NCBI RefSeq assembly: GCF_018283645.1
Contig: NZ_JAGSXH010000033.1
Coordinates: forward strand, 1-52,887
Source of the DNA: Actinocrinis puniceicyclus
GTDB lineage: Bacteria; Actinomycetota; Actinomycetes; Streptomycetales; Catenulisporaceae
Direction: 5' to 3'
Length of the DNA stretch: 52,887 bases
The position numbers and the translations under genes are program-made. The notes beneath the pieces are model-generated. The model searched no databases and was not told the DNA's origin. It saw nothing but the letters and a program-made list of their open reading frames with translations. Below, one piece after another: positions 1 through 52,887 of this stretch; position 1 is the first letter of the stretch, and each line of letters begins with the position of its first letter.

Positions 1-1731
<1,731 letters not shown>

Positions 1732-1935
1732 AAGAATCCGAAACCCGGCTGAAACCATCCCGACGGGGGTCGGGACAACAACAACCATCCAAAAAAACTA
1801 ATGGCATCGTAAACATAATCGACACACTGTTGAGTTCTCAAGAAACAGACACCGCATCCCCAGAGCTTTTCAGCCCCGGAGAGGTGTTCTCTTTCGGTGA
1901 TCCCTACTCTACCAGATCTTCAGCCTTGCTTTTCC
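1732..1935 (-). promoter_or_regulatory. 16S rRNA leader (antitermination/processing region)
   Basis: On the minus strand the leader carries TTGAGAACTCAACAGTGTG at about 1826-1844, a sequence conserved in actinobacterial pre-16S leaders and linked to antitermination and RNase III processing. Just before the 16S gene a small perfect hairpin (arms TCCCGAC and GTCGGGA, four-base loop) spans 1758-1775. No protein-coding pattern is seen. A NusB/NusE-type antitermination complex is expected to act on this kind of leader (established knowledge); the exact boxA was not pinned down. Confidence 0.6.
1906..1911 (-). promoter_or_regulatory. Possible second rRNA -10 element
   Basis: The minus strand reads CTGGTAGAGTAGGG here, and TAGAGT resembles actinobacterial rRNA -10 hexamers. 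No good -35 lies 16-18 bases upstream (GAAAAG at 17). I therefore rate this well below the promoter at 2081-2109; it may simply be part of the leader. Confidence 0.25.
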
Positions 1936-2080
1936 CACCGTTTTCGCGAGGAGACGGTGGCGCCGAATCCGTCACGCAGACGGAGATCCGGCCGCAATCC
2001 GAAGGAGGAAGGGATTTAGCCCGCCGGCCTGGTCAGACAGCGCATGCGCTGTGGTGATCCGGACTCGGCGACGTCTTCTT

Positions 2081-2109
2081 ACGTTACGCGCGGCCGAACG
2101 CCACGTCAA
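2081..2109 (-). promoter_or_regulatory. rRNA operon promoter
   Basis: On the minus strand TTGACG (2104-2109) and TAACGT (2081-2086) are separated by exactly 17 bases, a near-consensus housekeeping sigma promoter. Start of transcription would be about 2074, giving a leader of roughly 340 bases before 16S. The -35 lies only about 55 bases beyond the nusB stop codon. A 14-base palindrome (CAGCGCATGCGCTG, 2038-2051) sits just downstream of the expected start and could bind a regulator. Confidence 0.65.
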
Positions 2110-2138
2110 ACCAGCAGCTCGACAAGCCGATCAGACCC

Positions 2139-2157
2139 CCGCGGCAACCCGCTGCGG
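2139..2157 (-). terminator. Hairpin after nusB
   Basis: Arms CCGCGGC and GCTGCGG pair with one G-T wobble around a short loop, starting six bases beyond the nusB stop. There is no clear U-tract, which is common in actinobacteria. It would separate the aro-efp-nusB transcript from the rRNA operon immediately downstream. Confidence 0.35.
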
Positions 2158-2162
2158 CTCGC

Positions 2163-2597
2163 TCAGCGCTGAAGCGTCGGCTTCAACTCCCGCAGCCGAT
2201 CGAGCAGCCCGTTGACGAACTGCGGCGATTCCGCGGTGGACAGCTCCTGTGCCAGCGAGACCGCCTCGTCGATGGCGACCACCTCCGGCACGTCCTGCCC
2301 CCACAACAGCTCGAAGACGCCGAGCCGCAGCACATTGCGGTCCACGGTCGGCATCCGGTCCAGCGGCCAGCCGATGGAGTAGGTCTCGATCAGTGAATCA
2401 ATCCGGTCGATGTGCTCGACCACGCCGTTGACCAGCTCGATCGTGTACTCACCGATACGCGGGTCGGTGTCCTGCGCGGTCATCTGCTGGGACCTGGCGA
2501 CCCGGTCGGCCAGGATGCGCGACGGGTTCGCGTCCTTGAGGTCCGCCTCGAACAGCACCTCGAGTGCTCGCCGCCGCGCCTTACTCCTGGTCGCCAC
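2163..2597 (-). CDS. nusB: Transcription antitermination protein NusB
   Basis: The 144-residue product is all-helical and matches NusB along its length: an N-terminal RSKARRRALEVLFEADL segment that fits the boxA-RNA-binding arginine-rich helix, a middle DRIDSLIETYSIGWPLDRMPTVDRNVLRLGVFEL region, and VAIDEAVSLAQELSTAESPQFVNGLLD near the C-terminus. NusB binds NusE (ribosomal protein S10) and boxA RNA to prevent premature termination of rRNA transcripts. I chose the GTG at 2597, one base after the efp stop, because a longer frame back to 2738 has no NusB-like residues and overlaps efp. No Shine-Dalgarno is visible, so translation is probably coupled to efp. It is the last gene of the aro-efp-nusB block. 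Unusually, a 16S gene follows directly. Confidence 0.93.
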   Translation of the reverse strand: MATRSKARRRALEVLFEADLKDANPSRILADRVARSQQMTAQDTDPRIGEYTIELVNGVVEHIDRIDSLIETYSIGWPLDRMPTVDRNVLRLGVFELLWGQDVPEVVAIDEAVSLAQELSTAESPQFVNGLLDRLRELKPTLQR

Positions 2598-2598
2598 G

Positions 2599-3162
2599 TC
2601 AGTTGTTGATCCGGCCGAGGTACTTGCCCTCGCGGGTGTCCACCTTGACCTTCTCGCCGGTCGAGATGAACAGCGGAACCTGGATCTCGTAACCGGTCTC
2701 CACCGTGGCCGGCTTGGTCCCACCGGTCGAGCGGTCACCCTGCAGACCCGGCTCGGTGTACGTGATCACCAACTCGACCGCAGCCGGCAACTCGACGTAC
2801 AGCGGAACGCCGTCGTGCGTGGCCACAGTGACCTCAGCGCTCTCCAACAGGAAGTTCGCGGCATCGCCCACTGTCTCGACCGGCACCTGGATCTGGTCGT
2901 AGGTGTCGGTGTCCATGAACACGAAGTCCGTGGACTCCTTGTACAGGTACTGCATCGTGCGCTTGTCCACGTTGGCCGTCTCGACCTTGATGCCCGCGTT
3001 GAAGGTCTTGTCGACCACCTTGCCGGTCAGCACGTGCTTGAGTTTGGTGCGCACGAACGCCGGGCCCTTGCCCGGTTTGACGTGCTGGAACTCCACGACG
3101 TTCCACAACTCGCCGTCGAGGTTGAGCGTCATGCCGTTCTTCAGGTCGTTGGTCGTGGCCAC
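2599..3162 (-). CDS. efp: Elongation factor P
   Basis: The 187-residue protein has the three beta-barrel layout of EF-P, which binds the ribosome between P and E sites to relieve stalling at polyproline stretches. The tip loop is [12 protein letters not shown], with Lys32 at the position that is modified in many bacteria. The last domain ends with the family's [12 protein letters not shown]-type tail. Start is GTG at 3162, with an AGGAG about 11 bases upstream. The gene lies 94 bases after aroB and one base before nusB on the same strand. In many actinobacteria aroQ and pepQ sit between aroB and efp; both are absent here. Confidence 0.96.
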
Positions 3163-3256
3163 GGCCGGGTCACTCCTAGCGTGAGACTAAGGTTTTGCGT
3201 TCATCGCAGACCGCCAAGTCTAGCGGTCGGTCGGCGGCGCTCTTCCCGCCCGCAGG

Positions 3257-4829
<1,573 letters not shown>

Positions 4830-4833
<4 letters not shown>

Positions 4834-6071
4834 CGCAGCACCTCCAGGCCGCGCGTGCGCACCTCGGCGAGATAACCGGCGAGGTTGCGCGCGGTCTCGG
4901 AGACCGAGTCGCCGCCGAACTTCTCCAGCAGCGCCTCGGCCAGCACCAGCGCGACCATGGCCTCGGCGACCACGCCCGCGGCGGGAACCGCGCACACGTC
5001 CGAGCGTTGATGGTGCGCGACCGCGGCCTCACCGGAAGCGGTGTCGATGGTGGCCAGGGCGCGCGGGATGGTCGCGATCGGCTTCATCGCGGCGCGCACC
5101 CGCAGCGGCCCTCCAGTGGACATGCCGCCCTCGGTGCCGCCGGAATGCCCAGAGCGGCGACGCACGCCCGGCCGGCCGGGCTCCATCTCGTCGTGCGCGA
5201 GCGAACCGCGGATCGCGGCGAGGCCGAAGCCGTCGCCGAGTTCGACTCCCTTGATCGCCTGAATGCTCATCAGCGCGGCGGCGAGACGCGCGTCGAGCCG
5301 CCGATCCCAATGCACGTGGCTGCCGAGGCCCGGCGGGAGGTTGTACGCGAGGACCTCGACCACGCCGCCGAGCGTGTCACCGGCCTTGTGGCACGCGTCG
5401 ATCTCGGCCACCATCGCCGAGCTCGCTTCCGGGTCGAAGCAGCGGACCGGGTCGGCGTCGATGCGTTCGAGGTCGCCGGGCCGCGGCAGCAGGCCCTCCA
5501 CGGTGACCACCGGCCCGAGGCGCACGACGTGGGACAGGACTCGGATACCGGCGGCCTGGTCCAGGAAGGCACGCGCCACGTCGCCCAGCGCCACCCGCGC
5601 CGCGGTCTCCCGCGCGCTGGCGCGTTCCAGAACCGGCCGGGCGTCATCGAAGCCGTACTTCTGCATGCCGACCAGGTCGGCGTGGCCGGGCCGCGGCCGG
5701 GTGAGCGGCGCGCTGCGGGCCTGTCCCGCGCCGGTGGCGGAGAACTCGGCGGAGCCGGGTTCGAGCTCGTCGAGCGAGGCCGGACCGGCGATCGGGTCGG
5801 CGGACATGGCCGTCTGCCACTTCGGCCACTCGCTGTTGCCGATGCGGATCGCCACCGGTCCGCCCTGGGTCAGCCCGTGGCGCACGCCTCCGAGGAAGGC
5901 GACCTCGTCCTGCTCGAACTTCATCCTGGCGCCGCGGCCGTGGCCGAGCCTGCGGCGGGCGAGCGCGTCCGAGACCGCCTTAGTGGACGTGCGCACGCCG
6001 GCCGGCAGCCCCTCGATGATCGCGACGAGCGCGGGACCGTGCGATTCCCCTGCGGTGAGCCAACGCAACAT
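4830..6071 (-). CDS. aroC: Chorismate synthase
   Basis: The 413-residue enzyme makes chorismate from EPSP with reduced FMN, the last step of the common aromatic pathway. The start [25 protein letters not shown] is the family's N-terminal signature. The central [15 protein letters not shown]-type segment (here [18 protein letters not shown]) and the [28 protein letters not shown] region are also conserved. I take the ATG at 6069-6071; 16 extra upstream codons in the frame look non-coding. It is the first gene of the aroC-aroK-aroB run. The intergenic stretch to 6290 separates it from a divergently oriented unknown gene. Confidence 0.96.
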
Positions 6072-6289
6072 GTGCCGATCATCCCATGACGCGCTCGGCT
6101 GACGGAACGCGTTGTCCACAGGTCGTATATCTTCCGACGATCAGAGGAGGCCACGTGCGCATCGGCGCCACTGCGCCGACCGGGCGAAAGTGCCGCACGC
6201 GGCACCACCAGGAATTGCTCGTCGCCCTCGGCAATGGGAGACTCACCAGTCCCGCAGCGGTGGCGAGTGTGGTGAAGTGGGGAGTTGGG

Positions 6290-7798
6290 ATGTCGGTCGC
6301 AGGGGGCTACAGCGGCGCGGCGACAGGTACCGGGGACACGACGCGTACCACGCCTCAGGTCTACCACGACGCGGTACTCGCATCGCAGCAGTCTGCGGAC
6401 CAGGCGTCCGCCAGGGGTCCGGCACCGTTGCCCCCGCTGGTGCCGCCGCCGATCGATCCGAATCTGGGTTCGTTCCCGACGCCAGGCGGCGGACCGGCCG
6501 TGTCGCAGACAGTTCCGCGACAGGACACTGAAACCCCGCCTTCCGGCCAGCCGGCCGGAGCGCCCACCTTCCCTGTAGCCCGAGTGTTCGACGGAGTCAA
6601 TCCCGACGGCAGCTTGCTGATCAACCGGCAGAACCTGGACCCGCGCGAGATTCCGGCGCTGGTCGCGTACCTGACGAGGGCGGCAGTGGCGCTCTCCGCG
6701 CCCGGAACCACGCGCGACGAGTTGGTGCCCGGCGCACCGCCGAACGTGCCGCGCGTCTTCCACAGCGACGGCACGTGGATCTGGCCGGCCGCGGTCGGCT
6801 ACTACCTCAGCCTGCACCAGCTTCCACCGCAGCCCGAGTTGCTCGCGCACATCAGGTCTCGCAAGTACACGCTCGGTCCCGTGCATCCAGAGGCCGCGCA
6901 GGCCGCCGCGGCACAGATCCTGGCGACCCTGAATGTCCAGCCGGTGCGAGCGCAAGGTCCGGTGCCACCGGAACCTGCACCGGTCCGGCCGACGGCGGCG
7001 GCTGTGCCGACCGGCAACCCATCGGCTGCGCTCCCATCACCCGCGGCAGCGGTTACAGCACCGGTCGCGGCACTGCCCGAGTTCAGCGCGCGCTTCAACG
7101 CCGCCGGCAACCGGCACGCGGCGTGGGTCACCGAGCAGTTGGAGGCATTTCTCGCCTTCATGCCGCTCGGTGACTGGTCGGTCGATCACGCGACGCGCGT
7201 CTATCGGCAGTCCGGCCGACAGTTCCCCGTCGACGCTCTCGGCATGCTCTCCTCCACGGGCGTATGGACGTGGGCATGGGCAGATCCGGCGGCCTGGGGC
7301 GGAAACCCGGAGATCACCGAGCAGGCGCGGCGGCTACGTGCGCTGGGCGAACGAGAGGGCGTCGCCGAGCTCACCACGCCCGCCTTCGACCTCTCCGGCA
7401 TCGCGGATGCGCCGGACAGCCCGCAAGACGCCGCCGAGATGCTGGCCTGGACCTCCATGGGCCTGCTGGGCGCACGCGGCTACATCGGCCACAGTGCGGA
7501 GCACAGCGCGTCTCCCGGCGGCACGGGATTAGGCGATGCGCGCGCGTATTACGTGGTCTGCGGCTCCGAGGTGCCGAACGCGGAGCCGAGGCTCAGTACC
7601 GTGCCGCGCTTCGTCATGGAAGGCGCCGCCACGTTCGGGGAAGACGACGCCGAGTGCGTACTCGGATACGTCGAGCACTACGGCTGGGAATGGAGCCGGG
7701 TTCCGGACGGGATCGTCGTCGCCGCTGAGGGCATCGGCTCGTTCACGGTGGAGATCTCGGCCGAGGGCCGGTTGACCGGGCTGTCGCTGCACACCTGA
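6290..7798 (+). CDS. Uncharacterised protein with a DUF6882-like C-terminal domain
   Basis: The 502-residue protein has no secretion signal. A Pro/Ala/Thr-rich N-terminus (1-95) precedes a first domain (about 96-215) with FDGVNPDGSLLINRQNLDPREIPAL and HSDGTWIWPAAVGYYL (159-173). A second Pro/Ala-rich linker (220-262) leads to a C-terminal domain (265-502) with STGVWTWAWADPAAWGGNP (322-340). That segment resembles actinobacterial DUF6882 proteins (recalled family, not searched). The two domains share a short acid-GTW/VW aromatic pattern. Start is ATG 6290 with GGAG five bases before it; the frame stays open upstream to 6086 without coding-like codons. The gene interrupts the otherwise minus-strand aroE/aroC block, so it is probably an insertion. 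Function unknown; an immunity or effector-like role is only a guess. Confidence 0.7.
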   Translation: MSVAGGYSGAATGTGDTTRTTPQVYHDAVLASQQSADQASARGPAPLPPLVPPPIDPNLGSFPTPGGGPAVSQTVPRQDTETPPSGQPAGAPTFPVARVFDGVNPDGSLLINRQNLDPREIPALVAYLTRAAVALSAPGTTRDELVPGAPPNVPRVFHSDGTWIWPAAVGYYLSLHQLPPQPELLAHIRSRKYTLGPVHPEAAQAAAAQILATLNVQPVRAQGPVPPEPAPVRPTAAAVPTGNPSAALPSPAAAVTAPVAALPEFSARFNAAGNRHAAWVTEQLEAFLAFMPLGDWSVDHATRVYRQSGRQFPVDALGMLSSTGVWTWAWADPAAWGGNPEITEQARRLRALGEREGVAELTTPAFDLSGIADAPDSPQDAAEMLAWTSMGLLGARGYIGHSAEHSASPGGTGLGDARAYYVVCGSEVPNAEPRLSTVPRFVMEGAATFGEDDAECVLGYVEHYGWEWSRVPDGIVVAAEGIGSFTVEISAEGRLTGLSLHT

Positions 7799-7874
7799 CC
7801 AGCGCCGCGGTGCGGTTCAGTAGCGGCTCAGACGACGCCAGGCGACGCGCCATCGACCGCCCGGTGTAGTGCCC

Positions 7875-8732
7875 CTATCCCCGCGCGCTTAGTGCAGCAG
7901 TCCCGGCGACGCGCATCGCCTCGACCACAGCGGCCCGCTGAGTCGGGTCGGCGCCCGTCATCAGCTCTACCTGCAACGAAGCCTGGTGGATGAGCAGGTC
8001 GAGCCCGCCCAATACGACACCACCAGCACACTGCCAGGCTGCGGCCAGCGGGGTCGGCCAAGGGTGGTAGAGCACGTCGAACAAGGTGCCGGCCGCAGGA
8101 ACCATCCGGCTCGTCAACTCGTCCGCAGCGCCCGCGGGAGTCGTGTTGACCACGAGCGGGCTTTTCAGCGCATCGCCTGCATCCGACCAGCCGTGGACGC
8201 GCAGTCGCAGGCCAAAACGTTCGGCGACCGGCAACAACTGCTCGACCCGTTTCGGCGAGCGCACGTAGATGTCGACATCACCGGTCTGGACGATCGAAGA
8301 GAGTGCGGCCAGTGCGGATGCCGCCGTCGCGCCACCGCCCAGCACGGCAGCCTCGTCCACGCCCGTGACACCGCGTTCCGCGAGCGCGGCGATCAGTCCG
8401 GGTACATCCGTGTTCTCGCCGCGCCGCGTTCCGTCGTGTTCGAACAGCACCGTGTTGACCGCTTGGACCGAGACCGCGGTCTCACTCACGGAGTGGACCA
8501 GCGGGATGACCGCGCGCTTGAGCGGCATGGTGAGCGATAGCCCGCACCACCGCCCCGGGTCCAACTCGTCCAGGAACCCGGGAAGGGCGGCCTCGTCCAC
8601 GTCGAATGCCTCGTAGCTGCGCCCGGCGAGCCCGAGCCTGCGGTAAGCCGCCACGTGCAGCACGGGCGAGAGCGAGTGCGCGATCGGCGAACCGAGCACC
8701 GCGGCTTGCAGCCGCACCCCTGTCACGGTCAT
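7875..8732 (-). CDS. aroE: Shikimate dehydrogenase
   Basis: The 285-residue product reduces 3-dehydroshikimate to shikimate with NADPH. It shows the substrate-binding GSPIAHSLSPVLH (near residue 13), the catalytic-Lys segment GLSLTMPLKRAVIP, NTVLF(E), and NTDVPGL. The Rossmann loop is VLGGGATAASALAAL. The C-terminal LIHQASLQVELMTG is also conserved. The ATG at 8730-8732 overlaps the mltG stop (TGATG), so I reject the longer frame to 8780. It sits last in the alaS-ruvX-mltG-aroE run and converges on the unknown gene at 6290-7798. Together with aroB, aroK and aroC, four shikimate-pathway enzymes lie within 6 kb. Confidence 0.95.
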   Translation of the reverse strand: MTVTGVRLQAAVLGSPIAHSLSPVLHVAAYRRLGLAGRSYEAFDVDEAALPGFLDELDPGRWCGLSLTMPLKRAVIPLVHSVSETAVSVQAVNTVLFEHDGTRRGENTDVPGLIAALAERGVTGVDEAAVLGGGATAASALAALSSIVQTGDVDIYVRSPKRVEQLLPVAERFGLRLRVHGWSDAGDALKSPLVVNTTPAGAADELTSRMVPAAGTLFDVLYHPWPTPLAAAWQCAGGVVLGGLDLLIHQASLQVELMTGADPTQRAAVVEAMRVAGTAALSARG

Positions 8733-11005
8733 CAGCCCGACCCGCACAGCCCCTTGTACTTGACGCCCAGGCTCCGCCATTGGGTGTTGTTCTGAGCGTA
8801 TTGGACTCCGTCGGGAGTTGCGCAGAAGTACAGGTAGTCGTTGGCGCGGTTCGGGTTCAGCGCCGCGTCTATCGACGCCTGGTCGGGGCTGTCGATCGGA
8901 CCCGGTGGCAGACCCTTGATGCCGAAGACACTGGTGTTGTACGGGTTCGCGGTGTCCCTGTTGTCCGGCACGGTACCGGTGTTGCCCATGCCGTACAGGG
9001 TCGAGGTGTCGAAGCCCAGGTGTGCGAACAGCGCCGGGTTGCTGAACCGGTTGAACACCACTCCCGCGATCTTGTTCAGGTCCGCGGTGTTCGAGCCGGC
9101 CTCGGCGCGCGCCAGCGAGGCGATGATCAGCAGCTTGTACGGGGTCAACCGGAGCGCGGCCGCCTTGGCGGTCATGTTCTCCTGGTTGAACATCGCGAGC
9201 TGGTCGTCGACCATCTTCTTGAGCAGGTCGGCCGGGGTCTTGAAATCGGTCAGCACATAGGTCTCGGCGGCGATGAAGCCCTCGATGTGCGCGTAAGGGA
9301 ACTTCGCTCCGGGCTGGCCGGTGTCCCAGGCCGGCAGATCGATCTTCCCGCCGGCGATGGCGGCGCGGATGTCGGCGTCACTCCAGTTGGTCTTGGCCTC
9401 CAGCGCGGCGAAGACCTGGGCGGCGCGCTCGCCCCCGTACGTGATCAGCTGCGACTTGCTGTCCTGGTTCTTCGGGTCGAGCAGGTCCGCGACGGCCGCC
9501 GCGGCGCTGATGCCCTTCGGCAGCAGGTAGGTGCCGGCTTGTATGTTCGCGCACTTGGGCTCGGCGTTACAGGCGTTGGTGAAGGCGCGCTGGCTCTTGA
9601 TCACACCGGCGTCGAACAGCTTCGCGCCGATCGTCCGGCCGCCGGCGCCGGAGGGAATGTTGACATCGACCTTGGCGCCGGTACCGGTGGTCGAGACGTA
9701 GTCCGGCGGGGCGCCGTACTTGCTCTGATACCACTGCACGCCCTTGTACCCGCCGTAGCCCAGACCGCCGGCGATCACCGAGAAGGCGAGGAACACGGCG
9801 AGGCAGTTACGGCCCTTCTTCTGCTTGGGTTTGCGTCCCTTGCCCGCCTCGCCGTCATCCGCGTCATCGTCGTCGTCGATCAGTCTGAACCGGTCGTCGT
9901 CCGGCTCGTCCCGCGACAGCGGATCGGCTTCCACTCCATGGCGCCGGCTGCGCGGCGCACCCTCAGCGCGGTTATCGGTCTCGCCGGGATACCCGGACGC
10001 GCGTCGGGAGGTGCGGGCCGAGTCGGGGAACTCGTCATCGTCCTCGTACTGCGCGTAGCCGCCGGTCGATTCGACGGACCCGCGGCGGCGCCCGTACGGG
10101 TCCTGGACCTGAGTCGGCGCCGAGCCGGGCGTCTGGAGGCCGTTGGCCGAGCCGCGGCCGGGTGCAGGCCGGCCGCCGCCGCCGCCGCGATCGACCGGAT
10201 ACTGGCCACTGGAGTAAGGGTCTCGCGTGCCGTTGGTCGGCGTGTATCCGCCGCTGGTGGAACCGACTGCGCTGGCGCCGCTGTCACCCGGGCTGGCGCC
10301 GTTAGGCCGCCGTGCCGGGCGCGCGTATCCGCCTGATGCGTAGGGATCCGTGGCCTGCGTACCGGGCGAATACGGCTCCGATGACGATGGATACGCGCCG
10401 GATGCGTACGAACCCGAACTGTAGGGATCGGAGCTGTAAGCATCGGTCCCGTACGAGCCGGATGCGTACGAGCCGGATGCGTATGGGTCCGATGACGGGC
10501 GCGCCGGCTGGGCCGGCCGCTGCGCTTGACCTCGCTGGCCGCCGTACTGCGGCTGGGCGCGCTGCGGTTGCTGCGATTCGTAGGACTGCTGCTGGTCGTA
10601 CTGCTGCCGGGACTGATACGGCTCCTGGTACGCCGGCTGCTCGTAGGACTGGGGTTCGTAGGCTTGCTGCTCGTAGGACGGTTGTTGGTACGACGGTTGC
10701 TGATGCCCGATCGAGTCCGCGTACGCCTGCTGCTGCGAAGAGTCCCACGCATGTGGCGGGGTCGAGCGCGGACCCAGTTCGTCGTAGTACGATGCCTGCG
10801 GTTGCACAGAGTAGTCCTGCGCGTACTGATTCGACTGGTACTGGTCCTGCGCGTACTGACCGGATGCCCCCGGTTGACGCGGGTACTGGCCGGACTGCCC
10901 GGGCTGCGGTTCACGCCCTGAGGCCGCACGGCGTCCCCGGCCCGGTGCGTAACCGGGCGGGGGTGCGGGTTCCTCCAGGTCGCCGAACCAACCGTCGTCG
11001 CTCAA
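8732..11005 (-). CDS. mltG: Endolytic peptidoglycan transglycosylase MltG
   Basis: The 757-residue protein is about twice the usual MltG length because of a cytoplasmic tail of about 395 residues. The tail is rich in Gln, Tyr, Ser and Pro, with repeats such as SYASGSY and QQPSYEQQ, and ends in an acidic stretch ([10 protein letters not shown]). One membrane segment (401-421) follows, then an extracytoplasmic YceG domain. The conserved glutamate of the family is E635 in [10 protein letters not shown], followed by VVFNRF, SPYNT-like [18 protein letters not shown] and ALNP. MltG cuts nascent glycan strands and sets their length. The start is TTG at 11005, supported by AAGGAG eight bases upstream and by overlap with the ruvX stop. 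The tail is plausibly a scaffold for divisome or elongasome partners (inference). Confidence 0.92.
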
Positions 11006-11499
11006 GCCTCGAACTCCTTAACCGGGGCGTGGGGCGCGACGTCGTCGTCGGCCGCGGACAGGTGGCCGGGCGGCCGTCCAGAGGCCCGCTCGGCGTCGAG
11101 CGCGTTCTGCAGGATCACCACGGCGGCGGCCTGATCGACCACAGCGCGGCCGCGGCGACCGCGAACTCCCGACTCGCGTAGTCCACGGGTCGCCGTGACG
11201 GTTGTCAACCTCTCATCCACCAACCGCACGGGTATCGGCCGAATTGTCCGGGCGAGGCGGGCGGCGAACTGGCGCGCCTTGACGGCCGCCGGACCCTCCG
11301 CCCCGGAGAGCGAACGGGGCAGGCCGACGATCACCTCGGTCGCCTCGTGCTCGGCGGCCAGCGCCGCGAGGCGGGCGAGGTCGCCCTCGCCCGCCTTCAC
11401 CGTCTCCACCGGCGTGGCCAGCAGGCCGTCCCGGTCGCAGACGGAGACGCCGATCCGGACCGCTCCGACATCGACGCCGAGCCGCTTGCCCACTCTCAC
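11002..11499 (-). CDS. ruvX: Holliday junction resolvase-like protein RuvX/YqgF
   Basis: The 165-residue protein has an RNase H-like fold. It shows the family's [15 protein letters not shown] start, [15 protein letters not shown], and [11 protein letters not shown] with the second acidic residue, then a final acidic position in the [11 protein letters not shown] helix. YqgF proteins have roles in pre-16S rRNA 5'-end processing and possibly recombination (established for the family). Start is GTG at 11499. The stop overlaps the TTG start of mltG. Position between alaS and mltG is conserved in actinobacteria. Confidence 0.93.
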
Positions 11500-11616
11500 A
11501 ACGGACCGTTCTCCCTGTGTCGCTGACTACGTCCTGGTACACCGACCGTCAAGGACGTACGGCGGGGCGCTCCGGTTCACCGCGCCCCGGTGCCACGTCC
11601 TGATCACGACGTCCGG

Positions 11617-14289
11617 CTATCCGCGCCCGGCCGCGGCGACCTGTGCCCGCACCGCTTCGAGCGCCGCGTCCAGCGCGCCCAGGTCGGTGCCGCCGCCCTG
11701 CGCGACGTCATCCTTGCCGCCGCCGCCACCGCCGAGCGTCTGGGCCGCGGTGCGTACCAGCGCCCCGGCCTTGAGACCATGATCCCTCGCCGTCTCGTTG
11801 GTCGCCACCAGGACCAGCGGGCGCCCGTTCGACGCCGCCGCCAGCGCGACGACCGCGGGCCGCGAGCCGAGCCGGCCGCGTACGTCGAACGCGAGCTTAC
11901 GCAGGTCGTCCGCGGAAGTGCCGTCCGCAGCGCGGTGTGCGATGAAGGCGACGCCGTGCACGTCCACCGCCCCCGCGGCCAGCTCACCCGCGACCGCGAG
12001 GACCTGCCCGGCCTTGAGCGCGGCGATCTCCTTCTCCGCGTCCCGCAGCTTCCCGACGATGCCCGCGATCCGGTCCGGAAGTTCCTCCGGACGGGTCTTC
12101 ACCAGCTCGGAGACCTGCGCGAGCAGTACGTGTTCGCGGGCGAGGAAGTCGTAGGCGTCCGCGCCGACGAGCGCCTCGACGCGCCGGACTCCGGCGCCGA
12201 TGGAGGACTCGTGCAGCAGCTTGACCAGCCCGAGGCGTCCGGTGTGCAGTACGTGCGTGCCGCCGCACAGCTCGTGCGCCCAGTCGCCGACCGAGACGAC
12301 ACGCACGCGGTCGCCATACTTCTCGCCGAACAGAGCCATCGCGCCCATCGCCTTCGCCTCGGGCTGCGACATGATCTGCGCCGTGACCGCGAGGTCGTCG
12401 ATCAGCACCGCGTTCACCAACTGCTCTGCATCCGCCAGGACGGACTGCGGCACGGCCTGCGGGTGCGCGAAGTCGAACCGGAACCGGCCGGGCGAGTTCT
12501 CCGAGCCTGCCTGCGTGGCGGTCTCGCCGAGCAGTTGGCGGAACGCGCGGTGCACCATGTGCGTCGCGGTGTGCGCCCGGGAGATCGCCTGGCGGCGGTT
12601 CACGTCGACCACCGCCTCGGCCTGCTGCCCGACGGTCACGTCGCCGTCGCGGATTACCGCGCGGTGCACGATCAGGTCCCCGACCGGCTTCTGCACATCG
12701 AGCACTTCGACCAGCGCGCCGCCGCTGAGCCGGACCAGACCGTGGTCGGCGAGCTGGCCGCCGCCCTCCGCGTAGAAGGGGGTGCGGTCCAGCACGAGCT
12801 CGATCTCCTCGCCGGCACACGCCTCGGTCGCCACCGAGCCGCCGAGCAGCAGGCCGCGCACCGTGGCTTCGCTGGTGGTCTCGCCGTAGCCGGTGAACTC
12901 GGGCGCGCCGGTGATGTCGTACAGCTGGCGGTACGCGGAAAGGTCCGCGTGCCCGGTCTTCTTCGCCTTCGCGTCCGCCTTCGCCCGCGCCTTCTGCTCG
13001 GACATCAGCCGGCGGAAGCCCTCCTCATCGACGCTCAGGCCCTGCTCGGCCGCCATCTCCAGGGTCAGGTCGATCGGGAAGCCGAAGGTGTCGTGCAGCT
13101 TGAACGCGTCCGCACCGCTCAGCTGCTTCCCGCCGGAGGTCTTCGTCGCCGTGACCGCCGTGTCCAGGATCGTCGTGCCGGTGTTGAGCGTCTCCAGGAA
13201 CGACTTCTCCTCGCCGACCGCGACCGCGTCGATCCGCTTGTGGTCGGTGATCAGCTCCGGATACTGCGGGCCCATCGCCTCGACGCTCGCCGCCACGAGC
13301 TCGTGGATCGTCGGGTCGTGCGTGCCGAGCAGCCGCATGTTGCGGATCGCGCGGCGCATGATGCGGCGCAGCACGTAGCCGCGTCCCTCGTTGCCGGGGA
13401 CGACGCCGTCGCCGATGAGCATCGTCGCGGCGCGCACGTGGTCGGTGACGACGCGCAGCGAGACGTCGGCCCTGTGGTCTTTGCCGTAGACCGCGCCGGT
13501 CAGCTGCGCCGCCCTGTCCATGATCTTGCGCGAGGTGTCGATCTCGTACAGGTTGTCGACGCCTTGCAGGATCGTGGCAAGGCGCTCGAGGCCGAGGCCG
13601 GTGTCGATGTTCTTGGCGGGCAGGTCGCCCAGGATCTGGAAGTCCGTCTTGCCGCTGCCCGGTCCGCGCTCGTACTGCATGAACACCAGGTTCCACAGTT
13701 CCAGGTAGCGCTCGCCGTTGACCTCCGGGCCGCCCTCCTCGCCGTATTCGGGGCCGCGGTCGTAGTTGATCTCGGAGCAGGGGCCGCACGGGCCGGGCAC
13801 ACCCATGGACCAGAAGTTCGGACCCATGCCCAGGCGCTGGATGCGCCCGGCCGGGACGCCGATCTTGTCGTGCCAGATCTGGTACGCCTCGTCGTCGTCC
13901 TTGTAGACGGTGATCCAGAGCTTCTCTTCCGGCAGGCCGTAACCGCCGTCCGCGACGGAGCCGGTCATCAGCTCCCACGCGTAGGCGATCGCGCCCTCCT
14001 TGAAGTAGTCGCCGAAGGAGAAGTTGCCGCACATCTGGAAGAAGGTCGCGTGCCGCGTGGTCTTGCCGACCTCGTCGATGTCCGGGGTTCGCACGCACTT
14101 CTGCACCGACGTCGCGCGCGGCGCCGGCGGCTCCTGCTCGCCGAGGAAGTAGGGCTTGAACGGCACCATGCCCGCGGGCACCAGCAGCAGGGTGGGATCG
14201 GCCGCGATCAGGGAGGCGGACGGGATCTCGGCGTGTCCGCGCTTGACGAAGAAGTCGAGCCAGCGGCGGCGGATTTCTGCGGAGTCCAT
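11617..14289 (-). CDS. alaS: Alanyl-tRNA synthetase
   Basis: The 890-residue class II synthetase charges tRNA-Ala and proofreads Ser/Gly. It has the catalytic core (1-240: [54 protein letters not shown]-like [11 protein letters not shown]). The editing domain carries zinc-binding HTATH (about residue 580) and HELCGGTHV. The C-terminal coiled-coil and DHH-associated domain ends with a Gly-rich [11 protein letters not shown]. Length is standard. Start is ATG 14289. A long plus-strand frame lies opposite it over the whole length but is an antisense shadow. ruvX follows after 117 bases. Confidence 0.97.
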
Positions 14290-14524
14290 CGGTCCAGTGC
14301 CTCTCGGAACGGTCGGTCCTACAACTTAATCGGTCAGGGCGCATCTCGTCGGACGGGGTGCACATGCCCGCGGGCGACCGGGCACGTGCGTCATTGTCTC
14401 AGGTGGCGGACCGGTCTTAGTCCCATTTATCCGGTCCTCCGGCCCCGACCGGTCGCGCCGAGCGGACAGGCAGACCGGCGGAGGAGCAGACGGTTCCGGT
14501 CGGCCTTTCCGCACGGGACGCGCG
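14290..14524. other. Intergenic region upstream of alaS
   Basis: These 235 bases between the DUF6167 gene and alaS show no coding frame. ACCGGT-containing segments recur (for example GGACCGGTC near 14410 and GACCGGTCG near 14449) and could form alternative hairpins on the minus-strand transcript. I saw no T-box motif and no convincing -35/-10 pair, although the TAAGTT hexamer near 14325 is a possible -10 for alaS. Confidence 0.4.
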
Positions 14525-14788
14525 CTATCGCAGGTGCTTCCCATGGCCGTCCGCCGATTCGGCCGCGTCGACGCCGAGGGCGCGGTAGAGCTCGAACTCA
14601 CGCTCGGCTGCCGCGGTGCGCACCTCGTCCGCGAAGCCCTGCAAGGCCTCGCCGAACACGCCGGGCAGCCCGGCGGCGCCCTCGGCGAGAGCGGACGGGG
14701 TGAGCTTGCCCAGCGTCTTGGACGCCTTCCTCACGACGAGGATGCCGGCGGCCGCGCCGAACGCGATCCAGAAGACCCGCTTGCCCAT
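14525..14788 (-). CDS. DUF6167-like small membrane-anchored protein
   Basis: The 87-residue protein begins MGKRVFWIAFGAAAGILVVRK, a single N-terminal membrane segment with positive flanks, followed by a short soluble part rich in Ala and Glu. Size, start and position directly between a DUF948 gene and alaS match the small actinobacterial family I know as DUF6167. Function is unknown. Start is ATG 14788, ten bases after the DUF948 stop, so the two are likely co-transcribed. Confidence 0.8.
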   Translation of the reverse strand: MGKRVFWIAFGAAAGILVVRKASKTLGKLTPSALAEGAAGLPGVFGEALQGFADEVRTAAAEREFELYRALGVDAAESADGHGKHLR

Positions 14789-14798
14789 CAGCTGCCCC

Positions 14799-15209
14799 CT
14801 AGTCCTTCCTGGCCTTGCGCTGCGACTTGAGCTCGGCGCGCACCTTCTTCTCGACCTGCGCCTTGCGCCGGCTCGCCAGCGCGCTGCGCACGCCGTAGGA
14901 GAACGCCGCCGCCTTGATCATCGGACCGCCGACGGTCGCGGAGAAGGTGGAGGCGAGCGCGGAGGCGTTGCCGGAGAGGTTGGCGACGTTCTCGGTGATG
15001 GTGTCGACGCGCACCAACTGCTGGTTGGCGCTGACCACGGTGGTGGTGACCTCGCCGAGCAGTGGCACGGTCTGGTCCGCGATTCCGGCGACGAGCTTCT
15101 GGGTCTCCTTGAGCACCCCGGCGAGGCGTAGCAGCACGAAGCACAGGAACACGACTGCGACCGCGAAGAAGATAGCGAATACCAGCCCGACGACTGCTCC
15201 TGCCGACAC
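14799..15209 (-). CDS. DUF948-domain membrane protein
   Basis: The 136-residue protein starts with one strong membrane helix (about 5-28: VGLVFAIFFAVAVVFLCFVLL). A helical region follows (LKETQKLVAGIADQTVPLLGEVTTTV), typical of DUF948 proteins, then a basic C-terminal tail (RRKAQVEKKVRAELKSQRKARKD). I chose the GTG at 15209 because the upstream frame to 15254 is cysteine- and charge-rich and unlike the family; a GGGA lies about 11 bases before this GTG. The DUF948-DUF6167-alaS order is conserved in actinobacteria. The usual upstream neighbour rpsD is missing here and tetR follows instead. Confidence 0.8.
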   Translation of the reverse strand: MSAGAVVGLVFAIFFAVAVVFLCFVLLRLAGVLKETQKLVAGIADQTVPLLGEVTTTVVSANQQLVRVDTITENVANLSGNASALASTFSATVGGPMIKAAAFSYGVRSALASRRKAQVEKKVRAELKSQRKARKD

Positions 15210-15504
15210 CTTGGGATCCGTCCCTTCGCCCTTTTGCCCGTCGGCGCAGAACACTATCGCGTTTCGCGCTCGCGACTGGATGACCGGTCGCCCAAGAGCC
15301 CCCGCGCGCCATCGGGACGCCCCGGATCACGCAGCCGGGCCGCAACAACACGGGACCAGCGCCGGATCCGAGCGGCGCACATTCCCCCCGGCGCGGCCCG
15401 CCCGGGGTGATGAAGATGTCGAATTCACTTGAGCGGCTGCGGCGAGATTGCCGGCGCGCTATGGGCCGGGCCCGCGACGCGGGCCTCGTCTACGCAGCCG
15501 GCCG
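15210..15504. other. Gene-free stretch between DUF948 and tetR
   Basis: No convincing coding frame is present on either strand. The only structure seen is a GC-rich hairpin (arms GGCCCGC and GCGGGCC around GAC, 15469-15485) just beyond the tetR stop, which may terminate tetR transcription. Promoter elements for DUF948 must lie here, but none stands out. Confidence 0.4.
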
Positions 15505-16167
15505 TCACTCTTCGTCGCGCATCGGGCGCGTCAGATGCATTCTCACGGCGTCGCGCACGGCACGTTCGAGGTCTGCCGGGTCCGCGGCCGCGATGGGGTT
15601 AAGACGCAGCAGGTAGCGGCAGATCGCCAGGCCCAGCGTCTGGGTCATCACCAGCGCGGCGCGCAGTTCCGCGTCGGCGTCGCCGGCGAGCGCGGCGAGG
15701 ATCGGGGGCTTGATCTGCTCGTCGAAGATGCGCTGCACCTGGCCGATGGCGTCCTTGTGCGTGAACGCCGTGCGGATCAGGAGCTGTTCCACCTCGTTGG
15801 TGCCGCTCTCCCACCGGGTCATGAAGGCGTGCGCGTAGTCCTGCGCGACGCGCTCGGGGCCCGCGTCGGCCGCCACCGTCTCACGCAGCGCCAGGTCGAT
15901 CGCCGCGCTAGCCTCGAACAACTGCGCCTTGCTGCCGTAGTAGCGGATGACCATCGAGGCGTCGATACCGGCGTCCGCCGCGATGGCGCGGATGGTGGCC
16001 TTCTCGTAGCCGTCCGCGGCGAACCTGGCGCGCGCGGCCGCCAGGATCGCGGCGCGCGTCTGAGCCGAGCGGTCCGTGAAATGGCGCACGGGGTGTGGCC
16101 TGTCGTCTGTCGGCGCTGCGCTCGCCGCGCCGGCTGCGCGACCGGGTTCGGGTGCCGTGGTGGACAT
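15505..16167 (-). CDS. TetR-family transcriptional regulator
   Basis: The 220-residue protein has a disordered N-terminus, then a TetR helix-turn-helix at about 35-86 (TRAAILAAARARFAADGYEKATIRAIAADAGIDASMVIRYYGSKAQLFEA). The divergent C-terminal ligand domain ends RPMRDEE. It is transcribed away from the MFS gene at 16368, with 200 bases between the two starts. That is the classic arrangement of a repressor controlling a drug exporter and itself. Ligand unknown. Start is ATG 16167. Confidence 0.9.
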   Translation of the reverse strand: MSTTAPEPGRAAGAASAAPTDDRPHPVRHFTDRSAQTRAAILAAARARFAADGYEKATIRAIAADAGIDASMVIRYYGSKAQLFEASAAIDLALRETVAADAGPERVAQDYAHAFMTRWESGTNEVEQLLIRTAFTHKDAIGQVQRIFDEQIKPPILAALAGDADAELRAALVMTQTLGLAICRYLLRLNPIAAADPADLERAVRDAVRMHLTRPMRDEE

Positions 16168-16203
16168 GGGCGGCTCCGTTCGCCTCGTACTGTTCGGGCA
16201 GAT

Positions 16204-16245
16204 GCAGGTCCATCATCGTTGGCCAACGCTTGTTGTCAAACCTGC
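16204..16245. promoter_or_regulatory. Candidate operator between tetR and MFS gene
   Basis: A perfect 12-base palindrome CGTTGGCCAACG (16217-16228) is nested inside a wider inverted repeat, GCAGGT (16204-16209) and ACCTGC (16240-16245). It lies 37-78 bases upstream of tetR and about 125-165 bases upstream of the MFS start. This is a reasonable binding site for the TetR protein, inferred from symmetry only. Confidence 0.4.
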
Positions 16246-16367
16246 CTGAGTCCCGTGGGGACTTCGTGGCAGCCTCGCGGGAGCCTCCGGCCAAGCGTTC
16301 TTGCGCAGCCATGTCGGCGCACTGCCGGGCGAGTCTGGGAGGATCCTCCCGGAGGTAGTCGACCGTC

Positions 16368-17633
16368 ATGCACTTCGCCCCTTACCGCTCCGTGCTCCGG
16401 ATTCCGGGGATGCGGCTTTTCATGCTGGTCGCGCTCGCCGCGCGGATCCCGGGGACGGCCACCAGTACCGCGCTGACGCTCAGCGTTGTGCTGGACCGTC
16501 ATCTCGGGTATGGGGCGGCCGGCGGGGCGAGCGCCGCGTTCACGGTCGGGCTTGCCGTCGGATCACCGCTGCTCGGCCGAGCGGTGGACCGGCGCGGTCC
16601 GCGGCCGGTGCTGTGCGTGACCGGTATCGCGGCCCTGGTCTTCTGGACGGCGGCCCCGCTGTTGCCTTTCCCGGCGCTGGTCGCCGCGGCGACCGTCGGC
16701 GGGCTGCTCCAGGTGCCGATCATGGCTCTGGTACGGCAGTCGCTGGCGGCCAGGGTTCCGCCGCAGCAACGCAGGCAGGCGTACTCGCTGGACTCGATGG
16801 CCGTGGAGGTCAGCTTCATGGTCGGACCGGCGCTGGCCGTGCTGATGATCACACAGCTGGGCGACGGGATTTCGACGCTGCGCACGGTCGGGGTGGCGCT
16901 TGCTCTCTCCGCGGCGGTCATGTGGACGTACAACCCGCGCATGACCGCGCATGAAGCGGCCGAAGACGGCAGCCCCGTGACCGGCGCGGCGCAGGGGCGC
17001 CCCGACCGGCGCGACTGGCTCAGCCCCGGTTTCCTCCTGGTGCTGTTCGTCGCGGCGGCGGCGACGGTCGTGCTTTCGGGGACCGACGTGTCCATCGTCG
17101 CCGTGCTGCGCGCGCACGGTCAGGTCCAGTGGGCCGGCGTGACGATCATCTTGTGGTGCGCCGCCTCGCTGGTCGGCGGTTTCGTGCACGGCGCGGTCCC
17201 CCGACCGCTCGGCATGCTGACGCTGATGACGCTGCTGGGCGCGGCGACGATCCCGGTCGGCATGGCGCACGGCTGGCTGTTGCTCGCACTCGCGCTGATC
17301 CCGGCGGGCCTCGTCTGCGCGCCGACCGTCTCGCAGACCGTGGTCGCGGTAAGCCACGCAGTACCGCAGTCCGCGCGCGGCGAGGCTCTCGGGCTACACG
17401 CCGCCGCGCTGACCTTGGGTAACGCGGTCGGCGCGCCCCTGGCGGGCGCCGTCATCGACCATTCCTCGCCCGCGTTCGGCTTCGCCTCCGTCGGCGTGGT
17501 CGGCGCGGCCGGAGCGCTGGCCGCGGCGGCGACGGTCACCGTCCGGCGGCTGCGCCGTGTACCGCAACCGGCCGCTGCGGTAACGCCCCTCGGCGAGGCG
17601 CTGTGCGCGGCGAGCGCGGCGCCGGGCGAGTAA
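16368..17633 (+). CDS. MFS transporter (drug efflux type)
   Basis: The 421-residue protein has about 12 hydrophobic segments. The loop after helix 2 reads GRAVDRRGPRPVL, the MFS motif A (GxxxDRxGxR). A hydrophilic loop (DGSPVTGAAQGRPDRRDW, about residues 203-222) separates the two halves. It resembles actinobacterial exporters paired with TetR regulators. Substrate cannot be told. Start is ATG 16368 with GGAGG 12 bases upstream. It is probably repressed by the divergent TetR. Confidence 0.88.
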   Translation: MHFAPYRSVLRIPGMRLFMLVALAARIPGTATSTALTLSVVLDRHLGYGAAGGASAAFTVGLAVGSPLLGRAVDRRGPRPVLCVTGIAALVFWTAAPLLPFPALVAAATVGGLLQVPIMALVRQSLAARVPPQQRRQAYSLDSMAVEVSFMVGPALAVLMITQLGDGISTLRTVGVALALSAAVMWTYNPRMTAHEAAEDGSPVTGAAQGRPDRRDWLSPGFLLVLFVAAAATVVLSGTDVSIVAVLRAHGQVQWAGVTIILWCAASLVGGFVHGAVPRPLGMLTLMTLLGAATIPVGMAHGWLLLALALIPAGLVCAPTVSQTVVAVSHAVPQSARGEALGLHAAALTLGNAVGAPLAGAVIDHSSPAFGFASVGVVGAAGALAAAATVTVRRLRRVPQPAAAVTPLGEALCAASAAPGE

Positions 17634-17709
17634 CCGGACCCTGATTGACGGCACGGCGCGAATCAGACGCACGCATGAGACGGCGGAATAGAGGCGCAGG
17701 CCGTCGTGC

Positions 17710-18216
17710 TTGGATACCAACGTGGAAGCCGGTCTGATCGTCCTTGTCGTCGTGCTCGTTCTGGCGAGCGCCTTCGGTTTGTGGCGCAGGCGCACGGACG
17801 GACGAATGCGGCTCCAGCCGGCGACGGACGAGACGATGCCGATCCGCGGCGCGGAAGTCGACAGCGACGCCGACGCGCGGCGCTCGCCTGCGGCGCGTGG
17901 CGAGCAGGCCGCGCTGACCGCGCAGCAGTTGGGCGCCGCGCTGGGCAGGCGGGCGACACTGGTGCAGTTCTCGTCGGCGTTCTGCGCCCCGTGCCGCGCG
18001 GCGCGCACGATCCTCGCGGATGTCGCCGCGAAGATCGACGGGGTGGAGCACATCGAGGTCGACGCCGAGTCCCACCTCGATCTCGTGCGCGAGGTCGGCG
18101 TCATGCGCACGCCCACGACGCTCGTGCTGGACGCCGCCGGGCGGATCACCGCACGGGCATCGGGCGTGCCGCGTAAAGATCAGGTTCTTGCCGCGCTTGA
18201 CGTCTCCGTACGATAG
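17710..18216 (+). CDS. Membrane-anchored thioredoxin-like protein
   Basis: The 168-residue protein has an N-terminal membrane helix (about 8-25) followed by a thioredoxin fold. The active site is SAFCAPCRAART, with Cys92 and Cys95 (CxxC), and the cis-proline loop is VMRTPTTLVLDAAG. It probably reduces or isomerises thiols at the outer face of the membrane, or transfers reducing power. Start is TTG 17710; a GTG at 17722 is possible and would shorten the N-terminus by four residues. Its stop lies four bases before a polycysteine leader peptide, linking this region to thiol/sulfur metabolism. No strong Shine-Dalgarno is visible. Confidence 0.82.
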   Translation: MDTNVEAGLIVLVVVLVLASAFGLWRRRTDGRMRLQPATDETMPIRGAEVDSDADARRSPAARGEQAALTAQQLGAALGRRATLVQFSSAFCAPCRAARTILADVAAKIDGVEHIEVDAESHLDLVREVGVMRTPTTLVLDAAGRITARASGVPRKDQVLAALDVSVR

Positions 18217-18220
18217 ATAC

Positions 18221-18304
18221 ATGCGAGGGAAGCTGCTCACCCGTAGGCGCGCGGTAGATCACTGCCGCGTCTGCACCTGCGCGTGTCCGGGCTGCGTGCG
18301 CTAG
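18221..18304 (+). CDS. Polycysteine leader peptide
   Basis: A 27-codon frame encodes a peptide beginning MRGKLLTRRRAVDHC and ending CTCACPGCVR. It has five Cys in the last 13 codons and a basic N-terminus. The RRRAVDxCRV core is typical of actinobacterial leader peptides found upstream of sulfur-assimilation and DUF4395-type genes. Polycysteine leader frames act as cysteine-responsive attenuators in mycobacteria (established knowledge). A TACGAT hexamer at 18209-18214 would place the transcription start on the A of the ATG, so the message may be leaderless (inference). Translation speed over the Cys codons would control the hairpins at 18308-18374 and thereby the DUF4395 gene. Confidence 0.8.
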   Translation: MRGKLLTRRRAVDHCRVCTCACPGCVR

Positions 18305-18307
18305 TCC

Positions 18308-18374
18308 GACAGCCGGCCGGTTCCCCGCTGTTCCACTCCCGGCTGTCCCGCCGTCGTCGCGATCTCGGCCGGCT
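18308..18374 (+). promoter_or_regulatory. Attenuator-like alternative hairpins
   Basis: Four bases after the leader-peptide stop, GACAGCCGG (18308-18316) can pair perfectly with CCGGCTGTC (18339-18347). The overlapping AGCCGGCCG (18311-18319) can pair perfectly with CGGCCGGCT (18366-18374). The two stems share 18311-18316 and cannot form together. A ribosome stalled on or finishing the Cys codons would cover the shared arm, so folding would report charged tRNA-Cys supply. Which fold terminates transcription, or hides the ribosome site at 18429-18432, is not clear from sequence. Confidence 0.6.
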
Positions 18375-18439
18375 CCGGCTCGCCCGGTCGCCCCGCACAT
18401 TCCCGCCCCGCACGTCCACGCCCCTTTCGGAGCGCACTG

Positions 18440-18898
18440 ATGTCTTCCCACGTCCAGGTTCAAGACCCCGCTTTCATCGACCCGCGCGGACCCCGCTTCG
18501 GAGCAGTCATCACCACGGCAGTGCTGGCCGTGGTACTGCTCACCGGCAACGGCTGGCTGCTGGCCGCGCAGACGCTCGTCTTCGCCCTCGGCGCCTTCTC
18601 CGGGCTGAAGTTGGCGCCCTACGGGCACGTGTACCGCAGGCTCGTGCGGCCGAGCCTGCCCAAGCCCGCGGAGCTGGAGAACCCGGCGCCGCCGACGTTC
18701 GCGCAGGGCGTCGGTTTCGCGTTCGCCGCGCTCGGCACCATCGGTTATCTGTCCGGGGTGGACGCCCTCGGCCTGGTCTTCACCGCTTTCGCGTTGGCCG
18801 CCGCGTTCCTCAACGCCGCGTTCGACTTCTGCCTCGGCTGCGAGGTGTACCTGCTGATCCGTCGCGGCGCGTCGCGACGGGAGCCGGTCAACTCATGA
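18440..18898 (+). CDS. DUF4395 membrane protein
   Basis: The 152-residue protein has about four hydrophobic segments. It shows the DUF4395 pattern: VDPRxxRFxAxxT-like FIDPRGPRFGAVITT at the start, a GLKLAPYGHVYRRLVRPSL loop, and a last segment AAFLNAAFDFCLGCEVYLLI with paired cysteines. Members often lie beside thioredoxin, rhodanese or sulfur-transfer genes, as here. Function unknown; a role in membrane thiol or sulfur handling is inferred. Start is ATG 18440 with GGAG seven bases before it. Expression is probably governed by the upstream polycysteine attenuator. Confidence 0.85.
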   Translation: MSSHVQVQDPAFIDPRGPRFGAVITTAVLAVVLLTGNGWLLAAQTLVFALGAFSGLKLAPYGHVYRRLVRPSLPKPAELENPAPPTFAQGVGFAFAALGTIGYLSGVDALGLVFTAFALAAAFLNAAFDFCLGCEVYLLIRRGASRREPVNS

Positions 18899-19482
18899 CG
18901 GTGCCGGGGCGCGAGGATGGCGCCGGTGCGGGGCAGTCGCGGTTCCGCCTGACGCTGGTGCGCGGTGACATCACCGAGCAACATGTTGACGCGGTGGTGA
19001 ACGCCGCGAACTCGTCACTGCTCGGCGGCGGCGGGGTCGACGGGGCGATCCACCGGCGAGGCGGGCCGGCGATCCTGGCGGAGTGCAGGGCGCTGCGGGC
19101 CTCACGGTACGGGCGTGGGTTGCCGACCGGGCAGGCTGTCGCGACGACCGGAGGCAACCTGCCGGCGCGCTGGGTGATCCACACGGTCGGGCCGGTCTTC
19201 TCGGCCGGCGAGGACCGCTCCGCGTTACTGGCCGACTGCCATCGCAACAGCCTGCGGGTCGCGGACGAACTCGGCGCCCGCTCGGTCGCGTTCCCGGCGG
19301 TGTCGACCGGCGTGTACGGCTGGCCGCTCGACGACGCGGCGCTCATCGCGCTGCGCGCGGTGTCGCAGACGCCGACCAGCGTGGAGCTTCTCAGCTTCGT
19401 GCTCTTCGACGACCGGGCGCTCACGGTGTTCCGGCAGGCGGCTGACGCGCTCGGTCTGACCGCGCGCGACCGGCAAACGTGA
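18895..19482 (+). CDS. Macrodomain protein (O-acetyl-ADP-ribose deacetylase type)
   Basis: The 195-residue protein is a single macrodomain. It has LVRGDITEQHVDAVVNAANSSLLGGGGVDGAIHRRGGPAILAECR near the start, covering the ADP-ribose-binding Asp, the catalytic-type Asn and Asp, and the Gly-rich loop. It also has PTGQAVATTGGNLPARWVIHTVGPV and FPAVSTGVYGWPLDDAA. Such enzymes remove acetyl groups from O-acetyl-ADP-ribose or ADP-ribose from proteins or nucleic acids. I start at ATG 18895, overlapping the DUF4395 stop (ATGA), so the pair is coupled and macrodomain expression likely follows the cysteine attenuator. It converges on rarA, 13 bases away. Confidence 0.92.
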   Translation: MTVPGREDGAGAGQSRFRLTLVRGDITEQHVDAVVNAANSSLLGGGGVDGAIHRRGGPAILAECRALRASRYGRGLPTGQAVATTGGNLPARWVIHTVGPVFSAGEDRSALLADCHRNSLRVADELGARSVAFPAVSTGVYGWPLDDAALIALRAVSQTPTSVELLSFVLFDDRALTVFRQAADALGLTARDRQT

Positions 19483-19495
19483 CCGTCGCGGCGGG

Positions 19496-20899
19496 TCAGG
19501 CCGGGCCGGCTCCGTCATCCGGTTTCGGTTGGCCGGAACCGGGACGCGGGCCGCTGCTCTCCCCGGCCAGCAGGGCACGGATCTTCTCCACGCGGTCGGC
19601 GTAGCGTTCCTCGATGCCGTGCCGGGTCGGGTTGTAGTACCGCTTGCCGTGGACGGCATCGGGAGCGTACTGCTGCGCGGCGACCGCGCCAGGCAGGTCG
19701 TGCGGGTACACGTACCCCTGCGCGTGGCCGAGTTTCGCAGCTCCCTTGTAGTGGCCGTCTCGCAGGTGGAGCGGCACCGGACCGGCCGAACCCGCGCGCA
19801 CGTCCGCGAGCGCCGCGTCGATCGCCTTGATCGCGGCGTTCGATTTCGGCGCCAGGGCCAGCGCGATGGCCGCCTGGGCGAGCGTGATGCGGGCCTCGGG
19901 CCAGCCGAGGAACGACACCGCCTGCATCGCCGCGACCGCGGTCGGCAGCGCGGTCGGGTCCGCCAGGCCGATGTCCTCGCTTGCGGAGATGACCAGCCGG
20001 CGCGCGATGAACCGCGGGTCCTCCCCCGCCTCGATCATGCGCGCCAGGTAGTGCAGCGCCGCGTCGACGTCGGAGCCGCGGATCGACTTGATCAGCGCCG
20101 AAGCCACGTCGTAGTGCTGATCGCCGTCCCGGTCGTAGCGCACCGCGGCCCGGTCCAGCGCCTGCGCGAGGACTTCGGCCGTCACCGAGCCGAAACCCTG
20201 GTCCCTGGCCGCGCCCGCCGCCGCCTCCAGCGCCGTGAGCGCCTTGCGGGCGTCGCCGCCGGCCAGCCGCAGCAGTTGCGCGCGCGCCTCGCCGTCGAGC
20301 GTGACCGAGTCGGCCAGCCCCTGGGGCGCGACGAGGGCGCGGTCGACGAGCGTGGCGACGTCCGCGTCGTCCAGCGGTTCCAGGGTCAGCAGCAGCGAGC
20401 GGGACAGCAGCGGGGAGATCACCGAGAAGTAGGGATTCTCCGTCGTCGCCGCGATCAGCGTGACCCAGCGGTTCTCCACCGCGGGCAGCAGCGAGTCCTG
20501 CTGGGCTTTGGAGAAGCGGTGGATCTCGTCCAGGAACAGCAGCGTCTCGCGGCCGGACATGCCCAGCTCGCGGCGCGCCGAGTCGATGACGGCGCGCACC
20601 TCCTTGACGCCCGCGTTGATCGCGGACAGTTCGCGGAACACCCGGTCGGTGCTGCGCGCGACCACGTGCGCGAGCGTGGTCTTACCGGTACCGGGCGGAC
20701 CCCAGAGGATCACCGAGGCGGGCACGGCGCGCGAACCGGGCGCGGCCTCCACGAGGCGGCGCAGCGGGGAGCCGGGACGGCGCAGCTTGGCCTGGCCGAC
20801 GACCTCGTCGAGCGTGCGCGGTCGCATCCGCGCGGCCAGCGGGGCGCCTGCCTCGGCGCGCTCCCGGCCGACGGCGTCGAACAGGGTCTCGGGCTCCAT
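19496..20899 (-). CDS. rarA: Replication-associated recombination protein A (RarA/MgsA)
   Basis: The 467-residue AAA+ ATPase is related to clamp-loader subunits and acts at stalled forks. Walker A is [13 protein letters not shown] (about 67), Walker [17 protein letters not shown], and sensor 1 is in AATTENPYF. The C-terminal tetramerisation/domain-4 region carries [33 protein letters not shown]-like sequence, and [23 protein letters not shown] near the end. Start is ATG 20899. In Mycobacterium and Streptomyces rarA lies between the alaS and aspS/hisS regions, so this is core backbone. Accessory genes flank it on both sides. Confidence 0.95.
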
Positions 20900-20922
20900 A
20901 TACCCGAGCGTAATGCGGCCCG

Positions 20923-21711
20923 GTGACCGTGGAAGAATCGTCGATCGTGAGGGGGATCTGCTCGGTCCGGCGACTGACCGCTGCCGAGTTGCACGCCGCG
21001 GCGCCCGACGACGTGATGGTGATCAGCGAGACCCGTGGCGGCGCGATCGCGGCCTGGTCGCTGGAGGGCGGGTTCGCATTCGCCGCCGCCGACGACTACA
21101 GCGGTTCGGCGTGCTGGCTGAGCGTCGTCGGCGAACCGCGGGCCGCGCCGTTCCTCGTGGACGCGGCGGTGGCCGACCTCGGCGCGCGGATCTCGGGGGT
21201 GACGGTCCCGCGCGGCGTGCCCTTGGCCCGGTGGAACGCCGATCCGCAACCCGGAGACGAGGCGGACAGTGATTGGGACCTGATGGCCACCTGGTCGCCG
21301 CCGCCCGCACAACCCGCGGAGTCACGGGTATCCACGATCGAGGACCGGCCGCAGATCCAGGCTTTCCTCGACCGGGTCAACCCGCGCCACTCGGTCCGCG
21401 CGGACTATGCACTGGTCGATGAGTGGGTCGCCGTGCGCGACGAAGCATCCGGCACACTGCTGGCGGTCGGTGCGTTGACGCGACGTATCTCCGGGATCGC
21501 ATACCTCGCGTCGATCGCGACAGATCCCGTGCAGCGCGCAAGGGGCTTCGGCGGCGCCGTCACGGCTTCCCTGACCCGTCGCGTCTTCGAGCGCGGCGAG
21601 AAGCTGTGCACTTTGGCGCATTACCACCCGAACGAACCCGCGCGCAGCATCTACGTGCGGACCGGCTATCGGACCACACACCGGTTCTCCTCCGGCGTCA
21701 TCCGCCGATAA
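20923..21711 (+). CDS. GNAT-family N-acetyltransferase
   Basis: The 262-residue protein has a divergent N-terminal half and a C-terminal GNAT domain. The acetyl-CoA loop is [27 protein letters not shown] (about residues 197-223), and the later strand/helix is [23 protein letters not shown]. Substrate unknown; the domain layout suggests a pseudo-GNAT plus active GNAT pair. Start GTG 20923 lies 23 bases from the divergent rarA start, so the two share a very short promoter region; an internal GTG at 20947 is an alternative start. Confidence 0.82.
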
Positions 21712-21747
21712 CGCGATTCGCCACCTCCCGCGCGCGGCCCGGGCACA

Positions 21748-23064
21748 ATGATCCCCATGGGAACCAGAGGCTGGAAGATCGACCCCGCCGGGCCGTTGCG
21801 CGGGGATGTGACCGTGCGCGGCTCGAAGAACGCGGTGACGAAGCACATGGTGGCTGCGATGCTGGGCGGCGGGCCTTGCACGATCAGCAACGCGCCGCGG
21901 GTCGGCGATGTGGAGATCACCGCCCAGATGCTGCGTGCCATCGGCTGCTCCGTGGAGCGGGATGGCGACATCCTGCGGATCGAGCGGACCGCCGCGCCGC
22001 AGTCGGCGGTGCCGCAGACCTTCACCGGACGCAACCGCATCCCGGTGCTGTTGCTCGGTCCGCTGCTCAACCTCACCGGCGAGGCGTTCGTGCCCATGGT
22101 CGGCGGCGACCAGATCGGTCCGCGGCCCCTTGATTTCCATATACAGGCGCTCACTTCGATGGGTGCTCAGATCACGGTCGACGACTCGGGCATCCACGCC
22201 GTCACGCGGCGGCTGCGCGGTACGAAGGTCGCTCTGCCTTATCCGAGCGTGGGCGCGACGGAGTCCGTCATTCTCTCCGCCGTGCTCGCGGAGGGCCGCA
22301 CCGTGATCACGAACGCGGCGGTCGAACCGGAGATCCTGGAGCTCGCGCTGTTCCTGCAGCGCATGGGAGCCGGCATTCAGCTGCAACCGGACCGCAGAAT
22401 CCTGATCGAGGGGGTCGAGCGGCTGCACGGCGCGGCGACCCGGCTGGCCGGGGACCGGCTGGAAGCCTTCAGTTACCTGGTCGCGGGGCTGCTTACGGGC
22501 GGTCAGGTGCGGGTGCACGGCTGCGCTCAGGACCGGCTCGTCACCGCGATCGAGACGCTGCGCAAGATGGGCGCGCAGTTCGAGATCGACGAGTCCTACA
22601 TCACCGCCTCCGCGCCGGGCGGCCTGCGCTCGGCGGCGGTGAGCACGGGCACGCACCCGGGCTTCATGACGGACTGGCAGCAGCCGCTGCTGGTGCTGAT
22701 GAGCCAGGCGCGCGGGCTGTCGGTGCTGCACGAGACGGTCTTCGAGAACCGGTTCGTCTACGTGGACGCGCTCAAGAAGCTCGGCTGCGAGATCGAGCTG
22801 TTCCCGATGTGCCTGGGCGGCAACGCCTGCCGCTTCCACGACACCAACCACCTGCATTCGGCCGTGGTGCACGGCCCGTCGAAACTAGTGGGCGCGCAGG
22901 TGCACGTGCCCGACGTGCGCACCGGCTACTCGTCGGTGATCGCGGCATCGATCGCGCAGGGACCCTCCGTGCTCCTCGACGTCGACTCGCTGGAACGCGG
23001 CTACGACGAACCGCTCGAGCGGCTCCAGTCGATCGGCATGGCGATCACGCCGGTCGAGGCCTGA
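21748..23064 (+). CDS. murA: UDP-N-acetylglucosamine 1-carboxyvinyltransferase family protein (MurA-like)
   Basis: The 438-residue product has the six-fold inside-out barrel pattern of MurA/EPSP synthases: VRGSKNAVTKHMVAAML with the substrate-binding Lys27-Asn28, MVGGDQIGPRPLDFHIQALTSMGA, and TDWQQPLLVL. MurA transfers enolpyruvate from PEP to UDP-GlcNAc, the first committed step of peptidoglycan synthesis. The loop residue that is Cys115 in E. coli, the target of fosfomycin, is Asp121 here. The same change makes M. tuberculosis MurA fosfomycin-insensitive. C-terminal sequence CLGGNACRFHDTNHLHSAVVHGPSKLVGAQVHVPDVR is atypical, so a paralogue acting on another substrate is possible. Start ATG 21748; ATG 21757 is also possible. 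Confidence 0.8.
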   Translation: MIPMGTRGWKIDPAGPLRGDVTVRGSKNAVTKHMVAAMLGGGPCTISNAPRVGDVEITAQMLRAIGCSVERDGDILRIERTAAPQSAVPQTFTGRNRIPVLLLGPLLNLTGEAFVPMVGGDQIGPRPLDFHIQALTSMGAQITVDDSGIHAVTRRLRGTKVALPYPSVGATESVILSAVLAEGRTVITNAAVEPEILELALFLQRMGAGIQLQPDRRILIEGVERLHGAATRLAGDRLEAFSYLVAGLLTGGQVRVHGCAQDRLVTAIETLRKMGAQFEIDESYITASAPGGLRSAAVSTGTHPGFMTDWQQPLLVLMSQARGLSVLHETVFENRFVYVDALKKLGCEIELFPMCLGGNACRFHDTNHLHSAVVHGPSKLVGAQVHVPDVRTGYSSVIAASIAQGPSVLLDVDSLERGYDEPLERLQSIGMAITPVEA

Positions 23065-23338
23065 CCGCGGACCGGGCTCGGGCAAGGGCGGCTGGTACGG
23101 GCGCGTCCTGGCGGCCTGCGACCAATACGGCCAGTACCTACCCAAGGGCGGGGACCTTTCTCAGCACTCACTGCGCGCTTGCCCGCACCCGCCGGGGAGG
23201 CGGCACGCGATCAGAAACACGGCCGGGCTACGTTGCCGAGACCCGGTCAACGTCGGTCGGATACGGTGACAAGTGGAACCGGGGACGAACGACGGTGCGG
23301 CGCGATATGGCGCGGCCGGGACGGTGAGGCGCGGGCTG
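23065..23338. other. Intergenic stretch upstream of the ECF sigma gene
   Basis: No good coding frame is seen before the sigma factor. The frame of that gene is open from a GTG at 23273, but residues before the ATG at 23339 look non-coding. GGTCAACGTC near 23247-23256 is weakly similar to an ECF-type promoter; nothing firmer can be claimed. Confidence 0.3.
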
Positions 23339-24271
23339 ATGACCGGGGAGCAAAGCGCGAGCGAGGGCACCGAGTTCGAGCAGCACCGGCGCTACCTCGC
23401 CGCCGTCGCGTACCGGCTGCTGGGATCGCTGGCGGACGCCGAGGACGCGGTGCAGGACGCGTGGCTGCGCTGGCAGGCCGCGGACCAGTCCGCCGTGCGC
23501 GATCCGCGCGCTTATCTGACCACGATCGTCAGCCGGATCTGCTACGACCAGCTCGGTTCGGCGCGGGCGCGACGCGAGGCGTATTTCGGCGAGTGGCTGC
23601 CGGAGCCGCAGGTGTCGCACGCGCAGGTGGAGCCGGGGCCCGAGGACGCCGCGACGCTCGGCGAATCGGTCTCCTACGCGATGCTCGCGGTGATGGAGCA
23701 ACTCGGCCCGGCCGAGCGGGTGGCCTTCGTACTGCACGACGTGTTCGCACTCGAATTCGGCGAGATCGCGCAGGCGCTGGGGCGCAGCCCGCAGGCCGTT
23801 CGGCAGCTCGCGTCGCGGGCGCGGCGGCGCGTGCGAGAGGACGCCGGGCCGCGCCGGGTGGACCGCGCCGAGCACCGCAAGGCGGTCGCGGCCTTCGCCG
23901 CGGCCACTCTCAACGGCGACATCCCGGGCCTGATGGCGGTGCTCGACCCCGACGTGGTGTGGCACTCGGACGGCGGCGGGGTGGTGCGCGCGGGCCGACG
24001 GCCGGTCGCCACGGCGCAGCGGGTGTCGCGGCTCGTCGCGGGGATCGTGGCCAAGTGGCCCGGCGGCCCGCGCACCGGCCTGCGGTTGCGCGAGGTGCAG
24101 GTCAACGGGCAACCGGGCCTGGCAGCGCTCGACGGCGCGGGGGCCGCGGTGGGCGTGATCGCCTTCGTGGTGGACGGCGGCCTGATCACCCGGGCCTACG
24201 TGATCGTCAACCCGGAGAAGCTGAGCGGCGTGGCGAACGGCGCGGTCAGCGCGTTACCGGCGCGCCGGTAG
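23339..24271 (+). CDS. ECF41-type RNA polymerase sigma factor
   Basis: The 310-residue protein has sigma2 (about 10-75: RLLGSLADAEDAVQDAWLRWQ), sigma4 (about 108-168: GEIAQALGRSPQAVRQLASRARRRVRE) and a C-terminal SnoaL-like extension of about 130 residues. It carries all three ECF41 marks: WLPEP in the linker (86-90), DGGG at the start of the extension (211-214) and an NPDKL-type NPEKL near the end (291-295). In this family the fused extension regulates sigma activity instead of a separate anti-sigma factor. Cognate promoters often lie upstream of a carboxymuconolactone decarboxylase or oxidoreductase gene; none is next to it here. ATG 23339 was preferred over GTG 23273. Confidence 0.9.
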   Translation: MTGEQSASEGTEFEQHRRYLAAVAYRLLGSLADAEDAVQDAWLRWQAADQSAVRDPRAYLTTIVSRICYDQLGSARARREAYFGEWLPEPQVSHAQVEPGPEDAATLGESVSYAMLAVMEQLGPAERVAFVLHDVFALEFGEIAQALGRSPQAVRQLASRARRRVREDAGPRRVDRAEHRKAVAAFAAATLNGDIPGLMAVLDPDVVWHSDGGGVVRAGRRPVATAQRVSRLVAGIVAKWPGGPRTGLRLREVQVNGQPGLAALDGAGAAVGVIAFVVDGGLITRAYVIVNPEKLSGVANGAVSALPARR

Positions 24272-24310
24272 GCAGGCGGCCAGGACCCGTCCGGCCGGCC
24301 GGCCGATGCG

Positions 24311-24616
24311 TCAGCCGCCACTCACCGCGGCGATCACGTCGATGACACCGCCCGCGGGCACCGTGGTCTGCGCACCCGACAGAGTCCTGATATCGGCGCC
24401 GTCGACGTACACGTTGACGTGGCGGCGTATCGCGGCGTTCTCGTCGCGGATCCGCCGCTCCAGCGCGGGCAGCTCGGCGGCCACACGGTCGAGCACGCCG
24501 GAGACGGTCGTGGCCAGCTCGCCCGCGCCGAGCGCGACCCTTACCTCCCGGCGTCCGCCCGCGTATCCGGCCAGCGCGCCGGGAACGTGCAGGGTGACGT
24601 CCATCCCATCGGTCAT
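24311..24616 (-). CDS. MoaD/ThiS ubiquitin-like protein
   Basis: The 101-residue protein has the beta-grasp pattern and ends in VIDVIAAVSGG. The C-terminal Gly-Gly is the site that is adenylated and thiocarboxylated in MoaD, ThiS and CysO-type sulfur carriers. The sequence VNVYVDGADIRTLSGAQTTVPAGGVI is typical. It lies 69 bases downstream of the BNR-repeat gene on the same strand, and I know this pair as a recurrent actinobacterial neighbour set. The client pathway is unknown. A plus-strand molybdoenzyme gene nearby (25988-27556) makes a link to molybdopterin conceivable but unproven. Start is ATG 24616. Confidence 0.85.
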   Translation of the reverse strand: MTDGMDVTLHVPGALAGYAGGRREVRVALGAGELATTVSGVLDRVAAELPALERRIRDENAAIRRHVNVYVDGADIRTLSGAQTTVPAGGVIDVIAAVSGG

Positions 24617-24685
24617 TTCGCCGCGCCTCCTGAACTCGGCATCAGGCCCACGACACCGGCCGCGCCCGCGGCCCGCCCCGACCGT

Positions 24686-25771
24686 TCACGCAAGCGCGAG
24701 CACGCGCACGGACAGCACGTCGGGCAGGTTGGAGGCGACTCGCTCCCAGCGCCCGGCGCCACCCGCGTACAACTCGCCGGACCGGGTGCCGAAGTACAGC
24801 CCGAGCGGGTCGGCGGCGTCCGCGGTGAACGCATCACGCAGCACCAGCGAGTAGAACTCGCTCTCCGGCAGGCCGCTGCCGACCTCGGCCCAGCTCTCCC
24901 CCGCGTCCGTGGTGCCGTAGACGCGGCAGCGGAAGTCGGGGGTGAACCGGGAGTAGTCGGAGACCAGGGGGAACACGTACGCGTGCCCGCCGCGGTGCGG
25001 ATCGGCGACGATCCCGAAGCCGAACTCCCCGGGCAGGCCCTGCGCGATGGAGACCCAGGTGCCGCCCCAGTCGTCGCTGCGGTAGACGCCGTTGTGGTTC
25101 TGCAGGTAAAGCCGCTCCGGGTTCTCAGCGTCCTGTGCGACCTTGTGCACACACTGGCCGAACTCGGGGTAACGCTGTTCCTCGGGCAGGAAGGTGGCTT
25201 TGATCCCGGTGTTCGCCGCAGCCCAGCTCTCCCCGCTGTCGTAGCTGCGGTAGACGCCGCCGGAAGACAGCGCGATCAGGATGCGCCGCGGGTCGACGGG
25301 GTGCGGCAGCACCGTGTGGATCGCCTGGCCACCGTAGCCGGCGCCCCACTGCGGGCGGTGCGGATGCTCCCACAGCGGCCGCACCAGTTCGAAGTTGATC
25401 CCACCGTCCTCGGAGCGGAACAGCGCGGCCGGTTCGGTGCCCGCGTACATCACGTCGGGATCGCTCGACGGGCCCGGCTGGATCTGCCAGACGCGGGCCA
25501 GCGCCGTCTCGACGTCCTTGGGAAACGCCACCGGCGCGTGGTCCGGTTCGCTCCAGCTCGCGCCGAGGTCGTCCGAGTGCAGAATCGTCGGACCCCAGTG
25601 CTCGCTGGTCGCCGAGGCGAACAGCCGGGGAGTGGGGCGGCGCGCGTCGATTCCGACCGCGTAGACGGCCGTCATCGGCAGGGCGAGCGGTTCGGTATGC
25701 CAGGATCCGCCACGTCGGCGCGCGAGCAGCAGGCCCTTGCGGGTCCCGGCGAGCAGCAGGGTATCGGTCAT
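24686..25771 (-). CDS. BNR/sialidase-like beta-propeller protein
   Basis: The 361-residue protein contains repeated Asp-box-like motifs: SDDLGASW, SEDGGINF, SYDSGESW, SDDWGGTW and TTDAGESW, spaced about 50-80 residues. This is the layout of sialidase/VPS10/photosystem-stability-type propellers. The start MTDTLLLAGTRKGLLL is common in actinobacterial members, often labelled exo-alpha-sialidase or glycosyl hydrolase. I see no signal peptide and no sialidase Arg triad can be assigned, so enzymatic activity is doubtful. I start at ATG 25771; the frame stays open far upstream (to 28066) only as antisense of other genes. It is co-oriented with the MoaD/ThiS-like gene. Confidence 0.82.
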   Translation of the reverse strand: MTDTLLLAGTRKGLLLARRRGGSWHTEPLALPMTAVYAVGIDARRPTPRLFASATSEHWGPTILHSDDLGASWSEPDHAPVAFPKDVETALARVWQIQPGPSSDPDVMYAGTEPAALFRSEDGGINFELVRPLWEHPHRPQWGAGYGGQAIHTVLPHPVDPRRILIALSSGGVYRSYDSGESWAAANTGIKATFLPEEQRYPEFGQCVHKVAQDAENPERLYLQNHNGVYRSDDWGGTWVSIAQGLPGEFGFGIVADPHRGGHAYVFPLVSDYSRFTPDFRCRVYGTTDAGESWAEVGSGLPESEFYSLVLRDAFTADAADPLGLYFGTRSGELYAGGAGRWERVASNLPDVLSVRVLALA

Positions 25772-25843
25772 ATCGCCCACCGTAGCCGCGCCCTCCGACA
25801 AACGCGCGGGGAACCGGCGGATCGGGTGTGACGGCTTCTCGCG

Positions 25844-25876
25844 GCCCGGGCGGCGCGCGATCCGGCCCGCCCGGGC
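25844..25876. promoter_or_regulatory. Inverted repeat in the divergent promoter region
   Basis: GCCCGGGCGG (25844-25853) and CCGCCCGGGC (25867-25876) form a perfect 10-base inverted repeat with a 13-base spacer. It lies between the divergent BNR-repeat and molybdoenzyme genes, which are 216 bases apart. It may be an operator or a 5'-UTR hairpin; GC-rich symmetry also arises by chance in such DNA. Confidence 0.3.
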
Positions 25877-25987
25877 GAAGCCTCCGCGGATCGTAAGGAA
25901 TGAACCCCTGGTCCCGGCCCGGCCGTGGGAGAGGATGGAAGCGGATGACGGCCCGGCGGTGGGAAGACGAGCGAGGCACCCGAGAAG

Positions 25988-27556
25988 ATGGACGACGCGG
26001 TGGTGGTGGGCGGTCGCAAACGGTTCGGCCGCGCGGGATTCGGCGGGATCGCGCTGGGCGCGCTCAGCGGACTGGTCGCGGGAGCCTGCGCGCTCGCGGC
26101 CGGGGAACTGGTCGCGGTCTTCGCGGGCGCGGCCAGCGCGCCGGGCGTGGCGGTCGGCGAGTGGGCGATCGACCTGGCGCCGACCGCGGTCAAGGAGTTC
26201 GCGATCCGCGAGTTCGGCACGCACGACAAGTCCGCGCTGCTGACCGGCGTGTACGTGGTCCTGGCGCTGATCTGCGCGGCGGCCGGGGTGCTCGCGCGGC
26301 GGCACCTGACGGCCGCCGGCTTCATCGCCGCCGGCTTCGGCGTGATCGGGATCCTCGCCGCGGCGACGCGTCCCGCCGCGAACACCGGCTCGTTGTTCCC
26401 TTCGCTGTGCGCCGGCGCCGTCGCGGTGTGGGTTCTGCTCTGGTTGACCAGGCTGGCCGCCGAGAGCGCGGCCGAGGACGCCGGCCCGACCGAGCGGCGC
26501 CGCTTCCTCGGGGCGCTGCTCGGCGCGGCGGCCGGGGCGGCCGTCGGCGGCTTCGGCGCGAAGAGTTGGATCGACTCGCGGTACAACGCGGCTCCCGCGC
26601 GCGCCGCGGTGAAGATTCCGGTACCCGCCCGACCTCTGCCTCCGGTCACTGCGGCAACCCATCCTGATGTGCCCGGACTCGGCCCGTTCTTCACACCCAA
26701 CGCCTCGTTCTACCGCGTCGACACAGCGTTGTCGGTACCGCAGATCGACCCGTCGAAGTGGATGTTGCGTATCCGCGGGATGGTGGCCAGGCCGCTGGAA
26801 CTGACCTTCGAACAGTTGCTCAAGCTGCCGTTGGAGGAACACGATCTCACGCTGACCTGTGTATCGAATCCGGTCGGCGGTCCTTACTGCGGTAACGCGC
26901 GGTGGATCGGCACGCCGCTGGCTCCGCTGCTGCGGCAAGCCGGGGTGAGGACGGGGGCCGATCAGATTCTCGCGACGTCGAGCGATGGGATGACGATCGG
27001 CACGCCGGTCAACGCGGTGCTCGACGGTCGTGAGGCGATGCTCGCGGTGGCGATGAACGGCCAGGCGCTGCCGATCGAGCACGGGTTCCCGTGCCGCATG
27101 CTGGTGCCCGGCCTCTACGGCTACGTCTCCGCGACCAAGTGGGTCGTCGACCTGGAGTTGACGACCTTCGCGTCGAGCGCGGGCTACTGGGTGGCACGCG
27201 GATGGGCGCAGCAGGCACCGGTGAAGACCGCGTCGCGGATCGACGTGCCGGGCGACGGCGCGTCCGTGTCGCAGGGCACGGTGACACTCGCCGGCACCGC
27301 CTGGGCGACGCACCGGGGCGTCGCGGCCGTGGAGGTGCGGATCGACGGCCAGTGGCGGGAGGCGGCGCTCGCGGCTTCGGACACGCCGGACACGTGGCGC
27401 CAGTGGTCGTACAAGTGGGAGAACGCGCCGCGCGGCAGCCATCGGGTCGCCGTGCGCGCGACTGACGGCACGGGAACGGTGCAGACTTCGGCGGTGCGGG
27501 ACGTGGTGCCGGACGGGGCGAGCGGCTACCACGAGATCACCGTCAACGCCGTCTGA
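25988..27556 (+). CDS. Membrane-anchored sulfite oxidase-like molybdopterin oxidoreductase
   Basis: The 522-residue protein has about four membrane helices (20-48, 82-104, 107-127, 137-156). An ERRRFLGALLGAAAGA segment (169-184) resembles a twin-arginine signal. A sulfite-oxidase-type molybdopterin domain follows (about 235-420), with the likely molybdenum-ligand Cys291 in LTLTCVSNPVGG, then GTPLAPLL and a YGYVSATKWVVDLEL segment. A Mo-dimerisation/Ig-like domain ends the protein (430-522: ASVSQGTVTLAGTAWATHRGVAAVEVRIDGQW). It probably acts on the outer face of the membrane with sulfite, sulfoxides or similar compounds; the N-terminal helices may pass electrons or only anchor. Start ATG 25988. 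Confidence 0.87.
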   Translation: MDDAVVVGGRKRFGRAGFGGIALGALSGLVAGACALAAGELVAVFAGAASAPGVAVGEWAIDLAPTAVKEFAIREFGTHDKSALLTGVYVVLALICAAAGVLARRHLTAAGFIAAGFGVIGILAAATRPAANTGSLFPSLCAGAVAVWVLLWLTRLAAESAAEDAGPTERRRFLGALLGAAAGAAVGGFGAKSWIDSRYNAAPARAAVKIPVPARPLPPVTAATHPDVPGLGPFFTPNASFYRVDTALSVPQIDPSKWMLRIRGMVARPLELTFEQLLKLPLEEHDLTLTCVSNPVGGPYCGNARWIGTPLAPLLRQAGVRTGADQILATSSDGMTIGTPVNAVLDGREAMLAVAMNGQALPIEHGFPCRMLVPGLYGYVSATKWVVDLELTTFASSAGYWVARGWAQQAPVKTASRIDVPGDGASVSQGTVTLAGTAWATHRGVAAVEVRIDGQWREAALAASDTPDTWRQWSYKWENAPRGSHRVAVRATDGTGTVQTSAVRDVVPDGASGYHEITVNAV

Positions 27557-27614
27557 CGACACGGCCGCGAGGATGCGCGCCCGAGCGGTTGCGGGCGCCT
27601 GACAAGATGCAGAG

Positions 27615-28487
27615 GTGAACCTGGATTCCGAACTGATACCCGAGGCGACGCGGAGGCCGGGCGCGGCGCTGCCGCGTCTGGTGGCCACCGACCTCGACGG
27701 CACGCTGTTGCGTTCGGATGGCACCGTCTCGGACCGAACGTGCGCGGCACTCGCGGCGTGCACGGCCGCGGGTGTCGAAGTGCTCCTGGTCACGGCGCGG
27801 CCGCAGCGCATGGTGCTGGAGTTGGCGCGGCGCATCGGCTGCACGGCGACGGCGATCTGCGCGAACGGCGCGGCGGTGCTCGACGTCGTGACGGGTCTCA
27901 CGCGCCTGGTGCACTCGTTCACGGTCGAGCAGGCGCTCTCGATCATCGCCGATCTGCGCGCCGTGCTGCCGCCGGGGACCGGCTTCGCCCTGGAGACCGG
28001 CGGAGAGGTGTTCAGCGAGCCGACGTTCCGGCCCGGCTTGGCCTCCGCGCACAACCGCACCGTCACCGCGGACCTCGCCGCGGCGCGGCCGGCCGGCGGC
28101 CGTTATGTCAAGGTGCTGGCGCGCGATGACGCGGCGGCGGCCGACGCCATGCTCGCGGCTGCGCGTGCGGTGCTGGGAGACCGTGCCGAGGCCTCGCACT
28201 CCGGCGGCCGCGGCCTGGTGGAGATCGCACCGCCCGGGGTGACGAAGGCGGGAACGCTGGCGTGGCACTGCGAACTGCTCGGCATCGCCGCGGCGCAGGT
28301 CGTCGCGTTCGGTGATATGCCGAACGACCTGCCGATGCTGACATGGGCTGGTACTGCCTACGCCGTGGCCAATGCGCACGCGGATGTGCTTGCCGTGGTA
28401 GACCGCGTTACCGCATCGAACGATGAGGACGGCGTCGCGGCGGCGCTTGAGGCACTTCTTGCGGCAGGCGGACCGCAATCGGCTTGA
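27615..28487 (+). CDS. HAD-superfamily (Cof-type) phosphatase
   Basis: The 290-residue protein shows the four HAD motifs: motif I VATDLDGTLLRSDG (about 24-37, nucleophile Asp), motif II VLLVTARPQ, the motif III Lys in TKAGTLAWH, and motif IV FGDMPNDLPML. The C2-type cap between motifs II and III marks it as Cof/YidA-like, a group that hydrolyses sugar phosphates, flavin or pyridoxal phosphate. Start GTG 27615, 58 bases after the molybdoenzyme gene on the same strand, so co-transcription is possible. Confidence 0.9.
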   Translation: MNLDSELIPEATRRPGAALPRLVATDLDGTLLRSDGTVSDRTCAALAACTAAGVEVLLVTARPQRMVLELARRIGCTATAICANGAAVLDVVTGLTRLVHSFTVEQALSIIADLRAVLPPGTGFALETGGEVFSEPTFRPGLASAHNRTVTADLAAARPAGGRYVKVLARDDAAAADAMLAAARAVLGDRAEASHSGGRGLVEIAPPGVTKAGTLAWHCELLGIAAAQVVAFGDMPNDLPMLTWAGTAYAVANAHADVLAVVDRVTASNDEDGVAAALEALLAAGGPQSA

Positions 28488-28505
28488 TCGGTTGATAACG
28501 ATCAA

Positions 28506-28796
28506 GTGAAACAGTTGCCTGCCAACCCTGATGGCAGCAGGATTCCGCAGGTGAGCATCGACGGCGAGGAGATCGCCACCGCGGCGGCGGGGTCGGCACT
28601 GGTGGCCTTCGCGTGTCCGGAATGCGGCTGGACGGGCGAGTTCGATCAGCGGTTCAGCCGCCGTGGCGAACGCCCGCGGCCAGGCCGGGCAAACGCGGTA
28701 GGTTCGGCGGGAGCCGCACAAGAGCGCGCGGATAACACGGGCCAAACCCGAGCGCGCCTCGGCGTTGCGTGCTACCCGTCGAGTTCGAGCTCGTAG
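28506..28796 (+). CDS. Small hypothetical protein with CPEC motif
   Basis: This 96-codon frame (GTG 28506) encodes IPQVSIDGEEIATAAAG followed by a possible half zinc ribbon ACPECGW. Codon bias is convincing only up to about residue 52; the rest is Arg-rich and ends in Ser5. It overlaps the convergent GNAT gene by 25 bases. It could be a real small protein or a truncated remnant. I do not recognise a family. Confidence 0.35.
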   Translation: MKQLPANPDGSRIPQVSIDGEEIATAAAGSALVAFACPECGWTGEFDQRFSRRGERPRPGRANAVGSAGAAQERADNTGQTRARLGVACYPSSSSS

Positions 28797-29305
28797 TAGA
28801 GCAGTTCGCGATCTTGGCGCACGAGCCGGAACCCTGACTTGACCAGCACTCGCTGCGACGCGGCGTTGTCGTGGTTCGTGTCGGCCGCGAGGCTGGCGAC
28901 ATCGGCGTGGGCGCGGCAGAAGTCGATGAGCGCGTGCACCGCCTCGGTCGCATAGCCGTTGCCCCAGCTCATCGGCACCAGCCCGTAGCCGATCGTGACC
29001 TGCCGTCTCGCATCGGGCGGCCCATGGAATCCGATGGTGCCGATGGCCGTGCCGTCCATGCGGCGGTCGATGCGGTAACAGGTGAACGGATCGTGATCGG
29101 GCTGCACCGGCGGCACGGCGGCCAGGCGGGCCTCAGCCCTGGCCTTGGCGGCGTTCACCGCCATGCGCGCGGCGTCGCGGTCTCCGTGGCCGGGAAAGCC
29201 GTCCGCCCACACGTCGTCCGGCCCGGCGACCCCGCCGACGACGCGCGCGGCCTCCGCGAGAGTCAAGGGGTGCAGGACGAGACGGGTCGTGATCAGATCA
29301 GTCAT
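28772..29305 (-). CDS. GNAT-family acetyltransferase (RimJ/RimL type)
   Basis: The 177-residue protein begins MTDLITTRLVLHPLTLAEA, the ribosomal-protein-acetyltransferase-like opening. The acetyl-CoA segment is VTIGYGLVPMSWGNGYATEAVHALIDF, followed by ADTNHDNAASQRVLVKSGFRLV. The natural substrate is unknown; such proteins modify N-termini or small amines. ATG 29305 was preferred; an in-frame ATG at 29314 adds three residues, and neither has a Shine-Dalgarno. It ends opposite the small frame at 28506. Confidence 0.83.
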   Translation of the reverse strand: MTDLITTRLVLHPLTLAEAARVVGGVAGPDDVWADGFPGHGDRDAARMAVNAAKARAEARLAAVPPVQPDHDPFTCYRIDRRMDGTAIGTIGFHGPPDARRQVTIGYGLVPMSWGNGYATEAVHALIDFCRAHADVASLAADTNHDNAASQRVLVKSGFRLVRQDRELLYYELELDG

Positions 29306-29374
29306 CACGGGCATTCAAACCGTTGGCTGCGCGGGGCGCAACGACATTGCCCAAGTGTGGCGGATCGGTGCCGA

Positions 29375-30802
29375 TCAGCGCCGAAGCAGGTCCTTGCGCA
29401 CCTTCCCCATTGCGTTACGCGGCAGTCCCTCGACGAAAGTCACCGCGCGGGGACGCTTGTGCGCCGACAGGCTCCGCGCGACGAAGTCGATCAGATCAGA
29501 TTCGGTAACGCCGTCCGCGACGACGAACGCGGCGACGCGCTGTCCGAGGTCGTCGTCCGACACGCCGATCACCGCGGCCTCACGCACGGCGGGATGCGCA
29601 AGCAGCGCATTCTCCACCTCGCCGGCACCGATGCGGTAACCGCCCGACTTGATCAGGTCAGTGGACGCGCGGCCGACGATGCGGTGGATGTTGTCCGCGC
29701 CGATCACCGCCATGTCGCCGGTGCGGAACCAATCGTCGTGGGTGAAGCTCGCCGTGGTCGCGTCGGGGCGGCCGAGGTAACCGGAGAAGACGGTCGAACC
29801 GCGCACCTGTAATTCACCGACGGTCTTGCCATCGTGCGCGACCGGGGAGCCGTCCTCGGCGACAAGGCGCGTGGTGACGCCGGTGACCGCGCGTCCTACC
29901 GTGCCCGGTTGCCGGCCCGCGTCGTCCGCGCGCGTCGAGAGCGTGATGAGGGTTTCGGTCATGCCGTATCGCTCGACGGCGCGGTGCCCTGTGAGCGCCT
30001 CGAGTTCGGCGAAGACCGGCGCGGGCAACGCGGCCGAACCGGAGACCAGCAGCCGCGCGGACGCGAGCGCCCTGGCCGCGGCGGGCTCGGCGCAGGTGCG
30101 GGCCCAGACCGTCGGTACACCGAAATAAAGGGTGCCCGGCGCGCTCTCGTTGCTCGCAGCCGCCGCGTAGCCGGCCGGGTTCGGCCGACCGGTGTGCACG
30201 AGCCGCGAACCGGTACGCAGCGCGCCCAGTACGCCCAGGACGAGGCCGTGAACGTGGAAGAGCGGCAAGCCGTGCACGAGGGTGTCCTCGGCGGTCCACT
30301 GCCAGGCGTCGGCGAGCGCGTCCAGGTCGGCCGCGATGGCACGCGCGGTGATCGGGACGCCCTTGGGCGCCCCGGTGGTGCCCGAGGTGTAGAGGATGAG
30401 CGCGGGCGAGTCGGGTGACGGCTCGGGGAAGGAGACATGGCCGGGGGCTCGCGCGGCCGCGTCGACCGGCACGACTTCGAGGCCGCAGTCGGGCCACAGA
30501 TCGGCGTCGGCGGCCAGCAGCAGTGCGGAGCGGGAGTCGCGCAGCACGTGGTCACGTTCGGCCGGTCCGCAGTCCGGAGGTACGGGCACCACGGGCACTG
30601 CGGCGAGCAACCCTGCGACGACCGCGACGACGGTTTCCAGTCCCGGCGCCGCGTGCACGGCGACCGCCTCAGCGCCGGTGATGCGCGCAGCGACCGCGTG
30701 CGCGGCATCGAACAGATGCGCGCGGGTAAGGGCGCGGCCGGCCATCCGGATCGCATCGGGTTCATCGGCGGTCGCACTCGTCAGGCTCGGCAGGAGGCGC
30801 AT
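29375..30802 (-). CDS. matB: AMP-forming acyl-CoA synthetase, malonyl-CoA synthetase (MatB)-like
   Basis: The 475-residue ANL enzyme has the A3 loop ILYTSGTTGAPKGVP, A5 RYGMTETLI, A7 DWFRTGDMAVIG, and A8 RASTDLIKSGGYRIGAGEVENALL. It ends PRNAMGKVRKDLLRR, with the catalytic lysine of the last motif. The STDLIKSGGYRIGAGE segment and short length match MatB, which makes malonyl- or methylmalonyl-CoA from the free acids for fatty-acid and polyketide extension; specificity is inferred. I start at ATG 30802; further open frame upstream to 31531 is antisense. The promoter probably lies in the 123-base gap shared with the gene at 30926, which carries a triple 9-base repeat. Confidence 0.8.
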   Translation of the reverse strand: MRLLPSLTSATADEPDAIRMAGRALTRAHLFDAAHAVAARITGAEAVAVHAAPGLETVVAVVAGLLAAVPVVPVPPDCGPAERDHVLRDSRSALLLAADADLWPDCGLEVVPVDAAARAPGHVSFPEPSPDSPALILYTSGTTGAPKGVPITARAIAADLDALADAWQWTAEDTLVHGLPLFHVHGLVLGVLGALRTGSRLVHTGRPNPAGYAAAASNESAPGTLYFGVPTVWARTCAEPAAARALASARLLVSGSAALPAPVFAELEALTGHRAVERYGMTETLITLSTRADDAGRQPGTVGRAVTGVTTRLVAEDGSPVAHDGKTVGELQVRGSTVFSGYLGRPDATTASFTHDDWFRTGDMAVIGADNIHRIVGRASTDLIKSGGYRIGAGEVENALLAHPAVREAAVIGVSDDDLGQRVAAFVVADGVTESDLIDFVARSLSAHKRPRAVTFVEGLPRNAMGKVRKDLLRR

Positions 30803-30890
30803 TCCGCCACCGTACCCGGGGCCGGGTGAGGCGCGGCGCACGGGACGCGGTCGCCGTATGGGGACAGGTCGCGCTTCGCCGCGATCCGCT

Positions 30891-30917
30891 GAGCACACTG
30901 AGCACACTGAGCACGCT
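30891..30917. repeat. Three tandem 9-base repeats in a divergent promoter
   Basis: GAGCACACT, GAGCACACT and GAGCACGCT stand head to tail. They lie 89-115 bases upstream of the MatB-like start and 9-35 bases upstream of the plus-strand start at 30926. The unit is nearly one helical turn and could be a binding array for a regulator of either gene. Confidence 0.55.
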
Positions 30918-30925
30918 GCCGCGAG

Positions 30926-31336
30926 ATGATAGGGCGCATGCGGCTTGTAGTTCCGTCCGGCGAGATATCGCTGGCCGAGGTAGCGTCGGTCGAACCCGGT
31001 TGGCGCAAGGACTGGCGCGGTGCGCTCGAAGATGCTGTGACGCTGTGGGAAGGCGCCGCACTCGCGGAAGTACTCGGACTGATCGAGCAGCTGCCCGAAA
31101 GCGGGGGGATGCGCTGTTTCACGCCGCGGTTCGGTATACGCCTGCATGACGCGTCGGTGGCGCGCGCCGAAGTGTACTTCTGCTTTCACTGCCACTGGGC
31201 GGTGATGGTCGACCTGCTGAATCCGGGACGCCGGGAGGTGTGGGAGACCTTTGATCCCGACAGCGATCCGGCCCGTGAGCTGTTGCACCGCTTCCGAAGC
31301 CGCGTCGCCGGCACGACCGTCGACTCCGGCGGCTGA
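30926..31336 (+). CDS. Hypothetical protein
   Basis: The 136-residue protein has coding-like third positions throughout. It contains WRKDWRGALEDAVTLWEGAALAEVLGLIEQLP in the first half and AEVYFCFHCHWAVMVDLL (about 94-111) with a CxxCH pattern, then LLNPGRREVWETFDPDSDPA. There is no membrane segment or signal. I do not recognise the family. An in-frame ATG at 30938 (MRLVVPSGEIS) is an equally good start. Its stop lies just before the stop of the convergent helicase gene. Confidence 0.6.
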   Translation: MIGRMRLVVPSGEISLAEVASVEPGWRKDWRGALEDAVTLWEGAALAEVLGLIEQLPESGGMRCFTPRFGIRLHDASVARAEVYFCFHCHWAVMVDLLNPGRREVWETFDPDSDPARELLHRFRSRVAGTTVDSGG

Positions 31337-31338
31337 GG

Positions 31339-32757
31339 TCACCGAGCGGCGGTCACGCGGTGCCCGCCGAGGTGCGCGAGAACCGCCTGATGGGCTTCCC
31401 AGCCGTCCGGGAACTTCACCGGCACACCGAGGTGGACCGGTTCGGTGTGCGGATGCGCGTCGAGAAGTTCGGGGATGCCGGCGCGCGAGACGACGATGCA
31501 CGCGTGCCGGTGCCGCGAGAGCAGCACGCACAGCCGACCGGTCTCCAGGTGGAACGCGGTCGCGTCGCGCCGGCCCGACAAGGGATGCAGAACAATGCAG
31601 ACGTCGTATTCGCGGCCCTGGAGCCGGTTCGCGGTGTCGACGGTCACCGCGGCCAGGTCCGCGCCGTGCCGGTCCAGCGCGGCGCGGATTCCCGCCGCCT
31701 GGTCGCGGTGCGCGGCACCGATCGCGACGCGGTCCGCGGTGACCGGCCGGCCCCCAGGGTATCCGGGGTCGAATACGCTCGCCTCGCGGCGCACGAGCCG
31801 CGCCGCGAGGCGGGCGCAGGCGTCCACCGCCTCGGTGTCGGTGCGCACGGTGTGCCGGGCCGGCAGCTCGTAGAGCGCCCAGCCGGTCTCCGCGGCGAGA
31901 TCAAGGGCCTGATCGATCGGTCCGGAATCGGCGGGCCCTGCGACCGTTGCCGCGCCGGGCAGCTTCATCGCACGGTCCTGCGGTGCGCTGCCCGCCTCGA
32001 AAGGGGTGAAGGGATAGAACGCGCGGCACACGAGCGGCGCCGCGGTGGCCGGCAGGCGCCAGGAGTAGGGCAGGCGGTGCACCGGCAGCCGCGGGTTGTG
32101 CGCACGCACGACCGCCACGGCGCTGTCGGTCGGATCCCAGGGCGATCCGGCCCAGCGCTCGCCGTCGATGGTGGCGAAGGGGTCGAGCTGGCCGGGATCG
32201 CCGACGAACAGCGCGGTGCCGTCGGCGAAACGCGGGGCGATCGCCAGCAGGCCGTCCGAGCGCATCTGGTACGCCTCGTCGAGGATCGCCCAGCGCCAGC
32301 CCCCGGCCGGCCGCTCCGGCTGCGCGGTCCTGGCCCATTTCGCGGCGGTCGCGACGGTCACCGCGGGCGCGCCGAGGTCGGCGACCTTGCCCGCGACGGT
32401 GACCGAGTCGTCGGCCGCGTGCGGGCCACCGGTGTGGCGCGCGACCCGCTGCGTCGGCACGTATCCGGACGCCGACAGCCGGCCGATCGTCAGGCCCCTG
32501 CCGGACCCCGGAGCGCCGTGCGCGGCGGCCAGCCGATCGACCAGGTCGTCGACCTGCTCGTTGGTCTGCGCCACCACCATGACTGGCTCCCCGGTGTCCG
32601 CCAGCCGTCCGGCCAGCTCGACCACGAGGGTCGACTTGCCCGCGCCGGGCGGGGAGTCCACGATGACGCCGCGATGCCCGGCGCCGAGCAGGTCCGCGGT
32701 GACCGCGTCGATCACCGCGCGCGCGGCGGCGGAGCGTTCGGCGGACGATCCGGTCAT
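31339..32757 (-). CDS. SF1-type DNA/RNA helicase (third gene of nuclease-helicase operon)
   Basis: The 472-residue protein is a minimal superfamily 1 helicase core. Motif I is SPPGAGKST (35-43), motif II LDEAYQM (159-165, DEAY in place of DEAD/DExQ) and motif III GDPGQLDPF (186-194). Motif IV-like YSWRLP is at 231-236, motif V VDTANRLQGREYDV (373-386) and motif VI LLSRHRHA (412-419). The spacing and the LQGREYD segment fit the Upf1/Dna2 (SF1B) group more than UvrD. It lacks the beta-barrel and stalk that precede the core in that group. Start ATG 32757 overlaps the stop of the preceding gene (TGATG), so translation is coupled and a complex is likely. A frame open far upstream is antisense or out-of-frame noise. 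Confidence 0.88.
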   Translation of the reverse strand: MTGSSAERSAAARAVIDAVTADLLGAGHRGVIVDSPPGAGKSTLVVELAGRLADTGEPVMVVAQTNEQVDDLVDRLAAAHGAPGSGRGLTIGRLSASGYVPTQRVARHTGGPHAADDSVTVAGKVADLGAPAVTVATAAKWARTAQPERPAGGWRWAILDEAYQMRSDGLLAIAPRFADGTALFVGDPGQLDPFATIDGERWAGSPWDPTDSAVAVVRAHNPRLPVHRLPYSWRLPATAAPLVCRAFYPFTPFEAGSAPQDRAMKLPGAATVAGPADSGPIDQALDLAAETGWALYELPARHTVRTDTEAVDACARLAARLVRREASVFDPGYPGGRPVTADRVAIGAAHRDQAAGIRAALDRHGADLAAVTVDTANRLQGREYDVCIVLHPLSGRRDATAFHLETGRLCVLLSRHRHACIVVSRAGIPELLDAHPHTEPVHLGVPVKFPDGWEAHQAVLAHLGGHRVTAAR

Positions 32758-34280
32758 CAGTGCCAGTCCTCGTCGTGGTCGGCGCCGGCCGGGGTGTACT
32801 GCGCGGGCGGGCCGCCGTGCGTCCACGGCGTCTGCTCCGGGTCCGGCAGCGGCGGCGGCGGGAAGAACTCCGCGGCCAGCACCGTCGCGTAACAGCGCGA
32901 CTCGCCCGGTTCGGGCACGGAACCCTCGTCCGGCACGGCCTTGCGTCCCATGTCGTTGGAGAGTTCGAGCTCGACGACGCAGTCCGCGCCCTGCCGGGTG
33001 ACCGACACTATCGACGGACGCTGATTCGGCCGCTGCGGGCAGGCCACTTTCGTACCCTGACGCAGCACCACCTGGTCGGCGGTGCGCAGCCACACGCGCG
33101 GGCGCGGCTTCGGGGTCCGGCCGCTGGTGTCGCGGCGTTCCGCGTCGACGGCGACGACGGTCCCGGCGAACGCCTCCCCGGTGACCCGGTAGGCCGCGAG
33201 CATCAGCGGGTCGTCGAGCGCGCGCTGCTTGTCGTAGGCCTCCTGGGCGGCTTCGAGGTCGGCGAGGCGCCGGGCCGCGGCCACCGCCGACTCGCGGCGC
33301 GGCTGCGGCGGCGCGCCCTCGTCCACGGCGCGGGCGAAGTCGGTGAACCGGCCGCGGTCCACCCTCCACCGGTGCTCGTCGTGCCCGGCCTCCGGCAGCG
33401 CGCGCAGCAGGTCCAGGCCCTGCCACAGCAGATCCCAGGTGGGCTGGAGCCGGCCGCGCAGCGCCTCGCGCAGGGCCCGCCGCGCGGCGTGAGCGGCGTC
33501 CGCATCGCCCTCGGCCCGCTGTTGCGCGGCGATCAGCGCACTGAGCACCCCGGTGTCGAACTCGGGGTCCGTCGCCGGGCCCGCGGACGGCCAGCGGTCC
33601 GGGTCCTCGGCCAGCGCGGCGGCCTGCGGCCCGGTCAGGCCCGCTCCTGCCGGGCCGAAGCGGTCCGGCACGATCCAGGCCAGCAGGGCGGCGAGGTGCT
33701 GGTCCTCCAGCGCGCTCTGCCCGGTGGCCCAGTGCGCCGCGAGCACCTCGGTCAGCGCGAGGCACACCGAGGAGCCCGCGGTGGGCGCGCGATCCTGCGC
33801 GAACCAGGTCAGGTAGCGCCCGAGCACCGGCACCAGCGGGTCGACCGGATAAGGCCCCTGCGCCGAGCGGAACCGGGCAGAGCGCCCGAGCAGCCGCATC
33901 GCCTCGATACCGCCCGGGTTCGGCACAACCAGCTGTGGGGCGTCCAGGTGGCGCTCCCACTGCTCGTGGTTGCGCGTGGCCTCCACCAGTTCGGTCTCGC
34001 CGCGGCACTGCGCCACGTGATCGAGCACGATGCGCGCCAGTTCGGCGAGGAAGACGAATCGCTGGTCGCGGTCACGTGGCTGGTCGACGACGAGCAGCCG
34101 CGGATCGGTGCGGTCCGTGCCGACGAGGGCGGCCAGCGGCGCCGCGGCCTCGCCGGCCATGAGTACGGGCACGAACACCAGCGGCCGCGCGGACAGGTGC
34201 ACGTGCCGCACCGTGGCGAGCGGTACGGCCCGCCCGGCTTCGAACGCTTCGACCCGGGCGAGCGCGGCCAGGGCGCTCAC
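32757..34280 (-). CDS. Unknown protein linking nuclease and helicase genes
   Basis: I do not recognise the 507-residue product. Residues 1-315 are mostly helical with LVFVPVLMAGEAAAPLAALVG near the start. Residues 325-355 form a charged helix (RRESAVAAARRLADLEAAQEAYDKQRAL). Residues 368-475 are beta-rich (GTVVAVDAE, RPRVWLRTADQVVLRQGTKVAC, SIVSVTRQGADCVVELELSND). The C-terminal tail is Pro-rich and acidic. The helix plus beta-rich segment directly before a helicase gene could be the stalk and barrel that SF1B helicases carry in the same chain (inference). Start is GTG 34280, overlapping the nuclease stop by GTGA; the stop overlaps the helicase start. Confidence 0.75.
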   Translation of the reverse strand: MSALAALARVEAFEAGRAVPLATVRHVHLSARPLVFVPVLMAGEAAAPLAALVGTDRTDPRLLVVDQPRDRDQRFVFLAELARIVLDHVAQCRGETELVEATRNHEQWERHLDAPQLVVPNPGGIEAMRLLGRSARFRSAQGPYPVDPLVPVLGRYLTWFAQDRAPTAGSSVCLALTEVLAAHWATGQSALEDQHLAALLAWIVPDRFGPAGAGLTGPQAAALAEDPDRWPSAGPATDPEFDTGVLSALIAAQQRAEGDADAAHAARRALREALRGRLQPTWDLLWQGLDLLRALPEAGHDEHRWRVDRGRFTDFARAVDEGAPPQPRRESAVAAARRLADLEAAQEAYDKQRALDDPLMLAAYRVTGEAFAGTVVAVDAERRDTSGRTPKPRPRVWLRTADQVVLRQGTKVACPQRPNQRPSIVSVTRQGADCVVELELSNDMGRKAVPDEGSVPEPGESRCYATVLAAEFFPPPPLPDPEQTPWTHGGPPAQYTPAGADHDEDWH

Positions 34281-35593
34281 GCGCTCGCCCCGTGCTTCCC
34301 GGTGCCGCCGTTCCCGGCCGCGCTCACGCCGGCCTGGGCGAGTGCCTCGCGGCGGGCCCGGCGCGCGGCGTTGAGCAGCCGCGCGGCCTCGGCCAAGTCG
34401 CCGTCGCCGACATCGCCGACATCGCCGCCGTCACAGCCGCTGTCCGCACTGTCGTAGCCGCCCGGGCTCGCACAAGCTGCGCGTTCGCTGAGGGCCAGGA
34501 CGTCCCGCATCGTGCCGAGCCCGCCGAGCGCGTCGCGTACCGCACGTCCGAGCAGGTCGGTCGATCCGGTGACACGCGCCTCGTCCCGGCAGTAGAACGC
34601 CATGTCGCAGCGCGAGATGCACTCGGGGGCATATCTGGCCCGGACGGCAGCCACCGCCTCGCCGAGCTGCGCCGCGCTGCGTGACGGCCGACCGGCGGCA
34701 TCCGCGGACAGGTCGAAGCTCAGATCGGGCTCCAGACCGTCGAGCAGCGCACCGATGCGCGGCAGCCGCTCGAGTTGGCGGCGCACGGCCGCCAGCTGCC
34801 TGCGCACGTCGATCAGCGTGGCGCACGGCGCGTTGCCGAAGTCTTTCGGGCAGATCAGCACCACGTCGGTAGCCACCAGATCGTCCGGCAGCCCGAGCCC
34901 GGCCAGCAGCCGCTGGAACGCGAGCACGTACACAGCCGCCTGGGTCGCGGCCTCGGCGACCTTCATCGGGTCGGCGTGCCCGTCGATCACCGCGAAGGAC
35001 TTGATCTCGGCGAGATACCAGCGCCACCGCTGCGAGCCGTCGCGGCCCCGGGCCCGCAGCGCGACCAGGTCCGGCTCGACATACGCGGCGCGGCCGCCGA
35101 CCTCCAAGCGCAGCAGCGGGTGGTCGGCCAGCAGCGGCGCCGCCTGCGGATCGCGGGCCGCTGCCACGACCAGGTCACGGGTGCGCCGGTAGCGCTCCTC
35201 CCGGTCGCCGCGGCTCAGGTCGATCAGGCCCGGATCCGCCGGGCCGGCGCCGTCGACAGGCTGGTCAGGACCCTGATCATCTTGGGCCGGGCGCAGGCCG
35301 AGTTCGTCGCGCAGCAGGGCGAGCAGCGCCGCACCGCCGTCGGACTTGACCAGCCGTTCGAAGGCGTTGCCCCGGCTGATCGCGAACGGCGACTGGCCGA
35401 AGCGCGGACCGAAGCCGATCCGCTCGGCCAGCGCCCGCTTGTCCACTCCGGCCGCGTCCAGCACCGCGCGGCGCGTGCAGCCGGGGTTGGCGGTCAGCGC
35501 CGCGAGGGTACGCGCGTCGTGGTGGCGAGACGGCACCGGCCCGCGCAGTTCGGCGAGCCGGTCCGCGACGGATGACGTGGTCATGGCGGCCAT
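34277..35593 (-). CDS. RecB/Cas4-like PD-(D/E)XK nuclease with probable Fe-S cluster
   Basis: The 438-residue protein shows a RecB-family nuclease core: GNAFERLV (76-83), VEPDLVAL with Asp175, YLAEIKSF with Glu196 and Lys198 (the D...ExK pair), and QAAVY (Gln218, Tyr222; QxxxY). Cysteines at 39, 325, 329 and 335 (CISRCDMAFYC) have the one-plus-three layout of the [4Fe-4S] clusters in Cas4, AddB and Dna2. The C-terminal region (380-438) is low complexity. Start ATG 35593 has GGGGA just upstream; ATG 35584 is possible. It is the first gene of a coupled three-gene operon with the unknown protein and the helicase. Role in DNA-end processing, repair or defence is inferred from these domains. Confidence 0.82.
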   Translation of the reverse strand: MAAMTTSSVADRLAELRGPVPSRHHDARTLAALTANPGCTRRAVLDAAGVDKRALAERIGFGPRFGQSPFAISRGNAFERLVKSDGGAALLALLRDELGLRPAQDDQGPDQPVDGAGPADPGLIDLSRGDREERYRRTRDLVVAAARDPQAAPLLADHPLLRLEVGGRAAYVEPDLVALRARGRDGSQRWRWYLAEIKSFAVIDGHADPMKVAEAATQAAVYVLAFQRLLAGLGLPDDLVATDVVLICPKDFGNAPCATLIDVRRQLAAVRRQLERLPRIGALLDGLEPDLSFDLSADAAGRPSRSAAQLGEAVAAVRARYAPECISRCDMAFYCRDEARVTGSTDLLGRAVRDALGGLGTMRDVLALSERAACASPGGYDSADSGCDGGDVGDVGDGDLAEAARLLNAARRARREALAQAGVSAAGNGGTGKHGASA

Positions 35594-35817
35594 GGTGGTC
35601 CCCTACCTTAGCGGGACCGGCCACCACGCGGATGAGCCTGCCGCGGTAGGCACTACCGGCAAACATCCAACCGAGCGGCACCCCACGAGCCGACTGGCAT
35701 CCCACGACTACTTGCAAACGATGCCGCGCGGTACGAACCGGCGGACCTACACCGTCTCGCCCTCGCTGGTGGGCCTCGTCTACGCCGTGTTACCGCGCAG
35801 CGCCTCGCGCGATCCCG
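35594..35817. other. Region upstream of the nuclease-helicase operon
   Basis: No coding frame is convincing in these 224 bases. A TAAGGT hexamer about 13 bases before the nuclease start could be a -10 element, without a good -35. The inverted repeat at 35644-35658 is the main feature. Confidence 0.35.
35644..35658. promoter_or_regulatory. Candidate operator upstream of the nuclease gene
   Basis: CGGTAG and CTACCG flank GCA in a perfect inverted repeat, 51-65 bases upstream of the nuclease start codon. It may bind a dimeric regulator of the three-gene operon. No regulator gene is adjacent. Confidence 0.35.
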
Positions 35818-36825
35818 TCAGCTTCGCCCGCGCGGCCCAGTCGCTTCGGTCGCCCGATCGCCCCGATCGCTTCGCCCTGCGTCATCGTCGGCCGGCCGCA
35901 ATTCACGCAGCAGCGCCCGCACACCGTCGCGGTAGGTCGGCACCATCGGCCGCCAGCCGAGCTGCGCTTTCGCCTTGGCGTTGGACAGGCGCAGCGATTG
36001 CCGCGTCATCAGCACTCCGCCGTACGGCGCGGCCAGCCGCAGCAGCGCGCCGGGCAAGCGCAGCGGCCTGGGCAGGCCGAACGCCGCAGCGACCGCGTCC
36101 ACCATCACGCCCCACCGCACCGGTTCGTCGTCGACGATGTTGTAGACCTGCCCGGGTTCTGACCTGTCGAGCGCCGCGACCGTTGCGGCGGCTGCGTCGT
36201 CGATATACACGAAGGACGCGTACGAACCGCCGCCGCGCGGCACGGGCATCTGGCGCTTGCGCAGGCTCTCAAGCATGCCGGCGACGCTGGCCGGGCCGTA
36301 GAAACCGCCGTACCGCAGCACGATCCCCTCGACTCCCGGCGCGCCGAGCACCTGCTGCTCGGTGGAGCGCATCGCCTGCCAGGAGGGTTCGAGCCTGCCG
36401 CCTGCGGCCGGGGCGAACGCGTCCTGTTCGGTCAGCAGCCTGCTGCCGTCGTGCAGGCCGTAACCGCCGAAGAAGGACTGCGTCAGGAAGCGCCGCGCGC
36501 CGACCTCAGCGGCGGCGGCCAGCAGGTTCGCCGTACCCTCCACCCGCAGCCGGTTGGTCACCTCCAGGTCGCGCGGGCGCAGCGGCATTTTCTTGAGTGA
36601 TGTCAACTGATGGATGACGGCGTCCGCGCGGACGCCACGCAGCGCGCGCAGCAGGCCGTCGCGGTCGAGCGCGTCGGCGATGACGCTCGACGCGCCGAGG
36701 TCCCACAGCAGCCCCGCTCCCGCCTCGGTGCGCGTGATGCCGACGACTTCGTGCCCGGCCGCGGCCAGGCGGCGCACCAGCGGCACGCCGAGAGTTCCGG
36801 TCGCCCCGGCGAGCAGTACCTTCAT
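35818..36825 (-). CDS. NAD-dependent epimerase/dehydratase (extended SDR)
   Basis: The 335-residue protein opens with the Rossmann motif LLAGATGTLGVPLVRRL (Gly-rich loop about 7-13). It has the NAD-binding VIHQLTSLKK segment and a catalytic region around FFGGYGLHD. Its later RYGGFYGP and SFVYIDDAAAATVAALD are typical of NAD(P)-binding extended SDR proteins acting on nucleotide sugars or related substrates. The canonical YxxxK is not clear, so the activity may be atypical. The C-terminus is charged and low complexity (DDDAGRSDRGDRATEATG). Start ATG 36825. Two inverted repeats lie 10-78 bases upstream. Confidence 0.83.
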   Translation of the reverse strand: MKVLLAGATGTLGVPLVRRLAAAGHEVVGITRTEAGAGLLWDLGASSVIADALDRDGLLRALRGVRADAVIHQLTSLKKMPLRPRDLEVTNRLRVEGTANLLAAAAEVGARRFLTQSFFGGYGLHDGSRLLTEQDAFAPAAGGRLEPSWQAMRSTEQQVLGAPGVEGIVLRYGGFYGPASVAGMLESLRKRQMPVPRGGGSYASFVYIDDAAAATVAALDRSEPGQVYNIVDDEPVRWGVMVDAVAAAFGLPRPLRLPGALLRLAAPYGGVLMTRQSLRLSNAKAKAQLGWRPMVPTYRDGVRALLRELRPADDDAGRSDRGDRATEATGPRGRS

Positions 36826-36834
36826 GATCCGCTC

Positions 36835-36869
36835 CCTCGTCTTCTCGGTGGTTCATGACGAAGACGAGG
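36835..36869. promoter_or_regulatory. Inverted repeat upstream of the SDR gene
   Basis: CCTCGTCTTC (36835-36844) and GAAGACGAGG (36860-36869) are perfect 10-base arms with a 15-base spacer. They begin 10 bases before the SDR start codon on the minus strand. The repeat could be an operator or a 5'-UTR hairpin that masks the ribosome-binding site. Confidence 0.5.
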
Positions 36870-36882
36870 CGGCACGCCGGAA

Positions 36883-36903
36883 TGTGACGTGGCCTGCGTC
36901 ACA
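36883..36903. promoter_or_regulatory. TGTGACG-N7-CGTCACA inverted repeat
   Basis: Perfect 7-base arms with a 7-base spacer lie 58-78 bases upstream of the SDR gene and next to the stop of the membrane-protein gene. The arms resemble halves of a CRP-type site, but the spacing is too wide for CRP; a TetR- or GntR-type dimer fits better (inference). Confidence 0.5.
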
Positions 36904-36906
36904 CCC

Positions 36907-37464
36907 TCAGCGCTGGTCGGGTTCCCGGGCGATCCCGAACAGCGGCAGCTTGAACACGGAAGGCGGCGGCTCGTCGATACCGAGCCGCGCGTACGCCTGG
37001 CGCGCGGTCAGCGAGATCATTCTCAGTGCTCTGCTGAGGAAGAACACCGCGAGCGGCAGTTCGATCAGCACCGCGGAGGCCACCGACCACCACACTCCGG
37101 CCGTGCCGAGGTCGAGCGTCACGTCGAACCACGCGTCACACACCAGCAGGGTCGCGGTCACGATGGCGCCCGGGATCACCGCCTGCCGACCGCGCCAACC
37201 CAGATACACGGTCGCCCCCAGGGCCAGCAGCAGCAGGCCGTCGAACCCGGTCCAGGTGAGCCGCCAGTGGTTCGCACGGTGCTGGTCGGGCAGGCTCAGC
37301 CCCAGGAACACGGTCCACGGCACCAATACCGCGACACACGTCAGCACGAGCCTCAGCCCGCGCCTGCGCTGACGGCGGACGTATTCGGCACTGAGCGGCA
37401 ACCCGTCGCGCTCGGACGCGCTGGGCCACAGTGGTGGAGTTGAACGGTCCGCCCAGCGCCGCAT
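36907..37464 (-). CDS. Hypothetical membrane protein
   Basis: The 185-residue protein has about four hydrophobic segments: LVLTCVAVLVPWTVFLGLSL (about 39-58), GFDGLLLLALGATVYLGW, VIPGAIVTATLLVCDAWFDVTLD, and WWSVASAVLIELPLAVFFLSRAL. A basic N-terminus (YVRRQRRRGLR) is presumably cytoplasmic. No family recognised beyond generic actinobacterial membrane proteins. Start ATG 37464; the D-2-hydroxyacid dehydrogenase stop is 45 bases upstream on the same strand. Confidence 0.7.
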   Translation of the reverse strand: MRRWADRSTPPLWPSASERDGLPLSAEYVRRQRRRGLRLVLTCVAVLVPWTVFLGLSLPDQHRANHWRLTWTGFDGLLLLALGATVYLGWRGRQAVIPGAIVTATLLVCDAWFDVTLDLGTAGVWWSVASAVLIELPLAVFFLSRALRMISLTARQAYARLGIDEPPPSVFKLPLFGIAREPDQR

Positions 37465-37509
37465 CGCGCTCCTCCCGCCTGCCCCGGCCGCCGGCGTGGC
37501 GACCGCGGG

Positions 37510-38457
37510 TCAGTAGTCCCCGGCAACGACGTTACGCAGCGTCTCACCGCGCGCCCAGCTGATCAGGTTCTCCCGGACGACGGCGAACGCCCGCTCGCGG
37601 TTCTCCGGGACGAGCGAGCCGATGTGCGGGGTGATGAAGACGCCCGGCGCGGACCACAGCGCGTGCCCGTCCGGCAGCGGCTCGGGGTCGGTGACGTCCA
37701 GATACGCCCGAACCTTGCCGCGCTCGGCGGCGGCGATCAGTGCCTCGGTGTCCGCGACCAGCCCGCGCGCGCCGTTGACCAGCAACGCGCCGGGCTTCAT
37801 CAGGGTCAGGAACTCCTCGTCGATCAAGCCCTGGGTCTGCGCGGTCAGCGGCGTGAGCACGACGACGATGTCCGCGCCCGGCAGTAGGACCGAAAGTTCG
37901 CTGATCCCGTCCACGCCCTCACGCGGGCGCCGGGCGACCCTGCGCACTTCGACTCCGAAAGGCAGCAGGTACTTCTCAAGGCACTGCGCGATGGAGCCGT
38001 ATCCGACGAACAGTACCCGCGACCCGCCGAGCACGCGCACCTGGCGCGGCTCCCATCGGCCGCGCGCCTGTGCGGCCGCGTGGTGCGGGATCTCCTTGTA
38101 GACGGCCAGGATCCCGGCGAGCATGAGCTCCGCCATCAGATCGTCGTACGCGCCCCGCACGCTGCACAGGGTGACCTCGGCGGGGATCAGGTCGACTATC
38201 CAGTCCACGCCGGAGGTCAGCGCCTGGACCAGGTCGAGCCGGCTCGCGGATGCGATCAATGTCTTGAGATCGTATCCGTCGTCGGCCTGGTTGCGCACCA
38301 GCGGCGGGATGAGCACCCGCACCTCAGCGAGCCGCTGGTCGGCGAGCGGGTCGGCCGGGATCTCGACGATCTCCAGCTGTGCGCGCGCGTCCCGCGGCAG
38401 ATCGTTCAAGTCCGCGAGGGTACCGGGCGCCGTCCACACCAACCTGCGCTCATCCAC
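37510..38457 (-). CDS. D-isomer specific 2-hydroxyacid dehydrogenase
   Basis: The 315-residue protein has the NAD-binding Rossmann segment RVLFVGYGSIAQCLEKYL (about 147-164). The catalytic Arg is in VNGARGLVAD, the Glu in DVTDPEPLP, and the His in FITPHIGSLVPENR. These enzymes reduce 2-oxo acids to D-2-hydroxy acids; substrate is not evident (glyoxylate/hydroxypyruvate-like). Start is GTG 38457. Immediately upstream is a triple CCTAGG array that may control it. Confidence 0.9.
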   Translation of the reverse strand: MDERRLVWTAPGTLADLNDLPRDARAQLEIVEIPADPLADQRLAEVRVLIPPLVRNQADDGYDLKTLIASASRLDLVQALTSGVDWIVDLIPAEVTLCSVRGAYDDLMAELMLAGILAVYKEIPHHAAAQARGRWEPRQVRVLGGSRVLFVGYGSIAQCLEKYLLPFGVEVRRVARRPREGVDGISELSVLLPGADIVVVLTPLTAQTQGLIDEEFLTLMKPGALLVNGARGLVADTEALIAAAERGKVRAYLDVTDPEPLPDGHALWSAPGVFITPHIGSLVPENRERAFAVVRENLISWARGETLRNVVAGDY

Positions 38458-38465
38458 GTCCCCAT

Positions 38466-38493
38466 CCTAGGCCTGACCTAGGCCTGGCCTAGG
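38466..38493. repeat. Three CCTAGG palindromes at 11-base spacing
   Basis: CCTAGG occurs at 38466-38471, 38477-38482 and 38488-38493, with CCTG between copies. The 11-base period puts every palindrome on the same face of the helix. The array begins 9 bases before the dehydrogenase start codon and lies between it and the Eis-like gene. This short AT-containing hexamer is uncommon in such GC-rich DNA, so a triple array suggests a protein-binding site. Confidence 0.55.
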
Positions 38494-38548
38494 TGCCCTG
38501 GCGGCTCTGCCAACGCGCGCGGCCGTCCGATCACGCGGCCGGGCCGCA

Positions 38549-39778
38549 TCAGTAGCCGACCGGGGACCACGGCGCGATCGCGGTCTGGAACATGGCGGAC
38601 AGTCGCGCCACCGCGCCCGCGTTGTGCTCGTCGATCATGCCGAGCGCGGCGAACCGGCCGGCCGTGAAGCCGCCGAGGTAGATCGCGGCGAGCACCGCGG
38701 CCGGCAGCGTGACATCAGCGGACTCGCCGGTGGCGGTGCAGGTCGCGCCGTCCGGGCCGCCGTCGAGGGCGAAAGTGCCGTCGGCGTATCCGTCCTTGTC
38801 CACGACCCGTAGCACGATCCGCCCGGGTACCTCGTAGCGGCGCGCGGCCAGCGCGGCGGGAGCGTCGAGCACTCGGATCCACTCGCCGTCCGCCTGGTTG
38901 TCGGCCCAGGCGACGCGCCGGTTCACCAGCAGCTCACGCCACAACTCGTCCTCGCGGCGCATCACCGGCGCGCGCACTTCGCTCACCCAGTCGTGGTCGG
39001 CCAGGTACTTCCACAACCGGGCCTCGTACTCGACGGTCAACGCGAACAGGTCCCTCGCCTCGACGACGTTGTCGGGACGGTCGTGCGTCCATCGCTCCTC
39101 GTCGAACTTGTAACGCATATAGCCGACGACGTGACCGTCCCTGTCGCGGCACAGCGCGTAGAGGTCGTGTTTCGGCACGGAACCGCCCTCACGCGGCACC
39201 AGGCCGAGATGGCGTTCCCACAGCTCGCGGGGACGGCTGACCGCACCGGGAGTGAGAGCGCGTAACCGATCGTAGAGCTTGAAGCCTTCCTCGCAGACGG
39301 TCTCCGCGTCGACGAGTTCGACCGAACCGGGTAGTTCACGCGCGAATGTCGCGGCACGCGCGTCAAGGTGCCAATTGGCCGTGGTCGTGGCGGCCCCGAA
39401 GCCGAAGCGGCCGTAGATCGGGTACTCGGCCGCGTAGAGCCCGGCGAGAGGTTCGCCGCGCTCCTTCGACGCACTCAGCGCGCCGGCCAGCATCCGGGAG
39501 AGCAGACCGTTGCGGCGGTGCGTCGGGGCGACGGTGACGGCGCTGATTCCGGCGAGCGGCACAAAGGCGCCGCCGGGGACGGTCAGTTCCATCTCGATCG
39601 AGCGCAGCGTGCCGACCGGCTTTCCCGCGTCGAACGCCCCCCAGCAGCGATCCAGGTCGAACCAGCGACGCCGGCGTGGCCCGTCGCCGCGGTTCTGCGG
39701 CGTCAAGAAACCGATGTCGATCGCGTCGCTCCACGCATCGAACTCCTCATCGTTGACCTTGCGCACGTCAAACGTCAT
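38549..39778 (-). CDS. Eis-like GNAT acetyltransferase with sterol-carrier-type C-terminal domain
   Basis: The 409-residue protein resembles the Eis family: an N-terminal GNAT domain with the acetyl-CoA loop ISAVTVAPTHRRNGLLSRML (about 78-97) and AAEYPIYGRFGFGAAT with the conserved Tyr. A second, degenerate GNAT domain and an SCP2-like C-terminal domain follow, ending in SPVGY; in Eis the terminal carboxylate serves in catalysis. Eis enzymes acetylate aminoglycosides or other amines at several positions. The physiological substrate here is unknown, and aminoglycoside resistance should not be assumed. Start ATG 39778. Confidence 0.87.
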   Translation of the reverse strand: MTFDVRKVNDEEFDAWSDAIDIGFLTPQNRGDGPRRRRWFDLDRCWGAFDAGKPVGTLRSIEMELTVPGGAFVPLAGISAVTVAPTHRRNGLLSRMLAGALSASKERGEPLAGLYAAEYPIYGRFGFGAATTTANWHLDARAATFARELPGSVELVDAETVCEEGFKLYDRLRALTPGAVSRPRELWERHLGLVPREGGSVPKHDLYALCRDRDGHVVGYMRYKFDEERWTHDRPDNVVEARDLFALTVEYEARLWKYLADHDWVSEVRAPVMRREDELWRELLVNRRVAWADNQADGEWIRVLDAPAALAARRYEVPGRIVLRVVDKDGYADGTFALDGGPDGATCTATGESADVTLPAAVLAAIYLGGFTAGRFAALGMIDEHNAGAVARLSAMFQTAIAPWSPVGY

Positions 39779-39819
39779 GAGCGCAACGTATCCCCGGCTG
39801 TGGCGATCCGCGAATGGAT

Positions 39820-41013
39820 TTACGCGGGCCGCAGTGCCCGTGCCGAGAGCGCGATGCCCGAGGTGACCACGGCGGTGACCCAGAACGCGAAGGGCAGTGA
39901 CACCGCTGATCCCAGCGCCCCGACCGAGGGACCGGCGACGAGTCCGGCCGCGTACATGATCGTGGTGATCCCGGCGACCGCCGACTCGGCGTTACCGCCC
40001 AGCCGCCCGGTAGCGGCGATGGCCAGCGGCACCGAGGTCGCGATACCGAGCCCGACTGCCGCGAAGCCGAGCATGCCGAGCGCAGGACTGTGCGCGAGCG
40101 CGACCATGCACATGCCCGCGACGGCCACCGCCCCGCCGATCCGCACGGTGAGCACCGCGCCGAGCCGCCGGGCGACCGCGTCACCTGTCAACCGGCCGAG
40201 CGCCAGAGTCACCGAGAAGCCGGTCAGGCTGTAGGCGCCGAGCGCGGCGGTGGTGTGAGTGACGTCCGTGAGGTAGACCGCGCACCAGCTTCTCGCCGCC
40301 CCCTCGGCGAAGATTCCGCAGAACCCGACGACGCCGACGAACAGGATCGCCTTGGACGGCAGTGCGTAATGCGGCGCGGCCACCTCCGGCGACGCCGGGT
40401 CGTTCGGCGGCAGGAGAGCGCAGGAGGCGACACCCAGCACGGCGAACGCCGCCGCGGTGGCCGCGAACTCGGCCGGGGCGCCGATCCCGGCCGCGGCAGC
40501 CAGGCCGCCGAGCACCGAACCCGCGATCATGCCGACCGCCCAGAGCCCGTGGAAGCCAGACATGATCGACCTGCCCGCGCGCGACTCGACCCGCACCGCG
40601 TGCCCGTTCATCGCCACATCCGCGCAGCCCGCCGTGGCTCCGAAGACGAACAGCACCGCGGCCAGCGACCAGGCGCCGGGCATGAGCGCGGGCACCGCCA
40701 ACGACGCGCAATACAGCGCGATCAGGATGCGCATACCCGTCTTGGCGCCGAAGCGATGGACGACGCGGGCCGTCGCCGGCATCGCGGCCAGCGCTCCGGC
40801 CGTCTCCGTGATCAGCGCCGCCCCGAGCACGCCGGGACTGGCGTGGATGTGCGATTGGATCCAGGGCACACGGGCCGCGAAGGTACCCGAGATGACGCCG
40901 TGCACCGCGAAGATCAGGTTCACCGCCACCCTGCCGTGCCGCGCCCCGGCGAGCGGACGCACAGGCGGGAGCGCGACCGCCGGCTGCGCGCCCAGATCGC
41001 CCCCGACGCTCAA
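39820..41013 (-). CDS. MFS transporter
   Basis: The 397-residue protein has about 12 membrane helices, with GTFAARVPWIQSHIHASPGVLG near the start, a pattern seen in fucose-permease-like/YbjJ-type MFS proteins. GCADVAMNGHAVRVESRAGRSIMSGFHGLWAVG in the middle is typical of that subgroup. Substrate unknown. The listed start is TTG 41013 with a G-rich stretch just upstream; a start a few codons downstream is possible because residues 1-25 are poorly conserved in type. It converges on nothing and is preceded by an AT-richer promoter region. Confidence 0.85.
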   Translation of the reverse strand: MSVGGDLGAQPAVALPPVRPLAGARHGRVAVNLIFAVHGVISGTFAARVPWIQSHIHASPGVLGAALITETAGALAAMPATARVVHRFGAKTGMRILIALYCASLAVPALMPGAWSLAAVLFVFGATAGCADVAMNGHAVRVESRAGRSIMSGFHGLWAVGMIAGSVLGGLAAAAGIGAPAEFAATAAAFAVLGVASCALLPPNDPASPEVAAPHYALPSKAILFVGVVGFCGIFAEGAARSWCAVYLTDVTHTTAALGAYSLTGFSVTLALGRLTGDAVARRLGAVLTVRIGGAVAVAGMCMVALAHSPALGMLGFAAVGLGIATSVPLAIAATGRLGGNAESAVAGITTIMYAAGLVAGPSVGALGSAVSLPFAFWVTAVVTSGIALSARALRPA

Positions 41014-41064
41014 GATCCACCCCCGCTGCGTGGCTACGGAAACTCGACGCGGCCACAGTAACAG

Positions 41065-41077
41065 TTAGGTTCCCTAA
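41065..41077. promoter_or_regulatory. TTAGG-N3-CCTAA inverted repeat upstream of the MFS gene
   Basis: A perfect 5-base inverted repeat sits in the only AT-rich patch of the region (TTCCCTAAAATATAG), 52-64 bases upstream of the MFS start. It matches only the left half of an IdeR/DtxR box, so iron control is not supported. It may be a local operator or part of the promoter. Confidence 0.35.
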
Positions 41078-41105
41078 AATATAGCCGCCGACAGCCGGTA
41101 CACAC

Positions 41106-41123
41106 CATCGAAGCGCTTCGATG
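41106..41123. promoter_or_regulatory. 18-base perfect palindrome
   Basis: CATCGAAGCGCTTCGATG is fully self-complementary, well beyond chance for one site, and lies 93-110 bases upstream of the MFS start. Its end overlaps the possible ATG of the small Gly/Lys-repeat frame at 41121. A LacI-type regulator would bind such a site (sites centred on GCGC/CGCG with GAA flanks are typical), but no LacI gene is near. Confidence 0.5.
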
Positions 41124-41387
41124 CTTGAACACCCACGCGAACTGGCGTTGCTCAACGGCAGCGGCATCGAGGTCATGATCCGGACCGGCACGAGCGGCAC
41201 GAGCGGCAAGGGCGGCAAGGGCGGCAAGGGCGGAAAGCCGGTCTACTCATTCGAGCGCACCGGCAACGAGACCTCAGGCTCGATGAACATCCTCGGCCTG
41301 ATGAAGTGGGAACGGCACGCGGGAGGACGTCACCGTCACCCGTCTACACGGCGTCCGCGGGCTGACACGACGTCAGCACCGCTGTAG
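41121..41387 (+). CDS. Small Gly/Ser/Lys-repeat protein or gene fragment
   Basis: This 88-codon frame has good third-position GC from the start to about residue 65. It contains GTSGTSGKGGKGGKGGKPVY (about 23-42), then SFERTGNETSGSMNILGLMKWERHAGG. The tail overlaps the convergent GtrA gene by 44 bases and is probably not authentic, hinting at a truncated or frameshifted gene. Not recognised. The direct repeat of GGCAAG in the DNA is prone to slippage. Confidence 0.4.
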   Translation: MLEHPRELALLNGSGIEVMIRTGTSGTSGKGGKGGKGGKPVYSFERTGNETSGSMNILGLMKWERHAGGRHRHPSTRRPRADTTSAPL

Positions 41388-41868
41388 CCGGCTCCTCGTC
41401 CGGGCGCGCCGCCGCCGGGTCGGCCGCGTAATCAAGCGCCCGGGCCTCCGGGAACACCCACCTGTGCATCGCCCAGAACCGGAACACGGTACCGAGTCCC
41501 TGCCCGACGATGAACTGCGCGACGTTCGCGGCGAGCAGCGAGGTGTAACCGAGGACGTACTCGTTGAAAGCCACGCACGCCGCCGTGATCAGCATGCCGA
41601 CGCCCGAGACCAGCAGGTACAGGACGACCTCCGCGGCGGACTGGCGGCGGTCGCGGCGCCGGAACACCCAGAACCGGTTGCCGAGATACCCGACCACCGT
41701 GCCGAGCGTCGTGCCCGCGACCGACCCGTACACCTTCGGCGCGTGGAAGACACCGATCACGAGGTTGAACGTCGCGATGTCGCAGGTGACTCCGACGACG
41801 CCGACCATGCTGAAACCGACCATCTCCCGCCACAACCGACGGACGATGCCGACCGCCCAACGCCGCAT
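41344..41868 (-). CDS. GtrA-family membrane protein
   Basis: The 174-residue protein has four hydrophobic segments: FSMVGVVGVTCDIATFNLVIGVF, VAGTTLGTVVGYLGNRFWVF, VLYLLVSGVGMLITAACVAF and AQFIVGQGLGTVFRFWAMHRWVF. The YLGNRFWVFRRR and FRFWAMHRWVF motifs are the family's hallmark. GtrA proteins are linked to flipping or handling of lipid-linked sugars for cell-surface polysaccharides. I prefer ATG 41868, which has GGGGGA eight bases upstream, over an in-frame TTG at 41889. Convergent with the small repeat frame. Confidence 0.88.
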   Translation of the reverse strand: MRRWAVGIVRRLWREMVGFSMVGVVGVTCDIATFNLVIGVFHAPKVYGSVAGTTLGTVVGYLGNRFWVFRRRDRRQSAAEVVLYLLVSGVGMLITAACVAFNEYVLGYTSLLAANVAQFIVGQGLGTVFRFWAMHRWVFPEARALDYAADPAAARPDEEPATAVLTSCQPADAV

Positions 41869-41930
41869 GTGCTTCGTCCCCCAACTCAAGTCGTACGGGG
41901 CCCTCTGTCACCGCGCCCGCCGCGGTTACC

Positions 41931-41963
41931 CCACACTCGCATCCATATACGCGTCCAGTGTGG
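41931..41963. promoter_or_regulatory. Inverted repeat upstream of gtrA-like gene
   Basis: CCACACT (41931-41937) and AGTGTGG (41957-41963) flank a 19-base AT-containing spacer, 63-95 bases upstream of the gtrA-like start. It may be an operator or hairpin. Significance is modest. Confidence 0.3.
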
Positions 41964-42034
41964 CGTACAGCAGGTTTCCAGGCGTCATTCTGAGGTATGA
42001 AGGTGCATCGGCCGGCCGCGCCGGACGGCAGCGC

Positions 42035-42059
42035 AAGGTGACCTGGACAAGGTGACCTG
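42035..42059. repeat. Direct repeat of AAGGTGACCTG
   Basis: Two identical 11-base copies (42035-42045 and 42049-42059) lie 14 bases apart. Each contains the imperfect palindrome AGGT-G-ACCT. They are between the aspS stop and the gtrA-like gene and could be tandem operator sites for the latter. The rest of 41890-42094 has no gene. Confidence 0.5.
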
Positions 42060-42094
42060 ACGCGCAGTCAGCTTGCGCCGCCGCGTGCTCGCGG

Positions 42095-43908
<1,814 letters not shown>

Positions 43909-43912
<4 letters not shown>

Positions 43913-45171
43913 GACAACTTCTCCTTGATCGTCGAAACGAGCCGGTCGATCGGAACGGGGACCTGCTCCCCGCTCTCCAAATCCTTGAGTTGCACCACGT
44001 CGGCGGACAGATCCCGCTCACCCGCCACGACCGCGTACCGCGCGCCGGAGCGGTCAGCGGCCTTCATCGCTCCCTTGAGGCCCTTGCCGCCGAACGCGAA
44101 ATCGGCGCTGACGCCGGCTCGGCGCAGCTTCTGCACCAGGCCGAAGAGCAGGTGCCGGGCGGCCTCGCCCAGCGGCACCGCGAACACGTCGACGCCGCGC
44201 CCGGAGCCCGGGACGGCGACGCCCTCCGCCTCCAGCGCGAGAACCGTGCGGTCCACCCCCAGCGCCCAACCGACCGAGGGCAGCGGCGGGCCGCCGAGCT
44301 CCTGCGACAGCCCGTCGTACCGGCCGCCGCCACCGATCGCCGACTGCGCGCCGAGGCCGTCGTGCACGAATTCGAATGTCGTGCGCGTGTAGTAGTCCAG
44401 GCCGCGCACCAGCCGCGGATCGTCTTCGAACGCGACGCCGCCGATCGACAGCAGCGACCTGACCTCCTCGTGGTACGCCTTGCAGGCGTCGCACAGGTAA
44501 TCGGCGATCACCGGCGCGTCCGTCAGCTGCGCGCGCACCTCGGGCCGCTTGTCGTCGAGCACCCGCAGCGGGTTGATGTCGATACGGGCGCGCGTGTCTT
44601 CGTCCAAGTCCAGCCCGCGCAGGAACTGCTGCAGGGCCGCGCGGTACACCGGCCTGCACTCGCTGTCGCCGAGCGTGTTGAGAAGCAGCCGGACCTGGCG
44701 CAACCCCAGATCGCGGAAAGCCTCGGCCGCCAACATGATGATCTCGACGTCGACCAGCGGGTCCTCGGAGCCCAGCGCCTCGGCGCCGACCTGCGAGAAG
44801 TGCCGGTAACGGCCCTTCTGCGGCCGCTCGTACCTGAAATACGAGCCCGAGTAGTACAGCTTCACCGGCAGCGCGCCCTTGTCGAGGTTGTGCTGCAACA
44901 CGGCGCGTACCACCGACGCGGTGCCCTCCGGGCGCAGCGTGAGTGAGTCCCCGCCGCGCGTGGTGAACGTGTACATCTCCTTGGTCACGATGTCGCTGGA
45001 CTCGCCGACGCCGCGCTTGAACAGCGCCGTGTCCTCGAACGCCGGGGTCTCGACGTAGCCGTATCCGGCGCGCCGCGCCACCGCGGACATCGCCTCGCGT
45101 ACCGCGAGGAACGTCGCCGACTTCGGCGGGATCAGGTCGAAAGTGCCCTTGGGGGCCTGGTAGGTGCTCAC
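43909..45171 (-). CDS. hisS: Histidyl-tRNA synthetase
   Basis: The 420-residue class II enzyme shows motif 1 around [23 protein letters not shown] and motif 2 [24 protein letters not shown]. The histidine-binding [13 protein letters not shown] follows, then motif 3 [15 protein letters not shown]...GVDRTVLAL. The anticodon-binding domain is C-terminal (about 325-420). Start is GTG 45171 ([16 protein letters not shown], the family's usual opening). It is 23 bases downstream of the MBL hydrolase gene on the same strand, an order conserved in actinobacteria. Confidence 0.97.
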
Positions 45172-45194
45172 TGCTGCGTTTACCCGTCTATCCG

Positions 45195-45920
45195 CTACAT
45201 GCCGGTTCGCGCGGTACCCGGGTCCCTGAGCCGGGTCAGGAACGGGTTCGACACGCGTTCACGGCCGATGGTCGTCTGTGGTCCGTGGCCGGGCAGCACG
45301 ATCGTGTCGTCCGGCAGCGGGAGCACGACGCGGGCGAGCGATTCGAGGATCGCCCGCGGATCACCCCCGGGCAGGTCGGTGCGTCCGATGGAGCCGGCGA
45401 ACAGCAGGTCCCCGCTGAACAACACGTCAGCCTCCTGCTCGGAGCCGTCCGGCGGGCCGCCGGCGCGGGGCACCCGGAAAGTCACCGACCCCCTGGTATG
45501 GCCCGGGGCGTGGCCGACGACGAAATCGACGCCGAGCAGGTCCTCCAAACCGAGCCGCTGACCGTCCTTCAGCTCCCGCACCTCGGAGGGCTCCGTGAAA
45601 GTTGCGCCGCCGAAGAAGGGCGAACCGGACGGCACGCCGATCGCCGCTCCCGGGTCGGAGAGCATGAAACGGTCCTCGGGGTGGATGAACGCCGGGACGT
45701 CGTGCGCGCCACAGACCGGAGCGACCGACCAGACGTGGTCGTAATGCCCGTGCGTGAGGATCACCGCCGCGGGCCTGAGCTTGTGCTCGCGCAACGTGTC
45801 ATCCAACTGCCGGACCGCATCCTGACCAGGATCGATCACGACGCAGCGCTCATTCGGCCCGGGCGCCACGACGAAGCAGTTGGCGCCGATCGGACCGGCG
45901 GGAAAGCCTGCGATGAGCAC
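45195..45920 (-). CDS. Metallo-beta-lactamase-fold hydrolase (glyoxalase II-like)
   Basis: The 241-residue protein has the zinc motif THGHYDHV (HxHxDH, about residues 56-63). Further ligands are in [31 protein letters not shown] (bridging Asp) and [14 protein letters not shown]. This is the glyoxalase II subgroup. It likely hydrolyses a thioester, possibly a mycothiol conjugate in actinobacteria (inference). Start GTG 45920. It is divergent from the cyclophilin gene, with 246 bases between, and precedes hisS. Confidence 0.9.
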
Positions 45921-46026
45921 GTGCGTCCTGTTCTCGGCGTGTCCGGGCGGACTGTCGGGTGACCCGCGTGGTCAGCCAAGACTACCGGCGGCGCGCGTTC
46001 GATCGCGAACCGGTTAGCGCAGTGCG

Positions 46027-46054
46027 TTGCGTCTTCAGGACGTGCCCGTACACT
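46027..46054 (+). promoter_or_regulatory. Candidate promoter of the cyclophilin gene
   Basis: TTGCGT (46027-46032) and TACACT (46049-46054) are separated by 16 bases, a fair housekeeping-type promoter. It would start transcription near 46061, about 105 bases before the GTG start and just before the TGCGATCCG repeats. Confidence 0.45.
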
Positions 46055-46093
46055 TCACGCGGGCGCGAGCGACGCGGGCCGCGGCGTGGACGG

Positions 46094-46140
46094 TGCGATC
46101 CGAGGCAGTGCGATCCGCCATTGCGATCCGAGGCAGTGCG
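46094..46140 (+). repeat. Direct repeats in the cyclophilin gene leader
   Basis: A 19-base unit beginning TGCGATCCGAGGCAG occurs at 46094-46112 and 46122-46140, with a partial copy (TGCGATCCGCCAT) from 46109 between them. Three TGCGATCCG cores thus lie 13-15 bases apart, 27-73 bases upstream of the start codon. They may be a recent local duplication or a regulator or RNA-binding array. Confidence 0.6.
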
Positions 46141-46166
46141 GACACGAGAGCAAGGAGAAGACGAGA

Positions 46167-47021
46167 GTGGCGAGCACCAAGGACCGGCAGCGGGCACTGG
46201 AGCGGGCACGCTACGAGCGGGTGCAGCAGAAGATCGCCAGGCAGCAGGCGGCGGCGAGGCGCAAGAAGCGGGTCGCCATCGTCACGGCCGTCGCGGTCTT
46301 GGTGGTCGGCGGCGGCGCGACCGCCGCGGTCCTGGCGACCTCCTCCAACCCGAAGACGACGCCGCAGGCGCAGAGTTCGGCCTCCGCGCCGGCATCGGCC
46401 GCGGCCAGCGCCGCCCCGTCGAGCACGGCGGAGAAGACCGGCTACACCAAGACCGGCACCGCGGCGAAGAACGTGGGCATTCCGGTCTTCGACGCGACCG
46501 CCGCGGCCAAGCCGTACACCGCCACGATCCACACCAACCGCGGCGACATCGTCTTCACCGCGTTGAGCGCGAAGGCCCCGTACACGACGTTCTCCTTCCA
46601 GTACCTGGCCGGGAAGAACTACTTCGACAACACCAACTGCCACCGGCTGGTGACCTCCGGCATCTACGTGCTGCAGTGCGGTGACCCGACCGGCACCGGG
46701 CAGGGCGGCCCCGGATACCAGTTCCAGGACGAGAACCTGGGCTACTTCGGCGCGGCCGGATCCTCCGGGCAGGTCACTTACAAGGCCGGGACAGTGGCCA
46801 TGGCCAACTCGGGGCCGGGCACCAACGGCAGCCAGTTCTTCCTGGTGTACAAGGACTCGCCGCTCGCGCCGAACTACACGCCGTTCGGCACGATCACCAA
46901 GGGCATGGACGTCCTGCAGGCCATCGCCGCTCAGGGCAACGGCCCGACCGACCCGAACACGCAGAACACTCCGCCCAAGGAGAAGGTGACGATCCAGTCC
47001 GTGACGATCTCCCAGTCGTAA
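46167..47021 (+). CDS. Membrane-anchored cyclophilin-type peptidyl-prolyl isomerase
   Basis: The 284-residue protein has a basic cytoplasmic N-terminus (KDRQRALERARYERVQQKIARQQAAARRKKR), one membrane helix (about 36-58), a Ser/Ala linker, and an extracytoplasmic cyclophilin domain. The domain has FDNTNCHRLVTSGIYVLQCGDPTGTGQGGPGYQF and AMANSGPGTNGSQFFLVY, with the catalytic Arg kept in CHRLV. It helps fold proteins outside the membrane. Start is GTG 46167 with AAGGAG about nine bases before it; the upstream frame to 46086 is repeat DNA. In Mycobacterium the equivalent gene lies between the MBL hydrolase and relA, as here. Confidence 0.94.
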   Translation: MASTKDRQRALERARYERVQQKIARQQAAARRKKRVAIVTAVAVLVVGGGATAAVLATSSNPKTTPQAQSSASAPASAAASAAPSSTAEKTGYTKTGTAAKNVGIPVFDATAAAKPYTATIHTNRGDIVFTALSAKAPYTTFSFQYLAGKNYFDNTNCHRLVTSGIYVLQCGDPTGTGQGGPGYQFQDENLGYFGAAGSSGQVTYKAGTVAMANSGPGTNGSQFFLVYKDSPLAPNYTPFGTITKGMDVLQAIAAQGNGPTDPNTQNTPPKEKVTIQSVTISQS

Positions 47022-47042
47022 CCCCGCCCAGCCCGACCACCC

Positions 47043-47081
47043 GACGGTCCCCGGACGATTTCCCACTGCCCGGGGGCCGTC
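47043..47081 (+). terminator. Terminator after the cyclophilin gene
   Basis: GACGGTCCCCGG (47043-47054) pairs with CCGGGGGCCGTC (47070-47081), 12 base pairs with one G-T wobble and a 15-base loop, followed by GTTGCTTG. It starts 21 bases after the stop codon. The following 213 bases up to the DUF349 gene hold an AT-richer patch (TTGTTAAAACGG, 47108 on) that may include its promoter. Confidence 0.75.
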
Positions 47082-47294
47082 GTTGCTTGTAGAGTGCCCT
47101 GCGCCTGTTGTTAAAACGGCGCCACTGTGAAAATGGGCTTTTCGAGCGTGGCCGCGGCGGCCCGATGGGCGCCGCCACGGCCGGGTTCGAAGAGGCTGAA
47201 GATGGAACTACGTCGGTTCACCGCAGTACCGTGACGCAAGGGGCGCGTCGCCGCTCGCGATCATGGTCACAGTCGCACGTCCAAGGAGGGCACC

Positions 47295-48608
47295 GTGTCC
47301 GAGGGGCCGGAGCAGCCGGAGCAGACCGCCACCGCCGAACCGCAGCCGCAGGCCCAGGGCGAGGCTCCAGGAGAGGCTGCGGCGTCCAGCGAGTGGGGCC
47401 GGGTCGCCGCGGACGGTTCGGTGTTCGTGCACACCGCCGAGGGCGAGCGGCAGATCGGCTCCTGGGCGGCCGGCACTCCGCAGGAGGGCCTGGCCTTCTA
47501 CCAGCGCAAGTTCGACGGGCTCAAGGCCGAGGTCGAGCTGCTGGAGAAGCGGTTGAGCACCGCGCATCTGGACGCGAAGGACGCCGACGCGAGCATCGCC
47601 AAGCTGCGCGAGCAGCTGGTCGAACCGCACGCGATCGGCGATCTTGACGCGCTGCGCAAGCGGCTCGACAAGCTCGGCGAGCTGGCCGAGCAGCGCCGCG
47701 CCGCCAAGCGCGAGGCGCGCGCCCGCCAGCAGGCCGAGGCCGCCGTGCACAAGGAGCGGATCGTGGCGGAGGCGGAGAGCCTGGCGCAGTCCGCCGAGTG
47801 GAAGACCACCGGAGAGCGGCTGCGCGCGCTGGTGGACGAGTGGAAGCAGGTCCCCCGGCTGGACCGCAAGTCCGACGACGAGTTGTGGTCCCGCTTCAGC
47901 ACCGCCCGCTCCGCCTTCGCCAAGCGCCGCAAGACCCACTTCGCGCAGCTCGACGCCGAGCGCGAGGAGGTGCGCGCCCGCAAGGAGGCGCTGGTCGAGG
48001 AGGCCGAAAGCCTGGCCGAGTCCACCGACTGGGCGAACACCGCGCAGCGCTTCCGCGACCTGATGAAGCAGTGGAAGACCGCGGGCCGGGCTCAGCGCGA
48101 GGTGGAGGACAAGCTCTGGGAGCGCTTCAAGCACGCTCAGGACACCTTCTTCGCGGCCCGCAACGCGGATCTCGACCAGCGGGACGCGGGCTTCCGCGAG
48201 AACCAGTCCCGCAAGGAGGAACTGCTGGCGGAGGCGCAGAAGCTGCTGCCGGTCACCGACCTGAAGGCGGCCCGCCACGCCCTGCGCGGCATCCAAGCGC
48301 GCTGGGAGGAGATCGGGCCGGTGCCGCGCGAGACCAAGCCGCGGCTGGAAGGCGCGCTGCGCGACGTCGAGCGCGCGGTCGCCGACGCCGAGCAGGCGGA
48401 GTGGAAGCGCACCAACCCGGAGGCCAAGGCGCGCGCCGAGGCGACGGTGCGGCAGTTGGAGGCCTCCATCGCGAAGTTCGAGAAGGAGTTGGAGCGGGCC
48501 CGCGCGGCCGGTCAGCAGCGCAAGATCGACGACGCTGAGGCGGCGCTCGCGGCGCGGCACGAGTGGCTCGCCCAGGCCCAGGCCGCGCTGGACGAGTTCA
48601 CCCGTTAG
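47295..48608 (+). CDS. DUF349-repeat protein
   Basis: The 437-residue protein is almost entirely helical and charged. A short Pro/Gln-rich N-terminus and a WGRVAADGSVFVHTAEGERQIGSWAAGTPQEGLAFYQRKFDGL segment precede at least three DUF349 repeats built on W-x(n)-W patterns (AEWKTTGERLRALVDEWKQV, TDWANTAQRFRDLMKQWKTAGR, and ARHALRGIQARWEEIGPVP). A C-terminal coiled coil ends at TR. Function is unsettled; RNA- or ribosome-related roles have been suggested for the family. Start GTG 47295 has the strong site AAGGAGG five bases upstream. Position beside relA is conserved in actinobacteria. Confidence 0.9.
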   Translation: MSEGPEQPEQTATAEPQPQAQGEAPGEAAASSEWGRVAADGSVFVHTAEGERQIGSWAAGTPQEGLAFYQRKFDGLKAEVELLEKRLSTAHLDAKDADASIAKLREQLVEPHAIGDLDALRKRLDKLGELAEQRRAAKREARARQQAEAAVHKERIVAEAESLAQSAEWKTTGERLRALVDEWKQVPRLDRKSDDELWSRFSTARSAFAKRRKTHFAQLDAEREEVRARKEALVEEAESLAESTDWANTAQRFRDLMKQWKTAGRAQREVEDKLWERFKHAQDTFFAARNADLDQRDAGFRENQSRKEELLAEAQKLLPVTDLKAARHALRGIQARWEEIGPVPRETKPRLEGALRDVERAVADAEQAEWKRTNPEAKARAEATVRQLEASIAKFEKELERARAAGQQRKIDDAEAALAARHEWLAQAQAALDEFTR

Positions 48609-48614
48609 GACTAA

Positions 48615-48826
48615 GAGGACGTTTGGTCTGGTTTTGGGGGCGAATCGGCCGATCGACGACGCTCGCTGCGTTGCCGAAACACCCACAGACAACCCGGTAT
48701 GAGGGTGTTCCGGCGCCTTGCGAGCGCCGCCGCTTGGCCGATTCGCTGTCTGGTACCCGACTTCTCGGGCAAAACGGACGTCTAACTATCGTGACGGTTG
48801 ACCCCAAAACCAGACCAAACGCCCTC
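48615..48826. mobile_element. MITE-like element, 212 bp
   Basis: The ends are 25-base inverted repeats (48615-48639 and 48802-48826) that match at 24 of 25 positions, beginning GAGG(A/G)CGTTTGGTCTGG. Both are flanked by TAA (48612-48614 and 48827-48829; a CTAA reading is possible), the size of target duplication typical of some IS5-group elements. Inside, nested imperfect arms centred at 48693 (48640-48650 with 48736-48746, 48658-48666 with 48720-48728, 48674-48684 with 48703-48713) can form a long hairpin. No transposase frame is present, so movement would need one supplied elsewhere. It starts six bases after the DUF349 stop codon. Confidence 0.82.
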
Positions 48827-48850
48827 TAATACCCGCCAGGTTGAATCAAT

Positions 48851-48888
48851 CGATCCGGCCGCCCGAGATAACGCGGGCGGCCGGATCG
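48851..48888. terminator. Bidirectional terminator hairpin
   Basis: CGATCCGGCCGCCCG (48851-48865) and CGGGCGGCCGGATCG (48874-48888) form a perfect 15-base stem with an 8-base loop. It lies between the convergent DUF349 and Uma2 genes and would terminate both. The MITE now separates it from the DUF349 stop codon by more than 200 bases. Confidence 0.8.
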
Positions 48889-48904
48889 CGTTCTCACCGA
48901 GGAG

Positions 48905-49516
48905 CTATCCGGCTGCGGGATCCACGGGCAGACCCGCCGTCTCGATCACGATCGGGAACGGCCGTTCGATGTGAACCGGTTTGCCGTAGTGAATCAGCTG
49001 GCGCAGCGTGTACTCGCCGTCCTCGGGTTGCGCGTAACGAGTCGCCGAGCGCGTGTAGGGATCGAAGACCACGTATTCGGCGATGCTGGAGCGGGCATAT
49101 ACGCCTACTTTGACTCCGTAGTCGAAGTCACGCGTGGTCGGTGAGATGATTTCGAAGACGCAAGCGATCCAAGCCGGGTCACAGACTGAGATGTTGTTGT
49201 CCTCAGCCTCCGCTCTGGGGACCACGGCAATGTCGGGGCAGTACTCGTGCTGTTCGATCTCGAACGGTGTGAGCACGTCAGAGGTATAAAGCATATCGGC
49301 CGGCAACTGCTGATCGAGCTGTGACATGAGCCGATGAAGAGTCAGATTGTGCGCTGAACGAAGCGGACTCATGATGATGTTGCCCCCGATGATCTCGGCC
49401 TTCTTGAATCGCTCAGGCACATTGATCTCCAGGAGAACCGGAACGGCCTGCTCAAGCATTGCTGTCACTTCAACCTCCTCTGGTTGATCAGCAGGCCGAT
49501 CATATCGCTGCGTCAT
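48905..49516 (-). CDS. Uma2-family (DUF820) restriction-endonuclease-like protein
   Basis: The 203-residue protein has the Uma2 pattern: AEIIGGNIIMSPLRSAHNLTLHRLMSQLDQQL, then CPDIAVVPRAEAED (Asp of the PD motif). It continues VFEIISPTTRDFDYGVKVGVYARSSIAEYVVFDP, where the ExxSPxTxxxDxxxK segment carries the catalytic Glu and Lys. The fold is PD-(D/E)XK-like, but the biological role of these abundant proteins is unknown. Start ATG 49516 is seven bases after the relA stop, so it may be co-transcribed with relA. Its codons are somewhat less GC-biased than its neighbours, suggesting later arrival. Confidence 0.88.
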   Translation of the reverse strand: MTQRYDRPADQPEEVEVTAMLEQAVPVLLEINVPERFKKAEIIGGNIIMSPLRSAHNLTLHRLMSQLDQQLPADMLYTSDVLTPFEIEQHEYCPDIAVVPRAEAEDNNISVCDPAWIACVFEIISPTTRDFDYGVKVGVYARSSIAEYVVFDPYTRSATRYAQPEDGEYTLRQLIHYGKPVHIERPFPIVIETAGLPVDPAAG

Positions 49517-49523
49517 GACAACA

Positions 49524-51983
49524 TCACACTCGGTAGACGTCGTATACGCCCTCGATGCCGCGCACAGCCTTCAGCACGTGGCCGAGGTGCTTCGGGTCGC
49601 CCATCTCGAAGGTGAAGCGGGACATGGCCACCCGGTCGCGCGAGGTGTTCACGTTCGCCGACAGGATATTGACGTGCTGGTCGGACAGGACCCGCGTGAC
49701 GTCCGAGAGCAGCCGCGCCCGGTCCAGCGCCTCGACCTGGATGGAGACCAGGAAGACCGAACTGGCCGTCGGCGCCCATTCGACCTCGACCATGCGCTCC
49801 GGCTGGTGCATCAGCGCCTCGACGTTGCCGCAGTCCTTGCGGTGCACGGACACCCCGCTGCCGCGCGTCACGAAGCCCACGATCGTGTCCCCGGGAACCG
49901 GGGTGCAACAGCGCGAGAGCTTGACCCAGATGTCGTCAGTACCCTTGACCAGCACGCCGGGATCGCCACCGGGTCGGCCGCGGCCGCCGGAACGGCGCCG
50001 CTCGCCCTTGTCACCGGGCAGCCCCGGGAGGGTCGACTCGGCCAGATCCTCGGTCGTGCCCTCCTCACCGCCGAGGGTGTGAATCAGCCGCTGCACGACC
50101 GACTGCGCCGAGACGTGGTTCTCACCGATCGCCGCGTACAGGGCGGAGATGTCCGCATAGTGCAGGTCCAGCGCGATCGAGCCGAGCGACTCGCTGGAGA
50201 GCAGCCGCTGCAACGGCAGGCCCTGCTTGCGCATCGTCTTGGCCAACTGCTCCCGGCCCTGCTCGATGGCCTCCTCGCGGCGCTCCTTGGTGAAATGCGA
50301 GCGGATCTTGTTGCGGGCGCGCGGTGAGGCGACGAAGCCGAGCCAGTCCCGGCTCGGCCCGGCCGTGGGCGCCTTCGAGGTGAAGATCTCCACCACGTCG
50401 CCGTTGTCCAGCTTGGACTCCAGCGGCACCAGCCGTCCGTTGACCCGCGCGCCGATGCAGTGGTGGCCGACCTCGGTGTGCACCGCGTAGGCGAAGTCCA
50501 CCGGCGTCGAGCCGGACGGCAGCGGGACCACGTCGCCCTTGGGCGTGAAGACGAAGACCTCGGAGGCGGACAGGTCGAAGCGCAGCGCGTCCAGGAACTC
50601 GCCCGGGTCGGCCGTCTCGCGCTGCCAGTCGAGCAGTTGCCGCAGCCAGGCCATGTCGCCGACCTTGCCGGCGGCCGCCGAGGCGTCGCCGCCGCCCCCT
50701 GCGCCGCGGACCGCCTCCTCCTTGTACTTCCAGTGCGCCGCGACGCCGTACTCCGCGCGCCGGTGCATCGAGTACGTGCGGATCTGCAGCTCCACCGGCT
50801 TGCCCTGCGGCCCGATCACCGTGGTGTGCAAGGACTGGTACATGTTGAACTTCGGCATCGCGATGTAGTCCTTGAACCGGCCGGGAACCGGATTCCACCG
50901 CGCGTGGATGCTGCCGAGCGCGGCGTAGCAGTCGCGCACCGACTCGACCAGGACCCGGATGCCGACCAGGTCGTAGATCTCGGTGAAGTCGCGGCCGCGC
51001 ACGATCATCTTCTGGTAGACCGAGTAGTAGTGCTTCGGCCGCCCGGTGACCGTGGCCTTGATCCGGGCGCCGTGCAGGTCGCTCTGCACCATGTCGATGA
51101 CCTGCGCCAGGAACTCCTCGCGCTTCGGCGCGCGCTCCGCCACGAGGTGCACGATCTCGTCGTACATCTTCGGGTAGAGGATCGCGAAGGCCAGGTCCTC
51201 AAGCTCCCACTTTATGGTGTTCATGCCCAGGCGGTGCGCCAGCGGGGCGTAGATCTCCAGCGTCTCGCGGGACTTCTGCTCCTGCTTGTCCCGGCGCATG
51301 TACCGCATGGTGCGCATGTTGTGCAGCCGGTCGGCCAGCTTGATGACCAGGACCCTGATGTCGCGGGCCATCGCCACGACCATCTTGCGGACGGTCTCGG
51401 CCTGAGCGGCCTCACCGAGCTTCACCTTGTCCAGCTTGGTGACGCCGTCGACGAGCAGCGCGACCGTCTCGCCGAAGTCGCGGCGCAGCATGTCGAGGGT
51501 GTAGTCGGTGTCCTCGACGGTGTCGTGCAGCAGACCGGCGCACAGGGTCGGGATGTCCATGCCGAGTTCGGCCAGGATCGTGGTCACCGCCACCGGGTGC
51601 GTGATGTACGGGTCGCCGCTCTTGCGGCGCTGCCCGCGGTGGTACTTCTCCGCGATCTGGTAGGCCCGCTCAAGGGTGCGCAGATCCGCCTTCGGGTCGC
51701 TGGCCCGCACGATGCGGAACAGCGGTTCCAGGACCGGGCTGGGACCGCCCGGACGCGGGCCGCCGAGGCGGGCGAGCCTGGCGCGCACCCGGCTCGAAGC
51801 GGCCGGAGCGGACGTGCGCGTCCCGGCCGGCTGTGCTGGGACGGGGATCGCCGCGGACGACGCGGGGACCGGCTCGGGGCCATGCGCGGGCTGCGGACCT
51901 GCGGACTCGGCGGACGGCGCGGGAACTGTCCCGGTCCGCTGATCCTGCTCGGCTCGTAGCGCCGCCTCCCGCGTGGTCGTCAA
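49524..51983 (-). CDS. relA: Bifunctional (p)ppGpp synthetase/hydrolase (Rel)
   Basis: The 819-residue protein has a disordered Pro/Ala-rich N-terminus (1-80), then an HD hydrolase domain with His153-Asp154 in [10 protein letters not shown]. The synthetase domain carries [23 protein letters not shown] (369-372) is the RxKD form of bifunctional enzymes, not the ExDD of monofunctional RelA. A TGS domain (about 480-545: [24 protein letters not shown]) and a C-terminal ACT domain (about 740-819) follow. It makes and degrades the starvation alarmone. The TTG start at 51983 is backed by AGGGAGG seven bases upstream. apt lies 172 bases upstream, the conserved actinobacterial pair. Confidence 0.96.
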
Positions 51984-52155
51984 ACCGCTACCTCCCTGTG
52001 ACGGCCTAGGTCACCGGATCAACGGGATGCGCCGCCAGATGATTCCAGGCCTCGCCTACATCGTACCGGTGGCAACCGCCGATGAGGACGCCGAATCGAT
52101 CAAAGGCACGGTTCCGGCGCGATCGCACCGGCCGGCGCCCGCGGGCCTGGCCGCA

Positions 52156-52689
52156 TCACACGGTCAGCAGCGCCGTGACCGGCAGGCTCGGGCTGTCCAG
52201 GGCCAGGCGGCCGCGACCGCCGAGGAAACCGAGCTCCATCAGCACAGAGAGGCCCACGGGCTCGGCTCCGCACCGCCTGATCGCCTCAACCGCGGCGGCC
52301 GCCGTTCCGCCGGTGGCCAGGACGTCGTCCACGATCAGGACCCTGTCGCCGGGAACGAACGAATCCCGGTGGATCTCCAGCGTGGCCTCACCGTACTCGA
52401 GCGCGTAGGAGACCGCGTGCACCGCACCCGGCAGCTTGCCCGCCTTACGCACCGGGATGAAGCCGATCTGCGCCGCCACCGCGACCGGGGCGGCCAGAAT
52501 GAAGCCGCGCGCCTCAAGGCCGACCACCTTGGTCGCCCCGGACTCGCGGGCCTGCCGGGCGAACTCGCCCGTCATCACGCGGAACGCGGCCGGGTCGGCC
52601 AGCAGCGGGGTGATGTCCTTGAAGACGATCCCGGGCTTCGGATAGTCGGGCACGTCCCTGATCCGGGAGCCGAGCAGCTCAGCAATCAC
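52156..52689 (-). CDS. apt: Adenine phosphoribosyltransferase
   Basis: The 177-residue protein has the type I PRTase layout: IRDVPDYPKPGIVFKDITPLLADP near the start, VVGLEARGFILAAPVAVAAQIGFIPVRKAGKLPG, and the PRPP-binding loop VLIVDDVLATGGTAAAAVEAI (about 117-137). It salvages adenine to AMP. Start is GTG 52689. In actinobacteria apt usually follows secD-secF and precedes relA; secF is not seen within the remaining 200 bases. Confidence 0.95.
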   Translation of the reverse strand: MIAELLGSRIRDVPDYPKPGIVFKDITPLLADPAAFRVMTGEFARQARESGATKVVGLEARGFILAAPVAVAAQIGFIPVRKAGKLPGAVHAVSYALEYGEATLEIHRDSFVPGDRVLIVDDVLATGGTAAAAVEAIRRCGAEPVGLSVLMELGFLGGRGRLALDSPSLPVTALLTV

Positions 52690-52887
52690 GGGGGCAACTC
52701 TAGCCTGAGTGCCTGGTCCGCCACTCCGAAGACCGATCCGGGGGGCGCTTGGGTCTCAGCGTGGGTGGGGTCGGCTGGTGGTGCGGAGCCGGGGGCTCCT
52801 GTGGTCAAATATGGCCTTCTCCTGGTACGGGTTGTCGCGTCCGGGACAGAGTCCCGAGCGTCATCGAGTGGCAGGAGGCGCTGTGAC
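52690..52887. other. Region upstream of apt and possible start of a plus-strand gene
   Basis: No complete gene is present. The last bases read AGGAGGCGCTGTGAC, a good ribosome-binding site four bases before a GTG at 52883-52885, so a plus-strand gene may begin here and run out of the window. The alternative is that TGA at 52884-52886 ends an unknown frame. A TCAAATATGG patch near 52804 may belong to a promoter. Confidence 0.3.

Follow-up and report, generated by a model that had tools for sequence, protein, structure and literature searches.

In AddAB and AdnAB an iron-sulphur nuclease is coupled to SF1 motors, and the nuclease is fused to motors of the UvrD type. Eukaryotic DNA2 carries on a single chain an iron-staple nuclease, a barrel and an SF1B motor, in this order. 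The proteins of NCBIfam TIGR03491, the TM0106 family of RecB-like nucleases, have their TIGR03491 region followed by RNase_H_2 and then by AAA_11/AAA_12. Bad, a bacterial DNA2-like enzyme of Geobacillus, combines a four-cysteine iron-sulphur nuclease and an SF1B helicase with a conserved central domain whose structure is unknown and which eukaryotic DNA2 lacks (PMC7430649). Can such an enzyme also be made from separate proteins?

The window, a stretch of 52,887 nucleotides from Actinocrinis puniceicyclus, has three adjoining genes which, we consider likely, encode one Dna2-like helicase-nuclease for DNA ends split into subunits, with the middle protein as its central/1B subunit (Table 1). The middle frame is a genuine ORF with a GTG start; it shares four bases (GTGA) with the nuclease frame upstream and one base (TGATG) with the helicase frame downstream, and these overlaps bear out the translational coupling on both sides that a preliminary description had proposed. 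Nuclease, middle protein and helicase are each encoded by a gene of their own, both in the window and in 76 of 80 loci (a contig end interrupts the remaining four), whereas nuclease and motor of DNA2-like enzymes lie on one chain. The nuclease and middle genes overlap by 4, 10 or 13 bases in 67 of the 76 loci, and a 4-base overlap of the middle and helicase genes is possible in 67 of the 76 as well. Two genomes of one family (L034, with 1.5 kb flanks, and L213, with 5 kb flanks) have the nuclease and middle genes with no adjacent helicase gene. Pairwise distances of the three proteins over 47 loci are correlated, with r 0.89-0.94 and no comparison with a control gene, and the tree was made from 47 of 49 chosen loci, omitting L213, which is without a helicase, and L252, which has the fourth gene described below only. 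No paper on the three-gene form was found in a limited search of the open-licence literature.

Table 1. Features of the three-gene locus, with positions in the window.
Feature	Position	Strand	Basis
Nuclease subunit, PD-(D/E)XK, Cas4/EXO5/AddB/Dna2 type, 438 aa	34277..35593	-	predicted structure and invariant residues
Four invariant nuclease cysteines C39, C325, C329, C335, predicted iron-sulphur 'iron staple'	34589..35479	-	cysteine conservation
Middle subunit, 507 aa	32757..34280	-	ORF, homologues, predicted structure
Middle subunit residues 30-205, predicted RNase-H/DnaQ exonuclease-like fold	33666..34193	-	prediction; limits by eye
Middle subunit residues 329-477, predicted stalk helices and beta barrel, SF1B 1B-like	32850..33296	-	prediction
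Middle subunit residues 478-492, LPDPEQTPWTHGGPP tail	32805..32849	-	sequence conservation
Helicase subunit, compact SF1B motor without its own 1B domain, 472 aa	31339..32757	-	profile matches and motifs

The TIGR03491 proteins resemble the split genes in having a nuclease part, RNase_H_2 (4/4 scanned) and an SF1B motor (4/4) in the order of the genes, and differ in being one chain and in that their RNase_H_2 is recognisable by sequence. Actinobacterial single-chain frames are 1,066-1,317 aa long in 19 of 20 cases; 18 of the 20 were aligned, leaving out L189 (560 aa) and L200. The split and single-chain motors are homologous (hhalign 99.8%, E 1.8e-27). None of the three split proteins matched TIGR03491 at E up to 1, and not one of 31 genomes from the order has a match to the family above its cut-off. 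Genome by genome, the two forms are near either/or. Among 100 genomes of one family a single one has both (10.6 expected), while 47 have the split form only, 21 the single chain only and 31 neither (Fisher p 1.3e-6); counted by genus, both forms occur in 1 of 68 (p 4e-5). The 35 genomes of a second family give one with both, 14 split only, 15 single only and five with neither (p 5.8e-5). In a sample of the class both forms were seen in G341, G878, G930 and, with a doubtful split match, G849, against 24 expected, and the TIGR03491 frame of G341 and G878 is about 560 aa only. Bad, as described in PMC7430649, is like the split system in its Fe-S nuclease, central domain and SF1B helicase, and differs as one monomeric chain; eukaryotic DNA2 is a single chain, without the bacterial-type central domain (PMC7430649).

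The preliminary description had called the middle protein conserved by linkage only, and this does not hold: homologues exist in 281 of 293 sampled genomes of the order, that of the window counted, including 274 of 278 in its largest family, and mean column identity is 62% over 42 sequences. It was right that no family is recognisable. No match of the middle protein lies above cut-off in Pfam, NCBIfam or PADLOC (0 families in PADLOC 2.0), none below E 0.04 was found among PDB sequences (NucC is at E 0.044), none by profile against PDB, and none at E <= 0.001 in a viral fold library. The best Pfam match, Caa3_CtaG (E 0.009; 15.8 bits against a cut-off of 27.7), recurs among the homologues, where 23 of 42 match it, at E 0.0014 in the best case, and was judged a chance match to a helical stretch. 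In the libraries searched there is no confident match to an unrelated function, which would have spoken against the preliminary description.

Could the module be a defence system against mobile elements, which degrades invading linear DNA with the middle protein as its sensor or scaffold? Such a role is compatible with a split enzyme. Bad, a single-chain relative, has been proposed as a component of a restriction system (PMC7430649), and among loci that carry a fourth gene there are accessory copies on two Streptomyces plasmids next to annotated Wadjet genes and SbcCD matches, and one in G047 next to jetABC matches, about 15 kb from the contig end. However, nearly every genome of the order's largest family has the middle gene, and the tree places its nine core three-gene loci from streptomycetes in a single clade, unlike patchy defence genes. 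PADLOC has nothing for the middle protein, and for the nuclease no match there is better than E 0.006 (a chance-level RTasDnaG-like match is at E 0.0068), and neither phage records nor viral contigs, the latter scanned for close relatives, gave a homologue of the middle protein. A defensive role is thus rather unlikely. The helicase has weak PADLOC matches to MkoA and other helicase models.

The four-gene form is of interest also for its neighbours. SbcD, of the pair SbcD-SbcC that corresponds to Mre11-Rad50, adjoins 12 of 32 four-gene loci, the deepest branch among them, and none of 73 core three-gene loci or 20 single-chain loci; the link is therefore indirect for the copy in the window, SbcCD being absent beside the core three-gene loci. 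The fourth gene was spotted by crude gene calling. The member shown has no Pfam match above cut-off (best E 0.0012, to an unrelated model, over 17 members), and PDB gave coiled-coil-like matches only (best E 0.0091). In the genome of the window the gene was found neither by a one-sequence search nor by profile; within the order, the profile has matches in 18 genomes out of 197, among which G038 has fragments only and G078 (locus L252) lacks the other genes within its 20 kb. It is conceivable, and we put it forward tentatively, that a six-gene, divergently transcribed end-resection machine was ancestral, with SbcD-SbcC on one side and, on the other, the fourth protein and a Dna2 divided into nuclease, scaffold/1B and motor, that the three-gene core was kept in nearly all streptomycetes, and that the motor is formed from two chains in trans. 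If so, prokaryotes would have a counterpart to the partnership of Mre11-Rad50 and Dna2 in eukaryotic resection; a limited search found no paper on such a partnership in bacteria, which is thin evidence of absence.

The nuclease model with the best mean pLDDT (78.7; the other four 64-70) is matched by Cas4 (Z 11.0), EXO5 (Z 10.0), AddB and AdnA (8.5) and Dna2 (7.0-7.1), and by phage-type exonucleases such as lambda exo and RecE at 8.4-8.6; the best Foldseek match is at E 8.4e-4. Residues D175, E196, K198, Q218 and Y222 are invariant in all 42 sequences. Four cysteines, which flank the catalytic core with one on its upstream side and three on its downstream side, are kept in 42/42 and 21/21 sequences and are predicted to hold an iron-sulphur 'iron staple'; in the 21 more distant rows D175 and Y222 are likewise kept in 21, K198 and Q218 in 20 and E196 in 19. 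RecB motifs and four conserved cysteines thus occur together, as in DNA2-like enzymes. Comparison with the single-chain family by hhalign was not significant (E 0.014, probability 3.1%), and profile matches of the nuclease in PDB were set aside as designed-protein artefacts.

The helicase profile finds in PDB IGHMBP2/SMUBP-2 (E 8.4e-11), DNA2 (1.9e-10) and UPF1 (7e-7), and motifs I, II, III, V and VI are near invariant in 42 sequences. The motor matches models and chains of the UPF1/DNA2 type and is thus SF1B, not the UvrD-type SF1A motor of AddAB and AdnAB, from which the split system differs also in having its motor as a separate chain. The helicase chain has no room for domain 1B: only 32-75 residues precede the Walker A lysine in the 42 sequences (start codons as chosen here), and the IGHMBP2 chain begins to match at its residue 205.

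The barrel domain absent from the helicase subunit seems to be supplied by the middle protein. In its model, chosen as the best of five with a mean pLDDT of 78.4 against 62-68 for the rest, residues 329-477 are similar to SF1B domain 1B with its stalk and barrel. Nine of the best 12 PDB rows are such stalk/1B regions, IGHMBP2 first, so that the comparison with SF1B barrels which had been suggested for a beta-rich C-terminal third proved well chosen; the four helicases matched, IGHMBP2, Senataxin, Sen1 and Dna2, align to residues 326-483. IGHMBP2 4b3f reaches Z 10.0 with rmsd 5.8 over 127 (model 329-477 on 3-151), 4b3g, on the barrel alone, Z 9.2 with rmsd 2.2 over 88, and Dna2 5eaw Z 8.1 with rmsd 3.0 over 99; where the stalk is part of the alignment, rmsd is about 6. 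A local profile comparison of the barrel with the single-chain 1B region gave a weak score of 23.3, reached by none of 60 permutations; in global mode there was no signal, 19 of 60 permutations reaching the score, and hhalign of the whole middle protein against the single-chain family gave no match. Foldseek found nothing for the middle-protein model at E <= 0.001, its leading rows being flavohaemoglobins and reductases.

It is to be noted that unrelated small barrels, such as those in reductases, F1-ATPases and riboflavin synthase, reach Z 7-8 as well, only moderately below the top Z of 10, and therefore a generic barrel is possible. The middle protein might then be an accessory subunit for recruitment or specificity, as the preliminary description had guessed, with a DNA- or protein-binding barrel of its own unrelated to 1B; that its N-terminal fold has no sequence support is a further point in favour. 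We regard this as improbable: the helicase chain lacks the very domain that the barrel most resembles, the IGHMBP2 alignment runs N-terminal of the barrel, into what is presumably the stalk, and an invariant tail adjoins the helicase start codon. The evidence favours a structural part of the motor, 1B and central domain, over a specificity subunit.

The N-terminal part, residues 30-305, resembles in the model an exonuclease fold of the RNase-H kind in which the first catalytic acids are missing; VIA-align matched it with 5n2h, the E9 polymerase of vaccinia (Z 9.4, rmsd 4.1 over 186), and 2jgu matched the model at Z 9.1 (rmsd 4.0 over 184). In DEDD exonucleases D-x-E on strand 1 is the first catalytic motif, and no D or E stands at positions 33-43, the predicted first strand, in 65 rows, so this part is probably catalytically dead. 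Against RNase_H_2 of the single-chain enzymes its profile scored 12.4, reached by 39 of 60 permutations, and was null both locally and globally; an alignment to RNase_H_2 by eye, with Asp changed to Pro at two sites, was dropped because the profile comparison gives no support. With no acidic residue on that strand, it is very unlikely that this part is active as an exonuclease through catalytic residues of an unusual kind, which would give the complex two nucleases, even though the predicted fold is RNase-H/DnaQ-like, single-chain relatives have RNase_H_2 and acidic residues are kept at 113 (59/65) and 192 (64/65).

How might a split Dna2-like enzyme work? The order of subunits would repeat the domain order of the single chains: Fe-S nuclease, then a central, probably dead exonuclease-like domain with stalk and 1B barrel, then SF1B motor. 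The motor would be completed in trans by the middle protein, whose barrel and stalk may pack against the first RecA-like domain and contribute to the ssDNA channel, and whose N-terminal part may bridge to the nuclease. Such a complex would cut its track as it moves 5'-3' along ssDNA, and would trim or resect DNA ends, possibly with Mre11-Rad50 (SbcCD). This suggests an SF1B motor assembled from two polypeptides and may offer a way to approach the central domain of the bacterial Dna2-like enzymes, which is unexplained; it would also connect bacterial Mre11-Rad50 with an enzyme of the Dna2 type, and a near-universal streptomycete 'hypothetical protein' would become a testable component of a DNA-processing machine. 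The PWTHGGPP tail, encoded just upstream of the helicase start, may dock on a partner. The tail LPDPEQTPWTHGGPP is the most conserved linear motif of the middle protein and its longest invariant run, with 15 of 15 columns in 42 sequences, and is better conserved than the segment RVWLRTADQVVLRQGTKVAC at residues 395-414 which the preliminary description had pointed out; it is a possible docking peptide. Among the 65 more diverse rows, in which at least one genome stands twice (L048 and L208 are probably one Planomonospora genome), PWTH is kept in 64 and PWTHGGPP in 58.

The middle protein is real, well conserved and unannotated, and the module to which it belongs most likely represents a known kind of enzyme in a split version: the three proteins together would constitute one Dna2-like helicase-nuclease made as subunits and acting at DNA ends, in which the middle protein would be the central/1B subunit. 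Confidence in this reading overlaps with that in a defence reading, which concerns role, not architecture. Both the ORF proposed in the preliminary description and its translational coupling on the two sides are borne out (see the table).

Genes of the three-gene module in the window
Feature	Position	Strand	Remarks
Nuclease-like ORF	34277-35593	-	overlaps middle gene by 4 bases
Middle protein ORF	32757-34280	-	GTG start, 507 aa
Helicase ORF	31339-32757	-	overlaps middle gene by 1 base

All three genes are present in 76 of 80 named loci inspected, the remaining four being cut by a contig end. Among the 76 complete loci, the nuclease and middle genes overlap by 4, 10 or 13 bases in 67, and a 4-base overlap of the middle gene with the first possible helicase start is likewise seen in 67. 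Because none of the four genes flanking the module in the window has a match at E 1e-20 across 112 other loci, the three genes themselves form the conserved unit. Two loci, L034 (genome G489) and L213 (G831), carry the nuclease and middle genes with no helicase gene found nearby, and they are a weak point of the one-enzyme reading; in L213 a glycosidase-like ORF, named by eye, takes the helicase gene's place. In the insect symbiont Streptomyces philanthi (L115) the three genes appear eroded, with matches to nuclease residues 7-229 only and helicase residues 204-468, and the middle-gene frame is open for 363 aa. In L223 (G767), G833 and G944 the profile hits the middle gene as three pieces inside a single open frame, a pattern suggestive of two additional insertions. 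Outside the module, the ORF at 25988-27556 (+) of the window resembles by eye a molybdopterin-dependent oxidoreductase membrane protein.

What would the middle protein add to such an enzyme? Since its profile matches SMUBP-2/IGHMBP2 (8.4e-11), DNA2 (1.9e-10) and UPF1 (7e-7) in the PDB, the helicase partner is, as judged from sequence, an SF1B motor. With the start codons as chosen, just 32-75 residues stand ahead of its Walker A lysine, leaving little room for a stalk/1B domain; the motor match of IGHMBP2 to the helicase profile begins at 205. The structure of the middle protein, predicted from 42 homologues (best mean pLDDT 78.4, other four models 62-68), begins with an alpha/beta part, continues with a helical middle and long helices, and ends in a barrel. 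Foldseek gave no match to this model at E <= 0.001. In a DALI-like comparison IGHMBP2 came top (Z 10.0, rmsd 5.8 over 127, residues 329-477 on 3-151), a second IGHMBP2 entry followed with Z 9.2 and rmsd 2.2 over 88, and 9 of the best 12 rows are IGHMBP2, Senataxin, Sen1 and Dna2, while unrelated small barrels match at Z 7-8. The region matched in these helicases is the stalk plus domain 1B, N-terminal to the motor. Thus, the barrel missing from the helicase chain appears, on the predicted model, to be the C-terminal part of the preceding gene's product. Two family B polymerases, 5n2h (Z 9.4) and 2jgu (Z 9.1), align with residues 30-305, over stretches that by residue number lie in their exonuclease domains. 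The first strand (33-43) of the modeled domain has no acidic residue in 65 rows, so the domain would not be expected to hold a DEDD active site. The RNase-H assignment of this part is a prediction from the structure model, and the weak points of the split-enzyme reading are that the folds are predicted and that sequence comparison did not support the N-terminal part.

For the nuclease, no family match rises above the cut-off. Its predicted structure (best Foldseek E 8.4e-4) aligns with Cas4 (Z 11.0), EXO5 (10.0), AddB and AdnA (8.5) and Dna2 (7.1), and also with the phage-type exonucleases lambda exo and RecE (Z 8.4-8.6). All 42 sequences share residues D175, E196, K198, Q218 and Y222 together with cysteines 39, 325, 329 and 335; among 21 more divergent rows none lacks the cysteines, D175 or Y222, K198 and Q218 are each kept in 20, and E79 and E196 each in 19. 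These residues fit the iron-staple pattern which PMC7430649 reports for the AddB, DNA2 and Cas4 nucleases.

The domain order of the single-chain TIGR03491 proteins (nuclease, RNase_H_2, motor) is the gene order of the split form. The nuclease part of this family is of RecB type; among four actinobacterial members, Pfam PDDEXK_1 is found in two, in one of them below its cut-off, and RNase_H_2 (E 6e-24 to 6e-16) and the AAA_11/AAA_12 motor domains in all four. Profile comparison of the two forms supports homology of the motors (99.8%) and is not significant for the nucleases (E 0.014, probability 3.1%). It weakly supports homology of the barrels, whose local score of 23.3 is reached by none of 60 permuted profiles (maximum 18.0), while 19 of 60 match the barrel score obtained in global mode. 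For the RNase-H parts, 39 of 60 permuted profiles reach the score of 12.4, a failure behind which low profile diversity may lie. PMC7430649 describes Bad, a DNA2-like enzyme of Geobacillus, as a motor of 5'-3' polarity that cleaves the track it moves along and contains a central domain without known structure; set beside it by description, the middle protein may correspond, as a separate chain, to that domain together with 1B.

The two forms alternate within families, which argues for interchangeable function, although the statistics treat genomes that are not independent. In the family of G795 (Streptosporangiaceae by inference; n=100), the split form occurs in 48 genomes, the single chain over cut-off in 22, neither in 31 and both in 1, against 10.6 expected (Fisher p 1.3e-6); by genus, both forms occur in 1 of 68 (p 4e-5). 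The G723 family (n=35), where the forms follow genera, gives counts of 15, 16, 5 and 1 in the same order (p 5.8e-5). The two exceptions, G1063 and G930, have a remote split copy, and the fragmented genome G1027 gives poor matches to both forms, its single chain lying below cut-off. Of 394 genomes in the class sample, 134 have the single chain over cut-off, and both thresholds are passed by four (G341, G878, G930, G849) versus 24 expected, G849 being counted with a doubtful split match (E 7e-4) that is probably spurious. In G341 (L189) and G878, genomes that also have the split module, the TIGR03491 frame is about 560 aa, too short for the motor. None of 31 genomes of the window's order has the single chain over cut-off.

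Middle-protein homologues occur in 281 of 293 genomes sampled from that order (own genome included), in 274 of 278 of its largest family (streptomycetes, judging by the family's size and the named loci), and in 7 of 14 of the window's own family; they occur in 14 of 396 genomes of the phylum by single-sequence search and 71 of 394 of the class by profile search, the doubtful G849 among these. The middle gene is therefore a core gene in one lineage, and patchy outside. Phage records, and viral contigs scanned for close relatives, gave no match; three records of the plasmid collection did, one of them an 11.9 Mb replicon catalogued as a plasmid.

In Streptosporangiaceae, and in the accessory copies of streptomycetes, the module includes a fourth gene, upstream of that for the nuclease; neither single-sequence nor profile search found this gene in the window's genome. 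Its product (e.g., L031:5929-6696, L048:7837-8622; about 250-285 aa), for which no known family was found, has an N-terminus that by eye looks coiled-coil-like, and its conserved core reads SLRRDEERS...RPYY. SbcD, divergent and with SbcC beyond, adjoins 12 of 32 four-gene loci, a non-random sample with several close relatives; the identities come from annotation, plus Pfam for six of these proteins. With flanks of unequal length and some loci stopping at contig ends, SbcD adjoins none of 73 core three-gene loci, nor any of 5 three-gene loci from another family or of 20 single-chain loci. In a midpoint-rooted FastTree tree of 47 loci, read without branch support values, one clade holds 11 of the 12 linked copies plus L220, in whose 13 kb no SbcD was found; L222, the remaining linked copy, branches deepest. 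Most simply read, the ancestral module had SbcCD and the fourth gene alongside, and the core streptomycete copy was separated from them later. Unlike the window with its three-gene form, 3 of 10 genomes of one genus in its family (G005, G023, G027) carry the SbcCD-linked form. Wadjet genes adjoin the module in two plasmid copies and in G047; in the plasmids L032 (NZ_CP027023.1) and L033 (NZ_CP108489.1) and in L238 the four-gene module lies between SbcD-SbcC matches, in pieces in L032, and Wadjet jet genes.
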